From contig JAGTRP010000010.1 of NCBI GenBank assembly GCA_018261935.1, positions 1-64,000 on the forward strand: DNA of 64,000 bases, given 5' to 3'. The stretch is from Rhodocyclaceae bacterium (GTDB lineage: Bacteria; Pseudomonadota; Gammaproteobacteria; Burkholderiales; Rhodocyclaceae). The notes beneath the pieces were generated by a model. That model was not told the origin of the DNA, did no database searches, and worked only from the letters and a program-made list of their open reading frames with translations. Below, in pieces: positions 1-64,000 of this stretch; position 1 is the stretch's first letter; the number at the start of each line of letters is the position of its first letter. Position numbers and translations under genes: made by a program.

Positions 1-196
1 CAGCAAGCCGGGCGCCTGGAAAGCCCGCGCAACAGAAAGTTGAGGATTGGACGTCAGCACGTCAGTTTATGTTCGATGAGTTGTGTGGAATCGTATGCTT
101 TTAACCCACTCTACTTCTGACCGCTGCTAAAAATGGGGGGATTACCAGCAAGGCTATCACTTATCCCACTGTCCGATTTTCCGGGGCCGCCTCTGC
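1..196. other. Window left edge, no supported gene
   Basis: Nothing here can be called with confidence. A short forward frame (roughly 3-104) could be the tail of a gene entering from the left, but there is no motif to support it. The main structure is one copy of a 46-bp dispersed repeat at 101-146. The glycosyltransferase on the minus strand ends at 197. Further polysaccharide genes (flippase, polymerase, other glycosyltransferases) are absent from the window and may lie beyond this edge. Confidence 0.4.
101..146 (+). repeat. 46-bp dispersed repeat, copy A
   Basis: Positions 101-146 match the reverse complement of 8793-8838 at 41 of 46 bases. The core TTCTGACCGCTGCTAAAA is identical in both copies. 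The two copies are inverted and bracket the glycosyltransferase, wzz, yjbH, exporter and yjbF genes. This could be the remnant of an insertion-sequence end or a small non-autonomous element. Neither copy encodes anything recognisable. Confidence 0.8.
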
Positions 197-1810
197 TTAT
201 CGTATAGATGCATGAGCCGAACCGCGCTTAATCCTTAATATCGCTGGTACTCGCCAAGTAGCAATAGATCGGTAAAGCACTGTGTACAATATGCAGAAAA
301 GCAAAGTGCTTACGATAAGAACGCTATGCTGCCTCCAAGCAAGAATCGCAACTAAAGAGAAGATTCCGCTAAAAATCCATAGATACAGACAGACCATACT
401 ATTACGTTTAGTCTTAAGTATGGGGTTGGTGGTCCCAACATTAAGGCGAATCAGCCGGCAGAAAATAAGCTGGTGAAGATGCATCGCGTCCGGGTGACCT
501 GGGTGCTCGTTTCGTTTGATCTTGCGCCGATAAACCGAAAACAGAGTTTCGAATACTGGATAGATCATCAGCAGCATTGGGAACCATACTGAAACCTCGG
601 GGTGTCGTGTTAGTAAGAGCACAGACATTTCCGAAAGCCAAAAGCCAAGCAGATATGCTCCGCCGTCACCAAGAAAAATCTTTCCACTGGGCCAGTTCCA
701 TACCAGGAAGCCGAGTAAAGCACCAACCATGGCGAGATTTGCCGTGAGCAAAAAGCTGTCGCCCACCTGAGCTGAAACAAACGCAAGAGCTATTGAAACA
801 ATAGCTCCAAAGCCAGCAGCTAAGCCGTTGTAGCCGTCAATGATATTAATAGCGTTGGTTGCGCCGGCAACGGCAAAGATGGTAAATGTGATCGCAAAAG
901 GCGCCCATTGCATTAGATGATCCAGGCCAGGGACATCGACGCGGCTAAGGGATGCACCCAGGAGCCAAGCGCCAAAGCCAGCAGACAACATGGTCAGTAC
1001 GAGACGTTGAAGGACTCCTACTTTCTTCGTAATATCCTCTGTCAGTCCTCCCAAGAAGGCTGGCATTGCAGCGAGGATCAGGAGTCCGAATTCCCGGTCT
1101 GGAAAGTGTTGCGGCAGTGCGCTCAGAACCGCGCTACTGACCAGTAATCCTATAATCAGCGCTAAACCTCCAATTCGGGGGGTCGGCAGCGCATGGAATT
1201 TTTGCGGCCCAGCGTCGGTTGAATCGTGCGAAAGGTGTGCGTGCACATGCTCGTAGCGGACGATCAGGTAACACACCAGTTTGGCGACCAACTGGGCAAA
1301 TATAAGAACAAGAAAAGCATAACCAATGCTCTCCGGGTCGACCCAGCCTTTCTTTGGCGTAAAGAAAGGCCGCTCGATATCTGGGGCAAAGCACTTGATA
1401 CCCATTCCTGTGCTGTGGCGCTGGCTCTCTTCACAGGCAACCAAGGCTGTAGCAGTGTTGGATGCGGAATAGGTGACGACCCCATCCGGCAAGTGAGCAC
1501 TGGGCAGGGAAATCGGCTGGTTGCTCAGCACGCGCTGTTGAACAGCGGAAAGATTGGTAACGCACTGTTTGGTTTTGACTCTGCAGGTTGGACAGGCACC
1601 CAGTACAGCGGTGCTCAGACGAGCAAGAGTTGTTTCGCAAGATCGGACGTCTTCATGGGCGCGGAGCAGGAAATCCATGGAAATCGGCCCCGGCACTTCC
1701 ATAGTCAGTTGCGGGTAATAGTTGGTGGACCGACTGAGGAACATTGCAGCAATGGCGATGGAGAACATCATAATGAACCATGCCAGTGGGGATATTTTGT
1801 GTCGCTGCAT
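197..1810 (-). CDS. WecA/MraY-family initiating glycosyltransferase with N-terminal periplasmic extension
   Basis: Polyprenyl-phosphate glycosyl-1-phosphate transferase (glycosyltransferase family 4) in the inner membrane, which would start repeat-unit synthesis on undecaprenyl phosphate. Core motifs, numbered from the ATG at 1810: KFHALPTPRIGG near 204-215, the Mg-binding NAINIIDGYNG, FLGDGG, and a cytoplasmic HLH near the C-terminus, spread over about ten membrane segments. Unusually, about 155 residues precede the core: a membrane segment (about 8-25) and a soluble stretch with six cysteines (about 58, 73, 76, 83, 126, 140), probably periplasmic and disulfide-bonded. A TTG at 1849 overlaps the wzz stop codon. 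The ATG at 1810 has a better-placed GGAT ribosome site, so I prefer it. The substrate sugar is unknown. The gene is AT-richer than most of the window. Confidence 0.87.
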   Translation of the reverse strand: MQRHKISPLAWFIMMFSIAIAAMFLSRSTNYYPQLTMEVPGPISMDFLLRAHEDVRSCETTLARLSTAVLGACPTCRVKTKQCVTNLSAVQQRVLSNQPISLPSAHLPDGVVTYSASNTATALVACEESQRHSTGMGIKCFAPDIERPFFTPKKGWVDPESIGYAFLVLIFAQLVAKLVCYLIVRYEHVHAHLSHDSTDAGPQKFHALPTPRIGGLALIIGLLVSSAVLSALPQHFPDREFGLLILAAMPAFLGGLTEDITKKVGVLQRLVLTMLSAGFGAWLLGASLSRVDVPGLDHLMQWAPFAITFTIFAVAGATNAINIIDGYNGLAAGFGAIVSIALAFVSAQVGDSFLLTANLAMVGALLGFLVWNWPSGKIFLGDGGAYLLGFWLSEMSVLLLTRHPEVSVWFPMLLMIYPVFETLFSVYRRKIKRNEHPGHPDAMHLHQLIFCRLIRLNVGTTNPILKTKRNSMVCLYLWIFSGIFSLVAILAWRQHSVLIVSTLLFCILYTVLYRSIATWRVPAILRIKRGSAHASIR

Positions 1811-1845
1811 ATTATTATCCAATGTGTTGCCGCAGAATCCAATTA

Positions 1846-2766
1846 TCAAGCAAAGGCTCGATGTTTTAGGATAGTGCTACGTATAAAAGCAATTAGTGTG
1901 CCCATCATGACCCCTACTAATAGACCCAGTACCGTGATCAGTTGGCGCTTGGGCCGGATATAGGCGTTTTCATTCATCAGTGCGGCAGGGTCAATAACTA
2001 TAAAAGCAAATTGTTCCTGCACATTGGCCATCATTTTGCTCTTTATCTGGCTTTCCATTACCTTGAATATGGCCTGCTGCACTTCAACGACACTGGTCTT
2101 TTTCAGTTCGCTTTCCAGATAATTGACGCTTAATTCGGTTTCTGCAATTGCTTTTTGGCGCAAGTGGTCGTTGGCTCGTTTAACAATTTCGTTGGCCCAT
2201 TCCACTGCTTGTTCCCGATTTTTCCATTCAATAGTAATGGTGATCAAGCCTGTTTTCTTGTCGGAGGTTACCGAAAGAACTTTCTTGGAAAATAGTTGAT
2301 GAGCATCCCAGAGGGTTGGAATTTTGCTCTTGTCCTCAACCGCCCAATCATTTCTAGTAATATCCCATTGGTTCGGGTAGAGCACTGGCAGGAGGTTTTT
2401 CTCCTTGATGAAGTTTTCAATAAAAATTCGGGATTTCAGATAGGCAATAGCCGTTTCTTTGTTGCTTCCACCGGAGCTGGCATTAACACCAGCCAGTTCA
2501 GCTATGCCTCCCAATTGGCCAGCTAAGGCTGCTAAGCCGCTGTTGCCTTTTCCTTCTTCAGCTGGGGCTACCAGGACATCGGCTTGGTAGACAGGAGTCA
2601 TCATAAAAGCAATCGTGGCTGCTGTGGCAAGACATAGCAGGGTGGTGACCACTATCGTCCACTTGAACTCAACCAAGGTTCTCCACAACTCGATGAGATC
2701 TATTTCGTTGTCGGTCGCGGCTAGAGTCTGTATATCCGGGGATGGGGGAAAGGATGGCGAGTTCAT
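1846..2766 (-). CDS. Wzz-type polysaccharide chain-length determinant
   Basis: Inner-membrane polysaccharide co-polymerase of about 306 residues, expected to set polymer length. It has the Wzz layout: a short cytoplasmic N-terminus with the IDLIELWRTL motif, a first membrane helix about 34-54, a long periplasmic coiled-coil-rich domain (about 55-270), and a second helix near the C-terminus preceded by the Pro-containing YIRPKRQL stretch. There is no tyrosine-kinase (Wzc) domain, so it resembles Wzz of O-antigen or enterobacterial common antigen systems. It lies just upstream of the glycosyltransferase, with touching reading frames. A promoter-like sequence precedes it. No Wzx or Wzy partner is visible in the window. 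Confidence 0.87.
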   Translation of the reverse strand: MNSPSFPPSPDIQTLAATDNEIDLIELWRTLVEFKWTIVVTTLLCLATAATIAFMMTPVYQADVLVAPAEEGKGNSGLAALAGQLGGIAELAGVNASSGGSNKETAIAYLKSRIFIENFIKEKNLLPVLYPNQWDITRNDWAVEDKSKIPTLWDAHQLFSKKVLSVTSDKKTGLITITIEWKNREQAVEWANEIVKRANDHLRQKAIAETELSVNYLESELKKTSVVEVQQAIFKVMESQIKSKMMANVQEQFAFIVIDPAALMNENAYIRPKRQLITVLGLLVGVMMGTLIAFIRSTILKHRAFA

Positions 2767-2817
2767 TGGTTGGGCTGCAATCTTGGGCTAGTTGCTGAGT
2801 CGAAAAATTCTATTGGA

Positions 2818-2845
2818 ATTATATGCTACCTAACAGCGGGGTCAG
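2818..2845 (-). promoter_or_regulatory. Sigma-70-like promoter for wzz and the glycosyltransferase
   Basis: On the minus strand a perfect TATAAT (-10, positions 2823-2818) is preceded by CTGACC (-35, positions 2845-2840) with a 16-base spacer, about 50 bases upstream of the wzz start. This implies that wzz and the glycosyltransferase can be transcribed separately from yjbH. It is a sequence-pattern call only. Confidence 0.5.
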
Positions 2846-2879
2846 TCGCGATATGGTCTAGGGGGGTAGCATGATCGTT

Positions 2880-5072
2880 CTAGTTCAGGAGTTGATCCCA
2901 GTCACGCATCAAAGCGTCGGGGCCGGAGTCCTTGACGATGGGGTAAAGCCGCTTACCAATATTCAGCCGCTGGCCGCCGTCACGAGTCAAAGGGCGCCAC
3001 AGCATGCCGATGTTGCTCCGACTCGAGTATAGGGACAGCATATCGAGCGGGATGGAGATATAGAAACCTTTGTCGAAGGAGCCTTCTCCGAACTGCTGGG
3101 CAGACACATTGGTTTTCGTCGCGAAAATGCCAAAGACTGACCCATTGTCGAAGCGCCGTGAAAGATCAACCGTTACTCCGGTATCTTTGGCTAGATAGCG
3201 TCCCACGCTGATTTGCGCCAAGGTGTTATAGAAGGGGAGGTGATAATACAGGTCTACGTGGCCCGTGGTAGTCTGGTAGTCGCGAAAGGAAAAGCGCTCG
3301 TCAAAACCACGTTGGCGGACTTGATTGATATCTGCCCCGACCGCCCAGCGCTTGTCGAATGGTTTGTAGAGAATTTCGCTTCCCGCACCACCAAACATTT
3401 CCTCAAACAGCCCGCCTGATACCCGACCATACCAGTTGGAGCCAAGATTCGTCACATAGTCCGCCTGGAGGCGAGTGATGCCGTTCTTGCCCTGCTTGAG
3501 ATAGTCCTTGATATCGCTTCGCACGTGGGGCAGTTTGCTGTCCGACGCAAGCTTGAGGTCGGCAAAGTTGTTATAGATATTGAATCCAAGGCTACTGCTC
3601 ACGCTCAACTGACGCGTAATCTGTAGTTCACTATCAAGCCGCAGAAGGATTTGGTAGAAGTAAGGATTGTCCGGGCCGCCGATGTGTTGACGCAGCGCGG
3701 GCGACCAGTTCCACGTGAATGCGGGATACCTGTTTCGATTCTTGGAAGTGCGCTGAAAATCAAGAGAGTTCGGCGCTTGGATTCTTGTGTTAACTGCAAT
3801 TTCCTCAGTACTGCCGTCGAAGCGTTCTGCATTTTGCAGGTCCTTGCGCAGGAGCGTCACCCGGTTGGTCTCGAGCCCTTTTTCTAGGCTGATGTAGGTG
3901 AGTTCCTCTACTTCAGGCGGTACCTCGTTCGCCATGATGCGTGCGGCACGGCCAATGGCCCGGGGCGTCGCCCGGAAAGTATTTTGCGATACTCTGATGG
4001 TGGCTTGTTGGCAGCTAACCAGCACGCCGTCAACCTGATAATTCTTGGCTTCCAGTGCTTGTATCAAGCTGGATGAAACGTCGTCTTTCGGTCTGCTTCT
4101 GGCCTGCCGATTCATTTCCTCGATATCGGCCGTAAGATCACGTGGCTTCAGTTTTTCCGGTGGCTCATCGAGTTTCGGCATGCCTGTGGATTTGTGGAGA
4201 TTTCCGCGGAAAGCTAGTTGTGCCATGAGCGTGTTGCCGCGTTCGATCCCTACGGTGAAATCCAACCAATCGCCATAGCTGTAGGTAAGTCCGACGTTGA
4301 TGGGGGAGGCCGTTTTCTGATTGTTGTTCAGTCCTTCCGATTGATAGTTGTTGCCATCCAGCTCAAGTTTGACGGTCAGGCTGGGAATAGGAGTATGGTA
4401 CGAAATGCCGCCAATGATGGATGCGCGCTCCCCCTGGAAGTAAGCCCCCGATGTTGTACCCCCCTGTCCGAAATTGTTTGTACGCGGTCTCTTAAATCGG
4501 CTCGATATCCAGCCTAAGGGATTGGCAATCTGGCCCCGGGTACCCAGGTTGCCCCAACCGATGCCCAAGGTAAAGTCGAGGTCGTAATAGCGACGGCTGA
4601 GGATGAGGTATTCGCCTGAAAAGAGCCCTGTGCCCCCGAAATCTCTCAAGCCAAGGGCCACCTGTGGAAAACCGGCGGACTCCTCGTGTAGCCGGAGCTT
4701 AAGATCGGTGCCACGGTCTTTATATTTTTGGTCTCCCGAGAAGTCGGCAGGACCATAGAGACGATTTTGAATTGTGGTGTAGCGCACTACTGCTTCCGCC
4801 CACGGCAGTGGCTGCATCGTAACGGCATTTCTAAAGTAGGGAGAAACCCGGCCGGTCGCAAAAGAAAATTCCCCTTCCGGCGCAAATCGCGCCGTAGGCA
4901 TTTGCAGAAGGCCCACCCCGCCGAAATCCGAAATCATGTCAAAGCGCGGTTGCGCTTCGTCGGAGCCCAGGGCGAACACTGGACCAATAATGCAGAGCCA
5001 AACGAGCAGGAAGGCACCATGCTTTCCTGCTCGTTTGGCCGACAGACAGCCTGCTCGTCCGAGCCTATGCAT
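2880..5072 (-). CDS. yjbH: YjbH-like outer-membrane exopolysaccharide protein
   Basis: Predicted outer-membrane beta-barrel protein of the YjbH/GfcD family (730 residues), a late component of exopolysaccharide secretion. After a signal peptide (about 15-36, ending near VFALG) comes the family-typical start FDMISDFGGVGLLQMPTARF, then long alternating hydrophobic beta-strand-like segments. The C-terminal part (DMLSLYSSRSNIGMLWRPL) also resembles YjbH. The gene begins 25 bases downstream of the SLBB exporter gene, so the two form an operon. The family acts with YjbE, YjbF and YjbG; here the six-SLBB exporter occupies the YjbG position. A perfect 16-bp inverted repeat lies in the signal-peptide coding region. 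Confidence 0.88.
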   Translation of the reverse strand: MHRLGRAGCLSAKRAGKHGAFLLVWLCIIGPVFALGSDEAQPRFDMISDFGGVGLLQMPTARFAPEGEFSFATGRVSPYFRNAVTMQPLPWAEAVVRYTTIQNRLYGPADFSGDQKYKDRGTDLKLRLHEESAGFPQVALGLRDFGGTGLFSGEYLILSRRYYDLDFTLGIGWGNLGTRGQIANPLGWISSRFKRPRTNNFGQGGTTSGAYFQGERASIIGGISYHTPIPSLTVKLELDGNNYQSEGLNNNQKTASPINVGLTYSYGDWLDFTVGIERGNTLMAQLAFRGNLHKSTGMPKLDEPPEKLKPRDLTADIEEMNRQARSRPKDDVSSSLIQALEAKNYQVDGVLVSCQQATIRVSQNTFRATPRAIGRAARIMANEVPPEVEELTYISLEKGLETNRVTLLRKDLQNAERFDGSTEEIAVNTRIQAPNSLDFQRTSKNRNRYPAFTWNWSPALRQHIGGPDNPYFYQILLRLDSELQITRQLSVSSSLGFNIYNNFADLKLASDSKLPHVRSDIKDYLKQGKNGITRLQADYVTNLGSNWYGRVSGGLFEEMFGGAGSEILYKPFDKRWAVGADINQVRQRGFDERFSFRDYQTTTGHVDLYYHLPFYNTLAQISVGRYLAKDTGVTVDLSRRFDNGSVFGIFATKTNVSAQQFGEGSFDKGFYISIPLDMLSLYSSRSNIGMLWRPLTRDGGQRLNIGKRLYPIVKDSGPDALMRDWDQLLN
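4997..5039 (-). repeat. Perfect 16-bp inverted repeat inside the 5' end of yjbH
   Basis: Arms 4997-5012 and 5024-5039 are exact reverse complements (GCCAAACGAGCAGGAA and its complement) with an 11-base loop. In the yjbH mRNA this would form a very stable hairpin about 33 bases after the start codon, in the region encoding the start of the signal peptide. It could modulate expression between the exporter gene and yjbH; that role is inference. Confidence 0.85.
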
Positions 5073-5097
5073 CCCGCGATTTCGCCTGACTTTTGGT

Positions 5098-7989
5098 TTA
5101 GTTTCTGCTGATTACGGCGAGAGAGGCGGCGCTCAGAGCCAAGTCCTTGAGCACCTGCAACGAAATCATCATGATGTCGGTGTTGGTGGTTGGGAGCGCC
5201 TCGCGGGAAACGTAAATGACGCTACCCGGCGGAAGCAGCTTGGGCTGGAAGTTCCAAGAGGATATCTTCAATGGCTCGGCGCTGCCGTTGGGCAGGATGG
5301 CATAGATACGCCCTTCGTCTGCCAAACGGCTCAAGCCCCCGACGGCAGCGATATAGTCGGACGCCTTCTTGCCGGACTGGAATTGCACTGCGCCCGGGTT
5401 GAGCACCTCGCCCATCACGATGATACTGCTCGGACGCCGAGGAACATGAATTTCGTCGCCAGCCTCCAGGACTACGTCCAGTTCGGGGCGAACCTGCAAG
5501 ACCGTGGGGTCAACCTCCACCACCATTCGACCGGAAGGGTCAATGGTCTTGAGTTGATTCACGAGGTTGGTGATCAGCGGTGCCGCGCTCGATTCTGTCC
5601 CTACAGAACCCAGCGGGCGTTGGCGGGTCATGGCGAAGATGATGGAATCCTGTAATTCCCGCGCAGCTTTTTGGTAATACTGTTTTTTCTCCTCCTTGAT
5701 GCTTTGGCGCAGGAAGATGGTGCCGTAAGGATAGGCCGCCTGAGTTATACCGCCAGCACGGGCCATAAGCTCAGAGAGCCTTTCGCCGCGGCGAATCTCG
5801 TAAGCGCCAGGGTGAGCGAATTCACCGCTGAGGCGAACCAGTCCGGTCTCCTGGTCAGTGAAACGCTTGCGCACCAGGACAATGTTACCGGGCTGCAAAG
5901 TGATTTTGCTGAGTTGATCCTGGTGTCCGACCAGTTCGCGTTTAACAGCTGCCTTGCCGGACTTGTTTGTGACCTGATGGGATATCTCAATGCCTTTAAG
6001 ATCTGCTTCCCGGGTGAGACCGCCGCGAGCGTTAAGGGCCACGTCCAGGGGTAGGCCGGCAGCGGTCGGCAAGATGCCGGGTTGTTTCACCTCGCCACGG
6101 ACAGTGATGGCGTTTTCCAGCACAAAACTCAGCAATGAGGGATTTTCGTCGAAAAGCAGCGGGCACTCTTGGGTTTTGACTAGCCGAATCTTGCCGGTGT
6201 CGGTGCCGGAAGAAAGGATGGCTGTACGGAAGCGATCCATCCCTTCGCGTTGGATGATATCCGATAGCTCTACCAAGCCCTGGCAGCGCAGATTCTTGCG
6301 AACTTCTCTTTGCTGAACCTGAGTGCTCGAATTGTCTTGTGTCTTTTCCTGGGTTTGTAACTGGGCCTGGATCCTGTTGGCTTGTTCTTGTGCGCCGCCG
6401 GCGATGTCGAAATTGCCACGGTTGGCGTGGTCATCCTGCTGCTTGAGGTCGAGGGGTTCCGAAGATAGGGAACCGCCTAGTTGATAAGCGGTGGTCGGAG
6501 GCAGTCGGCCGGCAAGAATGAATTGGACGTTGGCCGAAGACAGGAAGTCTACATCGGTCTGACTTAGAACTAGGACCCGGTCTTCTGGACGCAGCGGCTC
6601 ATTCTGCTTCCCGCGGATCACGTTCAGGAGGTTGACCGCGGATAAATTGCGTAGACCGGTAGCTTCATCAGTCCTCTCAATGACAGCAAAGGAGCGGTAA
6701 GCATCCCGCTTCAAGGCTCCGAACGAGTGGATGAGCATGCCAAGGTGCATTCCCTCCTTCCACTCATAGGTCCCTGGGCGTTCCACGCTGCCGGCCAAGG
6801 TCACGCTGTTTTCCCAGCGGGCCAGAACAGAAGGAATATTGACTACGTCGCCATTGCGCAATTCGAACTTGCGTGCATTGGACGCGACAAGAGACACGTC
6901 CATTGTCTGACGCTTTCCGTCAGTGCCAATGCGGTCGATTTTGGCCGTAAGCGGATGTGCTGTCGGCAAAAGGCCGCCCGCCAACTGAATTAGGTCATCA
7001 GCAGTTTTTTCCGACAGGAGTTCATAGATGGCTGGGCGTAGCACATCACCGGAAATGGCAGCGCGCTCGCCTACAGCGGGAACAAAAATCGTATCCCCGG
7101 ATTGAAGGCGAATATCCCCTTTATTGCCACCGGAGAGCATGGCGTCGTAAAGATCGAGTCGAGCTACGACCTTGCCTTGGCGGCGAATCTCGATTTTACG
7201 CATAGAGCCGGTAAGTTTGATCCCGCCACCCACCAGCAGGGAATTGACCACGGTGGTCAAGGCGTCGACCGTGTAGGCACCGGGGTTGTTCACGTCCCCC
7301 ATCAGGAAGACCTGGATCGAGCGCAGGGGGCCCATGGTGACGGTGGCGTCGACGCCGATCTTTTGCTTGGCGATACGATCAAGCAAGACTTTGCCCATGG
7401 CTTCGAAAGACATGCCGGCAACGGTGATGGGGCCAATGTCCGGCAGTGTCACGCTGCCGTTGCGTTCAACCGGAAGTTGGTAAAGGCGATTCTCCTTGCC
7501 GAACATGCGGAGTTCGACGATGTCTCCGACGCCGATGATGTAATCGGCAGGAACCGGCATGTCAGATGGCGGAGTAAGAGTGGTGGATCCGGCAGCGAAG
7601 AGCCGCTCGCCGAAAGGGCGCAATTCTTCCAGTGGTGTCCTGGGTGCAGTGGACTGGTTGCGACGGTTACTGAAGGCTGGGTCCCGCGACTCGCCCTGGA
7701 GTACGAAGCCCGGTGTCGGCTCCTTGAAAAATCGCTCAAGTCTATCCTGCTTGTTGATGTCCTCGGCAGAGTATTGCCTCTCGGCAGAAAGCTGCCGGTT
7801 TGCCTGGCGGGAGATCCCCAGAGGCTGTCCGATGAGTTGTCCGTTGGTACCCTGAACGGTGTTAAGGGCAGCGTTTCTCAGCTCCGGCGGTAGAGTCCGG
7901 GGATCCATGGACTGGCTCCAGGCCGATTGAACCAGGGTGGCAAGGCTAATCATGACGGTGGTGCGAAGGGGGCTTCTGAGCAGTGACAT
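5098..7989 (-). CDS. Large Wza-like polysaccharide export protein with six SLBB domains
   Basis: Periplasmic/outer-membrane polysaccharide exporter of 963 residues, far longer than Wza (about 380). A signal peptide (about 1-26, ending AWSQS) is followed by a Pro/Gln-rich linker. A Poly_export domain (about 148-222, starting ADYIIGVGDIVEL) comes next. Then come at least six soluble-ligand-binding beta-grasp repeats, each opening with a G-[DEF]-V-x-x-P-G-like motif (GDVNNPGAY, GDVLRPAIY, GSVERPGTY, GEVKQPGIL, GEFAHPGAY, GEVLNPGAV). There is no lipobox. A Gln/Asn-rich insert separates repeats 3 and 4. The gene is divergent from the yjbF-like gene and leads into yjbH, so it probably fills the YjbG/GfcC-Wza role. 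Confidence 0.9.
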   Translation of the reverse strand: MSLLRSPLRTTVMISLATLVQSAWSQSMDPRTLPPELRNAALNTVQGTNGQLIGQPLGISRQANRQLSAERQYSAEDINKQDRLERFFKEPTPGFVLQGESRDPAFSNRRNQSTAPRTPLEELRPFGERLFAAGSTTLTPPSDMPVPADYIIGVGDIVELRMFGKENRLYQLPVERNGSVTLPDIGPITVAGMSFEAMGKVLLDRIAKQKIGVDATVTMGPLRSIQVFLMGDVNNPGAYTVDALTTVVNSLLVGGGIKLTGSMRKIEIRRQGKVVARLDLYDAMLSGGNKGDIRLQSGDTIFVPAVGERAAISGDVLRPAIYELLSEKTADDLIQLAGGLLPTAHPLTAKIDRIGTDGKRQTMDVSLVASNARKFELRNGDVVNIPSVLARWENSVTLAGSVERPGTYEWKEGMHLGMLIHSFGALKRDAYRSFAVIERTDEATGLRNLSAVNLLNVIRGKQNEPLRPEDRVLVLSQTDVDFLSSANVQFILAGRLPPTTAYQLGGSLSSEPLDLKQQDDHANRGNFDIAGGAQEQANRIQAQLQTQEKTQDNSSTQVQQREVRKNLRCQGLVELSDIIQREGMDRFRTAILSSGTDTGKIRLVKTQECPLLFDENPSLLSFVLENAITVRGEVKQPGILPTAAGLPLDVALNARGGLTREADLKGIEISHQVTNKSGKAAVKRELVGHQDQLSKITLQPGNIVLVRKRFTDQETGLVRLSGEFAHPGAYEIRRGERLSELMARAGGITQAAYPYGTIFLRQSIKEEKKQYYQKAARELQDSIIFAMTRQRPLGSVGTESSAAPLITNLVNQLKTIDPSGRMVVEVDPTVLQVRPELDVVLEAGDEIHVPRRPSSIIVMGEVLNPGAVQFQSGKKASDYIAAVGGLSRLADEGRIYAILPNGSAEPLKISSWNFQPKLLPPGSVIYVSREALPTTNTDIMMISLQVLKDLALSAASLAVISRN

Positions 7990-8047
7990 GGCTTGAGATT
8001 TTTAGGGGTTCCGATGCCGTTGGATCGTGTCGATGGGCGAGGAGGTT

Positions 8048-8075
8048 TGCTTGCAAATAGCTTTAAATTATACAC
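8048..8075 (+). promoter_or_regulatory. Promoter-like sequence for the yjbF-like gene
   Basis: TTGCTT (8048-8053) and TATACA (8070-8075) are separated by 16 bases in the 119-base region between the divergent exporter gene and the yjbF-like gene. The start codon at 8109 is about 33 bases downstream of the -10. An overlapping TTTGCTTGCAAA half-palindrome could be an operator. Pattern call only. Confidence 0.4.
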
Positions 8076-8108
8076 TGTACAACTTGTCCGTCATGAGAAA
8101 ACACCGGC

Positions 8109-8762
8109 ATGGATCGTCGTAATTTTTTGAGCCTATTGGTGGCTTCGGCCACATTGGGTGGGTGCGCCAACAGCATTGTGGGCAGGACGCTGGTGAAGGC
8201 CGCGGAAACGTCTTTTGGTTCTTCGTCGGCTTTCAATCCTGATTATCCGGACAAGCTGCCTTACGCTTCGCTGGCGGTGATGACAAAGAGCACTCCGCAG
8301 GCACTCTTGATTCTGGCGAAGGCCGAAGGCGGCGAATTGCACTGGATGTCATCGGACCGAGGGGTTTTGGTAACCCGGAATGGGCGTCTGGTCCGGACGG
8401 TAGGACTTCCAGAGAATCTTCTTTACACGGATTTCTTGAAGAATGACTTTTTTGAGGCTGGCCATTTGCCTCATGCAGAGGCATCGTCGGTGAAACGCCT
8501 TGTGGATATGGCGCCCGGGAACCGCTATGGGATATTGGTGGAATCGACGCTCACCCGCGTAAGGCAAGAAAAGATACGTATAGGCCGGCATGAGTATGAC
8601 GTCATGCAATTTGTCGAGTATTGCGTCGCACCCCAATTGTCTTGGGAATATGCGAATACCTACTGGGTGGACGCCCAGGGAATGATGTGGCGCAGCATTC
8701 AGCATGTCGTGCCGGGCATGGAGCCCGTGGAGATCGAGGTCACCAAGCCATTCAGGGCGTAG
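8109..8762 (+). CDS. yjbF: YjbF/GfcB-family lipoprotein
   Basis: Outer-membrane lipoprotein of an exopolysaccharide system, 217 residues. The N-terminus combines a twin-arginine-like RRNFLSLL with a lipobox LGGC (Cys about 19), so it may be a Tat-exported lipoprotein. The body carries YjbF family hallmarks: LPYASLAV near residue 50, then WMSSDRGVLVTRNGRLV and RTVGLPENL. Its exact role is unknown in the family. It is transcribed away from the exporter and yjbH genes, unlike the co-directional yjbEFGH order of Escherichia coli, so the locus has been rearranged. A short hairpin (8764-8782) follows the stop. Confidence 0.87.
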   Translation: MDRRNFLSLLVASATLGGCANSIVGRTLVKAAETSFGSSSAFNPDYPDKLPYASLAVMTKSTPQALLILAKAEGGELHWMSSDRGVLVTRNGRLVRTVGLPENLLYTDFLKNDFFEAGHLPHAEASSVKRLVDMAPGNRYGILVESTLTRVRQEKIRIGRHEYDVMQFVEYCVAPQLSWEYANTYWVDAQGMMWRSIQHVVPGMEPVEIEVTKPFRA

Positions 8763-8792
8763 TATCAACGCCGTTCGTTGATGAATTAAGAG

Positions 8793-8838
8793 GGTAATCC
8801 TCACGTTTTTAGCAGCGGTCAGAAGTGGGGTGGGTTAA
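8793..8838 (-). repeat. 46-bp dispersed repeat, copy B (inverted relative to copy A)
   Basis: This is the reverse-complement partner of 101-146 (41 of 46 bases identical). It lies just after the yjbF-like gene and directly abuts the left end of the IS5-family remnant. Its position, touching an insertion sequence, suggests a preferred insertion target or a remnant of an older element. Confidence 0.8.
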
Positions 8839-8844
8839 GACCAT

Positions 8845-9761
8845 CTATCAAAACCGGCTTACAGAACTGACGATCGAGGCGCTTGCCTGGGAGAGTAAGA
8901 ACCTCTAGCAAAACCGTTGTACGAATCGCCAAGCGATGACGGCGCAGGCGAGGTTGAGGAAGCCGAGATGGATGTCGGCGCGCTTCTCATAACGGATGCG
9001 CAGCCGGCGGAAGGCATGCAGCCAGGCCATGGAGCGTTTGACGACCCAGCAGTATCGGCTCAGCCGCTCTTTGGATTCGATGCCGCGGCGGGCGGTACGA
9101 GGGCTGATGCCCCGCCTATGCAGGTATTCGCGGTAAGAAGGAAAGTCGTATCCCTTGTCGGCGTGCAGCTTGACCAGTCGGCAGCGCAGCCGTCCGCGTT
9201 GGCCCGAGACCGCTGGCGCTGCCGCCAGGAGCGGGATGAAATGCTGGGAATCGTGGTCGTTAGCGCCGGAGATCCGGACGGCCAGCGGCAGACCGCGCCC
9301 ATCAACGAGCAGGTGATGCTTGCTGCCGTGCTTGGCCCGGTGGGTGGGATTGGGGCCGATGCCTTCGCGGCCGAGGGGGGTACGCTGGAAGCGTCGAGAC
9401 TGCAGTGGTTCCAGTCGATCTGCCCGGCCTGATGCAGGCGTTTCAGAAAATGCTGGTGCAAGCGCTCCCAGACCCCGGCGGCTTGCCATTCCCGCAGCCG
9501 CTGCCACGGCTCATTTCCTGCAGCAGATATTCCTACTGGATGCCGGTCTTGAGCACGAACAACATCCCGGTCGGAGCTGCTCGATCCGGCACCCGCGGCC
9601 GCCTGCCCAATTCCGAAACCTCGTGTTCCGGCAGCAGCGGCTCTATCTCCGCCCACAATTCATCAGAAACCAGCGCCCGAGCTATGATCCAGCTCCCACG
9701 ACAATACCTTTCATCTTAGGCAATTGCCTTCGCCGTCAGTTCTTCAGTCCGGTTTTGATAG
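8845..9761 (-). mobile_element. Degenerate IS5-family (IS427-like) insertion sequence
   Basis: The element is bounded by imperfect terminal inverted repeats: 8845-8879 and the reverse complement of 9727-9761 match at 27 of 35 bases, with the outer 13 (CTATCAAAACCGG) identical. A second, weaker copy of the CTAGCAAAACCG motif at 8904-8915 overlaps the transposase stop codon, so the left boundary is ambiguous and two related ends may be nested. No clear target-site duplication is visible. It separates the yjbF-like gene from the yjbE-like gene and sits just outside the yjbE terminator. Confidence 0.8.
8905..9685 (-). pseudogene. Broken IS5-family DDE transposase
   Basis: The protein is recognisable only across different reading frames. 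An N-terminal part begins near 9685 (ARALVSDELWAEIEPLLPEHE), where ATA replaces the expected ATG. An in-frame TAG then interrupts VLKTGIQ where the family has a Trp. A frame change follows at EPWQRLREWQAAGVWERL, and another lies near a run of C after SLDASSV. The C-terminal half (8905 to about 9370) is intact and carries the DDE_Tnp_1 features GLPLAVRISGANDHDS, KLHADKGYD and SRYCWVVKRSMAWLH. With a lost start, a nonsense codon and frameshifts, it cannot make active transposase. Confidence 0.87.
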
Positions 9762-9770
9762 GACCTGTAA

Positions 9771-9815
9771 ATCCAAAACAAGAAAGCCGGCATAAGCCGG
9801 CTTTCTTGTTTGGAT
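9771..9815 (-). terminator. Rho-independent terminator after the yjbE-like gene
   Basis: A roughly 20-bp stem (9771-9791 with 9796-9815, one bulged A, loop ATAA) contains a GCCGGC core and is flanked by A/T tracts on both sides. It lies about 11 bases past the yjbE-like stop codon. It also insulates that gene from the insertion-sequence remnant beyond it. Confidence 0.85.
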
Positions 9816-9825
9816 CCAGTACGAA

Positions 9826-10089
9826 TTATTGGGTCTGGGAACCCGTCGTGGTGCCGGTACCATTGTCTTCGTTCGCAGCAGCAACGGCGACAGCGGCAGC
9901 CACGGCTACGCCAATACCAATGGCGGCACCGGTAGTGATGCCTCCGACCGCGGCACCGGTAGCGGCGCCGCCGCCAGCCGCGCCGCCACCAGCAGCGCCA
10001 GCACCTTGCTGTTGCTGTTGAGCGGTTGCGATGCCGACAGAGGCAAGTGCGAGAAGGGATGCGAGGAGGATGCTGGTGACTTTTTTCAT
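9826..10089 (-). CDS. yjbE: YjbE-like Gly/Ala-rich secreted peptide
   Basis: Small exported protein of 87 residues. The signal peptide MKKVTSILLASLLALASVG ends near ATAQ and is followed by a polyglutamine run. Then come Gly/Ala/Thr repeats (GAAGGGAAGGGAATGAAVGG), a hydrophobic GIGVAVAAAVAVAAA segment, and a polar Thr-rich tail NGTGTTTGSQTQ. The layout and Thr/Gln tail resemble YjbE, the first gene of yjbEFGH operons, but low complexity makes exact homology hard to prove. It has its own strong promoter and terminator, so it is a monocistronic, probably highly expressed, unit. The insertion-sequence remnant now separates it from the yjbF-like gene. Confidence 0.75.
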   Translation of the reverse strand: MKKVTSILLASLLALASVGIATAQQQQQGAGAAGGGAAGGGAATGAAVGGITTGAAIGIGVAVAAAVAVAAANEDNGTGTTTGSQTQ

Positions 10090-10124
10090 ATTGGTGGCTC
10101 CAGTTATAAATTTGAGTGTTGCCT

Positions 10125-10152
10125 ATGATAAGCAGTTGATGGTTGCTGTCAA
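10125..10152 (-). promoter_or_regulatory. Strong sigma-70-like promoter for the yjbE-like gene
   Basis: On the minus strand a perfect TTGACA (10152-10147) and TATCAT (10130-10125) are separated by 16 bases, with the start codon about 35 bases downstream of the -10. The upstream flank is A/T-rich. This is among the best promoter matches in the window. Confidence 0.65.
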
Positions 10153-10261
10153 TATATTATGCTACAAAAATTATGCGCTTTGCGTTTCTGTGTGAGGCGT
10201 GTGGCGACGTGGCGTGATAGCATTGGCCGTTTATTCGAGATAATTCCTCAGAGTTCGTTCC

Positions 10262-11413
10262 ATGGCCTTTCCAGATCAGGTATTGCACCCCGTAGTTTGC
10301 GGGGTTTTGATTGCAGCTTCTTGTACATGTAGTGCGGAACAACAGCTTTGGGGGCGGGTGGCGGAAGGCAATCTGGCCGTCTACTGGGCACGAGGAGGGG
10401 TTGGTGTAGAGGACGACGACTTGCTTGTTGGTCCTGTCGTGCAGCGCGCTTCGGCATACGAAGGCGACGAAGTGCCTGGGGTACAAGAATTAGTGCCTGA
10501 GATGTCCGTTGCGCAGAAAGCGGTTGAGTCAAGGGCGGCTACAAACGCGGATATCCTCGAAAAGGCGGAAGTTTATGCGCAAAACCAGCCGATTCTATCG
10601 GCGGTTGCATCAGAAGAGGTGCGTGAACCAACTAATCCTTCGCGGGCAGCAAAAGTAGATATCGGCCTCGCTTCGAAACCTGAGGAGGGCAATCAAAAGC
10701 CGGTATATGCGCAAATCGAGTCGGATGCGCCCCCTGTGGCGTCGCAAATGGCAAAGGGCGGCATCATCGAACGCGATGAACCGGTCCTGAGCGGCAATAT
10801 CCCGCTCAAGTTGGGCTTGGGGCTTGGCGCGGTATTGCTCAGTTCCTCCCTGGATAAGTCAGGGGATCGCTTTGGCCGCGACCATGGCGACCATGGATTT
10901 GCCAAGAAGCTTTCCAATGTCGGCAATGCCTTGCCTCTGGTAGCTTTGGGGGGCGCCAGCTTGGCGGTCTTGACCGCCGAAGATCCGCGTCTCGCCCGAA
11001 CCGGTCTCGCTGCAGTGGAGGCTGGCGGAGGAGCGGTCCTGGGGAGCCTGGGCTTGAAATATGTTATTGGCCGTAGCCGGCCGGAGGCTGGCATGGGGTC
11101 CAGCGACTTCCATCCTTTCAGCGCCAACAACGGCAATTCCTCCATGCCATCGATCCATACGGCGGCAATGTGGGGCGCCGTGACGCCCTTTGCCAAGGAA
11201 TACGATATGCCCTGGCTCTATGGTGTGGCCGCCTTGACCAACTATGCCCGGGTCGCCCAGCGTAAGCATTGGGTTTCCGATACGGTCGCCGGCAGTCTGC
11301 TGGGGTACTTGGCTGGCGACATCGCCTGGCGCTGGAACCGCTCGGCCGCCGGCATCGGCTCGCAAGTCTATGTCACCCCCAATGGGGTTGGAATGAGCTG
11401 GCCTCTGCGTTAA
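10262..11413 (+). CDS. PAP2-family phosphatase with signal peptide and long N-terminal region
   Basis: Type 2 phosphatidic acid phosphatase of 383 residues, probably acting in the periplasm or membrane on lipid (pyro)phosphates such as undecaprenyl pyrophosphate. The C-terminal half has the three PAP2 motifs: KYVIGRSRP (K-x6-R-P), SMPSIH (PSxH) and RVAQRKHWVSD (R-x5-H-x3-D). The first about 170 residues begin with a signal-like stretch and then an acidic, low-homology region of unknown role. The stop codon overlaps the start of the DgkA-like gene (TAATG), so the two are translationally coupled. Together they look like a lipid-carrier recycling pair next to a polysaccharide locus. The start is weakly supported. 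Confidence 0.85.
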   Translation: MAFPDQVLHPVVCGVLIAASCTCSAEQQLWGRVAEGNLAVYWARGGVGVEDDDLLVGPVVQRASAYEGDEVPGVQELVPEMSVAQKAVESRAATNADILEKAEVYAQNQPILSAVASEEVREPTNPSRAAKVDIGLASKPEEGNQKPVYAQIESDAPPVASQMAKGGIIERDEPVLSGNIPLKLGLGLGAVLLSSSLDKSGDRFGRDHGDHGFAKKLSNVGNALPLVALGGASLAVLTAEDPRLARTGLAAVEAGGGAVLGSLGLKYVIGRSRPEAGMGSSDFHPFSANNGNSSMPSIHTAAMWGAVTPFAKEYDMPWLYGVAALTNYARVAQRKHWVSDTVAGSLLGYLAGDIAWRWNRSAAGIGSQVYVTPNGVGMSWPLR

Positions 11414-11769
11414 TGAAAGGGCAACAGTTCCATCGCCGCCTGGGGTTCGCACTGGCAGGCTGGGTGGAGGGGTTCCGCGGGGAGAATAGTTTTCGGACCC
11501 AGGTGGCGGCGGCTGCCCTTGCGGTCCTCGCCACCGCAGCGCTGCGGCCGCCACTGGTCTGGTGGGCCTTGGTGGTTGTTTCGATCGCGCTGGTGCTCGC
11601 CGCCGAACTCTTCAATACGGCCCTGGAGCGAATTATCGACGGCCTTCATCCGGACAAGGCCGAGTTCATTCGGCAGGCCAAGGATTGTGCCGCTGGCGCG
11701 GTCCTTGTCTTCAGCGTGGCGTCTGTCGTTGTCTTCTGCTTGATGCTTCTTGCTGCCTGGCGTGCCTAA
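11413..11769 (+). CDS. dgkA: DgkA-type diacylglycerol/undecaprenol kinase
   Basis: Small trimeric inner-membrane lipid kinase of 118 residues, the usual family length. It has three hydrophobic segments and the family signatures FRGENSFRTQ (amphipathic N-terminal part) and AELFNTALERIIDGL followed by AKDCAAGAV, which hold the catalytic and metal-binding Glu residues. Family members phosphorylate diacylglycerol or undecaprenol. Coupling to the PAP2 gene by a TAATG overlap suggests a joint role in lipid-phosphate turnover. The substrate cannot be decided from sequence. Confidence 0.9.
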   Translation: MKGQQFHRRLGFALAGWVEGFRGENSFRTQVAAAALAVLATAALRPPLVWWALVVVSIALVLAAELFNTALERIIDGLHPDKAEFIRQAKDCAAGAVLVFSVASVVVFCLMLLAAWRA

Positions 11770-11969
11770 TGGCCCGATGACTCTTCTGCGGCTTGAATCT
11801 GCCAGCACAGGTCGCTGCCCTGGAGAGCCAGGGGCTCCAGGCCGTGGTCCGTGACTCGTTGGACGAGGCCGTGGCGGGTGTAGCGGGCAATATAGCCGCC
11901 AGTAGGCAATTTGGCGAAGAACAACTTGCCGGAAACGATGGCGTCGATAATCTGGTCTCGGGATAGCAT
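11766..11969 (-). CDS. Small hypothetical protein
   Basis: About 67 residues from the ATG at 11969 (MLSRDQIIDAIVSGKLFFAK); an upstream ATG at 12005 would add 12 residues that look non-coding. The protein is soluble, without membrane segments or known motifs: an N-terminal helix, then a YIARYTRHGLVQRV stretch and a Trp-containing end. Its stop codon overlaps that of the convergent dgkA. It may be co-transcribed with the next gene upstream on the same strand. Family not recognised. Confidence 0.5.
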   Translation of the reverse strand: MLSRDQIIDAIVSGKLFFAKLPTGGYIARYTRHGLVQRVTDHGLEPLALQGSDLCWQIQAAEESSGH

Positions 11970-12049
11970 GCAAACATCCCGGCGGTGGCGGTTGCCGCTA
12001 TTCATGGATCAGACCCCATCCTTCATCGTGTGTTCCTTGGCGAAGGCCT

Positions 12050-12562
12050 TCACGGGGACTGCGTCAAAACCCCGTAAATCAACACGTGACGACGCAGTTC
12101 GCCATCATAAGAGGCTGGTACGATCGCCAACGGGTACGCGTCGACGGTGGCATTCCGTGCTTTGAGCCAGTCCCGGGCGGCGGCATGGGCGCGGTCGAAG
12201 CTTTCAAACAATCCGGAAAGGCCTGGATCTCGCACTGGCAGGAAGGTGCCCGAGGTACGGTCCAGGAGTGTGTCGGTATCCAGTCGTTGTACTGCGTAGC
12301 CCATGCCGGCCCTGGGTAAGGGGAGGTCATCCAGGGAAAAGCGGTCGCCGAAGGTATCCTCGCCATGGACCAAGCGGGGCAGGGCTGTCTGTCCCGTCAG
12401 CATGGCGGCAAGGTGGGCGTGTAGCTGTTTTCGGAACGGCTCTCCCGCGGCCGTGTCTAGTTCCGGCAGAAGTTCGGCAAGACGCTGGGTGGCGGTGGTG
12501 GCCGCCTCGTCCAGGGCGACGGCGACGACGTGATCGTCGAGAAAAAACGGGTGGCGAATCAT
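12050..12562 (-). CDS. Hypothetical protein
   Basis: A 170-residue soluble protein starting MIRHPFFLDDHVVAVALDE. The open frame extends further upstream, but that part would run into the promoter region of the divergent Pit accessory gene, so I chose the ATG at 12562. Acidic N-terminal helices are followed by a Gly/Pro-rich middle and a C-terminal strand-rich region (YGELRRHVLIYGV-like). No family is recognised. It sits immediately upstream of the small hypothetical gene at 11766-11969 on the same strand. Confidence 0.6.
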   Translation of the reverse strand: MIRHPFFLDDHVVAVALDEAATTATQRLAELLPELDTAAGEPFRKQLHAHLAAMLTGQTALPRLVHGEDTFGDRFSLDDLPLPRAGMGYAVQRLDTDTLLDRTSGTFLPVRDPGLSGLFESFDRAHAAARDWLKARNATVDAYPLAIVPASYDGELRRHVLIYGVLTQSP

Positions 12563-12643
12563 GCCCCATTTAACCACAGCCCGTGGGGTAGGGGGCTGGC
12601 ATGCTAGAATAGCTGGCTGTAACAATAATTCGACGGAAGTGTC

Positions 12644-13285
12644 ATGTTCGGACGGCTGATGCCCAAGGAGGGCAAGTATTTCGAGTTGTTCAACGCTCAC
12701 GCGGAACAGATCGTACTAGGTGGGCAGGCGCTGGTCTCCCTGATTCAATCCCTGATCGACAACGAGCCGGAGCAGGCCGCCAAGTCTGCCGAAGAAATCG
12801 ACGCCTTCGAGACCCGCGCCGACCACATCACTCACGAAACGGTCGCGGCGCTGCATACTTCCTTCATCACGCCTTTCGACCGTGACGAGATTCACCAACT
12901 CATCAGCGGCATGGATGACATCCTGGACCTGACCCAGGATGTGGCCGAGTCCATGAATCTGTACGATATCCGCCAGGTAACGGCGGAGGCCAAGCAGTTG
13001 GCCGACATCGTGCTTTCCTGCTGCCACCGGGTGCAGGCGGCGGTCAGCCAGCTGCATTCCATGGACAATGCGCCGACCATTCTCAAGAACTGCCAGGAGA
13101 TCGACCATCTCGAGTCCGACGCAGATCGCATCATGCGGGAAGCCATGTCCAAGCTCTTCCGGGAAGAACAGGACGTGCGCCAGGTGATCAAGCTCAAGGC
13201 CATTTACGAACTCCTAGAATCGGTCACCGACCGTTGCGAGGATGTCGCCAACACCATCGAAGGCATCGTCCTCGAAAACTCCTGA
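12644..13285 (+). CDS. PhoU-like Pit accessory protein (DUF47)
   Basis: Cytoplasmic all-helical PhoU-like protein of 213 residues, the usual DUF47 length. It begins LMPKEGKYFELFNAHAEQI, a typical DUF47 opening, and carries acidic helix motifs such as HEIQ-like DRDEIHQLISGMDDILD and RCEDVANTIEGIVLENS. The family is almost always found next to PiT phosphate transporters and is thought to regulate them. Here the transporter gene starts 19 bases downstream, so they form an operon. Confidence 0.92.
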   Translation: MFGRLMPKEGKYFELFNAHAEQIVLGGQALVSLIQSLIDNEPEQAAKSAEEIDAFETRADHITHETVAALHTSFITPFDRDEIHQLISGMDDILDLTQDVAESMNLYDIRQVTAEAKQLADIVLSCCHRVQAAVSQLHSMDNAPTILKNCQEIDHLESDADRIMREAMSKLFREEQDVRQVIKLKAIYELLESVTDRCEDVANTIEGIVLENS

Positions 13286-13304
13286 TTGAGGCCTTCGTCC
13301 AGGT

Positions 13305-14312
13305 ATGGAAAATCTCCACATTGGGCTGGGAGTCATCACCCTGCTGGTGATCGTGGCCCTGTTGTTCGACTTCATGAACGGCTTTCATGATGCCGCCAAC
13401 TCCATTGCCACCATCGTCTCGACCCGGGTTCTGAAGCCCCATCAGGCCGTCCTGTGGGCATCGGCCTTCAATTTCATCGCCTTCTTCATTTTCCAGCTCA
13501 AGGTGGCGACCACCATCGGCAAGGGCACCATCGACCCGGCCATCGTGGACCACTACATCGTCTTCGGCGCCCTGGTCGGAGCCATTATCTGGAATATCGT
13601 CACCTGGTATTACGGAATTCCTTCTTCCTCGTCCCACGCGCTCATTGGCGGCCTGGTCGGAGCGGCCCTGGCCAAGATCGGGCCGTCCGGGTTGATCTGG
13701 AGCGGCGTGGGAAAGATCGTTGCCTTCATTTTCATCGCGCCGGTGCTCGGGTTCATCATCGGCGGCCTGCTCATGGTGATCGTCTCCTGGATTTGCAGGG
13801 ATGTGGCGCCACGCCGGGTAGACAAGGTCTTCCGGCGTTTCCAGCTACTGTCGGCAGCGGCCTACAGCCTCGGCCATGGCGGCAACGACGCCCAGAAAAC
13901 CGTGGGCATCATCTGGATGCTGCTTATCGCCGCCGGGATGTCCAACGCGAACAGCAGCGTGCCCAACTGGGTGGTTTTCTCCTGCTACTCGGCCATGGGG
14001 CTTGGCACCTTGTTCGGGGGGTGGCGCATCGTCAAGACCATGGGCAACCGCATTACCAAGCTCAACCAGGCCCGCGGCTTCTGTGCCAACAGCGGCGGGG
14101 CGATCACGCTTTTCCTGGCGACGGCCCTCGGGGTCCCGGTCTCCACTACCCATACCATCACCGGTGCCATTGCCGGCGTCGGCTCCACCCGCGGCACCCG
14201 GCGGGTGCGCTGGGGGGTCGCCCGCGGGATTGTCTGGGCCTGGCTGCTGACCATTCCCTGCAGTGCCGTGATTTCCGCTGGGGCCTGGTACGTCGGCCGC
14301 GCCATCCTGTAA
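13305..14312 (+). CDS. pit: PiT-family inorganic phosphate transporter
   Basis: Inner-membrane low-affinity phosphate (or metal-phosphate) transporter of 335 residues with about ten membrane helices. Both inverted-repeat signatures are present: FMNGFHDAANSIAT in the N-terminal half and LGHGGNDAQKTVGI in the C-terminal half, together with the PSSSSHALIGG and PVSTTHTITGA re-entrant loops. It follows its DUF47 partner. A 47-residue membrane protein gene starts two bases after its stop. Confidence 0.95.
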   Translation: MENLHIGLGVITLLVIVALLFDFMNGFHDAANSIATIVSTRVLKPHQAVLWASAFNFIAFFIFQLKVATTIGKGTIDPAIVDHYIVFGALVGAIIWNIVTWYYGIPSSSSHALIGGLVGAALAKIGPSGLIWSGVGKIVAFIFIAPVLGFIIGGLLMVIVSWICRDVAPRRVDKVFRRFQLLSAAAYSLGHGGNDAQKTVGIIWMLLIAAGMSNANSSVPNWVVFSCYSAMGLGTLFGGWRIVKTMGNRITKLNQARGFCANSGGAITLFLATALGVPVSTTHTITGAIAGVGSTRGTRRVRWGVARGIVWAWLLTIPCSAVISAGAWYVGRAIL

Positions 14313-14313
14313 T

Positions 14314-14457
14314 TTGAAAACCCTGGCTTATCTCGCCCTGCTGGCCACGCTGGCGGGGCTGGTCTGGGCCGTTCCCGTGCTCTGGGAACTGGCCGTGGCC
14401 GGTGCCATCGGCGGGGCCTACTGGATCTTCTTCCGGCAGCAGCCGAAAAAGAACTGA
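14314..14457 (+). CDS. Small membrane protein (47 residues)
   Basis: A TTG-initiated frame directly after the Pit stop codon, encoding MKTLAYLALLATLAGLVW, a second hydrophobic stretch, and a basic tail FFRQQPKKN. One or two membrane helices with a positive cytoplasmic end are predicted. The tight spacing suggests translation coupled to the transporter, but homology is unknown. Its stop abuts that of the convergent YdcH-like gene in the palindrome TGATCA. Confidence 0.5.
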   Translation: MKTLAYLALLATLAGLVWAVPVLWELAVAGAIGGAYWIFFRQQPKKN

Positions 14458-14679
14458 TCAGGCCGGGATATCCGGCACCAGCATCTGTTCCAATTGCTGG
14501 ATGCGGTCCTTCAAGAGCAGCTTGCGTTTCTTGATCCGCCGCACCAGTAGCTCGTCCGGCGGCGGGGCGGCCGCCATGTGGTCGATGACCAGGTCGAGAT
14601 CCCGATGTTCCGCCTGCAATTCGTGGAGCAAGATTCGGATCCCGGCGATCTCCTCGTCGCTCATCGGTCGGTTCGCCAT
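14458..14679 (-). CDS. YdcH-family (DUF465) small coiled-coil protein
   Basis: A 73-residue helical, charged protein (MANRPMSDEEIAGIRILLHEL) with the DUF465 pattern of a long helix, a Pro-containing turn, and a basic helix RRIKKRKLLLKDRIQQLEQML. The function of the family is unknown. I prefer the ATG at 14679 over one four codons upstream. Confidence 0.8.
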   Translation of the reverse strand: MANRPMSDEEIAGIRILLHELQAEHRDLDLVIDHMAAAPPPDELLVRRIKKRKLLLKDRIQQLEQMLVPDIPA

Positions 14680-14747
14680 CAGGCACTCCATGGGGGTAGT
14701 GATGGTTTGCTAGAATACTCGCACCAACCCCAATTTAGGAGAGAGAC

Positions 14748-15068
14748 ATGCAATATCATGTGATCGTCTCGTTCGCTAAAGACCGCGAATACCACTTCCG
14801 ATTCGGCTCGGGCGATCTCGCCGGCAGAACGGTGGATGAAGCCCGCAAATGGTTCGACCGCGAATTCACCAGCCTGGAGTGCGATGTGGCGACCCCCACC
14901 GGCAAGGTCCTCATCATCGACCGCATCCTGAGCGTCGCAAAGTACGCCGGCGAAGGGCGCTTCAAGGAGCAGGCGAGCTGGGCCGACCAATTCGCCAGGT
15001 ACACCGCCCTCATCCTGGCCCGGGACCTTATCCGCGTCGACGTGGCCAATTACGCCATCGGTTACTGA
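14748..15068 (+). CDS. Hypothetical protein upstream of greB
   Basis: 106-residue soluble protein with a strong Shine-Dalgarno (AGGAGAG) before the ATG. Strand-rich start (MQYHVIVSFAKDREYHFRF), a helix WFDREFTSLEC, then two helices; no membrane segments. No known family is recognised. It lies seven bases upstream of greB and is probably co-transcribed with it. Confidence 0.65.
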   Translation: MQYHVIVSFAKDREYHFRFGSGDLAGRTVDEARKWFDREFTSLECDVATPTGKVLIIDRILSVAKYAGEGRFKEQASWADQFARYTALILARDLIRVDVANYAIGY

Positions 15069-15075
15069 TCAAGTC

Positions 15076-15633
15076 TTGAACAAGGCATTTGTAAGAGAAG
15101 GCGACGGCGGGGACGATGAAGACCTCCCGCTCGCACTGAAGCTGCCGCCGGGAACCCGCAACTACATCACACCCGCCGGCCATGCCCGCCTGAAGTCCGA
15201 ACTGGAGGAACTGGTGAAGCGGGAGCGGCCCCGGGTAGTGGAGGTGGTTGCCTGGGCCGCTTCCAATGGCGACCGCTCGGAGAACGGGGACTATATCTAT
15301 GGCAAGAAGCGGTTGCGGGAAATTGACCGCCGCATCCGTTTCCTGACCAAGCGCCTCGATATCGCCGAGGTGGTGGATCCCACCCTGCAGCCCAACGCCG
15401 ACCAGGTGTTTTTCGGCGCCACGGTTACCATTTGCGACCCTGAAGGCAACGAAAATACCTACATCATCGTCGGGGTGGACGAGGCCGACGCCTCCCGTGG
15501 CCGCATCAGCTGGATTTCTCCCCTGGCGCGCGCCCTGCTGAAATCCCGGGAGGGCGACACGGTGCGTTTCCACAGCCCCCTGGGCTGGCGGGAAATCGAC
15601 ATCGTCGAAGTGCGGTACGAGACGATCGAATAA
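15076..15633 (+). CDS. greB: Transcription elongation factor GreB
   Basis: RNA polymerase secondary-channel factor that stimulates cleavage of backtracked transcripts. It is 185 residues including an about 22-residue acidic N-terminal extension. The N-terminal coiled coil starts at NYITPAGHARLKSELEEL and includes the conserved acidic tip (NGDRSENGDYIYGKKRL). The C-terminal FKBP-like domain has WISPLARALLKSREGD. The start is a TTG at 15076. GreB rather than GreA is supported by the GDYIYGKKRLREIDRR stretch. Confidence 0.95.
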   Translation: MNKAFVREGDGGDDEDLPLALKLPPGTRNYITPAGHARLKSELEELVKRERPRVVEVVAWAASNGDRSENGDYIYGKKRLREIDRRIRFLTKRLDIAEVVDPTLQPNADQVFFGATVTICDPEGNENTYIIVGVDEADASRGRISWISPLARALLKSREGDTVRFHSPLGWREIDIVEVRYETIE

Positions 15634-15634
15634 G

Positions 15635-15662
15635 CTTGAAATGGGGCGGAACGCCCCCATCT
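15635..15662 (+). promoter_or_regulatory. Heat-shock (sigma-32) promoter of htpG
   Basis: CTTGAAA (15635-15641), a 13-base spacer and CCCCATCT (15655-15662) match the RpoH consensus CTTGAAA-N11-16-CCCCATNT at every fixed position. The htpG start is 35 bases downstream. The spacer also forms a GGGGCG-GAA-CGCCCC hairpin followed by TTTTTA, so the same bases may terminate greB transcription. Confidence 0.92.
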
Positions 15663-15696
15663 CCCTTTTTATCGTTTCAACAAGGGAGTCTCAAGC

Positions 15697-17601
15697 ATGT
15701 CCGATCACAAGGAAACCCTCGGTTTCCAGACCGAAGTCAAACAGCTGCTGCACCTGATGATCCACTCCTTGTACAGCAACAAGGAGATTTTCCTGCGCGA
15801 GCTGGTTTCCAACGCTTCCGACGCTTGCGACAAGCTGCGGTTCGAGGCCCTCAACAACGCCAGTCTCTACGGCGACGATTCCGAACTGAAAATCCGCGTC
15901 GCCTTCGACCAGGCGGCCCGCACCCTGACCATTTCCGACAACGGCATCGGTCTTTCCCGCGAAGAGGCGATCGCCCACCTGGGTACCATCGCCAAATCCG
16001 GCACCCGGGAATTCTTTTCTTCCCTCACCGGCGACCAGGCCAAGGATGCCCACCTGATCGGCCAGTTCGGCGTCGGCTTCTACTCTTCCTTCATCGTCGC
16101 CGACAAGGTGACCGTCATTTCCCGCCGCGCCGGCTTGTCGGCGGACCAGGCGGTGCAATGGGAATCCGCCGGCGAAGGGGATTTCTCGGTGGATATGGTG
16201 GAAAAAGCCAGCCGCGGCACCGATGTCATCCTCCATCTGCGGGAAGGCGAAGATGACTTCCTCAACGGCTGGAAGCTGAAGTCCATCATCCGCAAGTACT
16301 CGGACCACATCACCCTGCCCATCCTCATGAAGAAGGAGGAATGGGACAAGGACAAGGGCGAGCAGGTGCTCACCGACGAGGACGAGGCCGTGAACCAGGC
16401 CAGCGCCCTCTGGGCCCGTCCCAAGTCCGAGATCACGGAAGAGCAGTACCGGGAGTTCTACAAGCACGTCGCCCACGATTTCGAGGACCCGCTGGCCTGG
16501 AGCCATGCCCGGGTCGAGGGCAAGCAGGAATATACCCAGCTTCTCTACATTCCCTCCCGGGCGCCCTTCGACCTGTGGGACCGCAAGGCGCGGCACGGCG
16601 TCAAGCTCTACGTGCGCCGGGTCTTCATCATGGACGACGCCGAGCAGCTGATGCCCCTCTACCTGCGCTTCGTGCGCGGGGTGGTGGACTCCAATAACCT
16701 GCCCCTGAACGTTTCCCGGGAAATCCTGCAGCAGAGCAAGGACATCGACGCCATCAGGAGCGGCTGCGCCCGCAAGGTACTCGGGCTCCTGGAAGACGCG
16801 GCCGAGAACGACCAGGAGAAGTACGCCAAGTTCTGGGAAGCCTTTGGCAGCGTGCTCAAGGAAGGCGTCGGCGAGGACTTCGCCAACAAGGACAAGATAG
16901 CGGGCCTGCTGCGCTTCGCCTCTACCCATGCCGACACGCCGGAGCAGACGGTTTCCCTCAAGGACTACATCGGCCGCATGAAGGAAGGCCAGGAGAAGAT
17001 CTACTACGTCACCGCCGACACCTTCAACGCCGCCCGGAACAGTCCCCACCTGGAGATTTTCCGCAAGAAGGGCATCGAAGTGCTGCTCCTCTCCGACCGG
17101 GTGGACGAGTGGGTGGTGGGGCATCTCACCGAGTTCGAAGGCAAGCCCCTGCAGTCCGTGGCCAAGGGAGGCCTGGACCTGGGCAAGCTGGAAGACGAGG
17201 CCGAGAAGAAGGAAACCGAGAAGGCCGCTGACGAATACAAGGACCTGGTCGAGAAGGTGAAGCAGTCCCTGGGCGACAAGGTCAAGGAGGTACGGGTCAC
17301 CCACCGCCTGACCGATTCCCCGTCCTGCCTAGTGTCGGACGAACAGGACCTGTCCGGCAACCTGGCACGGCTTCTCAAGGCGGCCGGGCAGACCGCTCCC
17401 GACGTGAAGCCCATTCTCGAGATCAACCCGAACCACCCGGCGGTCCAGCGCCTCAAGTACGAGGAATCCCGTTTCGACGACTGGGCGGCCCTGCTCTTCG
17501 AACAGGGTATGCTGGCCGAAGGCGGCCAGCTCGACGACCCGGCCGGTTTCGTGAAGCGCATCAACGACTTGATGCTGGCCTTGTCCCTGGGCGCCAAGTA
17601 A
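15697..17601 (+). CDS. htpG: Molecular chaperone HtpG (Hsp90)
   Basis: Cytoplasmic ATP-dependent chaperone of 634 residues, full length. N-terminal GHKL ATPase motifs are present: [20 protein letters not shown], and GQFGVGFYS. The middle domain has the client/ATP-contact region [15 protein letters not shown], and the C-terminal dimerisation domain ends [10 protein letters not shown]. It has a good ribosome site (AAGGGAG), a sigma-32 promoter and its own strong terminator, so it is a single-gene heat-shock unit. Confidence 0.98.
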
Positions 17602-17621
17602 TACCGATTGCCGTTCGCCAG

Positions 17622-17656
17622 AACGCCGCCGGGTTTTCAGCCCGGCGGCGTTTTTC
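17622..17656 (+). terminator. Rho-independent terminator of htpG
   Basis: Stem AACGCCGCCGGG / CCCGGCGGCGTT with loop TTTTCAG, followed by a T-rich run to about 17660. It lies 20 bases after the htpG stop. Confidence 0.93.
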
Positions 17657-17798
17657 TTTTCCGGGCCGCCTTCCGGTGCGGGAGCAAAACGAAGCGGCCG
17701 CTGTCAATAGCACGAAATACCCTGACGCTTTCGCGAGGGAAGGTATATCGCGGCTAGTGTTTTTTTCTTTGGGATCCGCGGCAAAGGGAGGATAAGTC

Positions 17799-17957
17799 GT
17801 GAACGCCATGCCTTCTCTCGATGTCCTGCTCTTTGAAGACATTGCCCAGCGCATCAAGCAGCACCATAGCGGCCGTATCCGGGCCGAGACGTTTCCCGAT
17901 GAAGGGGCGACTTTCTTCCTCACCTTGCCGCTGCGTGACGCCGCGGTGGACGTCTGA
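17799..17957 (+). pseudogene. C-terminal fragment of a sensor histidine kinase
   Basis: A GTG-initiated 52-residue frame with a good ribosome site (GGGAGGAT). Its middle, AQRIKQHHSGRIRAETFPDE followed by GATFFLTLPL, matches the last part (G2 box region) of HATPase_c domains. The nucleotide-binding N box, D box and all upstream sensor and dimerisation regions are missing, so it cannot be a kinase. It ends 15 bases before the REC-PAS-GAF-GGDEF-EAL gene. The simplest reading is that a deletion removed most of a partner kinase. A retained micro-protein is possible but unsupported. Confidence 0.6.
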
Positions 17958-17972
17958 GTTTCCGGAATTGCC

Positions 17973-20603
17973 ATGCCCCAGACCACCTCCCTGCGCGCCC
18001 TGATCGTCGAGGATGACCCGACCGACGCCGAACTGTTGCTCCACGAGTTGCGCCGCGGCGGCTTCGATGTGCAGTGGCAGCGGGTGGAGGAAAAGGCGGA
18101 ATATCTGGCGGCCCTCGATTCCCGGCCCGACATCATCTATTCCGACTTCAACCTGCCGCAGTTCGATGGGCTGCGGGCCCTGGATCTCCTGATCGAGCGG
18201 GGCCTGGATATTCCCTTCATCATCGTCTCCGGGGTCATCGGCGAGGATCGGGCGGTCGAGGTCATGCGCCGGGGAGCCTGGGATTACCTCCTCAAGGATC
18301 GCCTGACGCGGATCGGCGAAGCGACGCGGCAGGCCCTGGAGAAGCGCGGGCTGCGGCAAGCCAAGCTGAGGGCCGAGGAGGAGGCCCGGGCGGCCGGCGA
18401 TGCCCTCCAGGCCATCGTCGAGGCGGCGCCCCTGGCGATCGTCGCCCTCGACGAAACCAATCGTATCCGAACCTGGAACCCGGCCGCCGAGAAGCTTTTC
18501 GGATGGGGGGCTGGAGAGGTCCTGTGCCAGAGCATCGGCGCCCTCGGCCCTCCCAGCGGGACATCCCTGCCTTCCCTGTGCGGGCCGGAGGCGCCGGCGC
18601 CCTTCGAGGAGGTCGATACCGTCTGCCATCGCAAGGATGGCGCGCAGATCGACGTGGGCCTATGGATGGCACCCTTGCACGATCAGGAGGGCCGGATTTC
18701 CGGTTCCATCCGGATGTTCGCCGATATCTCGGATCGCCGCCGGCAGCAGGAGAGAATCGACCGCCTCATGCGGGTGCAGACGGTGCTTACCGAGATCAAT
18801 GCCACCATCGTCCGTGTCCGGGACCGCGGTAACCTGGTGCGGGCTGCCTGCCGCATCGCGGTCGAGCATGGCGGCTTCGGCCTCGCCTGGATCGGGCTGC
18901 AGGAAGAGACGCCCGGCCAACTGGTGCCCATGGCCGCCGCCGGGCTTGCCAAGGACATTCGCCCGATCCTCCGGCCGGAGGATTTCTCCGGCGGCTTTAC
19001 CGATCTCCAGCTGGTGGCGCAGGCCCTGAACGAGGGCGCAACGGTTTTCAGCAACGAGTTGCCAGCGGAGAAGGGGGTTGGTATCGTGCCGAAGGAGGAC
19101 CAGGGAAGCGGCCTGGGCTCCATGGTGGCCCTGCCGCTACGGGTGGACGGGAAAGTTGCCGGTGTCTTTGCCATGTATGCCTTTGCTCCCGGGTTCTTCA
19201 CCGACGAAGAGATGCATCTGCTCACCGAGATGGCTTCCGACGTGTCCTTCGCCCTGGATTACCTCTCCAAATCGGAAACGGTCAGCTACCTGGCCTATCA
19301 CGACTCCCTGACCAACCTGCCCAACCGCCAGTTGCTGCAGGAGCGGGTGGAGCAGTTCATCCGGATCAATGGACAGAACGGCTTCGCGGCGCTCCTGGTG
19401 TTCGATCCTGAGCGTTTCCGCAATCTCAACGACACCCTGGGCCGCCAGGCCGGGGACGAGTTGCTGCGCCAGATTGCCGACCGGGTCCGGGCCGAACTGC
19501 GGGAATCGGATACGCCGGCTCGCATCGGCGGTGACGCCTTTGCCGTTTTCCTCAACCCTGTCCAGGGCGTCGAAGAAGTGGCCCACCTGGTCGAGGGAAA
19601 GCTGGCAGAGGCCCTGAACCGCCCCTTCAACGTAGCCGGGCAGGAACTCCGGGTTTCCATCCGTATCGGCATCGCCCTTTTCCCGGCCGATGGCGGCGAC
19701 GCCGATACCCTGCTGCGCAATGCCGAAGCCGCCCAGCACCGGGCCCGGGAGTACGGGGAGAAATACCTCTTTTACGGACCCGGGATGAATGCCCGGGTGT
19801 CCCGGGCCCTGGCCATGGAAAACAAGCTGCGACGGGCCCAGGAAAAGGGCGAGTTCGTCCTCCACTACCAACCCAAGATCAGCTTCCTGGACGGCCACCT
19901 GGCCGGTCTGGAAGCCCTCCTGCGCTGGCAGGACCCGGAAAGCGGCCTGGTGCTGCCGGCCCGCTTCATTCCGCTCCTGGAAGAGACCGGCCTCATTTTC
20001 GACGTCGGCCGCTGGGTCCTCAGTCGGGCGGTGGCGGACCGCCACCGCTGGCGCCAGCAGACCGGCCAGGCGCCGCGCGTGGCGGTCAACGCTTCCACCA
20101 TCCAATTGCTGCGCAAGGATTTCCATGCCGAGGTGGCGCGGGTAGTCTCCGGCAATGGCGACGATGCCTCCGGCCTCGAACTGGAAATTACCGAATCTGC
20201 CCTCATGCAGGATTTTGAGAAGAACGTGAATGTCCTCAAGAAGATCCGGGACATGGGGATCGGCATCGCCATCGACGATTTCGGCACCGGCTACTCCTCC
20301 CTGGGCTACCTGTCCCGCCTGCCGGTGACAGTGCTCAAGATCGACTATTCCTTCGTCCGGGACATGGTCCTGCGGCCGGAAGGCATGGCCATCGTATCGA
20401 CCATCATCTCCCTTGGGCGCACCTTCAATTTCCGCGTCATCGCGGAAGGGGTGGAGACCGAGGAACAGGCCCGACTGCTGCGCCTGCTGCGTTGCGACGA
20501 AGGCCAAGGCTTCCTGTTCGGTGAGGCGGTGCCGGCGGAGGTGATCGAGCAGCGGCTGCTGCTCCAGGTTCAAGCCCAGGTCCAGGCCCAGGGCAAGCAC
20601 TGA
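17973..20603 (+). CDS. REC-PAS-GAF-GGDEF-EAL response regulator, probable c-di-GMP phosphodiesterase
   Basis: Cytoplasmic signalling protein of 876 residues. Domains in order: receiver (about 7-120; acidic pocket D14/D15, phospho-acceptor D58, K108), PAS (about 140-260), GAF (about 275-435), GGDEF (about 445-610) and EAL (about 620-865). The cyclase signature reads GGDAF, losing the catalytic Glu, while an inhibitory-site RxxD remains five residues upstream. The EAL domain keeps [29 protein letters not shown] and AEGVET. I therefore expect c-di-GMP hydrolysis with the GGDEF as a regulatory domain. The receiver implies a partner kinase, and a kinase remnant lies just upstream. The GspE/PilB-type ATPase follows after 48 bases. 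Confidence 0.93.
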   Translation: MPQTTSLRALIVEDDPTDAELLLHELRRGGFDVQWQRVEEKAEYLAALDSRPDIIYSDFNLPQFDGLRALDLLIERGLDIPFIIVSGVIGEDRAVEVMRRGAWDYLLKDRLTRIGEATRQALEKRGLRQAKLRAEEEARAAGDALQAIVEAAPLAIVALDETNRIRTWNPAAEKLFGWGAGEVLCQSIGALGPPSGTSLPSLCGPEAPAPFEEVDTVCHRKDGAQIDVGLWMAPLHDQEGRISGSIRMFADISDRRRQQERIDRLMRVQTVLTEINATIVRVRDRGNLVRAACRIAVEHGGFGLAWIGLQEETPGQLVPMAAAGLAKDIRPILRPEDFSGGFTDLQLVAQALNEGATVFSNELPAEKGVGIVPKEDQGSGLGSMVALPLRVDGKVAGVFAMYAFAPGFFTDEEMHLLTEMASDVSFALDYLSKSETVSYLAYHDSLTNLPNRQLLQERVEQFIRINGQNGFAALLVFDPERFRNLNDTLGRQAGDELLRQIADRVRAELRESDTPARIGGDAFAVFLNPVQGVEEVAHLVEGKLAEALNRPFNVAGQELRVSIRIGIALFPADGGDADTLLRNAEAAQHRAREYGEKYLFYGPGMNARVSRALAMENKLRRAQEKGEFVLHYQPKISFLDGHLAGLEALLRWQDPESGLVLPARFIPLLEETGLIFDVGRWVLSRAVADRHRWRQQTGQAPRVAVNASTIQLLRKDFHAEVARVVSGNGDDASGLELEITESALMQDFEKNVNVLKKIRDMGIGIAIDDFGTGYSSLGYLSRLPVTVLKIDYSFVRDMVLRPEGMAIVSTIISLGRTFNFRVIAEGVETEEQARLLRLLRCDEGQGFLFGEAVPAEVIEQRLLLQVQAQVQAQGKH

Positions 20604-20651
20604 GCGGGAGAGGCCTGAACCCGTCCGGAGGCGCGTGTTATATTTGCGCCG

Positions 20652-22436
20652 ATGACCCATACGAGCGCATCCGAACATCGCCTGACCCTGCCCGAAGTGC
20701 TGGATATGCTGGTGGCAGATGGTCTGGTGGCCAAGACCGATGCGGACTCCCTGCGTACCGAACGCAAGTTCCATGGCGGCAACATCCATCCCTTCATTGT
20801 GGTGGCCGACCAGAAATGGCGCACCCAACAGGCTCCCAGCCGGTTCCTGACCCTGGAAGTCCTGGCGGAATGGATGGCCGGCCGGCTGGGGCTCGAGTAC
20901 CTGCACATTGATCCCCTGAAGATCGACTTCACCGGCGTGGCCGACGTCATGTCCAGCGCCTACGCCGCCCGGTTCGCCATCCTGCCGGTGCAGGTGACCA
21001 CGCGGGAGGTGGTCATTGCCACGGCCGAGCCCTTCCTGCGGGAATGGGAAAGCGAGCTGAAACCTATCCTCCGCAAAGAAATCCGGCGGGTCCTGGCCAA
21101 CCCGGTGGATATCAGCCGCTACCTGGTGGAATTCTTCAATCTGGCCAAGTCGGTGAAGAAGGCGGCCCAGACCGGCGGCGGCACCTCGGGCTTGTCGAGC
21201 TTCGAACAGCTGGTGGAGCTCGGCAAGGGGAACCGCCAGTTCGACGCCAACGACCAGCACATCGTCCATATCGTGGACTGGCTGTGGCAGTACGCCTTCG
21301 ACCAGCGGGCTTCCGACATCCACGTCGAGCCCCGGCGGGACCTAGGCATTGTCCGCTTCCGCATCGACGGGGTCCTGCATCAGGTGTACCAGATCCCCAT
21401 GACGGTGATGAACGCCATGACCAGCCGCATCAAGCTCCTGGGGCGCATGGACGTGATCGAGAAGCGCCGCCCCCAGGATGGCCGCATCAAGACCCGCACG
21501 CCGGATGGCCAGGAAGTGGAATTGCGGCTGTCCACGCTGCCTACCGCCTTCGGCGAGAAGCTCGTCATGCGCATTTTCGATCCCGGGGTGCTGGTGCGGG
21601 ATTTCCGCGAATTGGGATTTTCCGAGGACGATCAGTCCCGCTGGCAAAGCATGACCCGGTCCCCCAACGGGATCATCCTGGTGACCGGGCCCACCGGCTC
21701 CGGCAAGACCACGACCCTCTACACCACCCTCAAGCAGCTGGCGACCCCCGAGGTGAATGTGTGCACCATCGAGGACCCCATCGAGATGGTGGAGTCCTCC
21801 TTCAACCAGATGCAGGTCCAGCACGGCATCGACCTGGGCTTCTCCGACGGCGTCCGCGCCCTCATGCGCCAAGACCCGGACATCATCATGATCGGCGAAA
21901 TCCGCGACCTGGAGACGGCCGAAATGGCTATCCAGGCGGCCTTGACGGGGCATCTGGTGCTGTCCACCCTGCACACCAACGACGCCCCATCGGCCATTAC
22001 CCGGCTCCTGGACCTCGGGGTGCCGGCCTACCTCATCAACTCCACTCTCCTCGGGGTCATGGCCCAACGCCTGGTGCGAGTCCTGTGCCCCCACTGCAAG
22101 AAGCCGGGCAGCCTGCGGAGTGAGGACGAAGCTCTCTGGGACAGCCTGGTGTCGCCCTGGAAATCCAACCGCCCCCCCCAGATCTACCAGCCGGCCGGCT
22201 GCCTGGAATGCCGGATGACCGGCTATATGGGCCGTGTCGGCCTGTACGAAATCCTGCTCATGTCGCCGGAGCTGAAGAAACACATCCGGCCCCAGGCCGA
22301 TGTTGCCAGGCTGCGGGACCAGGCCTGCCGGGAGGGCATGCGCCCCTTGCGCATCTCAGGCGCACTGAAGGTGGCACAGGGAGCCACTTCCCTGGATGAG
22401 ATCATCAAGGTTGCTCCCCCGGCCGACGAGCTTTAG
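20652..22436 (+). CDS. GspE/PilB-family secretion or pilus ATPase
   Basis: Cytoplasmic hexameric ATPase of type II secretion/type IV pilus systems, 594 residues. An N-terminal MshEN-like domain (about 60-160) may bind c-di-GMP. The ATPase core has Walker A GPTGSGKTTTLY, an Asp box with IEDPIE, and Walker B IIMIGEIRD followed by the His box STLHTNDAPSA. A zinc-type CPHC...CLEC motif lies near residues 478-518. No other secretion or pilus gene is adjacent, so it is an orphan here. It follows an EAL-domain gene, consistent with (not proof of) c-di-GMP control. Confidence 0.9.
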   Translation: MTHTSASEHRLTLPEVLDMLVADGLVAKTDADSLRTERKFHGGNIHPFIVVADQKWRTQQAPSRFLTLEVLAEWMAGRLGLEYLHIDPLKIDFTGVADVMSSAYAARFAILPVQVTTREVVIATAEPFLREWESELKPILRKEIRRVLANPVDISRYLVEFFNLAKSVKKAAQTGGGTSGLSSFEQLVELGKGNRQFDANDQHIVHIVDWLWQYAFDQRASDIHVEPRRDLGIVRFRIDGVLHQVYQIPMTVMNAMTSRIKLLGRMDVIEKRRPQDGRIKTRTPDGQEVELRLSTLPTAFGEKLVMRIFDPGVLVRDFRELGFSEDDQSRWQSMTRSPNGIILVTGPTGSGKTTTLYTTLKQLATPEVNVCTIEDPIEMVESSFNQMQVQHGIDLGFSDGVRALMRQDPDIIMIGEIRDLETAEMAIQAALTGHLVLSTLHTNDAPSAITRLLDLGVPAYLINSTLLGVMAQRLVRVLCPHCKKPGSLRSEDEALWDSLVSPWKSNRPPQIYQPAGCLECRMTGYMGRVGLYEILLMSPELKKHIRPQADVARLRDQACREGMRPLRISGALKVAQGATSLDEIIKVAPPADEL

Positions 22437-22714
22437 GGTTCCAGGGATATTTCAGGTGACGCCTGATCCAGGCGCCGATGGCGGTTCGATGCCATCCCGA
22501 GCGCAGGCTGCGGAAAAGGCCTGGCTCGGGAAAGGCAGGCTCCTGGCCCTGAAGCAGGGCGCAAGGCGGAGCATGGCTCACGCTTCGTCGGCTTCTCCGC
22601 CTTTCCCGGTGGGATCGGCGCTCGTTGAATACCAGGCCCAAGCCACCGATCAGGGGCACGCCCTTGAGGGCGTTGACCCGACGCCGGTCCGCCTGGCGCG
22701 GTATGACACGCTTC
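22405..22714 (-). CDS. Doubtful small basic protein
   Basis: A possible 102-residue Arg-rich frame starting MKRVIPRQADRRRVNALKGV and including FNERRSHRERRRS, a pattern seen in some short bacterial proteins. It overlaps the end of the GspE-like gene on the other strand and has no clear ribosome site. The 490-base gap (22437-22930) holds otherwise only two short dyads: GGCGT-ATTTA-ACGCC near 22783-22797 and TAGGA-AAATA-TCCTA near 22805-22819. The coding call is weak. Confidence 0.25.
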
Positions 22715-22930
22715 ATTCGGGAGTAATGGCTCGGATCCCTGGTCATCGATTCCTGTCTCCGTGGGGCAGAGGACGGCGGCAGGCGTATTTAACGCCACCT
22801 TCATAGGAAAATATCCTAGGCAGGACGACGAACAATGTGGATGGGCTGAATCCGTTATTTTTGCGGGGGCGGGATAGGGATAACCATCGGCTTCGGGGCA
22901 CAGCGCAGAATGTTCCCATCGACAGGCTCT

Positions 22931-24082
22931 TCAGGCAAAGAGGGCGTCGATGTCGAACTCCGGTTGCTGGGGCTGGAAATCATGCTGTTCCAGCAGGCCG
23001 CTTTCCACCAGGGATTCGTAGCAGCATACCTGGTTGCGTCCATGTTCCTTGGCATAGTACAGGGCCTCGTCGGCCTGCCCCAGGATATCGGTAGGCGCCA
23101 GGCTGGGATCCACGGCGGTAAATCCGATGCTGCAAGTGACCTGGCCGACTTGGGGGAACTCGTGGCTTTCCACCATCTGGCGCAAGCGTTCGAGGGCCCG
23201 TGTGGCATTGGCGCGGCTGCCGACCCGCAGCATGACGACGAATTCTTCGCCGCCGAAGCGGAATAGCCGGTCCTGGGAGCGGAATGAGCAGCGCATGAGG
23301 CTGGCGACGCGCAGCAGCACCTCATCGCCGAACAGGTGGCCGAAAGTGTCGTTCACCCGCTTGAAATGGTCGATGTCCACGACCGCCAGCCAGTGGCGGT
23401 TGTCCATGCCGTCATCGGCGCGGCGGTCATCCTGGTGATCGGGGTCCTGGCTGGGGCTGGAACTGGCAATGATCTTGTCGAAGGCTTCGTCAAAAGTCTT
23501 CCGGTTGAGCAGGCCGGTCAGGGTGTCCAGTTCGCTGTAGTCGAGCAGCTTGATGTAATTGCAATAAAACCGCAGGAAACGATCCAGGGCCTCCCTCTCC
23601 ATGGAGGTTGGCGTACGCTTCATATCCACCTTGAGAAACCCGCCCGGCGTGGCGTTGGCGCCCGTGCTCAGGGGGTACGCGAAGGCGAACCCGGTTTCCC
23701 CGTCGGTGCTGGCCAACTGGCCACTGCGGTAGGCCTCGTGGAGCAGGGCGGATGACTCCAGCAACTCGGCGCAAACACCGGTCTCGCCGGCCTCGCCGTA
23801 CAGTCGCAGTCCCTCCTCGCAGAAACGGGCGACCGGGGTTACGGCCGGGCCATTAGGCGTGGGGACAAGCCGCAGCAGGGTGACGCGCAGGGGCCGGAAA
23901 AGCTCATGGATGGCCGCCACGACGCTCGCTCCCAGGATATCGCGGTCGCGGCAGGAGGAAATCGCTTCGATCTGCTTGAGCAGTTGGAGCATGAAATTCT
24001 GATAAGCCTTGTCGACAGGGCGCGGAATAGCCCGGATAAATATTTCATATGAATTATTGATGGTACTTTGCCTGTCGAGCAA
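22931..24082 (-). CDS. Diguanylate cyclase with N-terminal sensory region
   Basis: Cytoplasmic GGDEF protein of 383 residues making c-di-GMP from GTP. The N-terminal about 190 residues form a GAF-like sensory region without clear ligand residues. The GGDEF domain (about 195-365) has an active GGEEF signature and an inhibitory RSQD (RxxD) exactly five residues before it, so product inhibition is expected. An acidic insert rich in Asp/Ser (SSSPSQDPDHQDDRRADD) interrupts the start of the domain. It lies on the same strand as regBA, 22 bases downstream of regA, and may be co-transcribed. Confidence 0.92.
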   Translation of the reverse strand: MLDRQSTINNSYEIFIRAIPRPVDKAYQNFMLQLLKQIEAISSCRDRDILGASVVAAIHELFRPLRVTLLRLVPTPNGPAVTPVARFCEEGLRLYGEAGETGVCAELLESSALLHEAYRSGQLASTDGETGFAFAYPLSTGANATPGGFLKVDMKRTPTSMEREALDRFLRFYCNYIKLLDYSELDTLTGLLNRKTFDEAFDKIIASSSPSQDPDHQDDRRADDGMDNRHWLAVVDIDHFKRVNDTFGHLFGDEVLLRVASLMRCSFRSQDRLFRFGGEEFVVMLRVGSRANATRALERLRQMVESHEFPQVGQVTCSIGFTAVDPSLAPTDILGQADEALYYAKEHGRNQVCCYESLVESGLLEQHDFQPQQPEFDIDALFA

Positions 24083-24104
24083 GCGTCAAGGCGGCCGGCC
24101 GTGG

Positions 24105-24638
24105 TCAGGCTTTTGCGGGCCGTTTGAACAGTTTTCTCTGCAAGGTACGGCGGTGCATTTTGAGGGCTCGCGCCGTGGCCGAGATATTTCCATCGTTTTC
24201 CCGCAGCACCCGCTGGATGTGTTCCCATTCCAGGCGATCCACGGACAGGGGCTCGTCCGGCGCGGTGAAGTGGCTTTCCACCGACTCGCCCTCGGCGAAG
24301 GCCGCCAGGATGCCGTCTACCTCCACCGGCTTGGCGAGATACTGCACGGCGCCCAGCTTGATGGCATCGACGGCGGTGGCGATGCTGGCATAGCCCGTCA
24401 GTACGACGATGCGGCTCTCCGGGGCAATGGCGAGCAGTTGCGGGATGAGGGCCAGTCCCGAGACGCCACCCAGATTGAGGTCCAGGATGATCCGCGCCGG
24501 TTGGTGCTCCTCAGCCAGGGTCAGGGCCTCCTCGGCGCTGCCGGCGCCGCAGGCCGGCAGGCCGCGGCGCGTGAGGGCACGGAGCAGCACGGCGTTGAAA
24601 GTCGGATCGTCGTCCACGACAAGAGTCATTTCGTTCAT
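24105..24638 (-). CDS. regA: RegA/PrrA/ActR-type redox response regulator
   Basis: DNA-binding response regulator of 177 residues, typical RegA length. The receiver has the acidic pocket DDD (9-11), phospho-acceptor D53 (LDLNLGG) and K103. A linker leads to a Fis-type helix-turn-helix at the C-terminus (NISATARALKMHRRTLQRKL), which is nearly invariant in RegA homologues. Its start overlaps the regB stop. Family members control respiratory, photosynthetic and carbon or nitrogen fixation genes in response to redox state. A matching operator-like site lies upstream of regB. Confidence 0.93.
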   Translation of the reverse strand: MNEMTLVVDDDPTFNAVLLRALTRRGLPACGAGSAEEALTLAEEHQPARIILDLNLGGVSGLALIPQLLAIAPESRIVVLTGYASIATAVDAIKLGAVQYLAKPVEVDGILAAFAEGESVESHFTAPDEPLSVDRLEWEHIQRVLRENDGNISATARALKMHRRTLQRKLFKRPAKA

Positions 24639-25900
24639 GGCTGACCTGGCTGTTTCAAGGGTAATTCGATGCGGGCGACAGCGCCGCCGGCTGGGTGGTT
24701 GCTCAGGGTCAGGCGGCCGTTCAGGCGCTCGACCGCGGACTGGGTCAGCATGAGGCCGATGCCGCTGCCGCCCGGGTGGGCGGGAAAGGCTGTCTTGCCG
24801 GCCTGGTCCAGGATATGGGCGGCGAAACCGGGGCCGTGGTCGCGCACCTGGATGGTGAAGAGGACGTCGTTCCAGGTGGCGGCCAGCTCTATCTCGCCAT
24901 TGCCGGTGTTGGCGGCATTGTTGAGGAGATTCAGCACCGCCTGTTCGAGGGTCGGGTCGGCGATGATGGTCGGCGGCGCATCGTCCTGTAGCCGGAATTG
25001 GCTGCTGGCCTGGGGGCGCAGGCTGTGCCAGCGCTGGCGCAAGCCGTCGAGCCAGACATCGGCCCGTACCGCCAGGGCCTGCTCCAGCCTTTCCGCTCCC
25101 GCCTGGCGGGAGAGACCGGTGATGATCTCCTTGCAGATGCCGATCTGCTGGCGCAGGACGGCAAGGTCATCGCGGGCGGCCGCCGACAGGGTCTTGTCGT
25201 ACTCCAGTTCGCTGGCGATCACCGCCATGGTGGCCAGGGGAGTGCCCAGCTCGTGGGCGGCACCCGCTGCCAGGGTGCCGAGGGCAACCACGCGCTCGTC
25301 CCGCATGGCCTGTTCCCGGGCCGCGGCCAGTTCGGCGTCGCGCTGGCGGATGAGGGCGGTCATGCGCACCACGAACCAGCCGATCATCGCCGCCGAAATG
25401 GCGAAGGTGAGCCACATGCCGATCAGGTGCAGGCGCGTGGCCCGGGCCGGGTCGCTGAGGGGCAGGGGGAGGTAGAACACCATCAGGACCGAGTAGGCGG
25501 CCAGCGCCAGGGCACCGGTGGCAAAAACGTGGCGGACCGGCAGGGTCAGGGCGGCAATGGCCACCGGCGGCAGGAGCAGGGACACCAGGGGATTGGTGGC
25601 GCCGCCGCTGAAAAAAAGCAGGGCGGTCAGGCTGGCGATGTCGAAGCCTATCTGGCTGAGGACTTCCAGGGGGGTAGCCGCATCGGCGCGGGCGAGACGC
25701 AGCCGGAGCAGGAAGTTGAAGCCCGCGGCCACGGCGACGACCGCCAGCAGGGGGATGCGGGGAAGCGGGATGGCCAGGAGGCCGGGGCCGGCGATGGCCA
25801 GCAGCGACATCACTCCGAGGACCATCCAGCGCACCGATGCGAGCCGCTGCAGATTGGCCAGGTGATGGGTGCCGTCCGCGTTGCCGGAAATGAAGCTCAT
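24635..25900 (-). CDS. regB: RegB/PrrB-type redox sensor histidine kinase
   Basis: Inner-membrane sensor kinase of about 421 residues with six hydrophobic segments. Between segments it carries GGATNPL (99-105), the RegB quinone-binding heptapeptide GGxxNPF with Leu for Phe. The H box AAGAAHELGTPL holds phospho-acceptor H216. A Cys near 256 (QQIGICKEII) sits where the redox-active Cys of RegB lies. HATPase motifs follow. I chose the ATG at 25900 over an upstream one at 25990, which would overlap the operator region. It is co-transcribed with regA. Confidence 0.92.
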   Translation of the reverse strand: MSFISGNADGTHHLANLQRLASVRWMVLGVMSLLAIAGPGLLAIPLPRIPLLAVVAVAAGFNFLLRLRLARADAATPLEVLSQIGFDIASLTALLFFSGGATNPLVSLLLPPVAIAALTLPVRHVFATGALALAAYSVLMVFYLPLPLSDPARATRLHLIGMWLTFAISAAMIGWFVVRMTALIRQRDAELAAAREQAMRDERVVALGTLAAGAAHELGTPLATMAVIASELEYDKTLSAAARDDLAVLRQQIGICKEIITGLSRQAGAERLEQALAVRADVWLDGLRQRWHSLRPQASSQFRLQDDAPPTIIADPTLEQAVLNLLNNAANTGNGEIELAATWNDVLFTIQVRDHGPGFAAHILDQAGKTAFPAHPGGSGIGLMLTQSAVERLNGRLTLSNHPAGGAVARIELPLKQPGQP

Positions 25901-25947
25901 GGCGCAATTATGCGTGATTTGGGTCAATTTTTTGCCGGGTGCATCGT

Positions 25948-25962
25948 GCGACAATTCGCCGC
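25948..25962. promoter_or_regulatory. Candidate RegA/PrrA operator
   Basis: GCGAC-AATTC-GCCGC fits the published PrrA/RegA half-site pattern GCGNC-Nx-GNCGC with a 5-base gap, and lies within a larger GTGCG...CGCAC dyad (25946-25964). It sits between the divergent regB (start 25900) and cytochrome gene (start 26019), so it could serve autoregulation and cytochrome expression. Binding is inferred. Confidence 0.55.
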
Positions 25963-26018
25963 ACTGCGGCCTGCCGCTTGCCATTTGCATGGCGGGGCCA
26001 TCTCCTCACCCTCCGGGC

Positions 26019-26684
26019 ATGAAGAATATCATCCGTTCCATTTTTCCTTTCCTGTTCCTCGCCGCCGTCGCTCTTCCGTCTTTTGCCCAGGACATGGAGA
26101 AAGGCAAGGAGATCAACGGCACCTGCGCTGCCTGCCACGGCGAACACGGACAGGGGGGAAAGAAAGGGGAATATCCCCGCTTGGCCGGCCAGCGGGCCGC
26201 CTACATCGCCGATCAATTGAGGAACTTCCGGGCCAGGACGCGGGTGAATATCCCAATGTACCCCTACACCCAGGAGCGGGAACTGCCGGACGAGGACATC
26301 AGGGACATCGCCGCCTACCTGTCTGCCATCGAACTGCCCACCAGGATGCCCACTTTCACCGGCGACGAGGATGCGCTCACCCGGCTGCTGATGGTGGACA
26401 AAGTCATGATCATTCCCCGAGCCGAAGGCGATCTGGGCAACGGCCAGGCCATCTTCCAGAAGAAATGCGCTGCGTGCCACGGCAAGACCGGCCTGGGGCG
26501 GGGCAAGTTCCCGATGCTGGTGGGGCAGTACACCAGTTATCTTAAGCGCCAGATCGGCCTCTACCTGAAGGGCGACCGCCCCCACGAGGAAGAAGGCACC
26601 GTCGGGATTCTCAACGAACTCAAGGAAACGGATCTGCAAGACATCCTTGCCTATCTCACTTCAATCCAGGAGGCCGGTCAATGA
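26019..26684 (+). CDS. Di-heme cytochrome c4-type protein
   Basis: Periplasmic electron carrier of 221 residues. Signal peptide about 1-23 (cleavage near SFAQ). Two heme-binding CAACH motifs at 36-40 and 150-154 and distal Met candidates make two class I cytochrome c domains, as in cytochrome c4. It would pass electrons between the bc1 complex and a terminal oxidase or reductase. It is divergent from regB with a RegA-like site between them, and its stop overlaps the next gene. Confidence 0.92.
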   Translation: MKNIIRSIFPFLFLAAVALPSFAQDMEKGKEINGTCAACHGEHGQGGKKGEYPRLAGQRAAYIADQLRNFRARTRVNIPMYPYTQERELPDEDIRDIAAYLSAIELPTRMPTFTGDEDALTRLLMVDKVMIIPRAEGDLGNGQAIFQKKCAACHGKTGLGRGKFPMLVGQYTSYLKRQIGLYLKGDRPHEEEGTVGILNELKETDLQDILAYLTSIQEAGQ

Positions 26685-27013
26685 AACGTATCTATCCGAT
26701 CCTGCTGTGCCTGGCCTGGACCCCGGGAGCCTGGGCCCACGCCCATGCCGGTCAGGTGGACGACACCATGCCCGACGTGGAAAGGATCCGCTTCTGCGAG
26801 CGGGTGCGGGATTTCGCCCTCCAGGCGTTTGTCGACCGGGAAAAGGGACGGCCCATGAAGGTCTTCCAGGAAGATGGCAGCCATGGTCCGCGCATCACCA
26901 ATCACATCATTCGGCGCATCTATGAAGAGCCGCAGATCTCCAGCCCGAAAAAGGCCGAGGCCTTCGGGCGGGCCACCTGCAACGAGATGATGCAGGGGCC
27001 GGCGGAAAAATAG
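26681..27013 (+). CDS. Small periplasmic protein co-transcribed with the cytochrome
   Basis: 110 residues: a signal peptide (about 1-19, GAWA cleavage) followed by HAHAG, a His-rich start of the mature protein, then a helical domain with two cysteines (RFCERVRDF and RATCNEMM) that could form a disulfide. No family is recognised. Its ATG overlaps the cytochrome stop (ATGA), so the two are translationally coupled and probably act together. Confidence 0.75.
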   Translation: MKRIYPILLCLAWTPGAWAHAHAGQVDDTMPDVERIRFCERVRDFALQAFVDREKGRPMKVFQEDGSHGPRITNHIIRRIYEEPQISSPKKAEAFGRATCNEMMQGPAEK

Positions 27014-27020
27014 CGCCGCT

Positions 27021-27746
27021 TCAGGCCGTTGAGCCGGGCCCCTCCGGAGGCGGCTGCAGCCACAGGCACTGTCCCTTGCTTTCCTTGTCGATACCGGCCA
27101 GCACTTGCTGGTGGAGGGCCACTTCGGCTTCGTCGGCCAGGCGCACCACCAGGGGCTTGCGCTGGCCTCGGGTCACCGTGCCGCTGCCCTGGGAGCGGGG
27201 CTGCACATCGGGTTCGATAATCAGGCTGTCCTGGCCCCGGGTCATGGCGAGGTAGACCTCGGCCAGCAGTTCGGTATCGAGAAGCGCGCCGTGCAGGGTG
27301 CGGTGGGAGTTGTCGATCTGATAGCGCTCGCACAGGGAGTCGAGGCTGTTGCGCTTGCCCGGGTGCAGTTCCTTGGCCATGCGCAGGGTGTCTTTCACGC
27401 CTGCGCAAACCGTATTCACCGGCACCAGGTTCAAGCGGCCGAGTTCAGCATTGAGAAAGCCGATGTCGAACGGCGCGTTGTGAATGATGAGCTCGGCGCC
27501 CCGCACGAAATCCAGGAATTCATCGGTGATGGCGGCAAACTTGGGTTTGTCGGCGAGGAATTCCAGGGTGATGCCGTGCACCGCCGCGGCGCCTGCGTCG
27601 ATGTCCCGCTCCGGGTTGATGTACTTGTGCAGATGGCGGCCGGTGAGGCGGCGATTGACCATCTCGATGCAGGCCACTTCGATAATGCGATGGCCCTGGC
27701 GATGATCGAGGCCGGTGGTTTCCGTGTCGAGGACGATCTGTCTCAA
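27021..27746 (-). CDS. dnaQ: DNA polymerase III epsilon subunit (proofreading exonuclease)
   Basis: 3'-5' exonuclease of the replicative polymerase, 241 residues. DEDDh exonuclease motifs: DTETTGLD near the N-terminus (Asp/Glu pair), NAPFDIGFL, and [15 protein letters not shown] (His and Asp). The C-terminal tail carries the polymerase-binding part. The rnhA stop overlaps its start. The order gloB-methyltransferase-rnhA-dnaQ matches Escherichia coli gloB-yafS-rnhA-dnaQ. Confidence 0.97.
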
Positions 27747-28198
27747 GTTCTTGTTCCTTCCCTTAATTCATCGATGCCCCGGTTGGCCAGGGCGTCGGCC
27801 CGCTCATTCTCCGGGTGGCCGGCGTGGCCCTTGACCCAGATCCATTCCAGCCGGTGCTCCCGGGCCAGGCGGTCCAGTTCCTGCCAGAGGTCGGCGTTCT
27901 TCACCGGCTTCTTGTCGGCGGTGCGCCAGCCATTCCGCTTCCAGCCGTTGATCCATTCGCTGATGCCCTTCAGGACATACTGGGAGTCGGTGTGGATGCG
28001 CGCCGCCACCGGCCGCTTCAAGGCTTCCAGCGCCCGGATGGCGGCGGTGAGTTCCATGCGGTTGTTGGTGGTGTCGGCTTCGCCGCCCCAAAGTTCCTTC
28101 TCGTGCCTGCCCGTGCGCAGGATGGCGCCCCAGCCGCCGGGGCCCGGATTTCCCCGGCAGGCGCCGTCCGTGTAGATATCCACAGTATTTTCAGCCAC
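27743..28198 (-). CDS. rnhA: Ribonuclease HI
   Basis: Degrades RNA in RNA-DNA hybrids; 151 residues, usual length. Catalytic carboxylates are in [17 protein letters not shown] (Asp), [10 protein letters not shown] (Glu), DSQYV (Asp) and ENERAD (Asp). The basic handle [20 protein letters not shown] is present. Overlaps the methyltransferase gene by eight bases and dnaQ by four. Confidence 0.97.
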
Positions 28199-28910
28199 CG
28201 TGGCGCTCCTTTTGGGCCAGCGGGCGCAGCGCCTTGGCGGCGAGGGGCTGCCGGCGCCAGGCCGGCTCGATCAGCCGCATGCCGTGCACCCGCTTGATGG
28301 CCCTCAGCAGATAGACACCGCCATAGAATCCCCACCAGCGATCGCCGGCCAGTTCCATGAAGCGCCAGCGCTGCAGCCACTTGTCGTTTTGATAGGGCGG
28401 CCGATAGCAGCCGAAGGCCCCTCGATCCACTTCGAACCCCAGGAGGCCCAGCCAGTCCTTCAGGCGCAGCACCGACAGGTAATTGCCGTTCCAGGGAAAA
28501 GTGCTCCGGTTGGCGGCCAGGCGCTGGTGGGCTCCCCACAGGGACAGGGGATTGAAGCCGAGAACGATGAGTTGGCCTTCGGGAATCAAGATACGCTCCA
28601 CTTCCCGGAGGATTTGATGAGGGTCGGCATGGAATTCCAGAACATGGGGCAGGACAACGAGGTCTATGCTGTGGGAGGCAAAGGGCAGGGCAGTGAGGTC
28701 GCACAGCACGTCCACGGCCCCGGCTTCGCCGGCCTTTTGCCGCAACGGGATGCGGTTGGCCCGCAGGAAATCGCACTGGGGCAGGCCGAGTTGCAGGGCG
28801 TTGAACCCGAAAACGTCGCTCACAGCCGCGTCGAGCTTTTCCTGTTCCCAGCCGGTGACGTAGCGGCCCTGGGGAGTCGCCAGCCATTGGTCAAGACCGG
28901 GAATTGACAT
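28191..28910 (-). CDS. SAM-dependent methyltransferase (YafS-like)
   Basis: Class I (UbiE/Methyltransf_11-like) methyltransferase of about 239 residues from [15 protein letters not shown]. Acidic SAM-contact region [28 protein letters not shown] is clear, but the glycine-rich motif I is weak. It matches YafS in position (between gloB and rnhA). The substrate is unknown. Another ATG at 28940 overlaps the gloB start codon in the tetramer CATG; I prefer the one at 28910. Confidence 0.85.
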
Positions 28911-28938
28911 CCGGCGCGCGTCGCTCAATAGTTCGGGC

Positions 28939-29694
28939 ATGCTAGAAATCGATTTTATTCCTGCTTTCAAGGATAACTACATTTGGTTGCTGCGCCGCGG
29001 CGACCGGGCGGCCGTGGTCGACCCGGGGGACGCCGCCCCGGTCATGGCGCGGCTGCAGGCAGACGGCCTTCGGCTGGAAGCCATTCTGGTCACCCACCAC
29101 CATGCCGACCATCAGGGCGGCGTGGCGGCCTTGGCCGAATATTGGCCGGCAACCGTTTTTGGCCCGGCCGATGAGTCTATCATAGGCTGCTCCCGGCCGC
29201 TCTCGGGGGGAGAGCGGATCGACGTCCTGGGACAGGAATTCGAGGTGCTGGCGGTTCCTGGCCACACCGCCGGGCATATCGCCTATCGCATGCCCGGGGC
29301 CGTATTTTGCGGCGATACACTCTTCGGTGCCGGTTGCGGCCGGCTGTTCGAGGGCACCCCGGGCCAGATGGCGGAGTCCCTGGCTAGGCTGTCGGCCCTG
29401 CCGGACGATACCCTCATCTACTGCGCCCACGAATATACGGCGGCCAATCTCGACTTCGCTGCCGCCGTGGAGCCCGGCAATGCCGCCATCCGGCGGCGCA
29501 TCGCCCAAGTGGCCGAGGCGCGGCAGGCTGGCCGCTCGACGGTGCCCTCGACCCTGGCGGAGGAAAAAGCCACCAACCCCTTCCTGCGTTGCAGCGAGCC
29601 GGCCGTGGCGGCGGCGGCCCGGCAGAGGGATCCGGCGGCCAAGGACCCGGTCAGCGTCTTTGCCGCCATCCGGGCCTGGAAAAACGTTTTCTGA
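28939..29694 (+). CDS. gloB: Hydroxyacylglutathione hydrolase (glyoxalase II)
   Basis: Zinc hydrolase of the methylglyoxal detoxification path, 251 residues. The metallo-beta-lactamase motif [10 protein letters not shown], the GHTAGH His, [15 protein letters not shown] and the CAHEYT His complete the binuclear site. C-terminal substrate domain includes ATNPFLR. It starts at an ATG sharing two bases with a possible minus-strand ATG of the methyltransferase. Confidence 0.96.
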
Positions 29695-29865
29695 TCAGCT
29701 TGGCTGGTCGGCTCGGGAGCCGACCTGGCAGACCCGGTTGCGGCCTTCCCGCTTGGCCCGGTAGAGAGCCCGGTCGGCCGCGATGACGGTGGCCCCGGGC
29801 CGCTCCAGGCAGCGGCAGTAGACCGGGAGGCTGGCTCTTCCCTCCTCAATGACCAGAATCTTCAT
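29695..29865 (-). pseudogene. Internally deleted REC-GGDEF response regulator remnant
   Basis: A 56-residue frame that reads MKILVIEEGRASLPVYCRCL, like the start of a receiver domain, and then passes without a frame break into AADRALYRAKREGRNRV, the C-terminal end of a GGDEF domain. The receiver core and the cyclase active site are missing, as if about 250 codons were deleted in frame. It cannot be a cyclase. Its TGA abuts the gloB stop in TGATCA. Whether the fused peptide is made is unknown. Confidence 0.7.
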
Positions 29866-29902
29866 TGGCGGCGCGCCGATTCAGCAAATGAAACCCGCCT
29901 AT

Positions 29903-30328
29903 CTACAGGCATCGGCTCTGCAGGAAGACCACCATGGCGAGGCCGATGACAATCGCGAAGGCTCCCCAGCCGGCGCAGAGCCGGGCGGCAGCCCGGGCAT
30001 GGCCATGGGCGTTGCGCCGCTTGTAGTCCAGGTAGTGGGCGAATTCCCCGAACACCATGGTCATGGTGAGCGCGAAGAAGACGGTCCCGAAGAAGAGGAG
30101 GGCGACGCCGATATTGCCGATCTCGAGGCAGGCCGTTCCGCCCATGTGGCGTAGGCGCATCATGAAATCCATCTTGAGGGCGAATTGGAAGGCGAAATAG
30201 GCAATGCCGCCGAAGACTCCGGCGATGGCAATGAAAACCCAGCTCTCGGATTTAGACAGTTGCGCCAGCAGACGCAAGAAATCGTCCGCGATCCAGCCGA
30301 AACTCTCCCGAAACCAGCCTCGTCTCAC
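29903..30328 (-). CDS. Hypothetical inner-membrane protein
   Basis: 141 residues with an amphipathic N-terminus and about three membrane helices (VFIAIAGVFGGIAYFAFQ, VALLFFGTVFFALTMTMVF, WGAFAIVIGLAMVVFLQ). A conserved-looking basic loop YKRRNAHGHARAAARL lies between the last two. No family is recognised. It stands alone upstream of the REC-GGDEF remnant and is divergent from rmuC. Confidence 0.65.
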   Translation of the reverse strand: MRRGWFRESFGWIADDFLRLLAQLSKSESWVFIAIAGVFGGIAYFAFQFALKMDFMMRLRHMGGTACLEIGNIGVALLFFGTVFFALTMTMVFGEFAHYLDYKRRNAHGHARAAARLCAGWGAFAIVIGLAMVVFLQSRCL

Positions 30329-30500
30329 TACGCCGCCCCTCTTGTTATGACCATGGTTATAGTTGCCGCCAGGGGATAGGGTAGCATGACCGTCAAGCCT
30401 CCCATGAGGGGGCTACCGCCGGCGCGCCGCTTCCTGGCGAGTCTCGTTCACAGGCAGGCCCTATATTCTGTCAAAATCCGCCGATTAGGAATTGTGAGCG

Positions 30501-31847
30501 ATGAGCGACATGATGAGTTTTGCCCTACTGGGGGGCGTCCTGGCGGTATTGGGTCTGCAGGTGCTGCTGGTGATGCGGAATTCCCGCGGCGCGGCCGACC
30601 CGGTAGCTTCGGACCTGCGTTTCCGGGCCCTGCAAGAAACCATGGAGAAGGGGCTGGAGCGCCTGGAGCGGGAATTGCGTGAAGAGCTGGCGCGGGGCCG
30701 GCGGGAAGAGGCCGAGGAATCTTTCCGCGACCGGGAGGAGCAGGCCCAGTCCGCGACTCGCCTGGCCCAGGCCATTACCACCCAGGTGACCCAGTTCGGG
30801 AGCCTCCAGGGCGAACGCCTGGATGCCTTTGCCCGGGAATTGGGGCGCTTTTCCCTGGGCATGGACGAACGCTTCGAGCGGCTGAAAGCTGGGGTAGAAG
30901 GGCGTCTCGTTGCCATTCAGGCGGACAACGCGGGCAAGCTGGAGGAAATGCGGCGGACGGTGGATGAAAAGTTGCACGCCACCCTGGAGCAGCGCCTGGG
31001 GGAATCCTTCAAGCTGGTGAGCGAGCGGCTGGAGCAGGTCCATCGCGGCCTCGGGGAAATGCAGACCCTGGCGGCCGGCGTCGGCGACCTGAAACGGGTG
31101 CTGACCAACGTCAAGACCCGGGGCACCTGGGGCGAAGTTCAGTTGGCGGCCCTCCTGGATCAGGTGCTGACTGCCGACCAGTACGGCAGCAACGTGGCAG
31201 TGCGCCCGGACAGCGCCGAGCGGGTGGATTTCGCCATCCGTCTGCCGGGCAAGGAAGACGGGGTCCTGGTCTGGCTGCCGATCGACGCCAAGTTCCCCAT
31301 CGAGGACTATCAGCGCCTCATCGAGGCCCAGGAGCACGGCGAGGCGGCAGCGGCGGAGGAGGCGTCCCGGGCCATCGAGGTCCGCCTCAAGGCGGAAGCC
31401 CGGAGCATCCGGGAGAAGTATGTCCAGCCGCCCCATACGACCGATTTCGCCATTCTCTACCTGCCCATTGAAGGGCTTTACGCCGAGGCCCTGCGCCGGC
31501 CTGGGCTGGCGGAATGCCTGCAGCGGGACTGGCGGGTGAGCCTGGCTGGTCCCACCACCCTGGCCGCCATGCTCAACAGCCTGCAGATGGGCTTCCGGAC
31601 CCTGGCCATCGAGCAGCGCTCGGCGGAGGTGTGGGCGGTGCTGGGGGCGGTGAAGACCGAATTCGGCAAGTTCGGCGAAGCCCTGGCCCACACCCGGAAG
31701 AAGCTGGAGGAAGCGAGCAGCAGCATCGGCAAGGCGGAGACCCGGACCCGGGTACTCACCCGGAAGCTGAAGGAGGTGGAAGCCCTGCCGCTATCCGACG
31801 CCCAGCTCCTGGTTGGCGCCGCGGAATTCGAAGCCGACGATGACTGA
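30501..31847 (+). CDS. rmuC: RmuC-family DNA recombination protein
   Basis: Membrane-anchored nuclease-like protein, 448 residues, thought to limit DNA inversions at inverted repeats. N-terminal membrane helix (about 1-25), a long coiled coil (about 35-190), then the RmuC domain (about 195-420) with VLTNVKTRGTWGEVQL and WLPIDAKFPIEDYQRL. Its stop overlaps the next gene. Confidence 0.93.
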   Translation: MSDMMSFALLGGVLAVLGLQVLLVMRNSRGAADPVASDLRFRALQETMEKGLERLERELREELARGRREEAEESFRDREEQAQSATRLAQAITTQVTQFGSLQGERLDAFARELGRFSLGMDERFERLKAGVEGRLVAIQADNAGKLEEMRRTVDEKLHATLEQRLGESFKLVSERLEQVHRGLGEMQTLAAGVGDLKRVLTNVKTRGTWGEVQLAALLDQVLTADQYGSNVAVRPDSAERVDFAIRLPGKEDGVLVWLPIDAKFPIEDYQRLIEAQEHGEAAAAEEASRAIEVRLKAEARSIREKYVQPPHTTDFAILYLPIEGLYAEALRRPGLAECLQRDWRVSLAGPTTLAAMLNSLQMGFRTLAIEQRSAEVWAVLGAVKTEFGKFGEALAHTRKKLEEASSSIGKAETRTRVLTRKLKEVEALPLSDAQLLVGAAEFEADDD

Positions 31848-32283
31848 TCTGGAACGGGCTTACCGGGCCACAGCCTACCGGGTATTCCTGTCCGGCGGTG
31901 CCCTGGATTTGCGGATCGATGCCCCGTGCCCGGCCCTGGCTGCCTGGCTGCAGGCCCAGGGGGTGGCGGAATGGGCTATCCTGACTGCCGCCAACCCGGC
32001 TTCCCGGCAGCTGCCGGCGCAGGAAAACGCCGCCCGCCAGGCCGAACTGGAATGCGCCCTGCTGGAGGATGGATTCGAGCCTTTCGCCGGCGAAAATATC
32101 GCCGATGCCGGGAACTGGCCGGCTGAGGAAAGCTGTTTCGTGTCCGGTATCACAAGGTCGGAGGCCGTGGCCCTGGCATTGCGATTCGGGCAGAATGCAA
32201 TGGTTTTTGGCGTGGCGGACGGCGTCCCGCGCCTGGTCTGGACGGAAAGTACGAATAATGAGCAGGAAGATCGGTCGCTTTGA
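31840..32283 (+). CDS. DUF3293 protein
   Basis: 147-residue protein with the DUF3293 pattern: AILTAANPASRQLPAQENAARQ-like core, WPAEESCFVSGITR, and FGQNAMVFGVADGVPRLVW. Family function unknown. The gene overlaps rmuC by 8 bases and the kinase gene by 26, so it is in the same operon. Confidence 0.85.
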   Translation: MTDLERAYRATAYRVFLSGGALDLRIDAPCPALAAWLQAQGVAEWAILTAANPASRQLPAQENAARQAELECALLEDGFEPFAGENIADAGNWPAEESCFVSGITRSEAVALALRFGQNAMVFGVADGVPRLVWTESTNNEQEDRSL

Positions 32284-34636
32284 GATCCGGGGAGAATTGG
32301 GGCGGGGGGCGCAGAGCGTCGTCTACCTGGGCTTCGATCCTCAGTTGCAGCGCGAGATAGCCATCAAGACGCTGCGCCTGGCCGGTCCGGGGGCGCCCCA
32401 GAGCGAGCAGTTGCTGGAGGAGGCGCGCCTGGTCGGCAAGCTGCGCCACCCCAATATCGTGCCCATTTTCCAGGCGGGAGAAGAGGGCGAGGAACTCTAC
32501 CTCGTCTTTGAATATGTGCCGGGCAAGAACCTGGCGGAGTTCCTGCAGGAGAGCGGCGCCTTGCCGCCGGTCAAGGCCGTCAGCATCCTGCAGCCCATTC
32601 TGGATGCCATCATCCATGCCCACAGTCAGGGAATCATTCACCGGGATCTCAAGCCCTCCAATATCCTCCTCGACGAGGACGGGACACCCCGGGTCATGGA
32701 CTTCGGCATCGCTGCCCGGGTGGAAGGTCTGAAGCCGGGCGAGCTGGAGTATTCGGGTACGCCCGCCTACATGGCCCCGGAATATATCGAACGACGGGAG
32801 ATCAGCGAGCGGACCGACATTTTCGCCGCCGGCCTCATTCTCTACGAGATGCTCACCGGCCAGCGGGCCATCCAGGGGGGCAATATCTACCAGGTGATGC
32901 ACCGCATCGCCAACGAGAACATCGTTCTGCCGGAAGGCATCGGGCCCGTGGACGAGCGCCTGTCCGCCATCCTTGCCAAGGCCGTGGTGCGGGACCCGAA
33001 TGTTCGCTATCAGACGATGGAACAATTTGCCGAAGCCCTGGACAACTACCTGGACCCGGAAGGCGAGGACAAGCGCGACAGCAGCGGCAAGCAGGCGACC
33101 CTGGACTTCCTGCTGCGCCGCATGCGGCACAAGAGCGATTTCCCGGCCCTTTCCGAATCGGTCAGCGCCATCAACAAGATCGCCTCCAGCGAGACGGAGA
33201 GCATCAACAAACTTTCCAACTCCATCCTCAAGGATTTCGCCCTCACCAACAAGCTATTGCGCCTGGTGAACTCGGCCTATTACCGGCCGGCCGGCGGCGG
33301 TAGCATCAGCACTGTGTCCCGGGCGGTGATCGTGCTCGGCTTCGAGACGGTGCGCAATATCGCCATTACTGTCCTGCTTTTCGAACATCTCCAGAACAAG
33401 GCCAACGCCAACCAGCTAAAGGAGGAATTCCTGCGGGTCAACCTGGCCGGCATCCTGGCCAAGGGGCTGGCGGCGGCCGCACAGATGCGGGATCTGGAGC
33501 AAGCCTTCATCTGTGCGCTCTTCCATAACCTGGGGCGTCTGTTGTCCCAGTATTACTTCCCGGAGGAGACCGATGAGATCCGTCGGGTGATGGAGCAAAA
33601 AGAGTGCGGCGACGACCAGGCCGCCCTGCAGGTGCTCGGTATCAGCTTCCAGGACCTGGGGGTTGCCATCGCCCGCCAGTGGGGCTTCCCGCCGGTCATC
33701 GTCAACACCATGCGCAAGCTGGATGCCGGTCCGGTCAGGAAACCGGTGACCCAGGAAGACCGCCTGCGGGTCCTCGCCGGCATGTCGAGCGAGCTATGCC
33801 GGGTGATGGGTCTGGCGCCGGATCTGCGGGAGAAGGAAATGCGCAAGGTGGTGGCGCGCTTCAAGAACCCGGTGGGCGTGGAGGACAAGGCCGTCGATGA
33901 GGCCGTGCAGCACTCTATCGTGGAGCTGGTGGAGTTCGCCCGTATCATCCAGCTCAATTTGAAACAGACCGCCTTCGGCCGCCAGTTGCGATCCTTCATT
34001 CCGGGGGAGGCCGATGTCACCCAGACCATCCTCGGCGATACCCTCGGTGAAACCCTGCTCGCCCAGGGGGATCCCCTCGGCTATGAGGCGGATGGCGCCA
34101 CAGGGGGTGACGGGGTCAAGGCGGATGCCCAGGCCGTCCTCACCGCCGGTATCCAGGATATCAGCAATACCCTGGTGGACGACTTCAAGCTCAACGACAT
34201 CCTGCGCATCATCCTGGAGACCATGTACCGGGCCATGGGCTTCAAGCGAGTTCTGCTGTGCATCAAGGATACCAAGGGCAACGCCATGCAGGGGCGCTTC
34301 GGCTTCGGGCCGGAAGCGAACGAACTGGCTAAGCAGTTCCGTTTTCCATTGACCTTCACGCCGGATATTTTCCATGTGGCCACCTCCAAGGGCGTCGATA
34401 TCCTCATCAGCGACATCGACGATCCCAAGATCGCGACCCGCATTCCCGAGTGGTACCGCAAAGCCAGCGGCGCCAAGGCTTTCGTGATTTTTCCGCTGAA
34501 TATCAAGAACAACCCGGTGGCCTTGATCTATGCCGACAAGGACGAGGCCGGCAGCATTGTGATCCCGGAAAAGGAACTCTCCCTGCTGCGCACCCTGCGC
34601 AATCAGGCGGTTCTGGCCATCAAGCAGGGATCATAA
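32258..34636 (+). CDS. Serine/threonine kinase fused to HDOD and GAF domains
   Basis: 792-residue cytoplasmic fusion. Hanks-type kinase (about 7-265): Gly loop GELGRGAQSVV, Lys37, catalytic HRDLKPSN (D130, N135), DFG 148-150 and GTPAYMAPEY; all key residues are present, so it should be active. An HDOD domain follows (about 285-500; FPALSESVSAINKIAS, LLRLVNSAYYRP, AVIVLGFETVRNI). After a helical linker comes a C-terminal GAF-like domain (about 630-790). There is no membrane anchor. HDOD modules mediate signalling and protein contacts. I chose the ATG at 32258, which overlaps DUF3293. Targets are unknown. Confidence 0.92.
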   Translation: MSRKIGRFEIRGELGRGAQSVVYLGFDPQLQREIAIKTLRLAGPGAPQSEQLLEEARLVGKLRHPNIVPIFQAGEEGEELYLVFEYVPGKNLAEFLQESGALPPVKAVSILQPILDAIIHAHSQGIIHRDLKPSNILLDEDGTPRVMDFGIAARVEGLKPGELEYSGTPAYMAPEYIERREISERTDIFAAGLILYEMLTGQRAIQGGNIYQVMHRIANENIVLPEGIGPVDERLSAILAKAVVRDPNVRYQTMEQFAEALDNYLDPEGEDKRDSSGKQATLDFLLRRMRHKSDFPALSESVSAINKIASSETESINKLSNSILKDFALTNKLLRLVNSAYYRPAGGGSISTVSRAVIVLGFETVRNIAITVLLFEHLQNKANANQLKEEFLRVNLAGILAKGLAAAAQMRDLEQAFICALFHNLGRLLSQYYFPEETDEIRRVMEQKECGDDQAALQVLGISFQDLGVAIARQWGFPPVIVNTMRKLDAGPVRKPVTQEDRLRVLAGMSSELCRVMGLAPDLREKEMRKVVARFKNPVGVEDKAVDEAVQHSIVELVEFARIIQLNLKQTAFGRQLRSFIPGEADVTQTILGDTLGETLLAQGDPLGYEADGATGGDGVKADAQAVLTAGIQDISNTLVDDFKLNDILRIILETMYRAMGFKRVLLCIKDTKGNAMQGRFGFGPEANELAKQFRFPLTFTPDIFHVATSKGVDILISDIDDPKIATRIPEWYRKASGAKAFVIFPLNIKNNPVALIYADKDEAGSIVIPEKELSLLRTLRNQAVLAIKQGS

Positions 34637-34641
34637 GGGCG

Positions 34642-34671
34642 AAAAAAAGCCGGCTGGTGCCGGCTTTCCTG
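34642..34671. terminator. Bidirectional terminator between the kinase fusion gene and bamD
   Basis: Stem AAAGCCGGC / GCCGGCTTT with loop TGGT (34646-34667), A-rich on one side and T-rich on the other. It lies between the convergent stop codons at 34636 and 34682 and can serve both genes. Confidence 0.82.
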
Positions 34672-34681
34672 TTTCTGGAGA

Positions 34682-35509
34682 TTACGACCAGAATTTCCAC
34701 CAGGGTGCTGTTTTCTCTTCGCCTTCCCTGAAGTAGCGGCTGTTGGGGAAATTCTTCCGCATGATCCGTTCGGCATCATCCCGCAACTCGGTCATCCCCA
34801 GTTTATCGTAGGCGGTCACCATGATGAACAGCGCTTCCTCGGTAGCCGGGGCATTGGGGTAGGTCTTGAGGGCGTGCTGAGCCCGGTTGGCGGCGGCGAT
34901 ATACGCGCCGCGCTTGATGTAGTAGTTGCCGACATGGACTTCCTGCATGGCCAGGGCATTGACCAGGTAGTTCATGCGCTCGATGGCGTCGGGGGTGTAC
35001 TTGCTCTTGGGGAAGCGGGTTACCAGTTCCCGCAAGGAATCGAAGGACTCCTTGGCCGACTTGGGGTCGCGCTCGGACATGTCCTGGTTACTGAGGTGCC
35101 CAAGGAGGCCGAGATCCTCGTTGAAGGCGATGAGCCCCTTCAGGTAATAGACATAGTCCACCGCCGGATGGTTTGGGTGGAGCTTGATGAAGCGGTCACA
35201 GGCGGCCAGGGCCGAAGCGGGCTCCTGGGCCTTCCAGTAAACGTAGCCCAATTCGAGCTGGGCCTGCTGCGAGTAGCGGCCATAGGGAAAGCGGGCTTCC
35301 AGCTTTTCCAGCAGCTTGGCGGCCTTGTCCCAGGCGCCATCCCCCTGGGCGTCCCGGGCCTCGGAGTAGAGTTTGCTGGCTGACCAGCCAGCGGTTTCAT
35401 CCTTCACTTCAGGCAACAACCCGCAACCCGCCAGGGTGGCAGCGGCGATGAGCGCAGCCAGGAGGCGGAAGAAGGGGGTAAATGCGGCTACACTTCGCAT
35501 CATGAGCAT
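34682..35509 (-). CDS. bamD: Outer-membrane assembly lipoprotein BamD
   Basis: Essential lipoprotein of the BAM complex that folds outer-membrane beta-barrels; 275 residues. Lipobox LAGC (Cys about 29) then five TPR-like repeats typical of BamD/ComL (YSEARDAQGDGAWDKAAKLLEKLEARFPYGRY and following). It is divergent from rluD, with which its start region overlaps or nearly so. Confidence 0.95.
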   Translation of the reverse strand: MLMMRSVAAFTPFFRLLAALIAAATLAGCGLLPEVKDETAGWSASKLYSEARDAQGDGAWDKAAKLLEKLEARFPYGRYSQQAQLELGYVYWKAQEPASALAACDRFIKLHPNHPAVDYVYYLKGLIAFNEDLGLLGHLSNQDMSERDPKSAKESFDSLRELVTRFPKSKYTPDAIERMNYLVNALAMQEVHVGNYYIKRGAYIAAANRAQHALKTYPNAPATEEALFIMVTAYDKLGMTELRDDAERIMRKNFPNSRYFREGEEKTAPWWKFWS

Positions 35510-35546
35510 TCCTGTGGAAAACCGCGGCGATTATAGCCCAAGTCCG

Positions 35547-36458
35547 ATGTCTGTCCTGATTGTCCCGGATAAGCTTGCCGGCCGCCGGCTGGACCAAGTC
35601 CTGGCCGAACTCCTGCCTCAGCATTCCCGCAACCGCCTCCAGGCCTGGGTCCGGGACGGCCGGGTCCAAATCGATGGTGCGCCGGAGAGCGAACCCAAGC
35701 GCAAACTGCGGGGGGGCGAGACCCTGCTCGTGTCGACCGCGGCCGACGAGCAGTCCCTGGCCGAGGAGCCGGAAGACATCCCCCTGTCCATCGTTTTCGA
35801 GGACGAATCCATCCTGGTGATCGACAAGCCGGCCGGCCTGGTGGTCCATCCGGGCAGCGGCAACTGGAGCGGCACCCTGATGAACGCCCTGCTGCACCAT
35901 GTCCCGCAAGCAGAGCGGGTGCCCCGGGCCGGCATCGTCCATCGCCTCGACAAGGAAACCAGCGGCCTCCTGGTGGTGGCCAAGACCCTGGAAGCCCAGA
36001 CCGACCTGGTGCGCCAGCTCCAGGCCCGCACGGTCAAGCGCCAGTACCTGGCCTTGGCGAGCGGCGTCCTCGAGCGGGATGGGAAGGTGGAAGCTCCGGT
36101 CGGCCGGCATCCGGTGCAACGGGTGAAGATGGCCGTGGTGGCGGAGAGCCGGGGCGGCAAGCCGGCGGTGACCCGTTACCGGGTCCTGGAGCGCTTCGCC
36201 CGCTGTACCCTGGTGGAGTGTTCCCTGGAAACCGGGCGCACCCATCAGATCCGGGTCCATATGGCCCACCTGCAGCATCCTTTGGTCGGGGATCCGGTTT
36301 ATGGCAAGGAGGATCGCCGCCTGCCGCCTTTCCATCGCCAGGCGCTCCATGCCGCCCGCCTGGGGCTGATCCACCCCCTGACGGGGCAGGCCATGCAATG
36401 GGAGGCGCCGTTGCCGGCCGACATGCAGGAATTGCTGGAGAAATTACGTGCCCTTTGA
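35547..36458 (+). CDS. rluD: Ribosomal large-subunit pseudouridine synthase RluD
   Basis: Makes pseudouridines in helix 69 of 23S rRNA; about 303 residues. N-terminal S4 RNA-binding domain (RRLDQVLAELLPQHSRNRLQ), catalytic Asp motif GIVHRLDKETSGLLVVAK, and C-terminal TGRTHQIRVHMAHLQHPLVGDPVYG. Start uncertain: ATG 35547 or ATG 35502, the latter overlapping bamD. I prefer 35547, since the intervening GATTATAG looks non-coding. The divergent bamD beside rluD-pgeF is a common proteobacterial order. Confidence 0.95.
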   Translation: MSVLIVPDKLAGRRLDQVLAELLPQHSRNRLQAWVRDGRVQIDGAPESEPKRKLRGGETLLVSTAADEQSLAEEPEDIPLSIVFEDESILVIDKPAGLVVHPGSGNWSGTLMNALLHHVPQAERVPRAGIVHRLDKETSGLLVVAKTLEAQTDLVRQLQARTVKRQYLALASGVLERDGKVEAPVGRHPVQRVKMAVVAESRGGKPAVTRYRVLERFARCTLVECSLETGRTHQIRVHMAHLQHPLVGDPVYGKEDRRLPPFHRQALHAARLGLIHPLTGQAMQWEAPLPADMQELLEKLRAL

Positions 36459-37188
36459 AATGATCGTGCCGGAATGGCCGGCGGCGCCCGGGGTGCGGTG
36501 TTTCCAGACGACCCGGCGCGGCGGCGTCAGCCGTGGCCCCTATGAGAGCTTCAACCTGGGGGAACATGTCGGCGACGATCCGGCGGCGGTGGCGGCCAAT
36601 CGAGCTCGGCTGCTTTCCTCCCTGCCCGGCCAGCCGGTATGGCTGCAACAGGTGCATGGAACCATCGTGGCGGATGCCGATACGGCTGTGCCGGGCAGCG
36701 AGGCCGATGCGGCTGTCGCCCGCCGGGGCGGCAAGGTATGCGTCGTGATGACTGCCGATTGTCTCCCCGTGCTGCTGTGCGATCGCCGCGGCACGACGGT
36801 GGCCGCGGTTCACGCAGGCTGGCGTGGTTTGGCGGCCGGGGTGATCGAGGCGACGGTGGCGGCCATGGCGTGCCCGCCAGGGGATTTACTCGCCTGGATG
36901 GGGCCAGCCATCGGCCCCGAGGTTTTCGAGGTGGGCGAGGAAGTTCGAGCCGCCTTCGTAGACCGCGACGCAAGGGCGGCTGATGCCTTCGTGGGGCGCG
37001 GAGGCGGCAAGTGGCTGGCGGATATCTGGCTCCTTGCCCGCCAGCGGCTGGCGGCGGTTGGCGTCGATGCGGTCTGGGGGGGAGGGCAATGCACGGTTGC
37101 CCAGCGGGAGCGTTTCTTTTCGTATCGCCGCGATGGCGTGACTGGGCGCATGGGCAGCTTCATCTGGCTGGCCGACAACCCTTCATGA
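36448..37188 (+). CDS. pgeF: Purine nucleoside phosphorylase/laccase-domain protein PgeF (YfiH)
   Basis: 246-residue copper/zinc laccase-fold protein. In this family, members act as purine nucleoside phosphorylases and peptidoglycan-editing factors. Metal-binding residues are in LQQVHG, MTADCLPVLL and AVHAGWRGLAAG, with the C-terminal GRMGSFIWL end. GTG start at 36448 overlaps the rluD stop. Confidence 0.93.
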   Translation: MPFEMIVPEWPAAPGVRCFQTTRRGGVSRGPYESFNLGEHVGDDPAAVAANRARLLSSLPGQPVWLQQVHGTIVADADTAVPGSEADAAVARRGGKVCVVMTADCLPVLLCDRRGTTVAAVHAGWRGLAAGVIEATVAAMACPPGDLLAWMGPAIGPEVFEVGEEVRAAFVDRDARAADAFVGRGGGKWLADIWLLARQRLAAVGVDAVWGGGQCTVAQRERFFSYRRDGVTGRMGSFIWLADNPS

Positions 37189-39015
37189 AATGAACTGGTA
37201 ACGGTTGCGGCCGGCGTTCTTCGCCTGGTAAAGCATGGCGTCGGCCCGCCGCATGAGCTCGTCGCCGCCACTTCCGTCCCGGGGGAAGATGGCGACGCCG
37301 ATGCTCGCCGAGACGGTCAAGGTGATATCGCCGTGGGTGAACGGCGCTGCAATGGCTTCCAGCAGACGGCTGACGGCGCCTTCGCATTCCTCCAGGGAGC
37401 CCATGTTATTGAGGAGGACGACGAACTCGTCGCCTCCGAGGCGGGCTACCGTATCACCCCCACGCACGGAACAGCGCCAGCGGTTGGCGACGTTGACCAG
37501 CAATTGGTCGCCGACGGCGTGCCCGTGCTTGTCGTTGACCGGCTTGAAATTGTCCAGGTCCAGGTAGCACACCGCCAGCAAGGTCTTGTCCCGCTGGCTG
37601 TTGGTGATGGCCTGCTGCAGGCGGTCGGCCAGGAGCAGGCGGTTAGGCAGTTCGGTCAATGGATCATGGAAGGCCATCTTTTCCAGGTTGCTCTGTTCTT
37701 CCTTAAGGTCCGTAATGTCCGAGGCCATGCCGACGAAGTGGCTGATGGAGCCATTCTGGTCGCGGACGGCAGAGATCCGGGTGTGCTGGACGTAGAGGCC
37801 GCCGTCCTTGCGGCGGTTCCAGATGTCCCCTCGCCAGGCGCCATGTTCCATCAGGCTCTTGCGCATCCCGGAGAAGAACTTGAGGTCGTGGTGGCCGGAA
37901 TCGAGGATGGCGGGGGTCTGGCCAATGAGCTCCTGGCGGGAGAAGCCGGTCAGCTCCTCCATCTGGTGATTGACGTCGATGATGCGGCTGTGGACATCGC
38001 TGATCAGGATGCCCTCGTGGGAATGGGAGAAGACGCTGGCCGCCAGCCGCATTCGCTCCTCGAACCGGTGCCTGCGGAGAAGTTGCAGGGTGAGCAGGAC
38101 AGTGGCCGCGAAGAGGATAGCCATCAGCAGCAGGGTCACTTGCAGGCTGCGCCACCACGAGGCCATATAGGCGGCTTCGTCGAGGGCGACGATGGCGATG
38201 ATGGGGTAGTGCTGGAGTTGCCTGGTGCCGGCGACGCGCAGCCTGCCGTCCACGGGAGATGCCAGGGAGGCGGATGTCTCGCTGTGCTCGGGACGCAGCA
38301 AATCCATGAGTTCGGGCGTGCGCAGGTCCTTGCCGATCACGCCATCCACCACCGGGTAGCGAACCAGCATCTGCTGGTCCCGGTTCCACAGGGAAACGGC
38401 AGCTCCGCTACCCAGTTGCAGGCTTTTGAAGAAGGTGACGAAATGCTCGTCGATCCCCAGGTTGGCCACCAGCATGCCGGCGAAGCGCCCGTCGGGAAAA
38501 TCGATGCGGCGAGCAACCTGGATGCCCCATTTGCCCGAGACCCTGCCGAGGACCGCCTCGGAAATGACCGGATTTCCGCCTGTGCCCCGGCGCAGGGCGA
38601 TGAAATAGGCCCGGTCGCCCAGATTCTGGCCGGGCGAGGTGCCGGCCGTGCTGGCGACAACGGTGCCCCGGGCATCGGTGAGGCACATGGATATGACCCC
38701 GGGGGTACGATCCTGATGCCGCTTCAGGTATTCCTCAAGGGGGCGGCGGCTGGCTGCGGACGGAATTGCCGTGCCGGCGAAATCGACCGGCGGCAGGAAT
38801 TCGATGGCGTGCTGGAGGGATAGATCGACCAGTCGAAAGGAGGCATCGGAACTTTCGGCCACCAAGCGGGCCAGGGAGAGGGCCTCGCTGCGGATGTGCT
38901 CGTGAAGGGCGGCGTGCTCCTGGTGGAGTGCCCAGCCCAGGTACCCGGCAAGAGTGAGCGCAATCCCCCATAACGCCAGGAAGACCTTGTTCTGCAAGCA
39001 TTGAAATACCGGCAT
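37183..39015 (-). CDS. Membrane diguanylate cyclase with CACHE-like and PAS domains
   Basis: Inner-membrane receptor of about 610 residues. Two membrane helices (about 10-28 and 285-310) flank a periplasmic double-CACHE-like sensor (RAYFIALRRGTGG-type signatures). A PAS domain (about 325-445) and a GGDEF domain (about 450-605) follow. The active site GGDEF is intact, and an RGGD inhibitory site lies five residues upstream. The final residues overlap the pgeF stop on the other strand. The sensed ligand is unknown; CACHE domains usually bind small molecules. ATG 39015 is preferred. Confidence 0.92.
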   Translation of the reverse strand: MPVFQCLQNKVFLALWGIALTLAGYLGWALHQEHAALHEHIRSEALSLARLVAESSDASFRLVDLSLQHAIEFLPPVDFAGTAIPSAASRRPLEEYLKRHQDRTPGVISMCLTDARGTVVASTAGTSPGQNLGDRAYFIALRRGTGGNPVISEAVLGRVSGKWGIQVARRIDFPDGRFAGMLVANLGIDEHFVTFFKSLQLGSGAAVSLWNRDQQMLVRYPVVDGVIGKDLRTPELMDLLRPEHSETSASLASPVDGRLRVAGTRQLQHYPIIAIVALDEAAYMASWWRSLQVTLLLMAILFAATVLLTLQLLRRHRFEERMRLAASVFSHSHEGILISDVHSRIIDVNHQMEELTGFSRQELIGQTPAILDSGHHDLKFFSGMRKSLMEHGAWRGDIWNRRKDGGLYVQHTRISAVRDQNGSISHFVGMASDITDLKEEQSNLEKMAFHDPLTELPNRLLLADRLQQAITNSQRDKTLLAVCYLDLDNFKPVNDKHGHAVGDQLLVNVANRWRCSVRGGDTVARLGGDEFVVLLNNMGSLEECEGAVSRLLEAIAAPFTHGDITLTVSASIGVAIFPRDGSGGDELMRRADAMLYQAKNAGRNRYQFIS

Positions 39016-39179
39016 GGCTCTCCAGCTGAAAAGGGCGTGGGGCGACAAACGGGGCACTTCCAGGCGCGGGCCGGTGCAAGCGGTCCGGGAACTTCATGGT
39101 GTCATATACCAAAGCGATTTTCAAGGCTGACCCCCATCGCGGCGTATAATTCGCGCCTTTGCATCTGCCGGACGCCGTC

Positions 39180-39950
39180 GTGAGTACCCTTGCCTGGATC
39201 ATTACCGTTGCCCTTGCCGGGGGCCTCCTCAGCGTCGTGGCGGCGGCAGGGATTACCTATGTGATGGGCGTCGCCGGCGTTTCGGTGCTCATTTCCTACG
39301 CCATCGGCGCCCTGCTGGGGGCCGTGTTCCTTGAAATCCTGCCCCACGGGCTGGAACACGTCGGCGATGCCCATCGGATGGCAGGAACCATCCTCTTCGG
39401 TATCCTGGCCTTCTTCGTCCTGGAAAAGCTCGTGCTCTGGCGCCATTGCCACCATGACCAGTGCGAAGCCCACGACCTCCAGCCTGCCGGCCACGACCAC
39501 GGCCGTTCCGGCCTCCTCATCCTGATCGGCGACACCTTCCACAATTTCGTCGATGGCATCCTGATTGCCGCTGCCTTTCTGGAAGACACCCAGCTGGGCA
39601 TCGTTACGGCCCTGGCGATCATCGCCCACGAGATACCCCAGGAAGTGGGGGACTACCTCATCCTGCTGCATTCCGGCTACAGCCGGGCGCGGGCGCTGGC
39701 CTTCAACCTTCTCTCCAGCCTGGCTACCCTGATCGGCGCACTGCTCGCCTATTTCGCCCTGTCGCAACTGCAGGAATGGATTCCCGCCATGCTCGGTCTG
39801 GCAGCCGCCAGCATGATCTATGTGGCGGTGGCCGACCTCATCCCCGGCCTTCACAAGCGGACAGAACTGCGGGCGACCGTCCAGCAGGTGGCCCTCATCG
39901 CCCTGGGTGTCGGCTCCATCGCCGTGGCCCGTGCCCTCATCGGGGAATAG
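39180..39950 (+). CDS. ZIP-family divalent metal transporter
   Basis: Inner-membrane zinc/iron-type importer, about 256 residues with eight membrane helices. Metal-binding signatures HNFVDGILIA (helix 4) and HEIPQEVGD (helix 5) are present. A His-rich cytoplasmic loop (WRHCHHDQCEAHDLQ, HDHG) lies between helices 3 and 4. GTG at 39180 is the preferred start; a TATAAT-like box lies about 35 bases upstream. Its last 14 bases overlap the ThiS-like gene on the other strand. Confidence 0.92.
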   Translation: MSTLAWIITVALAGGLLSVVAAAGITYVMGVAGVSVLISYAIGALLGAVFLEILPHGLEHVGDAHRMAGTILFGILAFFVLEKLVLWRHCHHDQCEAHDLQPAGHDHGRSGLLILIGDTFHNFVDGILIAAAFLEDTQLGIVTALAIIAHEIPQEVGDYLILLHSGYSRARALAFNLLSSLATLIGALLAYFALSQLQEWIPAMLGLAAASMIYVAVADLIPGLHKRTELRATVQQVALIALGVGSIAVARALIGE

Positions 39951-40233
39951 TTCCCGCCACCGCCGGAATGATGGCCAGGATGTCGTCCATCTCGAGGGGG
40001 GTGCCCAGGCCCTCGAGGCTGCGGATATTGGCGGAACCCAGGTAAACATTGACGAAAGGGCGCAGCTCGCCGCGCTCGTCAAGGACTCTTTCGAGAATGC
40101 CGGGATGCTGCCGTCCGAGGGCGGTCAAGGCGTCGGCCACGTTGTCGCCGCTGACCGCCACCATGTCAGCCCCGGCGGTATAGGTGCGCAGGGGCGTCGG
40201 AATGCGGATGAGGACGGCCGCAGATTCAGTCAT
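39937..40233 (-). CDS. ThiS/MoaD-like beta-grasp protein with altered C-terminus
   Basis: 98-residue ubiquitin-like fold: VLIRIPTPLRTYTAG, VSGDNVADALTALGRQHPGI, RPFVNVYLGSANIRSLEG, and the strand DDILAIIPAVAG. Active sulfur carriers of this family end in Gly-Gly; here the tail is AGTIPR, so the second Gly is missing and four residues follow. The tail is encoded where the gene overlaps the convergent ZIP gene. The upstream JAMM gene overlaps its start by eight bases; JAMM enzymes process tails of some carriers (for example QbsD/QbsE). Function uncertain. Confidence 0.8.
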   Translation of the reverse strand: MTESAAVLIRIPTPLRTYTAGADMVAVSGDNVADALTALGRQHPGILERVLDERGELRPFVNVYLGSANIRSLEGLGTPLEMDDILAIIPAVAGTIPR

Positions 40234-40645
40234 GGTAAATCTCCTCTTCGGCGAAGTCGCCGCCACCCAGGCGCCAGGAACGCAACTCGGCGACGTTCCC
40301 GCTGCTGACGGCAATGATCACATAGGACCATCCTGCCCAAGCCAGCGCCAGGTCGGTGGCGCTGGGGCGTGCCGGATGGTCGGGGTGGGAATGCCAGGTC
40401 CCGATGATGGCTAGTCCAGCCGCCTTGGCGGCCATCTCGGCCGCCAGATAATCTTCCGGGTCGAGCTCGTAGCGATCGTTACCGGCGGCCAGGTTATGGC
40501 CGGGCTGCTGGTAGTGCACCACGTGGCGCCCGTTTTCCCCGCTCCAGCCCAGCAGCAGCCCGCAGGATTCCCGCGGATAGCCCCTGCGAGCCAGCATTTC
40601 CATCTCGGCTTGCAATGGACCTGGCAGGACCAGGATCGGATTCAT
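40226..40645 (-). CDS. JAMM/Mov34 (MPN) metallopeptidase
   Basis: 139-residue zinc peptidase with the complete JAMM set: E in PRESCGLLLG (about 26), HSHPDHPARPSATD (H-x-H-x7-S-x2-D). Bacterial relatives release extensions from ubiquitin-like sulfur carriers or act in cysteine and thiamin-like pathways. The next gene downstream is a ThiS/MoaD-like protein, so a processing partnership is plausible. Confidence 0.9.
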   Translation of the reverse strand: MNPILVLPGPLQAEMEMLARRGYPRESCGLLLGWSGENGRHVVHYQQPGHNLAAGNDRYELDPEDYLAAEMAAKAAGLAIIGTWHSHPDHPARPSATDLALAWAGWSYVIIAVSSGNVAELRSWRLGGGDFAEEEIYHD

Positions 40646-40717
40646 GGCAGTCTCGTAGGCGCTTTCGCAATAAGACTGCGGTGCTTTGCGGGGAGTTCGC
40701 GCCGGGCGGCGCCGGCG

Positions 40718-40903
40718 TCAGCTTTCCTCTTTTTCTGCGGCGGCCCGCTTGCGGCGGCGGGCCCGGCTGCCCCCCAGCCACATCAGGATTGCCACCGGGA
40801 GGAGGCCGTAGAAGGCGAGGGTGGCGACGCCTGCGATGATGCTGGTCTCGGTCAAAGCCATCAGCAAGACGACGTAAAGCCAGGCGATCGCAACGATGTA
40901 CAT
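40718..40903 (-). CDS. Small two-helix membrane protein
   Basis: 61 residues from the ATG at 40903: MYIVAIAWLYVVLLMAL, then a second helix VATLAFYGLLPVAILMWL and a basic tail GGSRARRRKRAAAEKEES, giving a clear inside-positive hairpin. No known family. It stands between the JAMM gene and phaC on the opposite strand from phaC. Confidence 0.7.
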   Translation of the reverse strand: MYIVAIAWLYVVLLMALTETSIIAGVATLAFYGLLPVAILMWLGGSRARRRKRAAAEKEES

Positions 40904-40930
40904 GGGCGCGATTATGCCCGTAATTGCACA

Positions 40931-40959
40931 TTGACAGGTATTCAACTGGTATGGAGAAT
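40931..40959 (+). promoter_or_regulatory. Promoter-like sequence for phaC
   Basis: Perfect TTGACA (40931-40936), 17-base spacer and GAGAAT (40954-40959), about 43 bases before the phaC start. Pattern call only; PhaR could bind nearby, but no specific operator was recognised. Confidence 0.45.
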
Positions 40960-41002
40960 CCAGAAGCTCAACGTCAAATAGCTTCGGTAAGCGAGAGTCT
41001 CC

Positions 41003-42739
41003 ATGTCCCAGGCGCAGGGATTCAACAATAACGACGCCCTTTACGGTTCGGTCGTGCACTTCCTTCAGGCAGGCCAGAATATGGCGCAGCACTTCCTGTC
41101 TTTCCTGGGAAAAGCGGCCAATGAACGGGTGGCGCCGGAACCGGCTCTCGATCCCCAGGCTCTGAACTCGCTACAGCAGAGCTTCCTCGACGAGCAGATG
41201 CGACTGTGGCAATCGATCATGGCCCGGAGCCAGGGCAAGGCCGACGGCAGCTTCGCCATCAGCCCGGAGCCCGGCGACCGCCGCTTTTCCGCCCCGGAAT
41301 GGCGCGAAAGCCCGATCTACGACTATATCCATCAGCTCTACCTCCTCAACGCCAAGTATGTGAAGAACCTGGTGGAGCTGGTGCCGGCGGAGAACGACAA
41401 GGCCAGGAACCGCATGCGCTTCCTGGCCCGGCAGTACGTGGACGCCATGGCGCCCTCCAACTTCGCCGCCACCAACCCCGAATTCGTCAAGCTGGCCCTG
41501 GAGACCCAGGGCCAGAGCATCACCGCCGGCATCGGTAATCTGATCAAGGACATGGAAAAGGGCCGCATTTCCATGACCGACGAGGCGGTCTTCCAGGTCG
41601 GGCACAATATCGCCACCACGGAAGGGGCGGTGATCTTCGAGAACGAGGTGATGCAGCTCATCCAGTACGCGCCGCTGACTCCCACGGTGGCCACCCGGCC
41701 CCTGGTGGTGGTGCCGCCCTGCATCAACAAGTTCTACATCATGGACCTGCAGCCGGAAAATTCCCTGGTCCGCTACATGGTGGAGCAGGGCAATACCGTG
41801 TTCCTGGTGTCCTGGCGCAATCCCCGGAAAGAGCACGGACATCTGACCTGGGACGATTACCTGGAGCAGGGAGCCATCGCCGCCCTGCGCATCGCCAAGG
41901 AAGTCTGCCGCGCCGACCAGGTCAATGCCCTCGGCTTTTGCGTCGGCGGGACCATCCTGACTTCCGCCCTGGCGGTGCTGCAGGCCCGCGGCGAGGACAT
42001 CGTGTCGTCGCTGACGCTACTCACCACGTTGCTCGATTTTTCCGATACCGGCGAAATCGGCCTGTTCATTGACGAGGCCTCCCTGGCCTCCCGGGAAACC
42101 GCCATCGGCAAGGGCGGGCTGCTGCCAGCCAGGGATCTGCAAACCACTTTTTCCTTCCTGCGGGCCAACGACCTGGTCTGGAACTACGTTACCGGCAACT
42201 ACCTCAAGGGCCAGAAGCCGGCGGCCTTTGATCTCCTCTACTGGAATTCGGATTCCACCAACCTGCCGGGGCCCTTCGTTTGCTGGTACATGCGCAACAT
42301 GTACCTGGAAAACAGCCTGCGGGTGCCGGGCAAGTTGCAGATGTGCGGCGCCCGGGTGGACCTCGGCCGCCTCAAAATGCCGGCCTACCTGCTGGCGACC
42401 CGGGAGGACCACATCGTCCCCTGGCAGTCGGCCTACCGGAGCACTTCCATGCTGGGAGGCCGGAACCGCTTCGTTCTCGGCGCTTCCGGCCATATTGCCG
42501 GCGTGATCAACCCGGCGGCCAAGAACAAGCGCAGCTACTGGGCGAACGACGAGGCCCCGGCCGATGCCGAAACCTGGCTGGCGAACGCGGAGGAGCATAA
42601 AGGCAGTTGGTGGAGTGACTGGGCCGGCTGGCTCAAGCCCTTTGCCGGCGTCGAGCGCACTCCCCGTATGCCCGGCAGTGCCAAGTATCGGCCCCTTGAA
42701 CCGGCTCCCGGGCGTTACGTCAAGGAACGGGCTGTCTAA
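41003..42739 (+). CDS. phaC: Class I polyhydroxyalkanoate synthase
   Basis: Polymerises 3-hydroxyacyl-CoA into storage polyester at granule surfaces; 578 residues. The lipase-like box GFCVGG holds nucleophile C313; REDHIVPW and ASGHIAGV contain the catalytic Asp and His. The N-terminal PhaC_N region (NLVELVPAENDKARNRMRF, ATNPEFVKLALETQG) is complete. Length and genes (phaB, phaR nearby) support class I. No phaA thiolase is in the window. Confidence 0.96.
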   Translation: MSQAQGFNNNDALYGSVVHFLQAGQNMAQHFLSFLGKAANERVAPEPALDPQALNSLQQSFLDEQMRLWQSIMARSQGKADGSFAISPEPGDRRFSAPEWRESPIYDYIHQLYLLNAKYVKNLVELVPAENDKARNRMRFLARQYVDAMAPSNFAATNPEFVKLALETQGQSITAGIGNLIKDMEKGRISMTDEAVFQVGHNIATTEGAVIFENEVMQLIQYAPLTPTVATRPLVVVPPCINKFYIMDLQPENSLVRYMVEQGNTVFLVSWRNPRKEHGHLTWDDYLEQGAIAALRIAKEVCRADQVNALGFCVGGTILTSALAVLQARGEDIVSSLTLLTTLLDFSDTGEIGLFIDEASLASRETAIGKGGLLPARDLQTTFSFLRANDLVWNYVTGNYLKGQKPAAFDLLYWNSDSTNLPGPFVCWYMRNMYLENSLRVPGKLQMCGARVDLGRLKMPAYLLATREDHIVPWQSAYRSTSMLGGRNRFVLGASGHIAGVINPAAKNKRSYWANDEAPADAETWLANAEEHKGSWWSDWAGWLKPFAGVERTPRMPGSAKYRPLEPAPGRYVKERAV

Positions 42740-42764
42740 CATCTTTCTGCGAGCGGAGAAGACG

Positions 42765-43505
42765 ATGCCGAGAGTGGCGCTGGTAACGGGTGGTCTAGGC
42801 AATCTGGGCGAAGCCATTTGCATCAAGCTGGCGGCTCTCGGCTTGAAGGTGGTTGCCACCCATTCAGCGGGCAACACCAAGGTCAAGGAATGGCTCCGGA
42901 GCATGGACGGCATGGGCTACGGCTTCAAGGCCTATCCCTGCGACGTGACCGATTTCGATTCCTGCCAGGCCTGCGTCGAGCTGGTGACCCAGGAGATGGG
43001 TCCGGTGGATGTCCTGGTGAACAACGCCGGCACCACCCGAGACATGACTTTCAAGAAAATGACCAAGGCCGACTGGGATACGGTCATCCATACCAACCTG
43101 GATTCTGTCTTCAACATGACCAAACAGGTCATGGACGGGATGATGGAGCGCCGCTGGGGGAGGGTGATCAACGTTTCCTCGGTCAACGGCCAGAAGGGCG
43201 CCTTCGGGCAGACCAACTACTCGGCGGCCAAGGCCGGCATGCACGGCTTCACCAAGGCCCTGGCCCTGGAAGTGGCGAAGTACGGCGTCACCGTCAATAC
43301 CATTTCGCCGGGCTACATCGGCACCAAGATGGTGACCGCCATTCCCCTCGAGATCCTCGATTCCAAGATCCTGCCGCAGATTCCCGTGAACCGGTTGGGC
43401 AAGCCGGAGGAAATCGCCGGCCTGATCGCCTACCTGGCCTCCGATGAGGCGGCTTTCGTGACCGGCGCCAATATTTCCATCAATGGCGGCCAGCACATGT
43501 ATTGA
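42765..43505 (+). CDS. phaB: NADPH-dependent acetoacetyl-CoA reductase, first copy
   Basis: Short-chain dehydrogenase, 246 residues, making (R)-3-hydroxybutyryl-CoA for PhaC. TGGLGNLGEAI (cofactor-binding Gly motif), NNAGTTRD, catalytic Ser in NVSSVNGQKG and YSAAKAG (Tyr and Lys). PhaB-like features include FNMTKQVMDGM and GYIGTKMV. It has a close paralogue immediately downstream. It starts 25 bases after phaC. Confidence 0.92.
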   Translation: MPRVALVTGGLGNLGEAICIKLAALGLKVVATHSAGNTKVKEWLRSMDGMGYGFKAYPCDVTDFDSCQACVELVTQEMGPVDVLVNNAGTTRDMTFKKMTKADWDTVIHTNLDSVFNMTKQVMDGMMERRWGRVINVSSVNGQKGAFGQTNYSAAKAGMHGFTKALALEVAKYGVTVNTISPGYIGTKMVTAIPLEILDSKILPQIPVNRLGKPEEIAGLIAYLASDEAAFVTGANISINGGQHMY

Positions 43506-43581
43506 TCGTTGTTTGCAACCCTAGCAGTTTTTTTCTCTCAACCCCCAGCAGTCTTTCAACTTCAACAAGGAAGGAAACAAC

Positions 43582-44325
43582 ATGACGCAACGAGTTGCTC
43601 TGGTTACCGGCGCTATGGGTGGTATCGGAACCGCGGTTTGCCAGGAACTGGCGAAGGCGGGTCACAAGGTGGTGGCTGCCTATCATCCCCAGTTCGACAA
43701 CAAGGACGAGTGGCTGAAGGAACAGCAGGCCGCTGGCTTCAAGGATTTTGTCTGCGTTGCGGGCGACGTTTCTGACCTGGCTTCCTGCCAGGCCATGGTG
43801 GCCGAAGCTGAAGCCAAGGCCGGTCCCGTCGACATCCTGGTGAACAACGCCGGCATCACCCGTGACCGGATGTTCGCCAAGATGGAAAAGGACCAGTGGG
43901 ATGCGGTCATCAACACCAACCTCTCCAGCCTCTTCAACATGACCAAGCAGGTCTCCGCCAAGATGGCCGAGCGGGGATGGGGCCGCATCATCAACATTTC
44001 CTCGGTTAACGGCGTCAAGGGCCAGGCCGGCCAGGCCAATTACTCCGCCGCCAAGGCGGGCGTGATCGGCTTCACCAAGGCCCTGGCCCAGGAACTGGCC
44101 GCCAAGGGCGTGACCGTCAATGCCATCGCCCCGGGCTACATCGCCACCAAGATGGTCATGGCCATCAAGCCGGAGGTCCTGGAAGGCATCGTCAATTCGG
44201 TGCCGATGAAGCGCCTGGGTAAACCGGAAGAAATGGGGGCTGCCTGCGTGTACATCGCCTCCGAAAACGCCGGCTTCATGACCGGCGCCACCCTCAATAT
44301 CAACGGCGGCCTTTACTACCAGTAA
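43582..44325 (+). CDS. phaB: NADPH-dependent acetoacetyl-CoA reductase, second copy
   Basis: 247-residue short-chain dehydrogenase closely related to the preceding one. TGAMGGIGTAV, NNAGITRD, SSVNGVKG, YSAAKAG and GYIATKMV are all present, so it should be active. A strong ribosome site (AAGGAAGG) precedes it. This copy resembles classical PhaB (ITRDRMFAKM) more closely. A terminator follows. Confidence 0.95.
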   Translation: MTQRVALVTGAMGGIGTAVCQELAKAGHKVVAAYHPQFDNKDEWLKEQQAAGFKDFVCVAGDVSDLASCQAMVAEAEAKAGPVDILVNNAGITRDRMFAKMEKDQWDAVINTNLSSLFNMTKQVSAKMAERGWGRIINISSVNGVKGQAGQANYSAAKAGVIGFTKALAQELAAKGVTVNAIAPGYIATKMVMAIKPEVLEGIVNSVPMKRLGKPEEMGAACVYIASENAGFMTGATLNINGGLYYQ

Positions 44326-44347
44326 TCTCGCCTTTTGTATTGTGGCT

Positions 44348-44376
44348 AAACAGGCGCCGGCAGGCGCCTGTTTTTT
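44348..44376 (+). terminator. Terminator after the second phaB
   Basis: Stem AACAGGCGCC / GGCGCCTGTT with loop GGCA, then TTTTTT. It ends the phaC-phaB-phaB unit and separates it from phaR. Confidence 0.92.
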
Positions 44377-44424
44377 CGCCTATAATGGTGCGCTGCACAT
44401 AAAATGTTTTTTGGGGGCATGGGT

Positions 44425-44979
44425 ATGACGGAACAGGTTCGGCTGATTAAAAAGTATCCCAACCGCCGTCTCTACGACACCAAGACCAGCGCCTACATCA
44501 CCCTGGATGACGTCAAGGAACTGGTTCTCAAATACGAGGCCTTCCAGGTGGTCGACGCCAAGACCGGCGAGGATCTCACCCGCAGCATCCTGCTCCAGAT
44601 CATTCTCGAAGAGGAAACCGGCGGCGTGCCGCTCTTCTCCTGCGACCTGCTCTCCGGCTTCATCCGCTTCTACGGCAACGCCATGCAGGGTATGCTGGGC
44701 AAGTACCTGGAAAACAACATGAAGACCTTCGTGGATTTCCAGCAGAAGCTCCAAGACCAGTCCCGCTCCGTCTATGGCGAGAACAACCAGATGCAGGCCG
44801 ATTTCTGGGCCCAGTTCCTGAACTTCCAGCAACCCGCCATGCAGAGCATGATGACGGCCTACATGGACCAGAGCAAGAAGATGTTCCAGCAGATGCAGGA
44901 ACAGATCCAGAGCCAGACCCGCAATATGTTCACCCCTGGTTTCCCGTTCGGCAACACGCCCGAAGACAACGAGAAGTAA
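44425..44979 (+). CDS. phaR: Polyhydroxyalkanoate synthesis regulator PhaR
   Basis: DNA- and granule-binding repressor of phasin genes, about 184 residues. N-terminal PHB_acc_N domain RLIKKYPNRRLYDTKTSAYITL and then LTRSILLQIILEEETGG; the C-terminal part is Gln/Met-rich (QMQEQIQSQTRNMF). The ATG at 44425 has a G-rich ribosome site; ATGs at 44404 and 44419 are alternatives. Just upstream of rimO. Confidence 0.94.
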   Translation: MTEQVRLIKKYPNRRLYDTKTSAYITLDDVKELVLKYEAFQVVDAKTGEDLTRSILLQIILEEETGGVPLFSCDLLSGFIRFYGNAMQGMLGKYLENNMKTFVDFQQKLQDQSRSVYGENNQMQADFWAQFLNFQQPAMQSMMTAYMDQSKKMFQQMQEQIQSQTRNMFTPGFPFGNTPEDNEK

Positions 44980-44982
44980 GCA

Positions 44983-46299
44983 GTGCCCGTGCCGCTTCCG
45001 AAAGTAGGCTTTGTCAGCCTCGGCTGCCCGAAGGCAGCCACCGACTCCGAACATATCCTCACCAAGCTGCGCGCCGAAGGCTATCTGATTTCGCCGTCCT
45101 ACGACGCCGCCGACCTGGTGATCGTCAACACCTGCGGCTTCATCGACGCGGCGGTGGAGGAATCCCTGGACGCCATCGGCGAGGCCCTGGCCGAGAACGG
45201 CAAGGTCATCGTCACCGGCTGCCTGGGGGCCAAGGGCGATATCGTCAGGACCACCCATCCATCGGTTCTGGCGGTGACCGGCCCCCACGCGGCGGATGAG
45301 GTCATGGGCATCGTGCACCAGCACCTGCCCAAGCCCCACGATCCCTACGTGGACCTGGTGCCGCCCCAGGGCGTGCGCCTCACCCCGGACCATTTCGCCT
45401 ACCTGAAGATTTCCGAGGGCTGCAACCACAGCTGCACCTTCTGCATCATCCCGTCCCTGCGGGGCCCCCTGGTCTCCCGTCCGGTGGGGGATGTCCTGGC
45501 CGAGGCCGAAAGCCTGGCCCGGGCCGGGGTGAAGGAAATCCTGGTGATTTCCCAGGACACCAGCGCCTACGGGGTGGATCTGAAATACCGCACCGGCTTC
45601 TGGGGCGGGCGGCCGGTGAAGACTCGCCTCAAGGAACTGTGCGAGGCCCTGTCCCAGTTCGGCATCTGGGTGCGGCTCCACTATGTCTATCCCTATCCGA
45701 GCGTGGATGACGTCATCCCCCTCATGGCGGAAGGCAAGATACTGCCCTACCTGGACGTGCCCTTCCAGCACGCCAGCCCGAAAATCCTCAAGGCCATGAA
45801 GCGTCCGGCCTCGGCCGAGAATACCCTGGAGCGCATCCGGCGCTGGCGGGAAATCTGCCCGGAACTCGTGATCCGCTCCACCTTCATCACCGGCTTCCCC
45901 GGCGAGACCGACGAGGATTTCGACATCCTTCTTCAGTTCCTGGAGGAGGCCAAGCTCGACCGGGTCGGCGCCTTCGCCTATTCGCCGGTGGAAGGGGCCC
46001 TGGCCAACGAGCTGCCGGGCCTGCCGCCGGAAGCGGTGCGGGAGGAGCGCCGGGCCTGGCTGATGCAGGTCCAGGAGGACATCAGCGCCGACAAGCTCGC
46101 CGCCAAGATCGACAGCGAGATCGAGGTGCTGGTGGACGCCGTGGACGAGGAGGGTACCATCGCCCGCTCCAAGGCCGATGCTCCGGAAATCGACGGCCTC
46201 GTCTACATCGACAATTTCTTCGACGCCGAGCCTGGCGACTTCCTGCGGGTGCGGGTCGTGGATGCGGATCACCATGACCTCTACGCCCAGCCTGCCTGA
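44983..46299 (+). CDS. rimO: Ribosomal protein S12 methylthiotransferase RimO
   Basis: Radical-SAM enzyme modifying the conserved Asp of S12; 438 residues. The N-terminal UPF0004 domain has three cluster Cys (15, 51, 80). The radical-SAM motif C147-x3-C151-x2-C154 lies in [20 protein letters not shown]-terminal TRAM domain ends the protein. GTG start at 44983, three bases after phaR. Its end overlaps the FAD-linked dehydrogenase gene. Confidence 0.97.
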
Positions 46300-47686
46300 G
46301 CGCCTGGCGGGCGTGGTGGGGGCCGCCCGGGTCCTCACCGATCCCGCCGACCTGGCTCCCTTCCTCACCGACTGGCGGGGCCGCTACCGCGGCCAGGCCT
46401 GCTGCCTGGTTCAGCCCGGCACCACGGCGGAAGTCGCGGCCGTGGTGGCACTCTGCGCCGAGGCCGGGGTGCCCATGGTGCCCCAGGGCGGCAACACCAG
46501 CCTGTGCGGCGCGGCTACTCCCGACGGCAGCGGGGCGGCGGTGATCGTCAGTCTGGCGCGCCTCAACCGCATCCGCGCGGTCGATCCAATCAACAACACC
46601 ATCACCGTCGAATCCGGCTGCACCCTGGCAGCCGTCCAAGAGGCGGCCAAGCAGGCGGGGCGTCTGTTCCCCCTGGCCCTGGCCTCGGAAGGCAGCTGCC
46701 AGATCGGCGGCAACCTTTCCACCAACGCCGGCGGTGTCCAGGTGCTGCGCTACGGCAACACCCGGGAACTGACCCTGGGGCTGGAGGTGGTGCTGCCCGA
46801 CGGCCAGGTCTGGGACGGCCTGCGGGGGCTCCGGAAGGACAACACCGGCTACGACCTGAAGCATCTCTTCATCGGCGCCGAAGGCACCCTGGGCATCATC
46901 ACGGCGGCGGTCCTCAAGGTCTTTCCCTTGCCGCGCTCCCAGGTCACGGCCTGGCTGGCGCTGCCCTCGGCCGAGGCGGCGGTGGCCGTGCTGGCCCGGG
47001 CCCAGGCGGCGTTCGATTCCCGTCTCACGGCCTTCGAACTGGTTTCGGACGTCTCCCTCGGCCTGGTGCTGCGCCATATCCCGGGGACGGCCAACCCCGC
47101 CGGGCGGGCCGACTGGTACGTGCTGTGCGAGGTGTCCGACGGCGGGCCCGAAGATGCTCTGCGGGAGCAGGCAGAAGCCTGGCTGGAGGGCTGTCTCGAT
47201 GGCGGCCTGGTCAGCGACGCGGTCGTCGCCCAGTCCGGCCCCCAGGCCGAAAAGCTCTGGCGTCTGCGGGAAAACATTTCCGAGGCCCAGAAAATCGAAG
47301 GCATCAGCATCAAGCACGACGTGGCCGTGCCGGTGTCGCGCCTGCCCGAATTCCTGGAACGGGCCGAAGAGGCCCTGACGGCGGCCTTCCCGGGGCTGCG
47401 CATCGTCGCTTTCGGCCATGTCGGCGACGGCAACCTGCACTACAACCTGTCCAAGGCGGAGCGCCAGGACAACGACCAGTTCATCGCCTGCCAGCCGGAA
47501 GCCAACCGCATCGTCCATGACCTGGTCCACTGCCTGGGCGGCTCCATTTCCGCCGAGCACGGCCTCGGCCAGCTGAAGCGGGAGGAAATCCTGCGCTACA
47601 AGAGCCCGGTGGAAATGGCCATGATGCGATCCATCAAGGCGGCCCTCGATCCGAAGGGCCTGATGAATCCCGGCAAGGTGATCTGA
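46274..47686 (+). CDS. FAD-linked 2-hydroxyacid dehydrogenase (GlcD/D-LDH family)
   Basis: 470-residue flavoprotein. FAD_binding_4 domain with [19 protein letters not shown] and [16 protein letters not shown]-terminal FAD-oxidase domain with [13 protein letters not shown] and [13 protein letters not shown]. It oxidises a D-2-hydroxyacid (glycolate, D-lactate or 2-hydroxyglutarate type); which one is uncertain. It is not accompanied by glcE/glcF. The start overlaps rimO. Confidence 0.9.
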
Positions 47687-47833
47687 AAGCCGGGGGGGGC
47701 GGCGATGTCTCGCACGTCGGGCGGGGCATTTGCTCCGCCGGGCTGCGGAACTCGTCCCCGATGGGGGCTCAGACAGTCCTCGCCCGGCTCCTCAAACGCC
47801 CCGCCCTCCGGTCAGAGCGAAAGGGGGTAGCCC

Positions 47834-48709
47834 TCAGTGCGGGCGGCCCAGGTTGGCGAAGAGGGCTGCCACCTCGTCGGCGCCGAAGCGGTACTCCCGG
47901 TTGCAGATATCGTCGCGGACGACGATTTCCCCGTGTTCCTCGACGATGGCCAGGGCTTCGTCCCGGCCCAGGCCGAGGATCATGTCCCGCACCTTGCCGC
48001 GATTTTCCGGGCAGTTGTATTCCACCGGCCGCGGCTCGTAGAGGCGCAGGCCGTGGGCCTCCATGTCCTCGTGGAAGAGGCGGCGCAGGAGGTTCTCGGC
48101 ATCCAGGGACAGAAGTTCCTCTGGCTTCACCGTCTCCGCCAGGCTAGTGAGGCGGTGCCAGCCGTCCGGGTCCCGCTGGTCGGCGTCGGGCATCTTCTGC
48201 AGGAAAAGGCAGGTGGCGACTTCCGGGCCGGCGGCCAGGAAGAGGCGGGAGGCCTGCTGTTCGGAGAGTTCGAGGTAATGCTCGAAGATGTCGGCGATGC
48301 TGTTCCCGGCCAGGGGAACCATGCTCTGGTAGGGTTCCCGGGCCTGAGGGAAGTCCAGGGTCAGCAACAGGTGGCTGCCCCGGTCGGCACCGAGGAGTTC
48401 CGGCGCCGGGGCGGCGGCGACCTCGGCGTCGGCCCGGGCCATGCCCCGCATCTGCAGGGCCTCGTCGCAATCCATGACCAGGAGCTGGATGGGCCCGTCG
48501 CCCCGCAGCTGAAAGGTGAGGCGGCCGGGCTGCTTCAACTGGCCGGCGATGAGGGCAGTCACTGCGGCCATTTCCCCCAGCAGTTCAGCCACCGGCGGCG
48601 CATAGCCGCGGCCGGCCTGCATCTGGCGCCAGCAATCCCCGAGACGGACGACGGCCCCCCGGATGTCGAGGTTTTCGAACAGGAAACGATGGAAGGTGCT
48701 GTCGGTCAT
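47834..48709 (-). CDS. hslO: Hsp33-family chaperone with incomplete zinc site
   Basis: Redox-regulated holdase family, 291 residues. The N-terminal domain and the Gly-rich QLKQPGRLTFQLRGDGPIQLL are typical. Canonical Hsp33 has four zinc Cys (C-x-C...C-x2-C). Here the corresponding segments read YNCPENRGK and RDDICNREY, leaving one Cys of each pair. The thiol switch may thus be altered or lost. The start at 48709 overlaps the ArsC-like gene; tex is further upstream in the same operon. Confidence 0.92.
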   Translation of the reverse strand: MTDSTFHRFLFENLDIRGAVVRLGDCWRQMQAGRGYAPPVAELLGEMAAVTALIAGQLKQPGRLTFQLRGDGPIQLLVMDCDEALQMRGMARADAEVAAAPAPELLGADRGSHLLLTLDFPQAREPYQSMVPLAGNSIADIFEHYLELSEQQASRLFLAAGPEVATCLFLQKMPDADQRDPDGWHRLTSLAETVKPEELLSLDAENLLRRLFHEDMEAHGLRLYEPRPVEYNCPENRGKVRDMILGLGRDEALAIVEEHGEIVVRDDICNREYRFGADEVAALFANLGRPH

Positions 48710-49050
48710 TTCAGGAGCCGGGAATAGTTGTCGGGATCGAAGCCGACCAGGAGGGCGGCGCCGGTGTCGAGGACCGGCCGCTTGATCAGGCTCGGATAGC
48801 GGGCCATGAGCTGGAGCGCTTTGGCCTCGTCCACGTCGGCCCGCTCGGCGTCGGTAAGTTTCTTCCACATGAGACCGCGGGTGTTCAGCAGGGTTTGCCA
48901 GCCGGCCCGGCGGTTCCAGTCCGGCAGGCGAGCTTCGGCCACGCCGGCCTTCTTGTAATCGACGAATTCGTAGGCCACGCTGTTGGCGTCCAGCCAGGCG
49001 AAGGCCTTCTTCATGGTGTCGCAGTTCTTGATGCCGTAGACGGTCGTCAT
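48706..49050 (-). CDS. ArsC/Spx-family (YffB-like) thioredoxin-fold protein
   Basis: 114 residues with the single-Cys ArsC/YffB motif YGIKNCDTMKKAFAWL and the C-terminal RPVLDTGAALLVGF. YffB-type members have unclear, possibly glutathione-dependent reductase functions; this is not a proven arsenate reductase. Sits between tex (1 base upstream) and hslO (overlapping). Confidence 0.9.
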   Translation of the reverse strand: MTTVYGIKNCDTMKKAFAWLDANSVAYEFVDYKKAGVAEARLPDWNRRAGWQTLLNTRGLMWKKLTDAERADVDEAKALQLMARYPSLIKRPVLDTGAALLVGFDPDNYSRLLK

Positions 49051-49051
49051 G

Positions 49052-51367
<2,316 letters not shown>

Positions 51368-51531
51368 AGGAACCGGAAAAAGGGCGAACTATGCAAAATC
51401 CCGCGGCAAAAGACAAGCTTGCCGCCGCTTGCCCGGTCCTGCCGGTCCGGATGGGGAGGCCGGGGTCCTTGAACCGAGCCGGCCGTATTGGTGTAGCATC
51501 ATTTGTTTCATCTATCCACGGAGCGGTTGGA

Positions 51532-51990
51532 ATGAAAGTCAAAACCTATTTGTTCGGCGAAGTCGAAGTCGATCCCGGCAAAGTCATCACTTTCCCGAAC
51601 GGGCTGGTAGCCTTTGAAAATAACAAGCGCTTCATGCTGGTCCATGAGCCCAGCCAGGACGAGCCTAGCCAGAACGAGCCCTCCAGCTATACCCTGCAGT
51701 CCCTTGATGAACCCGGCGTCGCCTTCCAGGTGGTGGACCCGGGTGCCGTCGGCTTCCATTACGAACTCCAGTTGACGGAGGACGAAGCGGCGCTCCTGCA
51801 AAACCCGGCCGTCGAAGACCTGGCGGTGATCCTGATCCTGTTCAAGCCGGAACCGGGAGCCGTAGGAGGCATCGGTGCCAATATCCGGGCCCCGATCATC
51901 CTGAACACCAAGGCCCGGGTGGCGATTCAGAAGCCCATCCAGCAGCTGCGCACCAATATCACCATCTCCAACCTGTCCAGCTCCGTCTAG
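51532..51990 (+). CDS. fliW: Flagellar assembly factor FliW
   Basis: 152-residue beta-barrel protein. FliW usually binds flagellin and the regulator CsrA. The family opening is [26 protein letters not shown] and the end is [16 protein letters not shown] short repeat ([13 protein letters not shown]) from duplicated 15-base units is inserted near residues 40-52. No csrA or flagellar genes are beside it. The ATG at 51532 is preferred. Confidence 0.9.
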
Positions 51991-51998
51991 TCGGCCCT

Positions 51999-52520
51999 TC
52001 AGGTGGGTGCAAGGCTGGTGCGGTAGCGGCCGGCGTTGGCGACGTAGTGCTCGGCCGATTTGGTCAGCTTCAGCACTTCCTCGTCGGTCAGTTCCCGCAC
52101 CACCTTGCCTGGGGAGCCCACGATCAGCACCCGGTCCGGGAAGACCTTGCCTTCCGGGATGAGGGTGTTGGCGCCGACGATGGAATGGCGGCCGATCACG
52201 GCCCGGTTGAGGACGATGGAGCCGATGCCGACGAGGCTGCCGTCCCCCACGGTGCAGCCGTGCAGCATGACCATGTGGCCGACGGTGACCTGGCTGCCGA
52301 TGTGCATGGGGATCCCTTCATCGGTGTGGAGCACGGAGCCGTCCTGGATGTTGGTTCCGGCACCGATGGAGATAGGGTCGTTGTCTCCCCGCAGAACGGC
52401 GTTCCACCAGATGGATACCTGGTCGGCCAGGCGGATGTCGCCGATAACCGTGGCGTTGGGAGCGATCCAGACGTCGCGCCCGACTTGCGGCTTCTTTTCG
52501 CCGAGGGTGAAAATGGCCAT
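51999..52520 (-). CDS. Gamma-class carbonic anhydrase-like hexapeptide protein
   Basis: 173-residue left-handed beta-helix trimer of the YrdA/PaaY type. Zinc His residues at about 65 (VLHTDEG), 82 and 87 (VGHMVMLHGC). Hexapeptide turns run through most of the sequence. Carbonic anhydrase activity is possible but unproven in this subgroup. Convergent with fliW, divergent from the MazG-like gene. Confidence 0.92.
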   Translation of the reverse strand: MAIFTLGEKKPQVGRDVWIAPNATVIGDIRLADQVSIWWNAVLRGDNDPISIGAGTNIQDGSVLHTDEGIPMHIGSQVTVGHMVMLHGCTVGDGSLVGIGSIVLNRAVIGRHSIVGANTLIPEGKVFPDRVLIVGSPGKVVRELTDEEVLKLTKSAEHYVANAGRYRTSLAPT

Positions 52521-52557
52521 GAAAACCTCGCTTTGTCATTGAATGGGGAGATTGTAA

Positions 52558-52911
52558 TTGACCGACCTGGAAACCCTGACCCGAGCCGTGCTCGCCTTCC
52601 GTGACGAGCGCGACTGGCGGCAGTTCCATTCCCTGCGGAACCTCATCGTCTCCCTCAACCTGGAAGCGGCCGAACTCCTCGAATTCACCCAGTGGAAGAA
52701 GGATGAGGAAATCGATGCTCTGCCGGCGGATCCCGTCTCCCACGAGGCCCTGCGGGAGGAATGCGCCGACATCCTTCTCTACCTGCTCCTCGTCGCCGAC
52801 AAGGCGGGCATAGACCTCGCGGCGGCGGCGGCGGAGAAGCTCGCCAAGAATGCCGCCAAATACCCGGTGGAAAAGAGCCGGGGCTCCCGGGCCAAATATA
52901 CCGAGCTTTGA
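52558..52911 (+). CDS. MazG-like nucleotide pyrophosphohydrolase
   Basis: 117-residue all-alpha NTP pyrophosphatase of the RS21-C6/dCTPase type. Metal-binding pattern LNLEAAELLEF (E-x-x-E) and later EECADILLYLL (E-x-x-D) is present. TTG start. It would hydrolyse non-canonical or excess (d)NTPs. Stands alone between carbonic anhydrase and rlmJ. Confidence 0.9.
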   Translation: MTDLETLTRAVLAFRDERDWRQFHSLRNLIVSLNLEAAELLEFTQWKKDEEIDALPADPVSHEALREECADILLYLLLVADKAGIDLAAAAAEKLAKNAAKYPVEKSRGSRAKYTEL

Positions 52912-52920
52912 GGCGGCGCC

Positions 52921-53766
52921 TCAGTCTCCCTGGCTTTCCAGGGTGAATTTCGCGCCGCTCTCCTGGCCCAGCGCTTCCGTCAGCCAGGGCAGGGTGTCCT
53001 GCAGGGTGGCGGCCAGGGTCCAGGGCGGATTGATGATGAACATGCCGCTCCCGTACATGCCGAAGCCTTCCTTGGGCGGCCTGCCCACCGACAGGGTGGC
53101 GTGGAGCCAGTTCTTGGCCGGCAGGGCCTTCAGCCTGTCCGGCAGCTGGCGGGACTCCGGCTTGGCCAGCTGCGGATACCAGACGGCATAGGTGCCGGTG
53201 GCGAAGCGCTTGAGGGCTTCAGTGAGGCCGTTGCGGACATCGGTGTAGTCGCTGCGCAACTCGTAGGAGGGGTCGATGAGCACCATCGCCCGGCGGGGCG
53301 GAGGCGGCAGGACGGCCTTGAGGCCGGCGAAGCCGTCGGCGGCGGTGGCAGCGACCTGGCGGCCGGCGCCCTTGAAAGCCTCCTGCAGCAGCCTGACATC
53401 GCTCGAATGCAACTCGAATAGCCGCAGGCGATCCTGGGGCCGCAGGAGCTTCCAGGCCAGCCAGGGGGAACCGGGATAGTGCCGGAGCTTGCCGTCCGGG
53501 TTGAGGGCGCGCACCAGGTCCACGTAATCGGCTACGGCGGGAGGCAGGTCCGGGCGCTGCCAGAGCCGGCCAATGCCGTCCCGGTACTCGCCCAGCTTGC
53601 TGGCGTGGGCGCTCTCCAGGGCGTAGCGGCCGGCGCCGGCGTGGGTATCCACGTACCAGAAGGGCGCCTCCTTCTGCTCGAAGTAGCGGCAGATCTGGAC
53701 GAGGATGAGGTGTTTGAGCACATCGGCATGGTTGCCGGCGTGGAAGGCGTGACGATAACTGAGCAT
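52921..53766 (-). CDS. rlmJ: 23S rRNA m6A2030 methyltransferase RlmJ
   Basis: 281 residues, usual length. N-terminal MLSYRHAFHAGNHADVLKH is diagnostic. SAM-binding DTHAGAGRY and the catalytic segment LIDPSYE at about 164-169. Most relatives have DPPYE, so the second Pro is replaced by Ser. No frame problems. Confidence 0.93.
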   Translation of the reverse strand: MLSYRHAFHAGNHADVLKHLILVQICRYFEQKEAPFWYVDTHAGAGRYALESAHASKLGEYRDGIGRLWQRPDLPPAVADYVDLVRALNPDGKLRHYPGSPWLAWKLLRPQDRLRLFELHSSDVRLLQEAFKGAGRQVAATAADGFAGLKAVLPPPPRRAMVLIDPSYELRSDYTDVRNGLTEALKRFATGTYAVWYPQLAKPESRQLPDRLKALPAKNWLHATLSVGRPPKEGFGMYGSGMFIINPPWTLAATLQDTLPWLTEALGQESGAKFTLESQGD

Positions 53767-53969
53767 GGCGCGCAGTATACGTCCCCCGATGGCCGTCGCG
53801 GCAGCTGTTTTGGAAGTCCGCCCCGCTTCGGGGAGCGGCGGTTTCCCGGGGGGCTTTTATGGGGCCGTTGGTCGTCGCAGGGGAAAACGGGCACCGATAA
53901 GAGTAGAATTATGCCCCCCTAGTCATCCGCCAATCGGGCGGAGCTCCAATAGATTCGGGAGGACATTCC

Positions 53970-55619
53970 TTGGAAGCCACGCTAGCCCCCGCAGTACCTG
54001 ATTTTTTTGACCGTCAGCGCACGATCGCCAAGCCCGGCTTCAATCGCTGGCTGGTTCCCCCGGCAGCCCTGGCCATCCATCTCTGTATCGGCATGGCCTA
54101 TGGCTTTTCCGTCTTCTGGCTACCCCTGTCCCGGGCCCTCGGCATTACCAAGTCGATCGAGTGCGCCAAGGACATGGGCTTTTTCGAGCAGGTATTCAGC
54201 ACCAGTTGTGACTGGAAGATTTCCATGCTGGGCTGGATGTATACGATGTTCTTCGTTTTCCTGGGCTCCTCCGCCGCCATCTGGGGCGGCTGGCTGGAGA
54301 AGGCGGGGCCGCGCAAGGCCGGGGTGGTTTCGGCCTTCTGCTGGTGCGGCGGGCTGGTGATCTCCGCCCTGGGCGTCCATCTGCACCAGATCTGGATGCT
54401 CTGGCTCGGTTCCGGCGTCATCGGTGGCATCGGCCTGGGCCTGGGTTACATTTCCCCGGTGTCGACCCTCATCAAGTGGTTCCCGGACCGGCGCGGCATG
54501 GCGACCGGAATGGCCATCATGGGGTTCGGCGGCGGCGCGATGATCGGCGCCCCCTTGGCCGACAAATTGATGAAGTATTTCGCGACGCCGACGTCGGTCG
54601 GGGTCGTGGAGACCTTCCTTGCGCTGGCTGCCATTTATTTTGTCTTCATGATGGCGGGGGCGCTGGGCTATCGGGTGCCGGCCGAAAACTGGAAGCCGGC
54701 GGGTTGGGTGCCACCGGCCAAGGCCAAGAGCTCGATGATCACCGACAACCACGTGCATCTCGATGTGGCCTGGAAAACGCGCCAGTTCTGGCTGATCTGG
54801 GCCGTGCTCTGCCTCAACGTGACCGCCGGCATCGGCATCATCGGCATGGCCTCGCCGATGCTGCAGGAGGTTTTCGCCGGCCGGCTGATCGGCATCGACG
54901 TCGCCTTCAACGACCTCGACGCTGCTCAGAAGGGCGCCATCGCCGCCGTCGCCGCCGGCTTCACCGGCCTGCTGTCGCTGTTCAACATCGGCGGTCGCTT
55001 CTTCTGGGCCTCCCTCTCCGACCGGATCGGGCGCAAGGCAACCTATGTCACCTTCTTCCTGCTCGGCTTTGCGCTCTATGCGGCCATTCCGTCCTTGGCC
55101 CAGGCTGGTAGCTTGGCGCTCTTCGTCGCCTTTTTCTGCATCATCCTTTCGATGTATGGCGGCGGCTTCGCTACCGTGCCGGCTTATCTGGCGGACATGT
55201 TCGGCACCCGCTTCGTCGGCGCCATCCATGGCCGCCTGCTGACCGCCTGGGCGGCTGCCGGCATCTTCGGTCCGGTATTGGTGAACTACCTGCGCGAGTA
55301 CCAGCTCGACCACGGCGTCGCCCGGGCCGATGCCTACACCATCACCATGTACCTTCTGTCCGGCCTGCTGCTGGTCGGTTTTGTCTGCAACTGGCTGATC
55401 CGGCAGGTTTCCGAAGAACATCACATGACCCAGGAAGAATTGTCGGAAGAAAAGAAGGGCGCCGACGATACCCATCAGCACTTCGTCGAGGATGTCTCCG
55501 CGCTGGCCAGCGAAGTCCGTCACTCGTGGGCTGTCTTCCTGGCTTGGCTGGCCGTCTGGATTCCGCTCGGCTGGGGAGGCTGGATGACGGTCCAGAAAAC
55601 CGTCGTGCTTTTCAGGTAA
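53970..55619 (+). CDS. OFA-family MFS transporter with fused small-subunit-like C-terminus
   Basis: 549 residues. Twelve membrane helices in two halves, with OFA (oxalate/formate antiporter) features such as GIGLGLGYISPVSTLIKWFPDRRGMATG. A cytoplasmic linker and then a 13th hydrophobic stretch (AWLAVWIPLGWGGWMTVQKTVVLF) follow; this tail resembles the separate MFS small subunit of such carriers. TTG start with a strong AGGA ribosome site. Substrate unknown; a monocarboxylate or dicarboxylate is likely. Confidence 0.9.
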   Translation: MEATLAPAVPDFFDRQRTIAKPGFNRWLVPPAALAIHLCIGMAYGFSVFWLPLSRALGITKSIECAKDMGFFEQVFSTSCDWKISMLGWMYTMFFVFLGSSAAIWGGWLEKAGPRKAGVVSAFCWCGGLVISALGVHLHQIWMLWLGSGVIGGIGLGLGYISPVSTLIKWFPDRRGMATGMAIMGFGGGAMIGAPLADKLMKYFATPTSVGVVETFLALAAIYFVFMMAGALGYRVPAENWKPAGWVPPAKAKSSMITDNHVHLDVAWKTRQFWLIWAVLCLNVTAGIGIIGMASPMLQEVFAGRLIGIDVAFNDLDAAQKGAIAAVAAGFTGLLSLFNIGGRFFWASLSDRIGRKATYVTFFLLGFALYAAIPSLAQAGSLALFVAFFCIILSMYGGGFATVPAYLADMFGTRFVGAIHGRLLTAWAAAGIFGPVLVNYLREYQLDHGVARADAYTITMYLLSGLLLVGFVCNWLIRQVSEEHHMTQEELSEEKKGADDTHQHFVEDVSALASEVRHSWAVFLAWLAVWIPLGWGGWMTVQKTVVLFR

Positions 55620-55717
55620 GACCGCCATGCCGCTTCCGCGCCTGGCCATGGCGCGGGGGCGGCGGGCGGAACGAAAACGGTTATGCTAATGCCGGTTTCC
55701 AACTAGCGAGAACCGGC

Positions 55718-56080
55718 GTGCCTTTCTTCGACACTTTTTCGGAAACCCTTTTGCTGATTGCGGCCGTTGCCGCCGTCTGGTTCTGGGCGGATAGCCTCAA
55801 GGCCCGGGAAATCGCCGTCCGTGCCGCCGCCGGGGCCTGCGCCGAGGAAGGGCTGCAATTCCTCGACGAGACCGCCGCCGTCCGCTCCCTGCGCCTGGCC
55901 CGGGACGACGAGGGCCGGCTGCGGCTGCGCCGCATCTACGGCTTCGAATTCTCCGACACCGGCGATAACCGCCGCGTCGGCAGCCTTGCACTCCTTGGCC
56001 AGGAAGTCGAATGGCTCAACCTGCGGCCGCAACTCTACCTAGTGCCCAAGGCATCCAATAACCATGAAACCAAGCATTGA
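55718..56080 (+). CDS. DUF3301 membrane-anchored protein
   Basis: 120 residues from a GTG at 55718. One N-terminal helix (TLLLIAAVAAVWFWAD) and a cytoplasmic domain with the family pattern AREIAVRAAAGACAEEGLQFLDETAAV and RRIYGFEFSDTGDNR. Function unknown. Overlaps the mutarotase gene by 17 bases. Confidence 0.85.
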   Translation: MPFFDTFSETLLLIAAVAAVWFWADSLKAREIAVRAAAGACAEEGLQFLDETAAVRSLRLARDDEGRLRLRRIYGFEFSDTGDNRRVGSLALLGQEVEWLNLRPQLYLVPKASNNHETKH

Positions 56081-56912
56081 AACCATCGATTTCCACGGCC
56101 TCGAAGCCCTCCGGCTGACGGCCCCCCGCGGGGCCAGCGCCGTCGTCGGCAAGCTGGGCGGCCAGGTGCTGTCCTGGACCACCCGGGACGGGCGGGAGCG
56201 CCTGTTCCTCAGCGAGCGGGCCCGTTTCGACGGCAGCGTCCCCATCCGCGGCGGCATCCCGGTATGCTTTCCGCAGTTCTCCAGCCTCGGCAGCCTGCCC
56301 AAGCACGGCTTCCTACGTACCCGGCAGTGGCAGGTCAGCGGCCAGTCCAGTGACGACGGCTACACCCTGCTCAGCCTCGAGACCACCGACGACGAAAGCA
56401 CCCGGGCCCTCTGGCCCCATGCCTTTCGGGCCGAGGTGACGGTGGTCCTGGAGGAGGACCGGCTCGATGTAGAACTGAGCATCGACAACCTGGGGCCGGA
56501 GCCCTTCTCCTTCACCGGCGCCCTCCATACCTACCTGCGGGTGGTCGAGGTCGAGGACATCGCCCTGGCCGGGCTTTACGGCTTCGCCTACCGGGACGCC
56601 GCCGACGGCGACAGGATCAGGAAGGAAAACAGCCCGGAACTGATCGTCGAGGGGGAAATCGACCGGGGCTACCACAATGCCAACCGGCCGCTGCTGCTGC
56701 AGGCGGGCAACCTGAGCCTGGGCATCCACCAGGAGGGCTTTCCCGACGTGGTGCTGTGGAATCCCTGGGTCGATCTCTGCGCCCGGCTGCCGGACATGGC
56801 GCCCACCGGCTTTCGCCACATGCTCTGCGTCGAAGCCGCCGCCGCGCGCCAGCCGGTGACCTTGGCGGCGGGGGAAAACTGGTCCGGTCGGCAAAGCCTG
56901 GTGGCCCTATGA
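56064..56912 (+). CDS. D-hexose-6-phosphate mutarotase
   Basis: Aldose-1-epimerase-like YeaD family, 282 residues, interconverting alpha and beta glucose-6-phosphate. Family motifs: RGGIPVCFPQF near 71-81, LPKHGFLRT (His), FSFTGALHTYLRV and the C-terminal WNPWVD (catalytic-site region). Cytoplasmic. Confidence 0.92.
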   Translation: MKPSIETIDFHGLEALRLTAPRGASAVVGKLGGQVLSWTTRDGRERLFLSERARFDGSVPIRGGIPVCFPQFSSLGSLPKHGFLRTRQWQVSGQSSDDGYTLLSLETTDDESTRALWPHAFRAEVTVVLEEDRLDVELSIDNLGPEPFSFTGALHTYLRVVEVEDIALAGLYGFAYRDAADGDRIRKENSPELIVEGEIDRGYHNANRPLLLQAGNLSLGIHQEGFPDVVLWNPWVDLCARLPDMAPTGFRHMLCVEAAAARQPVTLAAGENWSGRQSLVAL

Positions 56913-57005
56913 CCCGCCGTTGACGCCGGTCATGCCCTGAAAGGGCATTCCTGTGGGAAAATACCTCTGCAGAAAATAGGGTTAATACCTGAAGGGAGTG
57001 GGGCG

Positions 57006-58157
57006 ATGGACAAGCAGACGATGCGCTATTTTCCGAACCTGGATGGAAATGCCATCGAAGGCCTGGTCGAGCAATGGAAAAAGGCCTTTCCGGCCATGGG
57101 CGTGATGGCCCTTCTGCCGGAAGCGGAAAAGGAAGCGGTCGGCAAGCTGCAGGGCGTCTTTTCCCGACAGGGGGTGCCCCTGGTGGGGGCCATCTTCCCC
57201 GCCCTGGTGGCCGGCGAGGAATTCCGGACCAATGGCGTCTGGCTCCTGCGCTTCGAGCGCATGCCCTACGCCGCGCTCTATGATGAGCTGCCCCAGGCCG
57301 GCATCAGCGCCGCCGAGGTGGCTGAGCGCATCGCCGAGGGGGTGCGCGGGGAACTGGACGATACGCCCGATGCCACGCTCTTCCTCCTTTTCGACGCCCA
57401 GGTGCCCAACATCGGCACTCTCCTCGACGAGCTCTACCTGCATTTGGCCAACCGGGTGCACTACCTGGGAGCCAATGCCGGCAGCGAAACCTTCCAGCCC
57501 ATGCCCTGCCTCTTCGACAACGATCGCGTGGTGGGCAACGGCGTCCTGGCGATGCTCCTGCAGCCCCATCGGGGCGGCATCCTGGAGCACGGCTATGGCG
57601 CCCCGGAGGAGATGATCTATGCCACCTCCACCGAAGGCAACCGCATTGTCCACATCGACTGGCGGCCGGCCTTCGAGGTCTATCGGGAACTGATGCAGAA
57701 GCAGTACGGGGTGGAGATCACCCGGGACAACTTCTACAACTATGCCGTCCATTTTCCCTTCGGCATCGTCCGGGCCAACCATAGCGTCCTGGTGAGGATT
57801 CCGGTGATGCTGGGCGAGGACGGCTCCCTTTTCTGCGTCGGGGAGGTGCCGCCCAATTCGCTGCTGACCTTGCTGGAAGCCCCATCCGTCGATTCCACCC
57901 ATACCCAGGAAGCACTGAACCGGGGATTGGTGGGCCTGAACGGCGATATTGCCGGCCGGGAACTGCTGCTTTTCTACTGCGCCGGCCGCAACATGCACCT
58001 GGGGAACGCCGCGGCGACCCATGAGCTGGCCGGGCTGGTGCGCCTCACCGGGGTGTCCCGGCTGGCGGGCGCCAAATCCCTGGGCGAGATCGGGCCTTCC
58101 ACCGTCGGCGGATACCCGCTCTTCCACAACGCCACCCTGGTGGCAACGTGCCTCTAG
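57006..58157 (+). CDS. FIST-domain sensory protein
   Basis: 383-residue cytoplasmic FIST_N-FIST_C protein, a family proposed to sense small ligands such as amino acids. FIST_N spans about 30-200 (LFLLFDAQVPNIGTLLDEL, HYLGANAGSETF) and FIST_C about 215-360. Its stop overlaps the start of the PAS-GGDEF-EAL gene, so the two are coupled and it probably provides the input to that protein. Confidence 0.88.
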   Translation: MDKQTMRYFPNLDGNAIEGLVEQWKKAFPAMGVMALLPEAEKEAVGKLQGVFSRQGVPLVGAIFPALVAGEEFRTNGVWLLRFERMPYAALYDELPQAGISAAEVAERIAEGVRGELDDTPDATLFLLFDAQVPNIGTLLDELYLHLANRVHYLGANAGSETFQPMPCLFDNDRVVGNGVLAMLLQPHRGGILEHGYGAPEEMIYATSTEGNRIVHIDWRPAFEVYRELMQKQYGVEITRDNFYNYAVHFPFGIVRANHSVLVRIPVMLGEDGSLFCVGEVPPNSLLTLLEAPSVDSTHTQEALNRGLVGLNGDIAGRELLLFYCAGRNMHLGNAAATHELAGLVRLTGVSRLAGAKSLGEIGPSTVGGYPLFHNATLVATCL

Positions 58158-60388
58158 GCAGACCCGGCGGCCAGTACGACGGGATCCTGCCCGTCCTCTA
58201 CGACCTCGCCCTCGTCATCGGCGGCGAGGTGAGCCTGAAGCCTCTGCTCACCCGTTGCCTGCAGCGCCTCCTCTACTACACTTCCTTTCCCGCCGGTTTC
58301 GTCTGCCTCGACCCGCTTACGGCCGGGGGCGCCCCCTGGGTGGAGACCCGGATCGACGTTGCCGTCGGCGACTACAACCTGGTGGAGCTGATGGGCCGGG
58401 AGGTCCGCCTGCCGGCGGCCCTGCTGGGCCCCGGGGCGGCCACCGATGGCAATGCGGCCGACTTGCTGTCCCAGCTGCCCATACCGGCGGGGCGCTACAG
58501 CAGCTTCCTGCGCCTGCCCATCGACGGGCGGGGAGTCATCGTCCTCCTGGCCCCCCAACTCCCCGAGACCGAACTGCCGGTCACCCGCATGTTCACCCCG
58601 GTCATGGCCCATCTCGCCAAGGCCATCCTGCTTTGCCGCAATTACGACAGCTACACCGGCGGCCTCATCGCCGAGCGCGACGATCTGGCGGAAAAGCAGC
58701 ACCTGGCGGCCAAGATGTTCGAGAGCAGCTATGCGGGCATGGTCATTACCGATCCCGATGGCAACATCCTCTCGGTGAACGGGGCCTTCACCCGCATCAC
58801 GGGCTACTCGCCGGAGGAGGCCCTGGGCAAGAACCCGCGCATCCTGGCTTCGGGCCGCCACGATCAGGAATACTTCCGGCTGATGTGGCATGAGATCCTG
58901 ACCAACGACCAGTGGGTCGGGGAGATCTGGAACCGGCGCAAGAACGGGGAAATCTATCCGGAATGGCTCCTCATCGGCGCCGTGCGGGATGGCGCCGGCA
59001 AGCTCACCAACTTCATGGGCATTTTCTCGGACATCAGCGATCAGAAGGCGGCCGAGGCCCATATCGAATACCTGGTGAACCACGATTCCCTCACTGGGCT
59101 CCCCAACCGGGCCCTGCTGCGGGACCGGACCGAACATGCCATCGCCGCCGCCGCCCGGGAACAGAGGGAAGTCGCCCTGCTGTACGTGGATATCGACAAC
59201 TTCAAGATGATCAACGATTCCCTCGGGCACGCCCAGGGCGACGAGCTCCTGAAGGCGGTGGCCGATAGGCTGCGGGGCTGTATCCGGGAAATGGATACGG
59301 TCAGCCGCCAGGGGTCCGACGAGTTCCTGGTCCTCCTGACCGAACTGGACGACGGCAGCAATGCCGCCCTGGCTGCGGCCAAGATCCTGGCGAGCCTGGC
59401 CGCCCCGGTCCAGTTGGGCGACACCGCCCTCAACCTCTCGGCCACCATCGGCATCAGCCTTTGCCCCGGCGACGGCAAGGATTTCGACAGCCTCCTCAAG
59501 AACGCCGACACGGCCTTGCGCTACGGCAAGGAATTCGAGCGGGGCAGCTACCGGTTCTTCACCGACACCATGAACCAGGGGGTACGGGAGCGCTTCTTCC
59601 TGGAAAGCCGCCTGCACGGCGCCCTGGAGCGCCGGGAATTCGTGCTCCACTTCCAGCCCCTGGTGGATTTCCAGAGCGGCAGGATCGCCGGCGCCGAATC
59701 CCTGATCCGCTGGAACAGCGCCGAAATGGGCCTGATTTCGCCGGCTCGGTTCATTCCGGTGGCGGAGCAGACCGGGGCCATCGTCGCCATCGGCGCCTGG
59801 GTCCTCGGGGAAGCCTGTCGCCAGCTGGCGGCCTGGCGGGCGGCGGGGCTGCCCATCGAGCTCATCGCGGTGAACCTGTCGGCGGTGCAATTCACCCGCG
59901 GCCAGATCGTCGACACCGTGCGCCAGGCTCTGGCCGACAGCGGCCTGCCGCCGGCCTGCCTGGAACTGGAGATCACGGAATCCATCCTCATCCACGACAC
60001 CGAGCAGACCCTGGCCACCGTGCGTTCCCTCAAGGCCCTGGGGGTGCGGCTCTCCCTGGACGATTTCGGCACCGGCTACTCCAGCCTTTCCTACCTGACC
60101 CGCTTCCCGGTGGACAAGCTCAAGATCGACCAGTCCTTCACCCGCGAGCTGGGCACAAGCAAGGAAGCCGCCAAGATTGTCCGCACCATGATCGGCCTCG
60201 GCCGCAGCCTGGGGCTGGAAACGATCGCCGAGGGCATCGAGACGGCGGAGCAGAAGGGCATGCTGCAGCGCTGGGGCTGCACCCAGGCCCAGGGCTACTA
60301 CTACAGCCGGCCGGTGCCGGCCGAGGAATTCGTCCGTCTCTTCGACGCCGAGGGCGAGGCGAGGCCGGCAACCACCACGGTGCTATGA
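58148..60388 (+). CDS. PAS-GGDEF-EAL c-di-GMP signalling protein
   Basis: 746 residues, GTG start overlapping the FIST stop. Region 1-185 is sensor-like without clear identity; PAS about 185-310; GGDEF about 315-480; EAL about 490-735. The cyclase signature is GSDEF (first Gly kept, second Ser), with REMD inhibitory site, so cyclase activity is doubtful. The EAL reads ESL, but the catalytic Glu, [29 protein letters not shown] and AEGIET are kept. Probable phosphodiesterase. Confidence 0.92.
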
Positions 60389-60416
60389 TGCGCGCCTTTC
60401 TATAGCGGAGATATCC

Positions 60417-61616
60417 ATGAAACTCGGAACCCCCCTTTCTCCTTCCGCCGTGCGGGTCATGCTGCTGGGCTCAGGCGAACTCGGCAAGGAAGTGGTCATT
60501 GCCCTCCAGCGCCTGGGGGTCGAGGTCATTGCCGTGGATCGCTACCCGAACGCCCCCGGCCACCAGGTTGCCCACCGCGCCCACGTCATCCCCATGACCG
60601 ACGGCGCCGCCCTGCGGGCCCTCATCGAACAGGAGCGGCCCCACCTGGTGGTGCCGGAAATCGAGGCCATCGCCACCGACACCCTGCTGGAAATCGAAAC
60701 CGAGGGCCTGGCCGAGGTGATTCCCACCGCCCGGGCCGCCAAGCTGACCATGAACCGGGAAGGCATCCGCCGCCTTGCTGCCGAGGAGCTGGGCCTGCCG
60801 ACTTCTCCCTACAAGTTCGCGGACTCCCTGGCCGAATTGCAGGCCGCGATCGATGGCGGCATCGGCTACCCCTGCGTGGTGAAGCCCGTCATGTCGTCTT
60901 CCGGTAAGGGCCAGTCCACCGTCAAGGGACCTGAAGACGTGGCCAAGGCCTGGGACTACGCCGCCGCCGGCGGCCGGGTGAACCAGGGCCGGGTCATCGT
61001 CGAAGGCTTCGTCGATTTCGACTACGAGATCACCCAGCTCACCGTCCGAGCCTGCGACGCCAGCGGCTCGGTCCAGACCTATTTCTGCGAGCCCATCGGC
61101 CATGTCCAGGTGGGCGGCGACTACGTGGAATCCTGGCAGCCCCAGCCCATGAGCCCGGCCGCTCTGGCCAAATCCCGGGAGATCGCCGCCGCCGTCACCG
61201 GCAACCTGGGCGGGCGGGGCATCTTCGGGGTCGAACTCTTCATCAAGGGCGACCAGGTCTGGTTCTCCGAAGTGAGCCCCCGGCCCCACGACACCGGCCT
61301 GGTGACCCTCTGCTCCCAGCGCTTCTCCGAATTCGAACTCCACGCCCGGGCCATCCTCGGCCTGCCGGTGGATACCGCCCTGCGGGAGCCCGGCGCCTCG
61401 GCGGTCATCTACGGCGGCATGGAAGCTGCCGGTGTCGCCTTCGAGGGCGTCGCCGAAGCCCTCGCCGTGCCCCGTACCGACCTGCGCCTCTTCGGCAAGC
61501 CCGAGGCTTTCAAGAAGCGGCGCATGGGGGTGGCCGTGTCCAATGGGGCTAGCGTCGAGGAGGCCCGGGAGCTGGCCAAGCTGGCGGCGGGGAAGGTGAG
61601 GGTAGTGGCGGGTTGA
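60417..61616 (+). CDS. purT: Formate-dependent phosphoribosylglycinamide formyltransferase
   Basis: ATP-grasp enzyme of purine synthesis using formate; 399 residues. N-terminal PreATP-grasp [20 protein letters not shown], glycinamide-contact region, ATP-grasp with [16 protein letters not shown] and [14 protein letters not shown]. Complete. Confidence 0.97.
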
Positions 61617-61808
61617 TTGGTCGCGTCCAGCCGGCTGGACGCCCTCAGTGTTGGATTGGGCCGAGCGGACACGGGATTGTGTTTGTTATGGCCCAACATC
61701 CGACCTCCAGCCGGGCTGCAAGCGCCCCTGAGGGGAAACCGCCTGCGCCCGGTGTTATTGTTTTTCAATCAATGGCTTGTGAAGCGATTTCCGGTGCGCG
61801 CCGGGAGT

Positions 61809-61824
61809 TGGCACATCTCCTGCG
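61809..61824 (+). promoter_or_regulatory. Candidate sigma-54 promoter of the double-glycine peptide gene
   Basis: TGGCAC-N7-TGC (TGGCACATCTCCTGC) has the GG-N10-GC spacing of sigma-54 promoters, with only the T before TGC replaced by C. The predicted start lies about 60 bases before the peptide start codon. The 280-base gap 61617-61896 shows no other gene. No enhancer-binding protein site was identified. Confidence 0.45.
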
Positions 61825-61896
61825 ATGAGTCTCGGCAAGGAAGGGCAGCGACTGCCCGATCCGAATCCGTACCACTCATCTTTCTGGAGAATTGCA

Positions 61897-62085
61897 ATGA
61901 AGACACTGACCATCAAAGACCTGCCTCTCAACGAGGAACTGGAATCCGAGGCGCTGGCCGCCGTGAGCGGCGGCATGGGAAGGACGCCTCAGCAGATACT
62001 TGCCTGGGAAATCTCGGGCAAGCCGGCGACATGGCAAGGCCTGGTCCTCAATGATCAGAACCGGCTCGAGCTGCCGGTCATCTGA
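61897..62085 (+). CDS. Double-glycine-leader peptide, bacteriocin-like
   Basis: 62-residue peptide. Leader MKTLTIKDLPLNEELESEAL followed by AAVSGG (Gly-Gly at 25-26), the form recognised by C39-peptidase ABC exporters. The predicted mature part is 36 residues, MGRTPQQILAWEISGKPATW and onwards, lacking Cys, so no disulfide or lanthionine. Good ribosome site (GGAG, 8 bases). No transporter or modification enzyme is in the window. It is preceded by a sigma-54-like promoter and followed by an inverted-repeat element and a small membrane protein. Function unknown; possible secreted microcin or signal. Confidence 0.75.
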   Translation: MKTLTIKDLPLNEELESEALAAVSGGMGRTPQQILAWEISGKPATWQGLVLNDQNRLELPVI

Positions 62086-62097
62086 TTCCCGAGTCCT

Positions 62098-62256
62098 GGG
62101 GTCAGGTCTTGCATTCCAGCATCACCGATAGCCTATCGCCGCGATCCCTGCCGCCCCCTTCGTTTGCAGCGCCATGACGCCAAATGATCGAGCCAGGAAT
62201 GGGCAGGGGAGGGCATGTTGTCGTTCCGGAAATGCTGCAATGCAAGCCCTGACCCC
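62098..62256. repeat. Short inverted-repeat element (MITE/REP-like)
   Basis: About 159 bp bounded by imperfect inverted ends: GGGGTCAGGTCTTGCATT at the left and the complement of AATGCAAGCCCTGACCCC at the right (26 of about 29 bases alike over a longer stretch). It has no coding content. Similar GGGGTCAGG ends occur with transposase-associated REP-like elements, by general resemblance. It separates the double-glycine peptide from the membrane protein. Confidence 0.7.
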
Positions 62257-62296
62257 GTCATTTCGATCTTTGCGTCAGCCGCTATGTCTCAGCCAG

Positions 62297-62503
62297 ATGG
62301 ACCAAACGCTTTCCATTGCCATCCTGGTCGGTTTCGTAGTTGCTTCGCCGTGGCTTCTGCTCTTCTTCTACCGGGCGACGATCCCGCCCGGCATGCTATG
62401 GGCAGCCATACTGTGCCAGTTTTTCCTGCCAATCATCGGCTGGGCCATTGCCCTGTACGTCGCGCTCAGGGACTGGGACTTCCCGCCGCCGCCTGACAGC
62501 TGA
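62297..62503 (+). CDS. Small two-helix membrane protein, possible immunity-like
   Basis: 68 residues from the ATG at 62297. Two hydrophobic helices (LSIAILVGFVVASPWLLLFF and LWAAILCQFFLPIIGWAIAL) around a short loop, ending DWDFPPPPDS. The second helix weakly resembles superinfection-immunity proteins. Located downstream of the double-glycine peptide, it could be an immunity protein, but this is speculative. No further gene is seen in 62504-62703. Confidence 0.5.
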   Translation: MDQTLSIAILVGFVVASPWLLLFFYRATIPPGMLWAAILCQFFLPIIGWAIALYVALRDWDFPPPPDS

Positions 62504-62703
62504 TCCGGGAAAACTCCGTTGCCATAGGTAGAGCGTTCGTTGCATCGGCCTCAAGGCCCTGAGGGTTTCGCTCGCCTGTTGTGCCAGTCGGCGACAATGG
62601 CTCCAATTCAAATGACACGGGTAGTGTTGCGGCCATGTTCAAGTCCGGCGGGCGAAGGCGGGGGCGGTATAATTACGCCCTTTCCGCTTTTCCTTCTCCC
62701 GCC

Positions 62704-64000
<1,297 letters not shown>

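Follow-up and report, generated by a model that had tools for sequence, protein, structure and literature searches.

To our knowledge, double-glycine (GG) peptide matrix systems and peptide signalling are poorly known in Gram-negative bacteria beyond the cyanobacteria and the enterobacterial microcins. In Synechococcus elongatus, EbfG1-4, which serve in the biofilm, require the C39 exporter PteB for their export (PMC4997328). Cyanobacteria also have "bacteriocin" clusters, of which groups I, II, and VI contain a long-type exporter, a SurA-type rotamase, and HlyD (PMC3140520), and in Nostoc PCC 7120 the N-terminal cNMP domain of HetC, a proposed peptide-signal exporter, binds ppGpp in vitro (PMC10986499). 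The system considered here resembles EbfG1-4/PteB in its several small GG-motif proteins, its C39 peptidase transporter, and the divergent mature parts of its peptides, but it differs in having sigma-54 promoters with a dedicated sigma-54 activator, a set of kinase, PP2C, and FHA proteins, and a 62-residue peptide encoded by an orphan gene. With the cyanobacterial long-type groups it shares a nucleotide-binding domain joined to C39 and ABC domains, a SurA/PpiC rotamase, and HlyD, whereas its two cNMP domains, its beta-proteobacterial host, the linkage of the sigma-54 activator to the exporter operon, and the other cluster genes set it apart. What sets it apart from the cyanobacterial systems is thus an activator of the sigma-54 family encoded with the exporter, the accompanying kinase/PP2C/FHA proteins, and the presence of orphan peptides. 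HetC has the same cNMP-C39-ABC architecture, although its context is that of the heterocyst and its substrate is unknown. By likeness of architecture rather than by clade assignment, the system here may work like EbfG/PteB. Class II microcins and bacteriocins have the same type of GG leader and of exporter, but here there is no immunity gene and no cationic or hydrophobic core, and the mature peptide is conserved rather than diversified. The NHLP/Nif11-type precursors of NHLM systems are similar in GG cleavage (predicted here), C39-ABC, and HlyD; however, the leader here is short, and the exporter scored 562.6 bits against the NHLM_micro_ABC1 cut-off of 853.3. Among the open-access papers searched, we found none that describes the peptide or the Burkholderiales system, which is no proof of absence.

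The window, the whole stretch of 64,000 nucleotides that was analysed, contains on its forward strand an open reading frame at 61897-62085 that encodes a peptide of 62 residues, MKTLTIKDLPLNEELESEALAAVSGG followed by MGRTPQQILAWEISGKPATWQGLVLNDQNRLELPVI. The first 26 codons (61897..61974) form a leader, MKTLTIKDLPLNEELESEALAAVSGG, which is common to six further peptides of the same genome. It is short, ends in Gly-Gly, and carries hydrophobic residues at positions -4, -7, and -12 from the cut, as in the double-glycine-leader peptides exported as PCAT substrates. The remaining codons and the stop (61975..62085) encode the predicted mature peptide of 36 residues, MGRTPQQILAWEISGKPATWQGLVLNDQNRLELPVI. 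The ribosome-binding site GGAG, read from the sequence at 61886..61889 of the same strand, lies 7 nt 5' of the ATG, and GGAG also precedes most homologues. The predicted mature peptide has a pI of 5.9, a GRAVY of -0.22, no Cys, and 25% NQST. Against the bacteriocin signal domain TIGR01847 the peptide scored 15.2 bits, below the curated cut-off of 15.7. The AlphaFold prediction from the 15 peptide sequences was modest (pLDDT 71, pTM 0.45), with a helix at 31-40 and short strands of the mature part at about 83, and we considered the model too weak to search for similar folds. No solved-structure relatives were found, the Rfam scan of 61400-62700 gave no match, and comparison with PHROGs gave nothing useful.

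A scan of the species-genome collection returned 14 full-length homologues with identities of 64-74%, which confirmed the GG-leader peptide of the earlier note as a real gene. Their hosts were Paraburkholderia, Caballeronia, Massilia, Telluria, Herbaspirillum, Cupriavidus, and Burkholderiaceae bacterium 16. The same scan gave about 30 further peptides that were mostly alike in the leader only. Averaged over all columns of the peptide, identity among the 15 sequences was 77%, and 19 of the 25 invariant columns followed the Gly-Gly, where the pattern GRTPxQIxAWELSGKPATWQGLVLgDDgrLh was kept. The leader was conserved too; the earlier note had named a leader without conservation, like a genome without an exporter, as a finding that would refute the proposed system, and neither applies. 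The pN/pS values were 0.12/0.56 for the mature part versus 0.28/0.51 for the leader, the synonymous difference being similar. Judged by these values, the mature part is under purifying selection and better conserved than the leader, and the alignments indicate that the peptide is the product of a real, selected gene.

The candidate sigma-54 promoter noted earlier is present as a -24/-12 box, TTGGCACATCTCCTGCGA, at 61808..61825 of the forward strand, with GG at 61810-61811 and GC at 61822-61823. The same box, with the -24 GG and -12 GC typical of sigma-54-dependent genes, was found in 15/15 full-length genes (that of the window and the 14 homologues). In the upstream alignment of these genes the blocks GGCA and TGC were fully conserved at -24/-12 spacing, about 70-110 nt 5' of the ATG. 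The same box stood before the majority of the paralogues with this leader, among them the leading gene in each arm of the peptide cluster on contig C19. When box and leader start were combined into one pattern, 12 of the 15 genomes contained it, and none contained the reversed control pattern. Upstream of the box lay a candidate pair of activator-binding half-sites, TGTTGG at 61649-61654 and CCAACA at 61693-61698 (forward strand), which rests on hexamer enrichment and, taken alone at this locus, could be due to chance. Of 24 sigma-54 GG-peptide promoters chosen for comparison, 20 had TGTTGG/CCAACA upstream of the box, versus 2.6 expected from shuffles and a background of 9-10.5% of 220-nt control stretches. 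Related promoters among the 24 are not independent, and they account for part of the enrichment. The hexamers in several promoters formed dyads with start-to-start spacings of 13 or 19 nt, and the motif was common to the promoters of the window and of C19. One promoter, L029, was without the hexamer, whereas the later homologue L179, which was not used in defining the box, had both the box and a hexamer at -61.

The earlier note had seen no exporter nearby and had called for a C39-type transporter elsewhere, to be sought in the genome together with peptides of the same leader. No exporter was found near the peptide gene, and the search of the genome (4.06 Mb) gave only one C39-ABC exporter, on contig C42, and the six peptides with the same leader, all on contig C19. 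The exporter consists of two cNMP domains, a C39 domain, and an ABC domain, and it is catalytic-looking, with the catalytic Cys, His, and Asp present. It follows a gene for a PpiC-type PPIase and is followed by an overlapping gene for a sigma-54 activator (L011:9781-11064; PF00158, E 7.9e-71) whose AAA+ domain has the GAFTGA loop. This activator is a candidate for the promoter of the window and the natural candidate to bind TGTTGG/CCAACA. The C19 cluster contains genes for HlyD, a NodT-type (TolC-like) channel, FHA proteins, an FHA-GAF-HD-GYP protein, a Ser/Thr kinase, PP2C, an FGE-domain (FGE-sulfatase) protein, and a DUF4399 protein. In Paraburkholderia, HlyD, PpiC, ABC, and activator genes are contiguous, with the PpiC-ABC-activator order as in C42. 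In Massilia the ABC-activator pair is kept and the ABC gene adjoins the peptides, the kinase, and PP2C. Because these genes are contiguous there, the window's genome appears to hold a split version of one system, its exporter operon, HlyD/channel genes, and peptide lying on three contigs whose cooperation is deduced from the other genomes. Another C39 match, on contig C16, was rejected as an exporter, being a C39_2-TPR protein.

Some side features of these loci were seen. Both arms of C19 carry near-identical GG peptides (83-89%; L010:8680-9257 and 14096-14368), and their sigma-54 promoters match as well, which points to a recent duplication or to gene conversion. A 555-residue repeat protein that adjoins the C42 activator (L011:11222-12889, minus strand) looks by eye like a phage tail-collar or fibre protein. 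In Paraburkholderia (L146:6025-7983, minus strand) the cluster FGE-domain protein is fused to a caspase (C14) domain, whereas its counterpart in the window's genome consists of the FGE part alone.

Leader and exporter were closely linked in their distribution. An exporter orthologue with 77-81% identity was present in 15/15 genomes bearing the 62-residue peptide, and among 399 genomes sampled from the order, the three with the leader were precisely the three with the exporter (p for agreement by chance about 1e-7, or 1.3e-5 leaving out the window's genome), a co-distribution as in PCAT substrates. The peptide itself was more patchy. In one genus the leader family was present in 112/146 genomes and the 62-residue peptide in 7/146; because of this difference the secretion system of that genus is seen as common and the peptide as an accessory substrate. 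The full peptide was found in none of 60 relatives from its own family, and vertical inheritance within that family was rejected; carriage on a plasmid or phage was rejected as well, since neither plasmid nor phage sequences nor viral contigs contained a match. The housekeeping protein PrfC was 59-60% identical to that of the peptide-bearing Paraburkholderia genomes, 66-67% to that of the Massilia group, and 78-80% to that on the Cupriavidus side, so that the exporter is about as similar as PrfC or more so. Together with the patchy distribution, this comparison suggests horizontal spread, and the 62-residue peptide is probably a horizontally spread orphan substrate.

From these findings we consider it quite likely that the peptide, although encoded by an orphan gene, is a substrate of a peptide-secretion system under sigma-54 control, in which the activator of the exporter operon turns on the gene and the C39 exporter cleaves and exports the 36-residue product. 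The activator would bind TGTTGG/CCAACA and turn on the scattered peptide genes via sigma-54 RNA polymerase. The C39 domain would then cut after the Gly-Gly to release the predicted 36-residue peptide, and the ABC part would export it together with two components from the C19 cluster, the adaptor HlyD and the NodT/TolC-like channel. The signalling proteins of that cluster (Ser/Thr kinase, PP2C phosphatase, FHA, and HD-GYP) could gate the response. Outside the cell, on the model of the EbfG peptides of Synechococcus, the peptide could act as a conserved surface/biofilm factor or a signal along with the longer, more N/Q/S/T-rich peptides. A broader reading, to which we give slightly less than even odds, is that the Burkholderiales have an undescribed sigma-54-switched peptide secretome. 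In it, one exporter operon that also encodes the activator would serve the clustered array along with several families of scattered orphan peptides, and the 36-residue GRTP peptide, almost unchanged in sequence from genus to genus, would work outside the cell as a signal or surface factor across genera.

The region 3' of the peptide gene contains two features that the earlier note had tied to it. The forward-strand reading frame at 62297..62503 is indeed there and encodes P0002, a hydrophobic two-helix membrane protein of 68 residues, for which no Pfam or NCBIfam family was found; its weak matches in relatives were fragments of larger membrane proteins. P0002 stood beside none of the 14 homologous peptide genes and was rejected as an immunity partner. 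No other neighbour was common to the 14 loci, save among close strains of the Massilia group, so that the peptide gene stands alone. Other orphan sigma-54 GG peptides with unrelated mature sequences occur in the same genomes, which makes standing alone a habit of this regulon. The 159-bp inverted repeat (62098..62256) that separates the two reading frames was likewise confirmed, with arms of 30 nt (62098-62127 and 62227-62256) that are 87% complementary, but its place in the system was not: with up to 2 mismatches allowed, GGGGTCAGGNCTTGCATT of the repeat matched the genome at 10 places and the control at none, and it had no match at the 14 homologous loci, the repeat being confined to this genome's copy of the locus. 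By its copies, it is a multicopy REP-like element outside the peptide system. Two tighter REP-like pairs were seen on contig C1, near 12.2 and 13.5 kb, and no transposase was seen by eye beside these copies.

For the role of the peptide outside the cell, a cell-cell signal (pheromone), sensed via the cluster kinase/FHA/HD-GYP proteins or another receptor, is a real possibility, since the need for recognition by a receptor would account for a mature sequence nearly invariant across families. The system is accompanied by regulatory proteins (kinase, phosphatase, FHA, and HD-GYP), and for HetC, an exporter of similar architecture, export of a differentiation signal has been proposed (PMC10986499); however, no receptor has been identified, the peptide genes have no fixed neighbour, and the larger paralogues resemble structural proteins more than signals. 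These paralogues, many with N/Q/S/T-rich mature parts, point instead to a matrix or surface component for cell-cell sticking, for which EbfG1-4 with PteB is the precedent (PMC4997328) and with which the exporter architecture class shared with the cyanobacteria (N-terminal nucleotide-binding domain, C39, ABC, SurA/PpiC, HlyD; PMC3140520) is consistent. The 36-residue peptide, with its 25% NQST, is nevertheless not N/Q-rich, and it occurs in few of the system-bearing genomes. Surface/matrix factor and signal appear about equally likely.

The patchy, accessory distribution would also suit a class II microcin-type bacteriocin with P0002 as its immunity protein, as would the GG leader and the C39 exporter, both typical of class II microcins; a bacteriocin with an immunity partner was among the readings of the earlier note. 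This is unlikely: no immunity gene adjoins the precursor at the homologous loci, a REP-like element separates P0002 from the peptide, and the mature peptide is, by its composition and alignment, soluble, acidic, free of Cys, and nearly invariant across genera, unlike a bacteriocin. The FGE-sulfatase-domain protein of C19 and a weak, sub-threshold match of the peptide to the RiPP leader model TIGR04497 might hint at a natural product (RiPP) whose core is altered by the FGE-like protein or another enzyme. We regard this as very improbable, as the core has no Cys, typical RiPP enzymes were not seen beside the peptides, and the FGE-domain protein starts by eye with a signal-peptide-like stretch and so is probably not cytoplasmic with the precursor. 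A chance reading frame with a chance promoter would be favoured by small size only and is hardly conceivable, because both peptide and promoter are conserved.

An exported orphan substrate of the sigma-54 system is the reading we prefer. Leader, promoter, and distribution tie an exporter operon with its own sigma-54 activator to about 7-15 peptide genes in each genome, and these include distant orphans. Because the 36-residue peptide is short enough for synthesis and conserved across genera, signal, matrix, and antibacterial roles can be distinguished directly. Other families of GG peptides with sigma-54 promoters, unrelated in their mature parts, were observed: a tandem array at L160 (SNYNVGNINAAFGGGF...), and the families of L154/L155 (RLPQQLVNIIQAV...), L159 (IIGGCTVVDYTN...), and L063/L165 (IATITLPPNGNPGPLPP...). 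Two genes upstream of the peptide, at 58148-60388 of the window, lies a gene whose product looks by eye like a PAS-GGDEF-EAL protein and may be unrelated.
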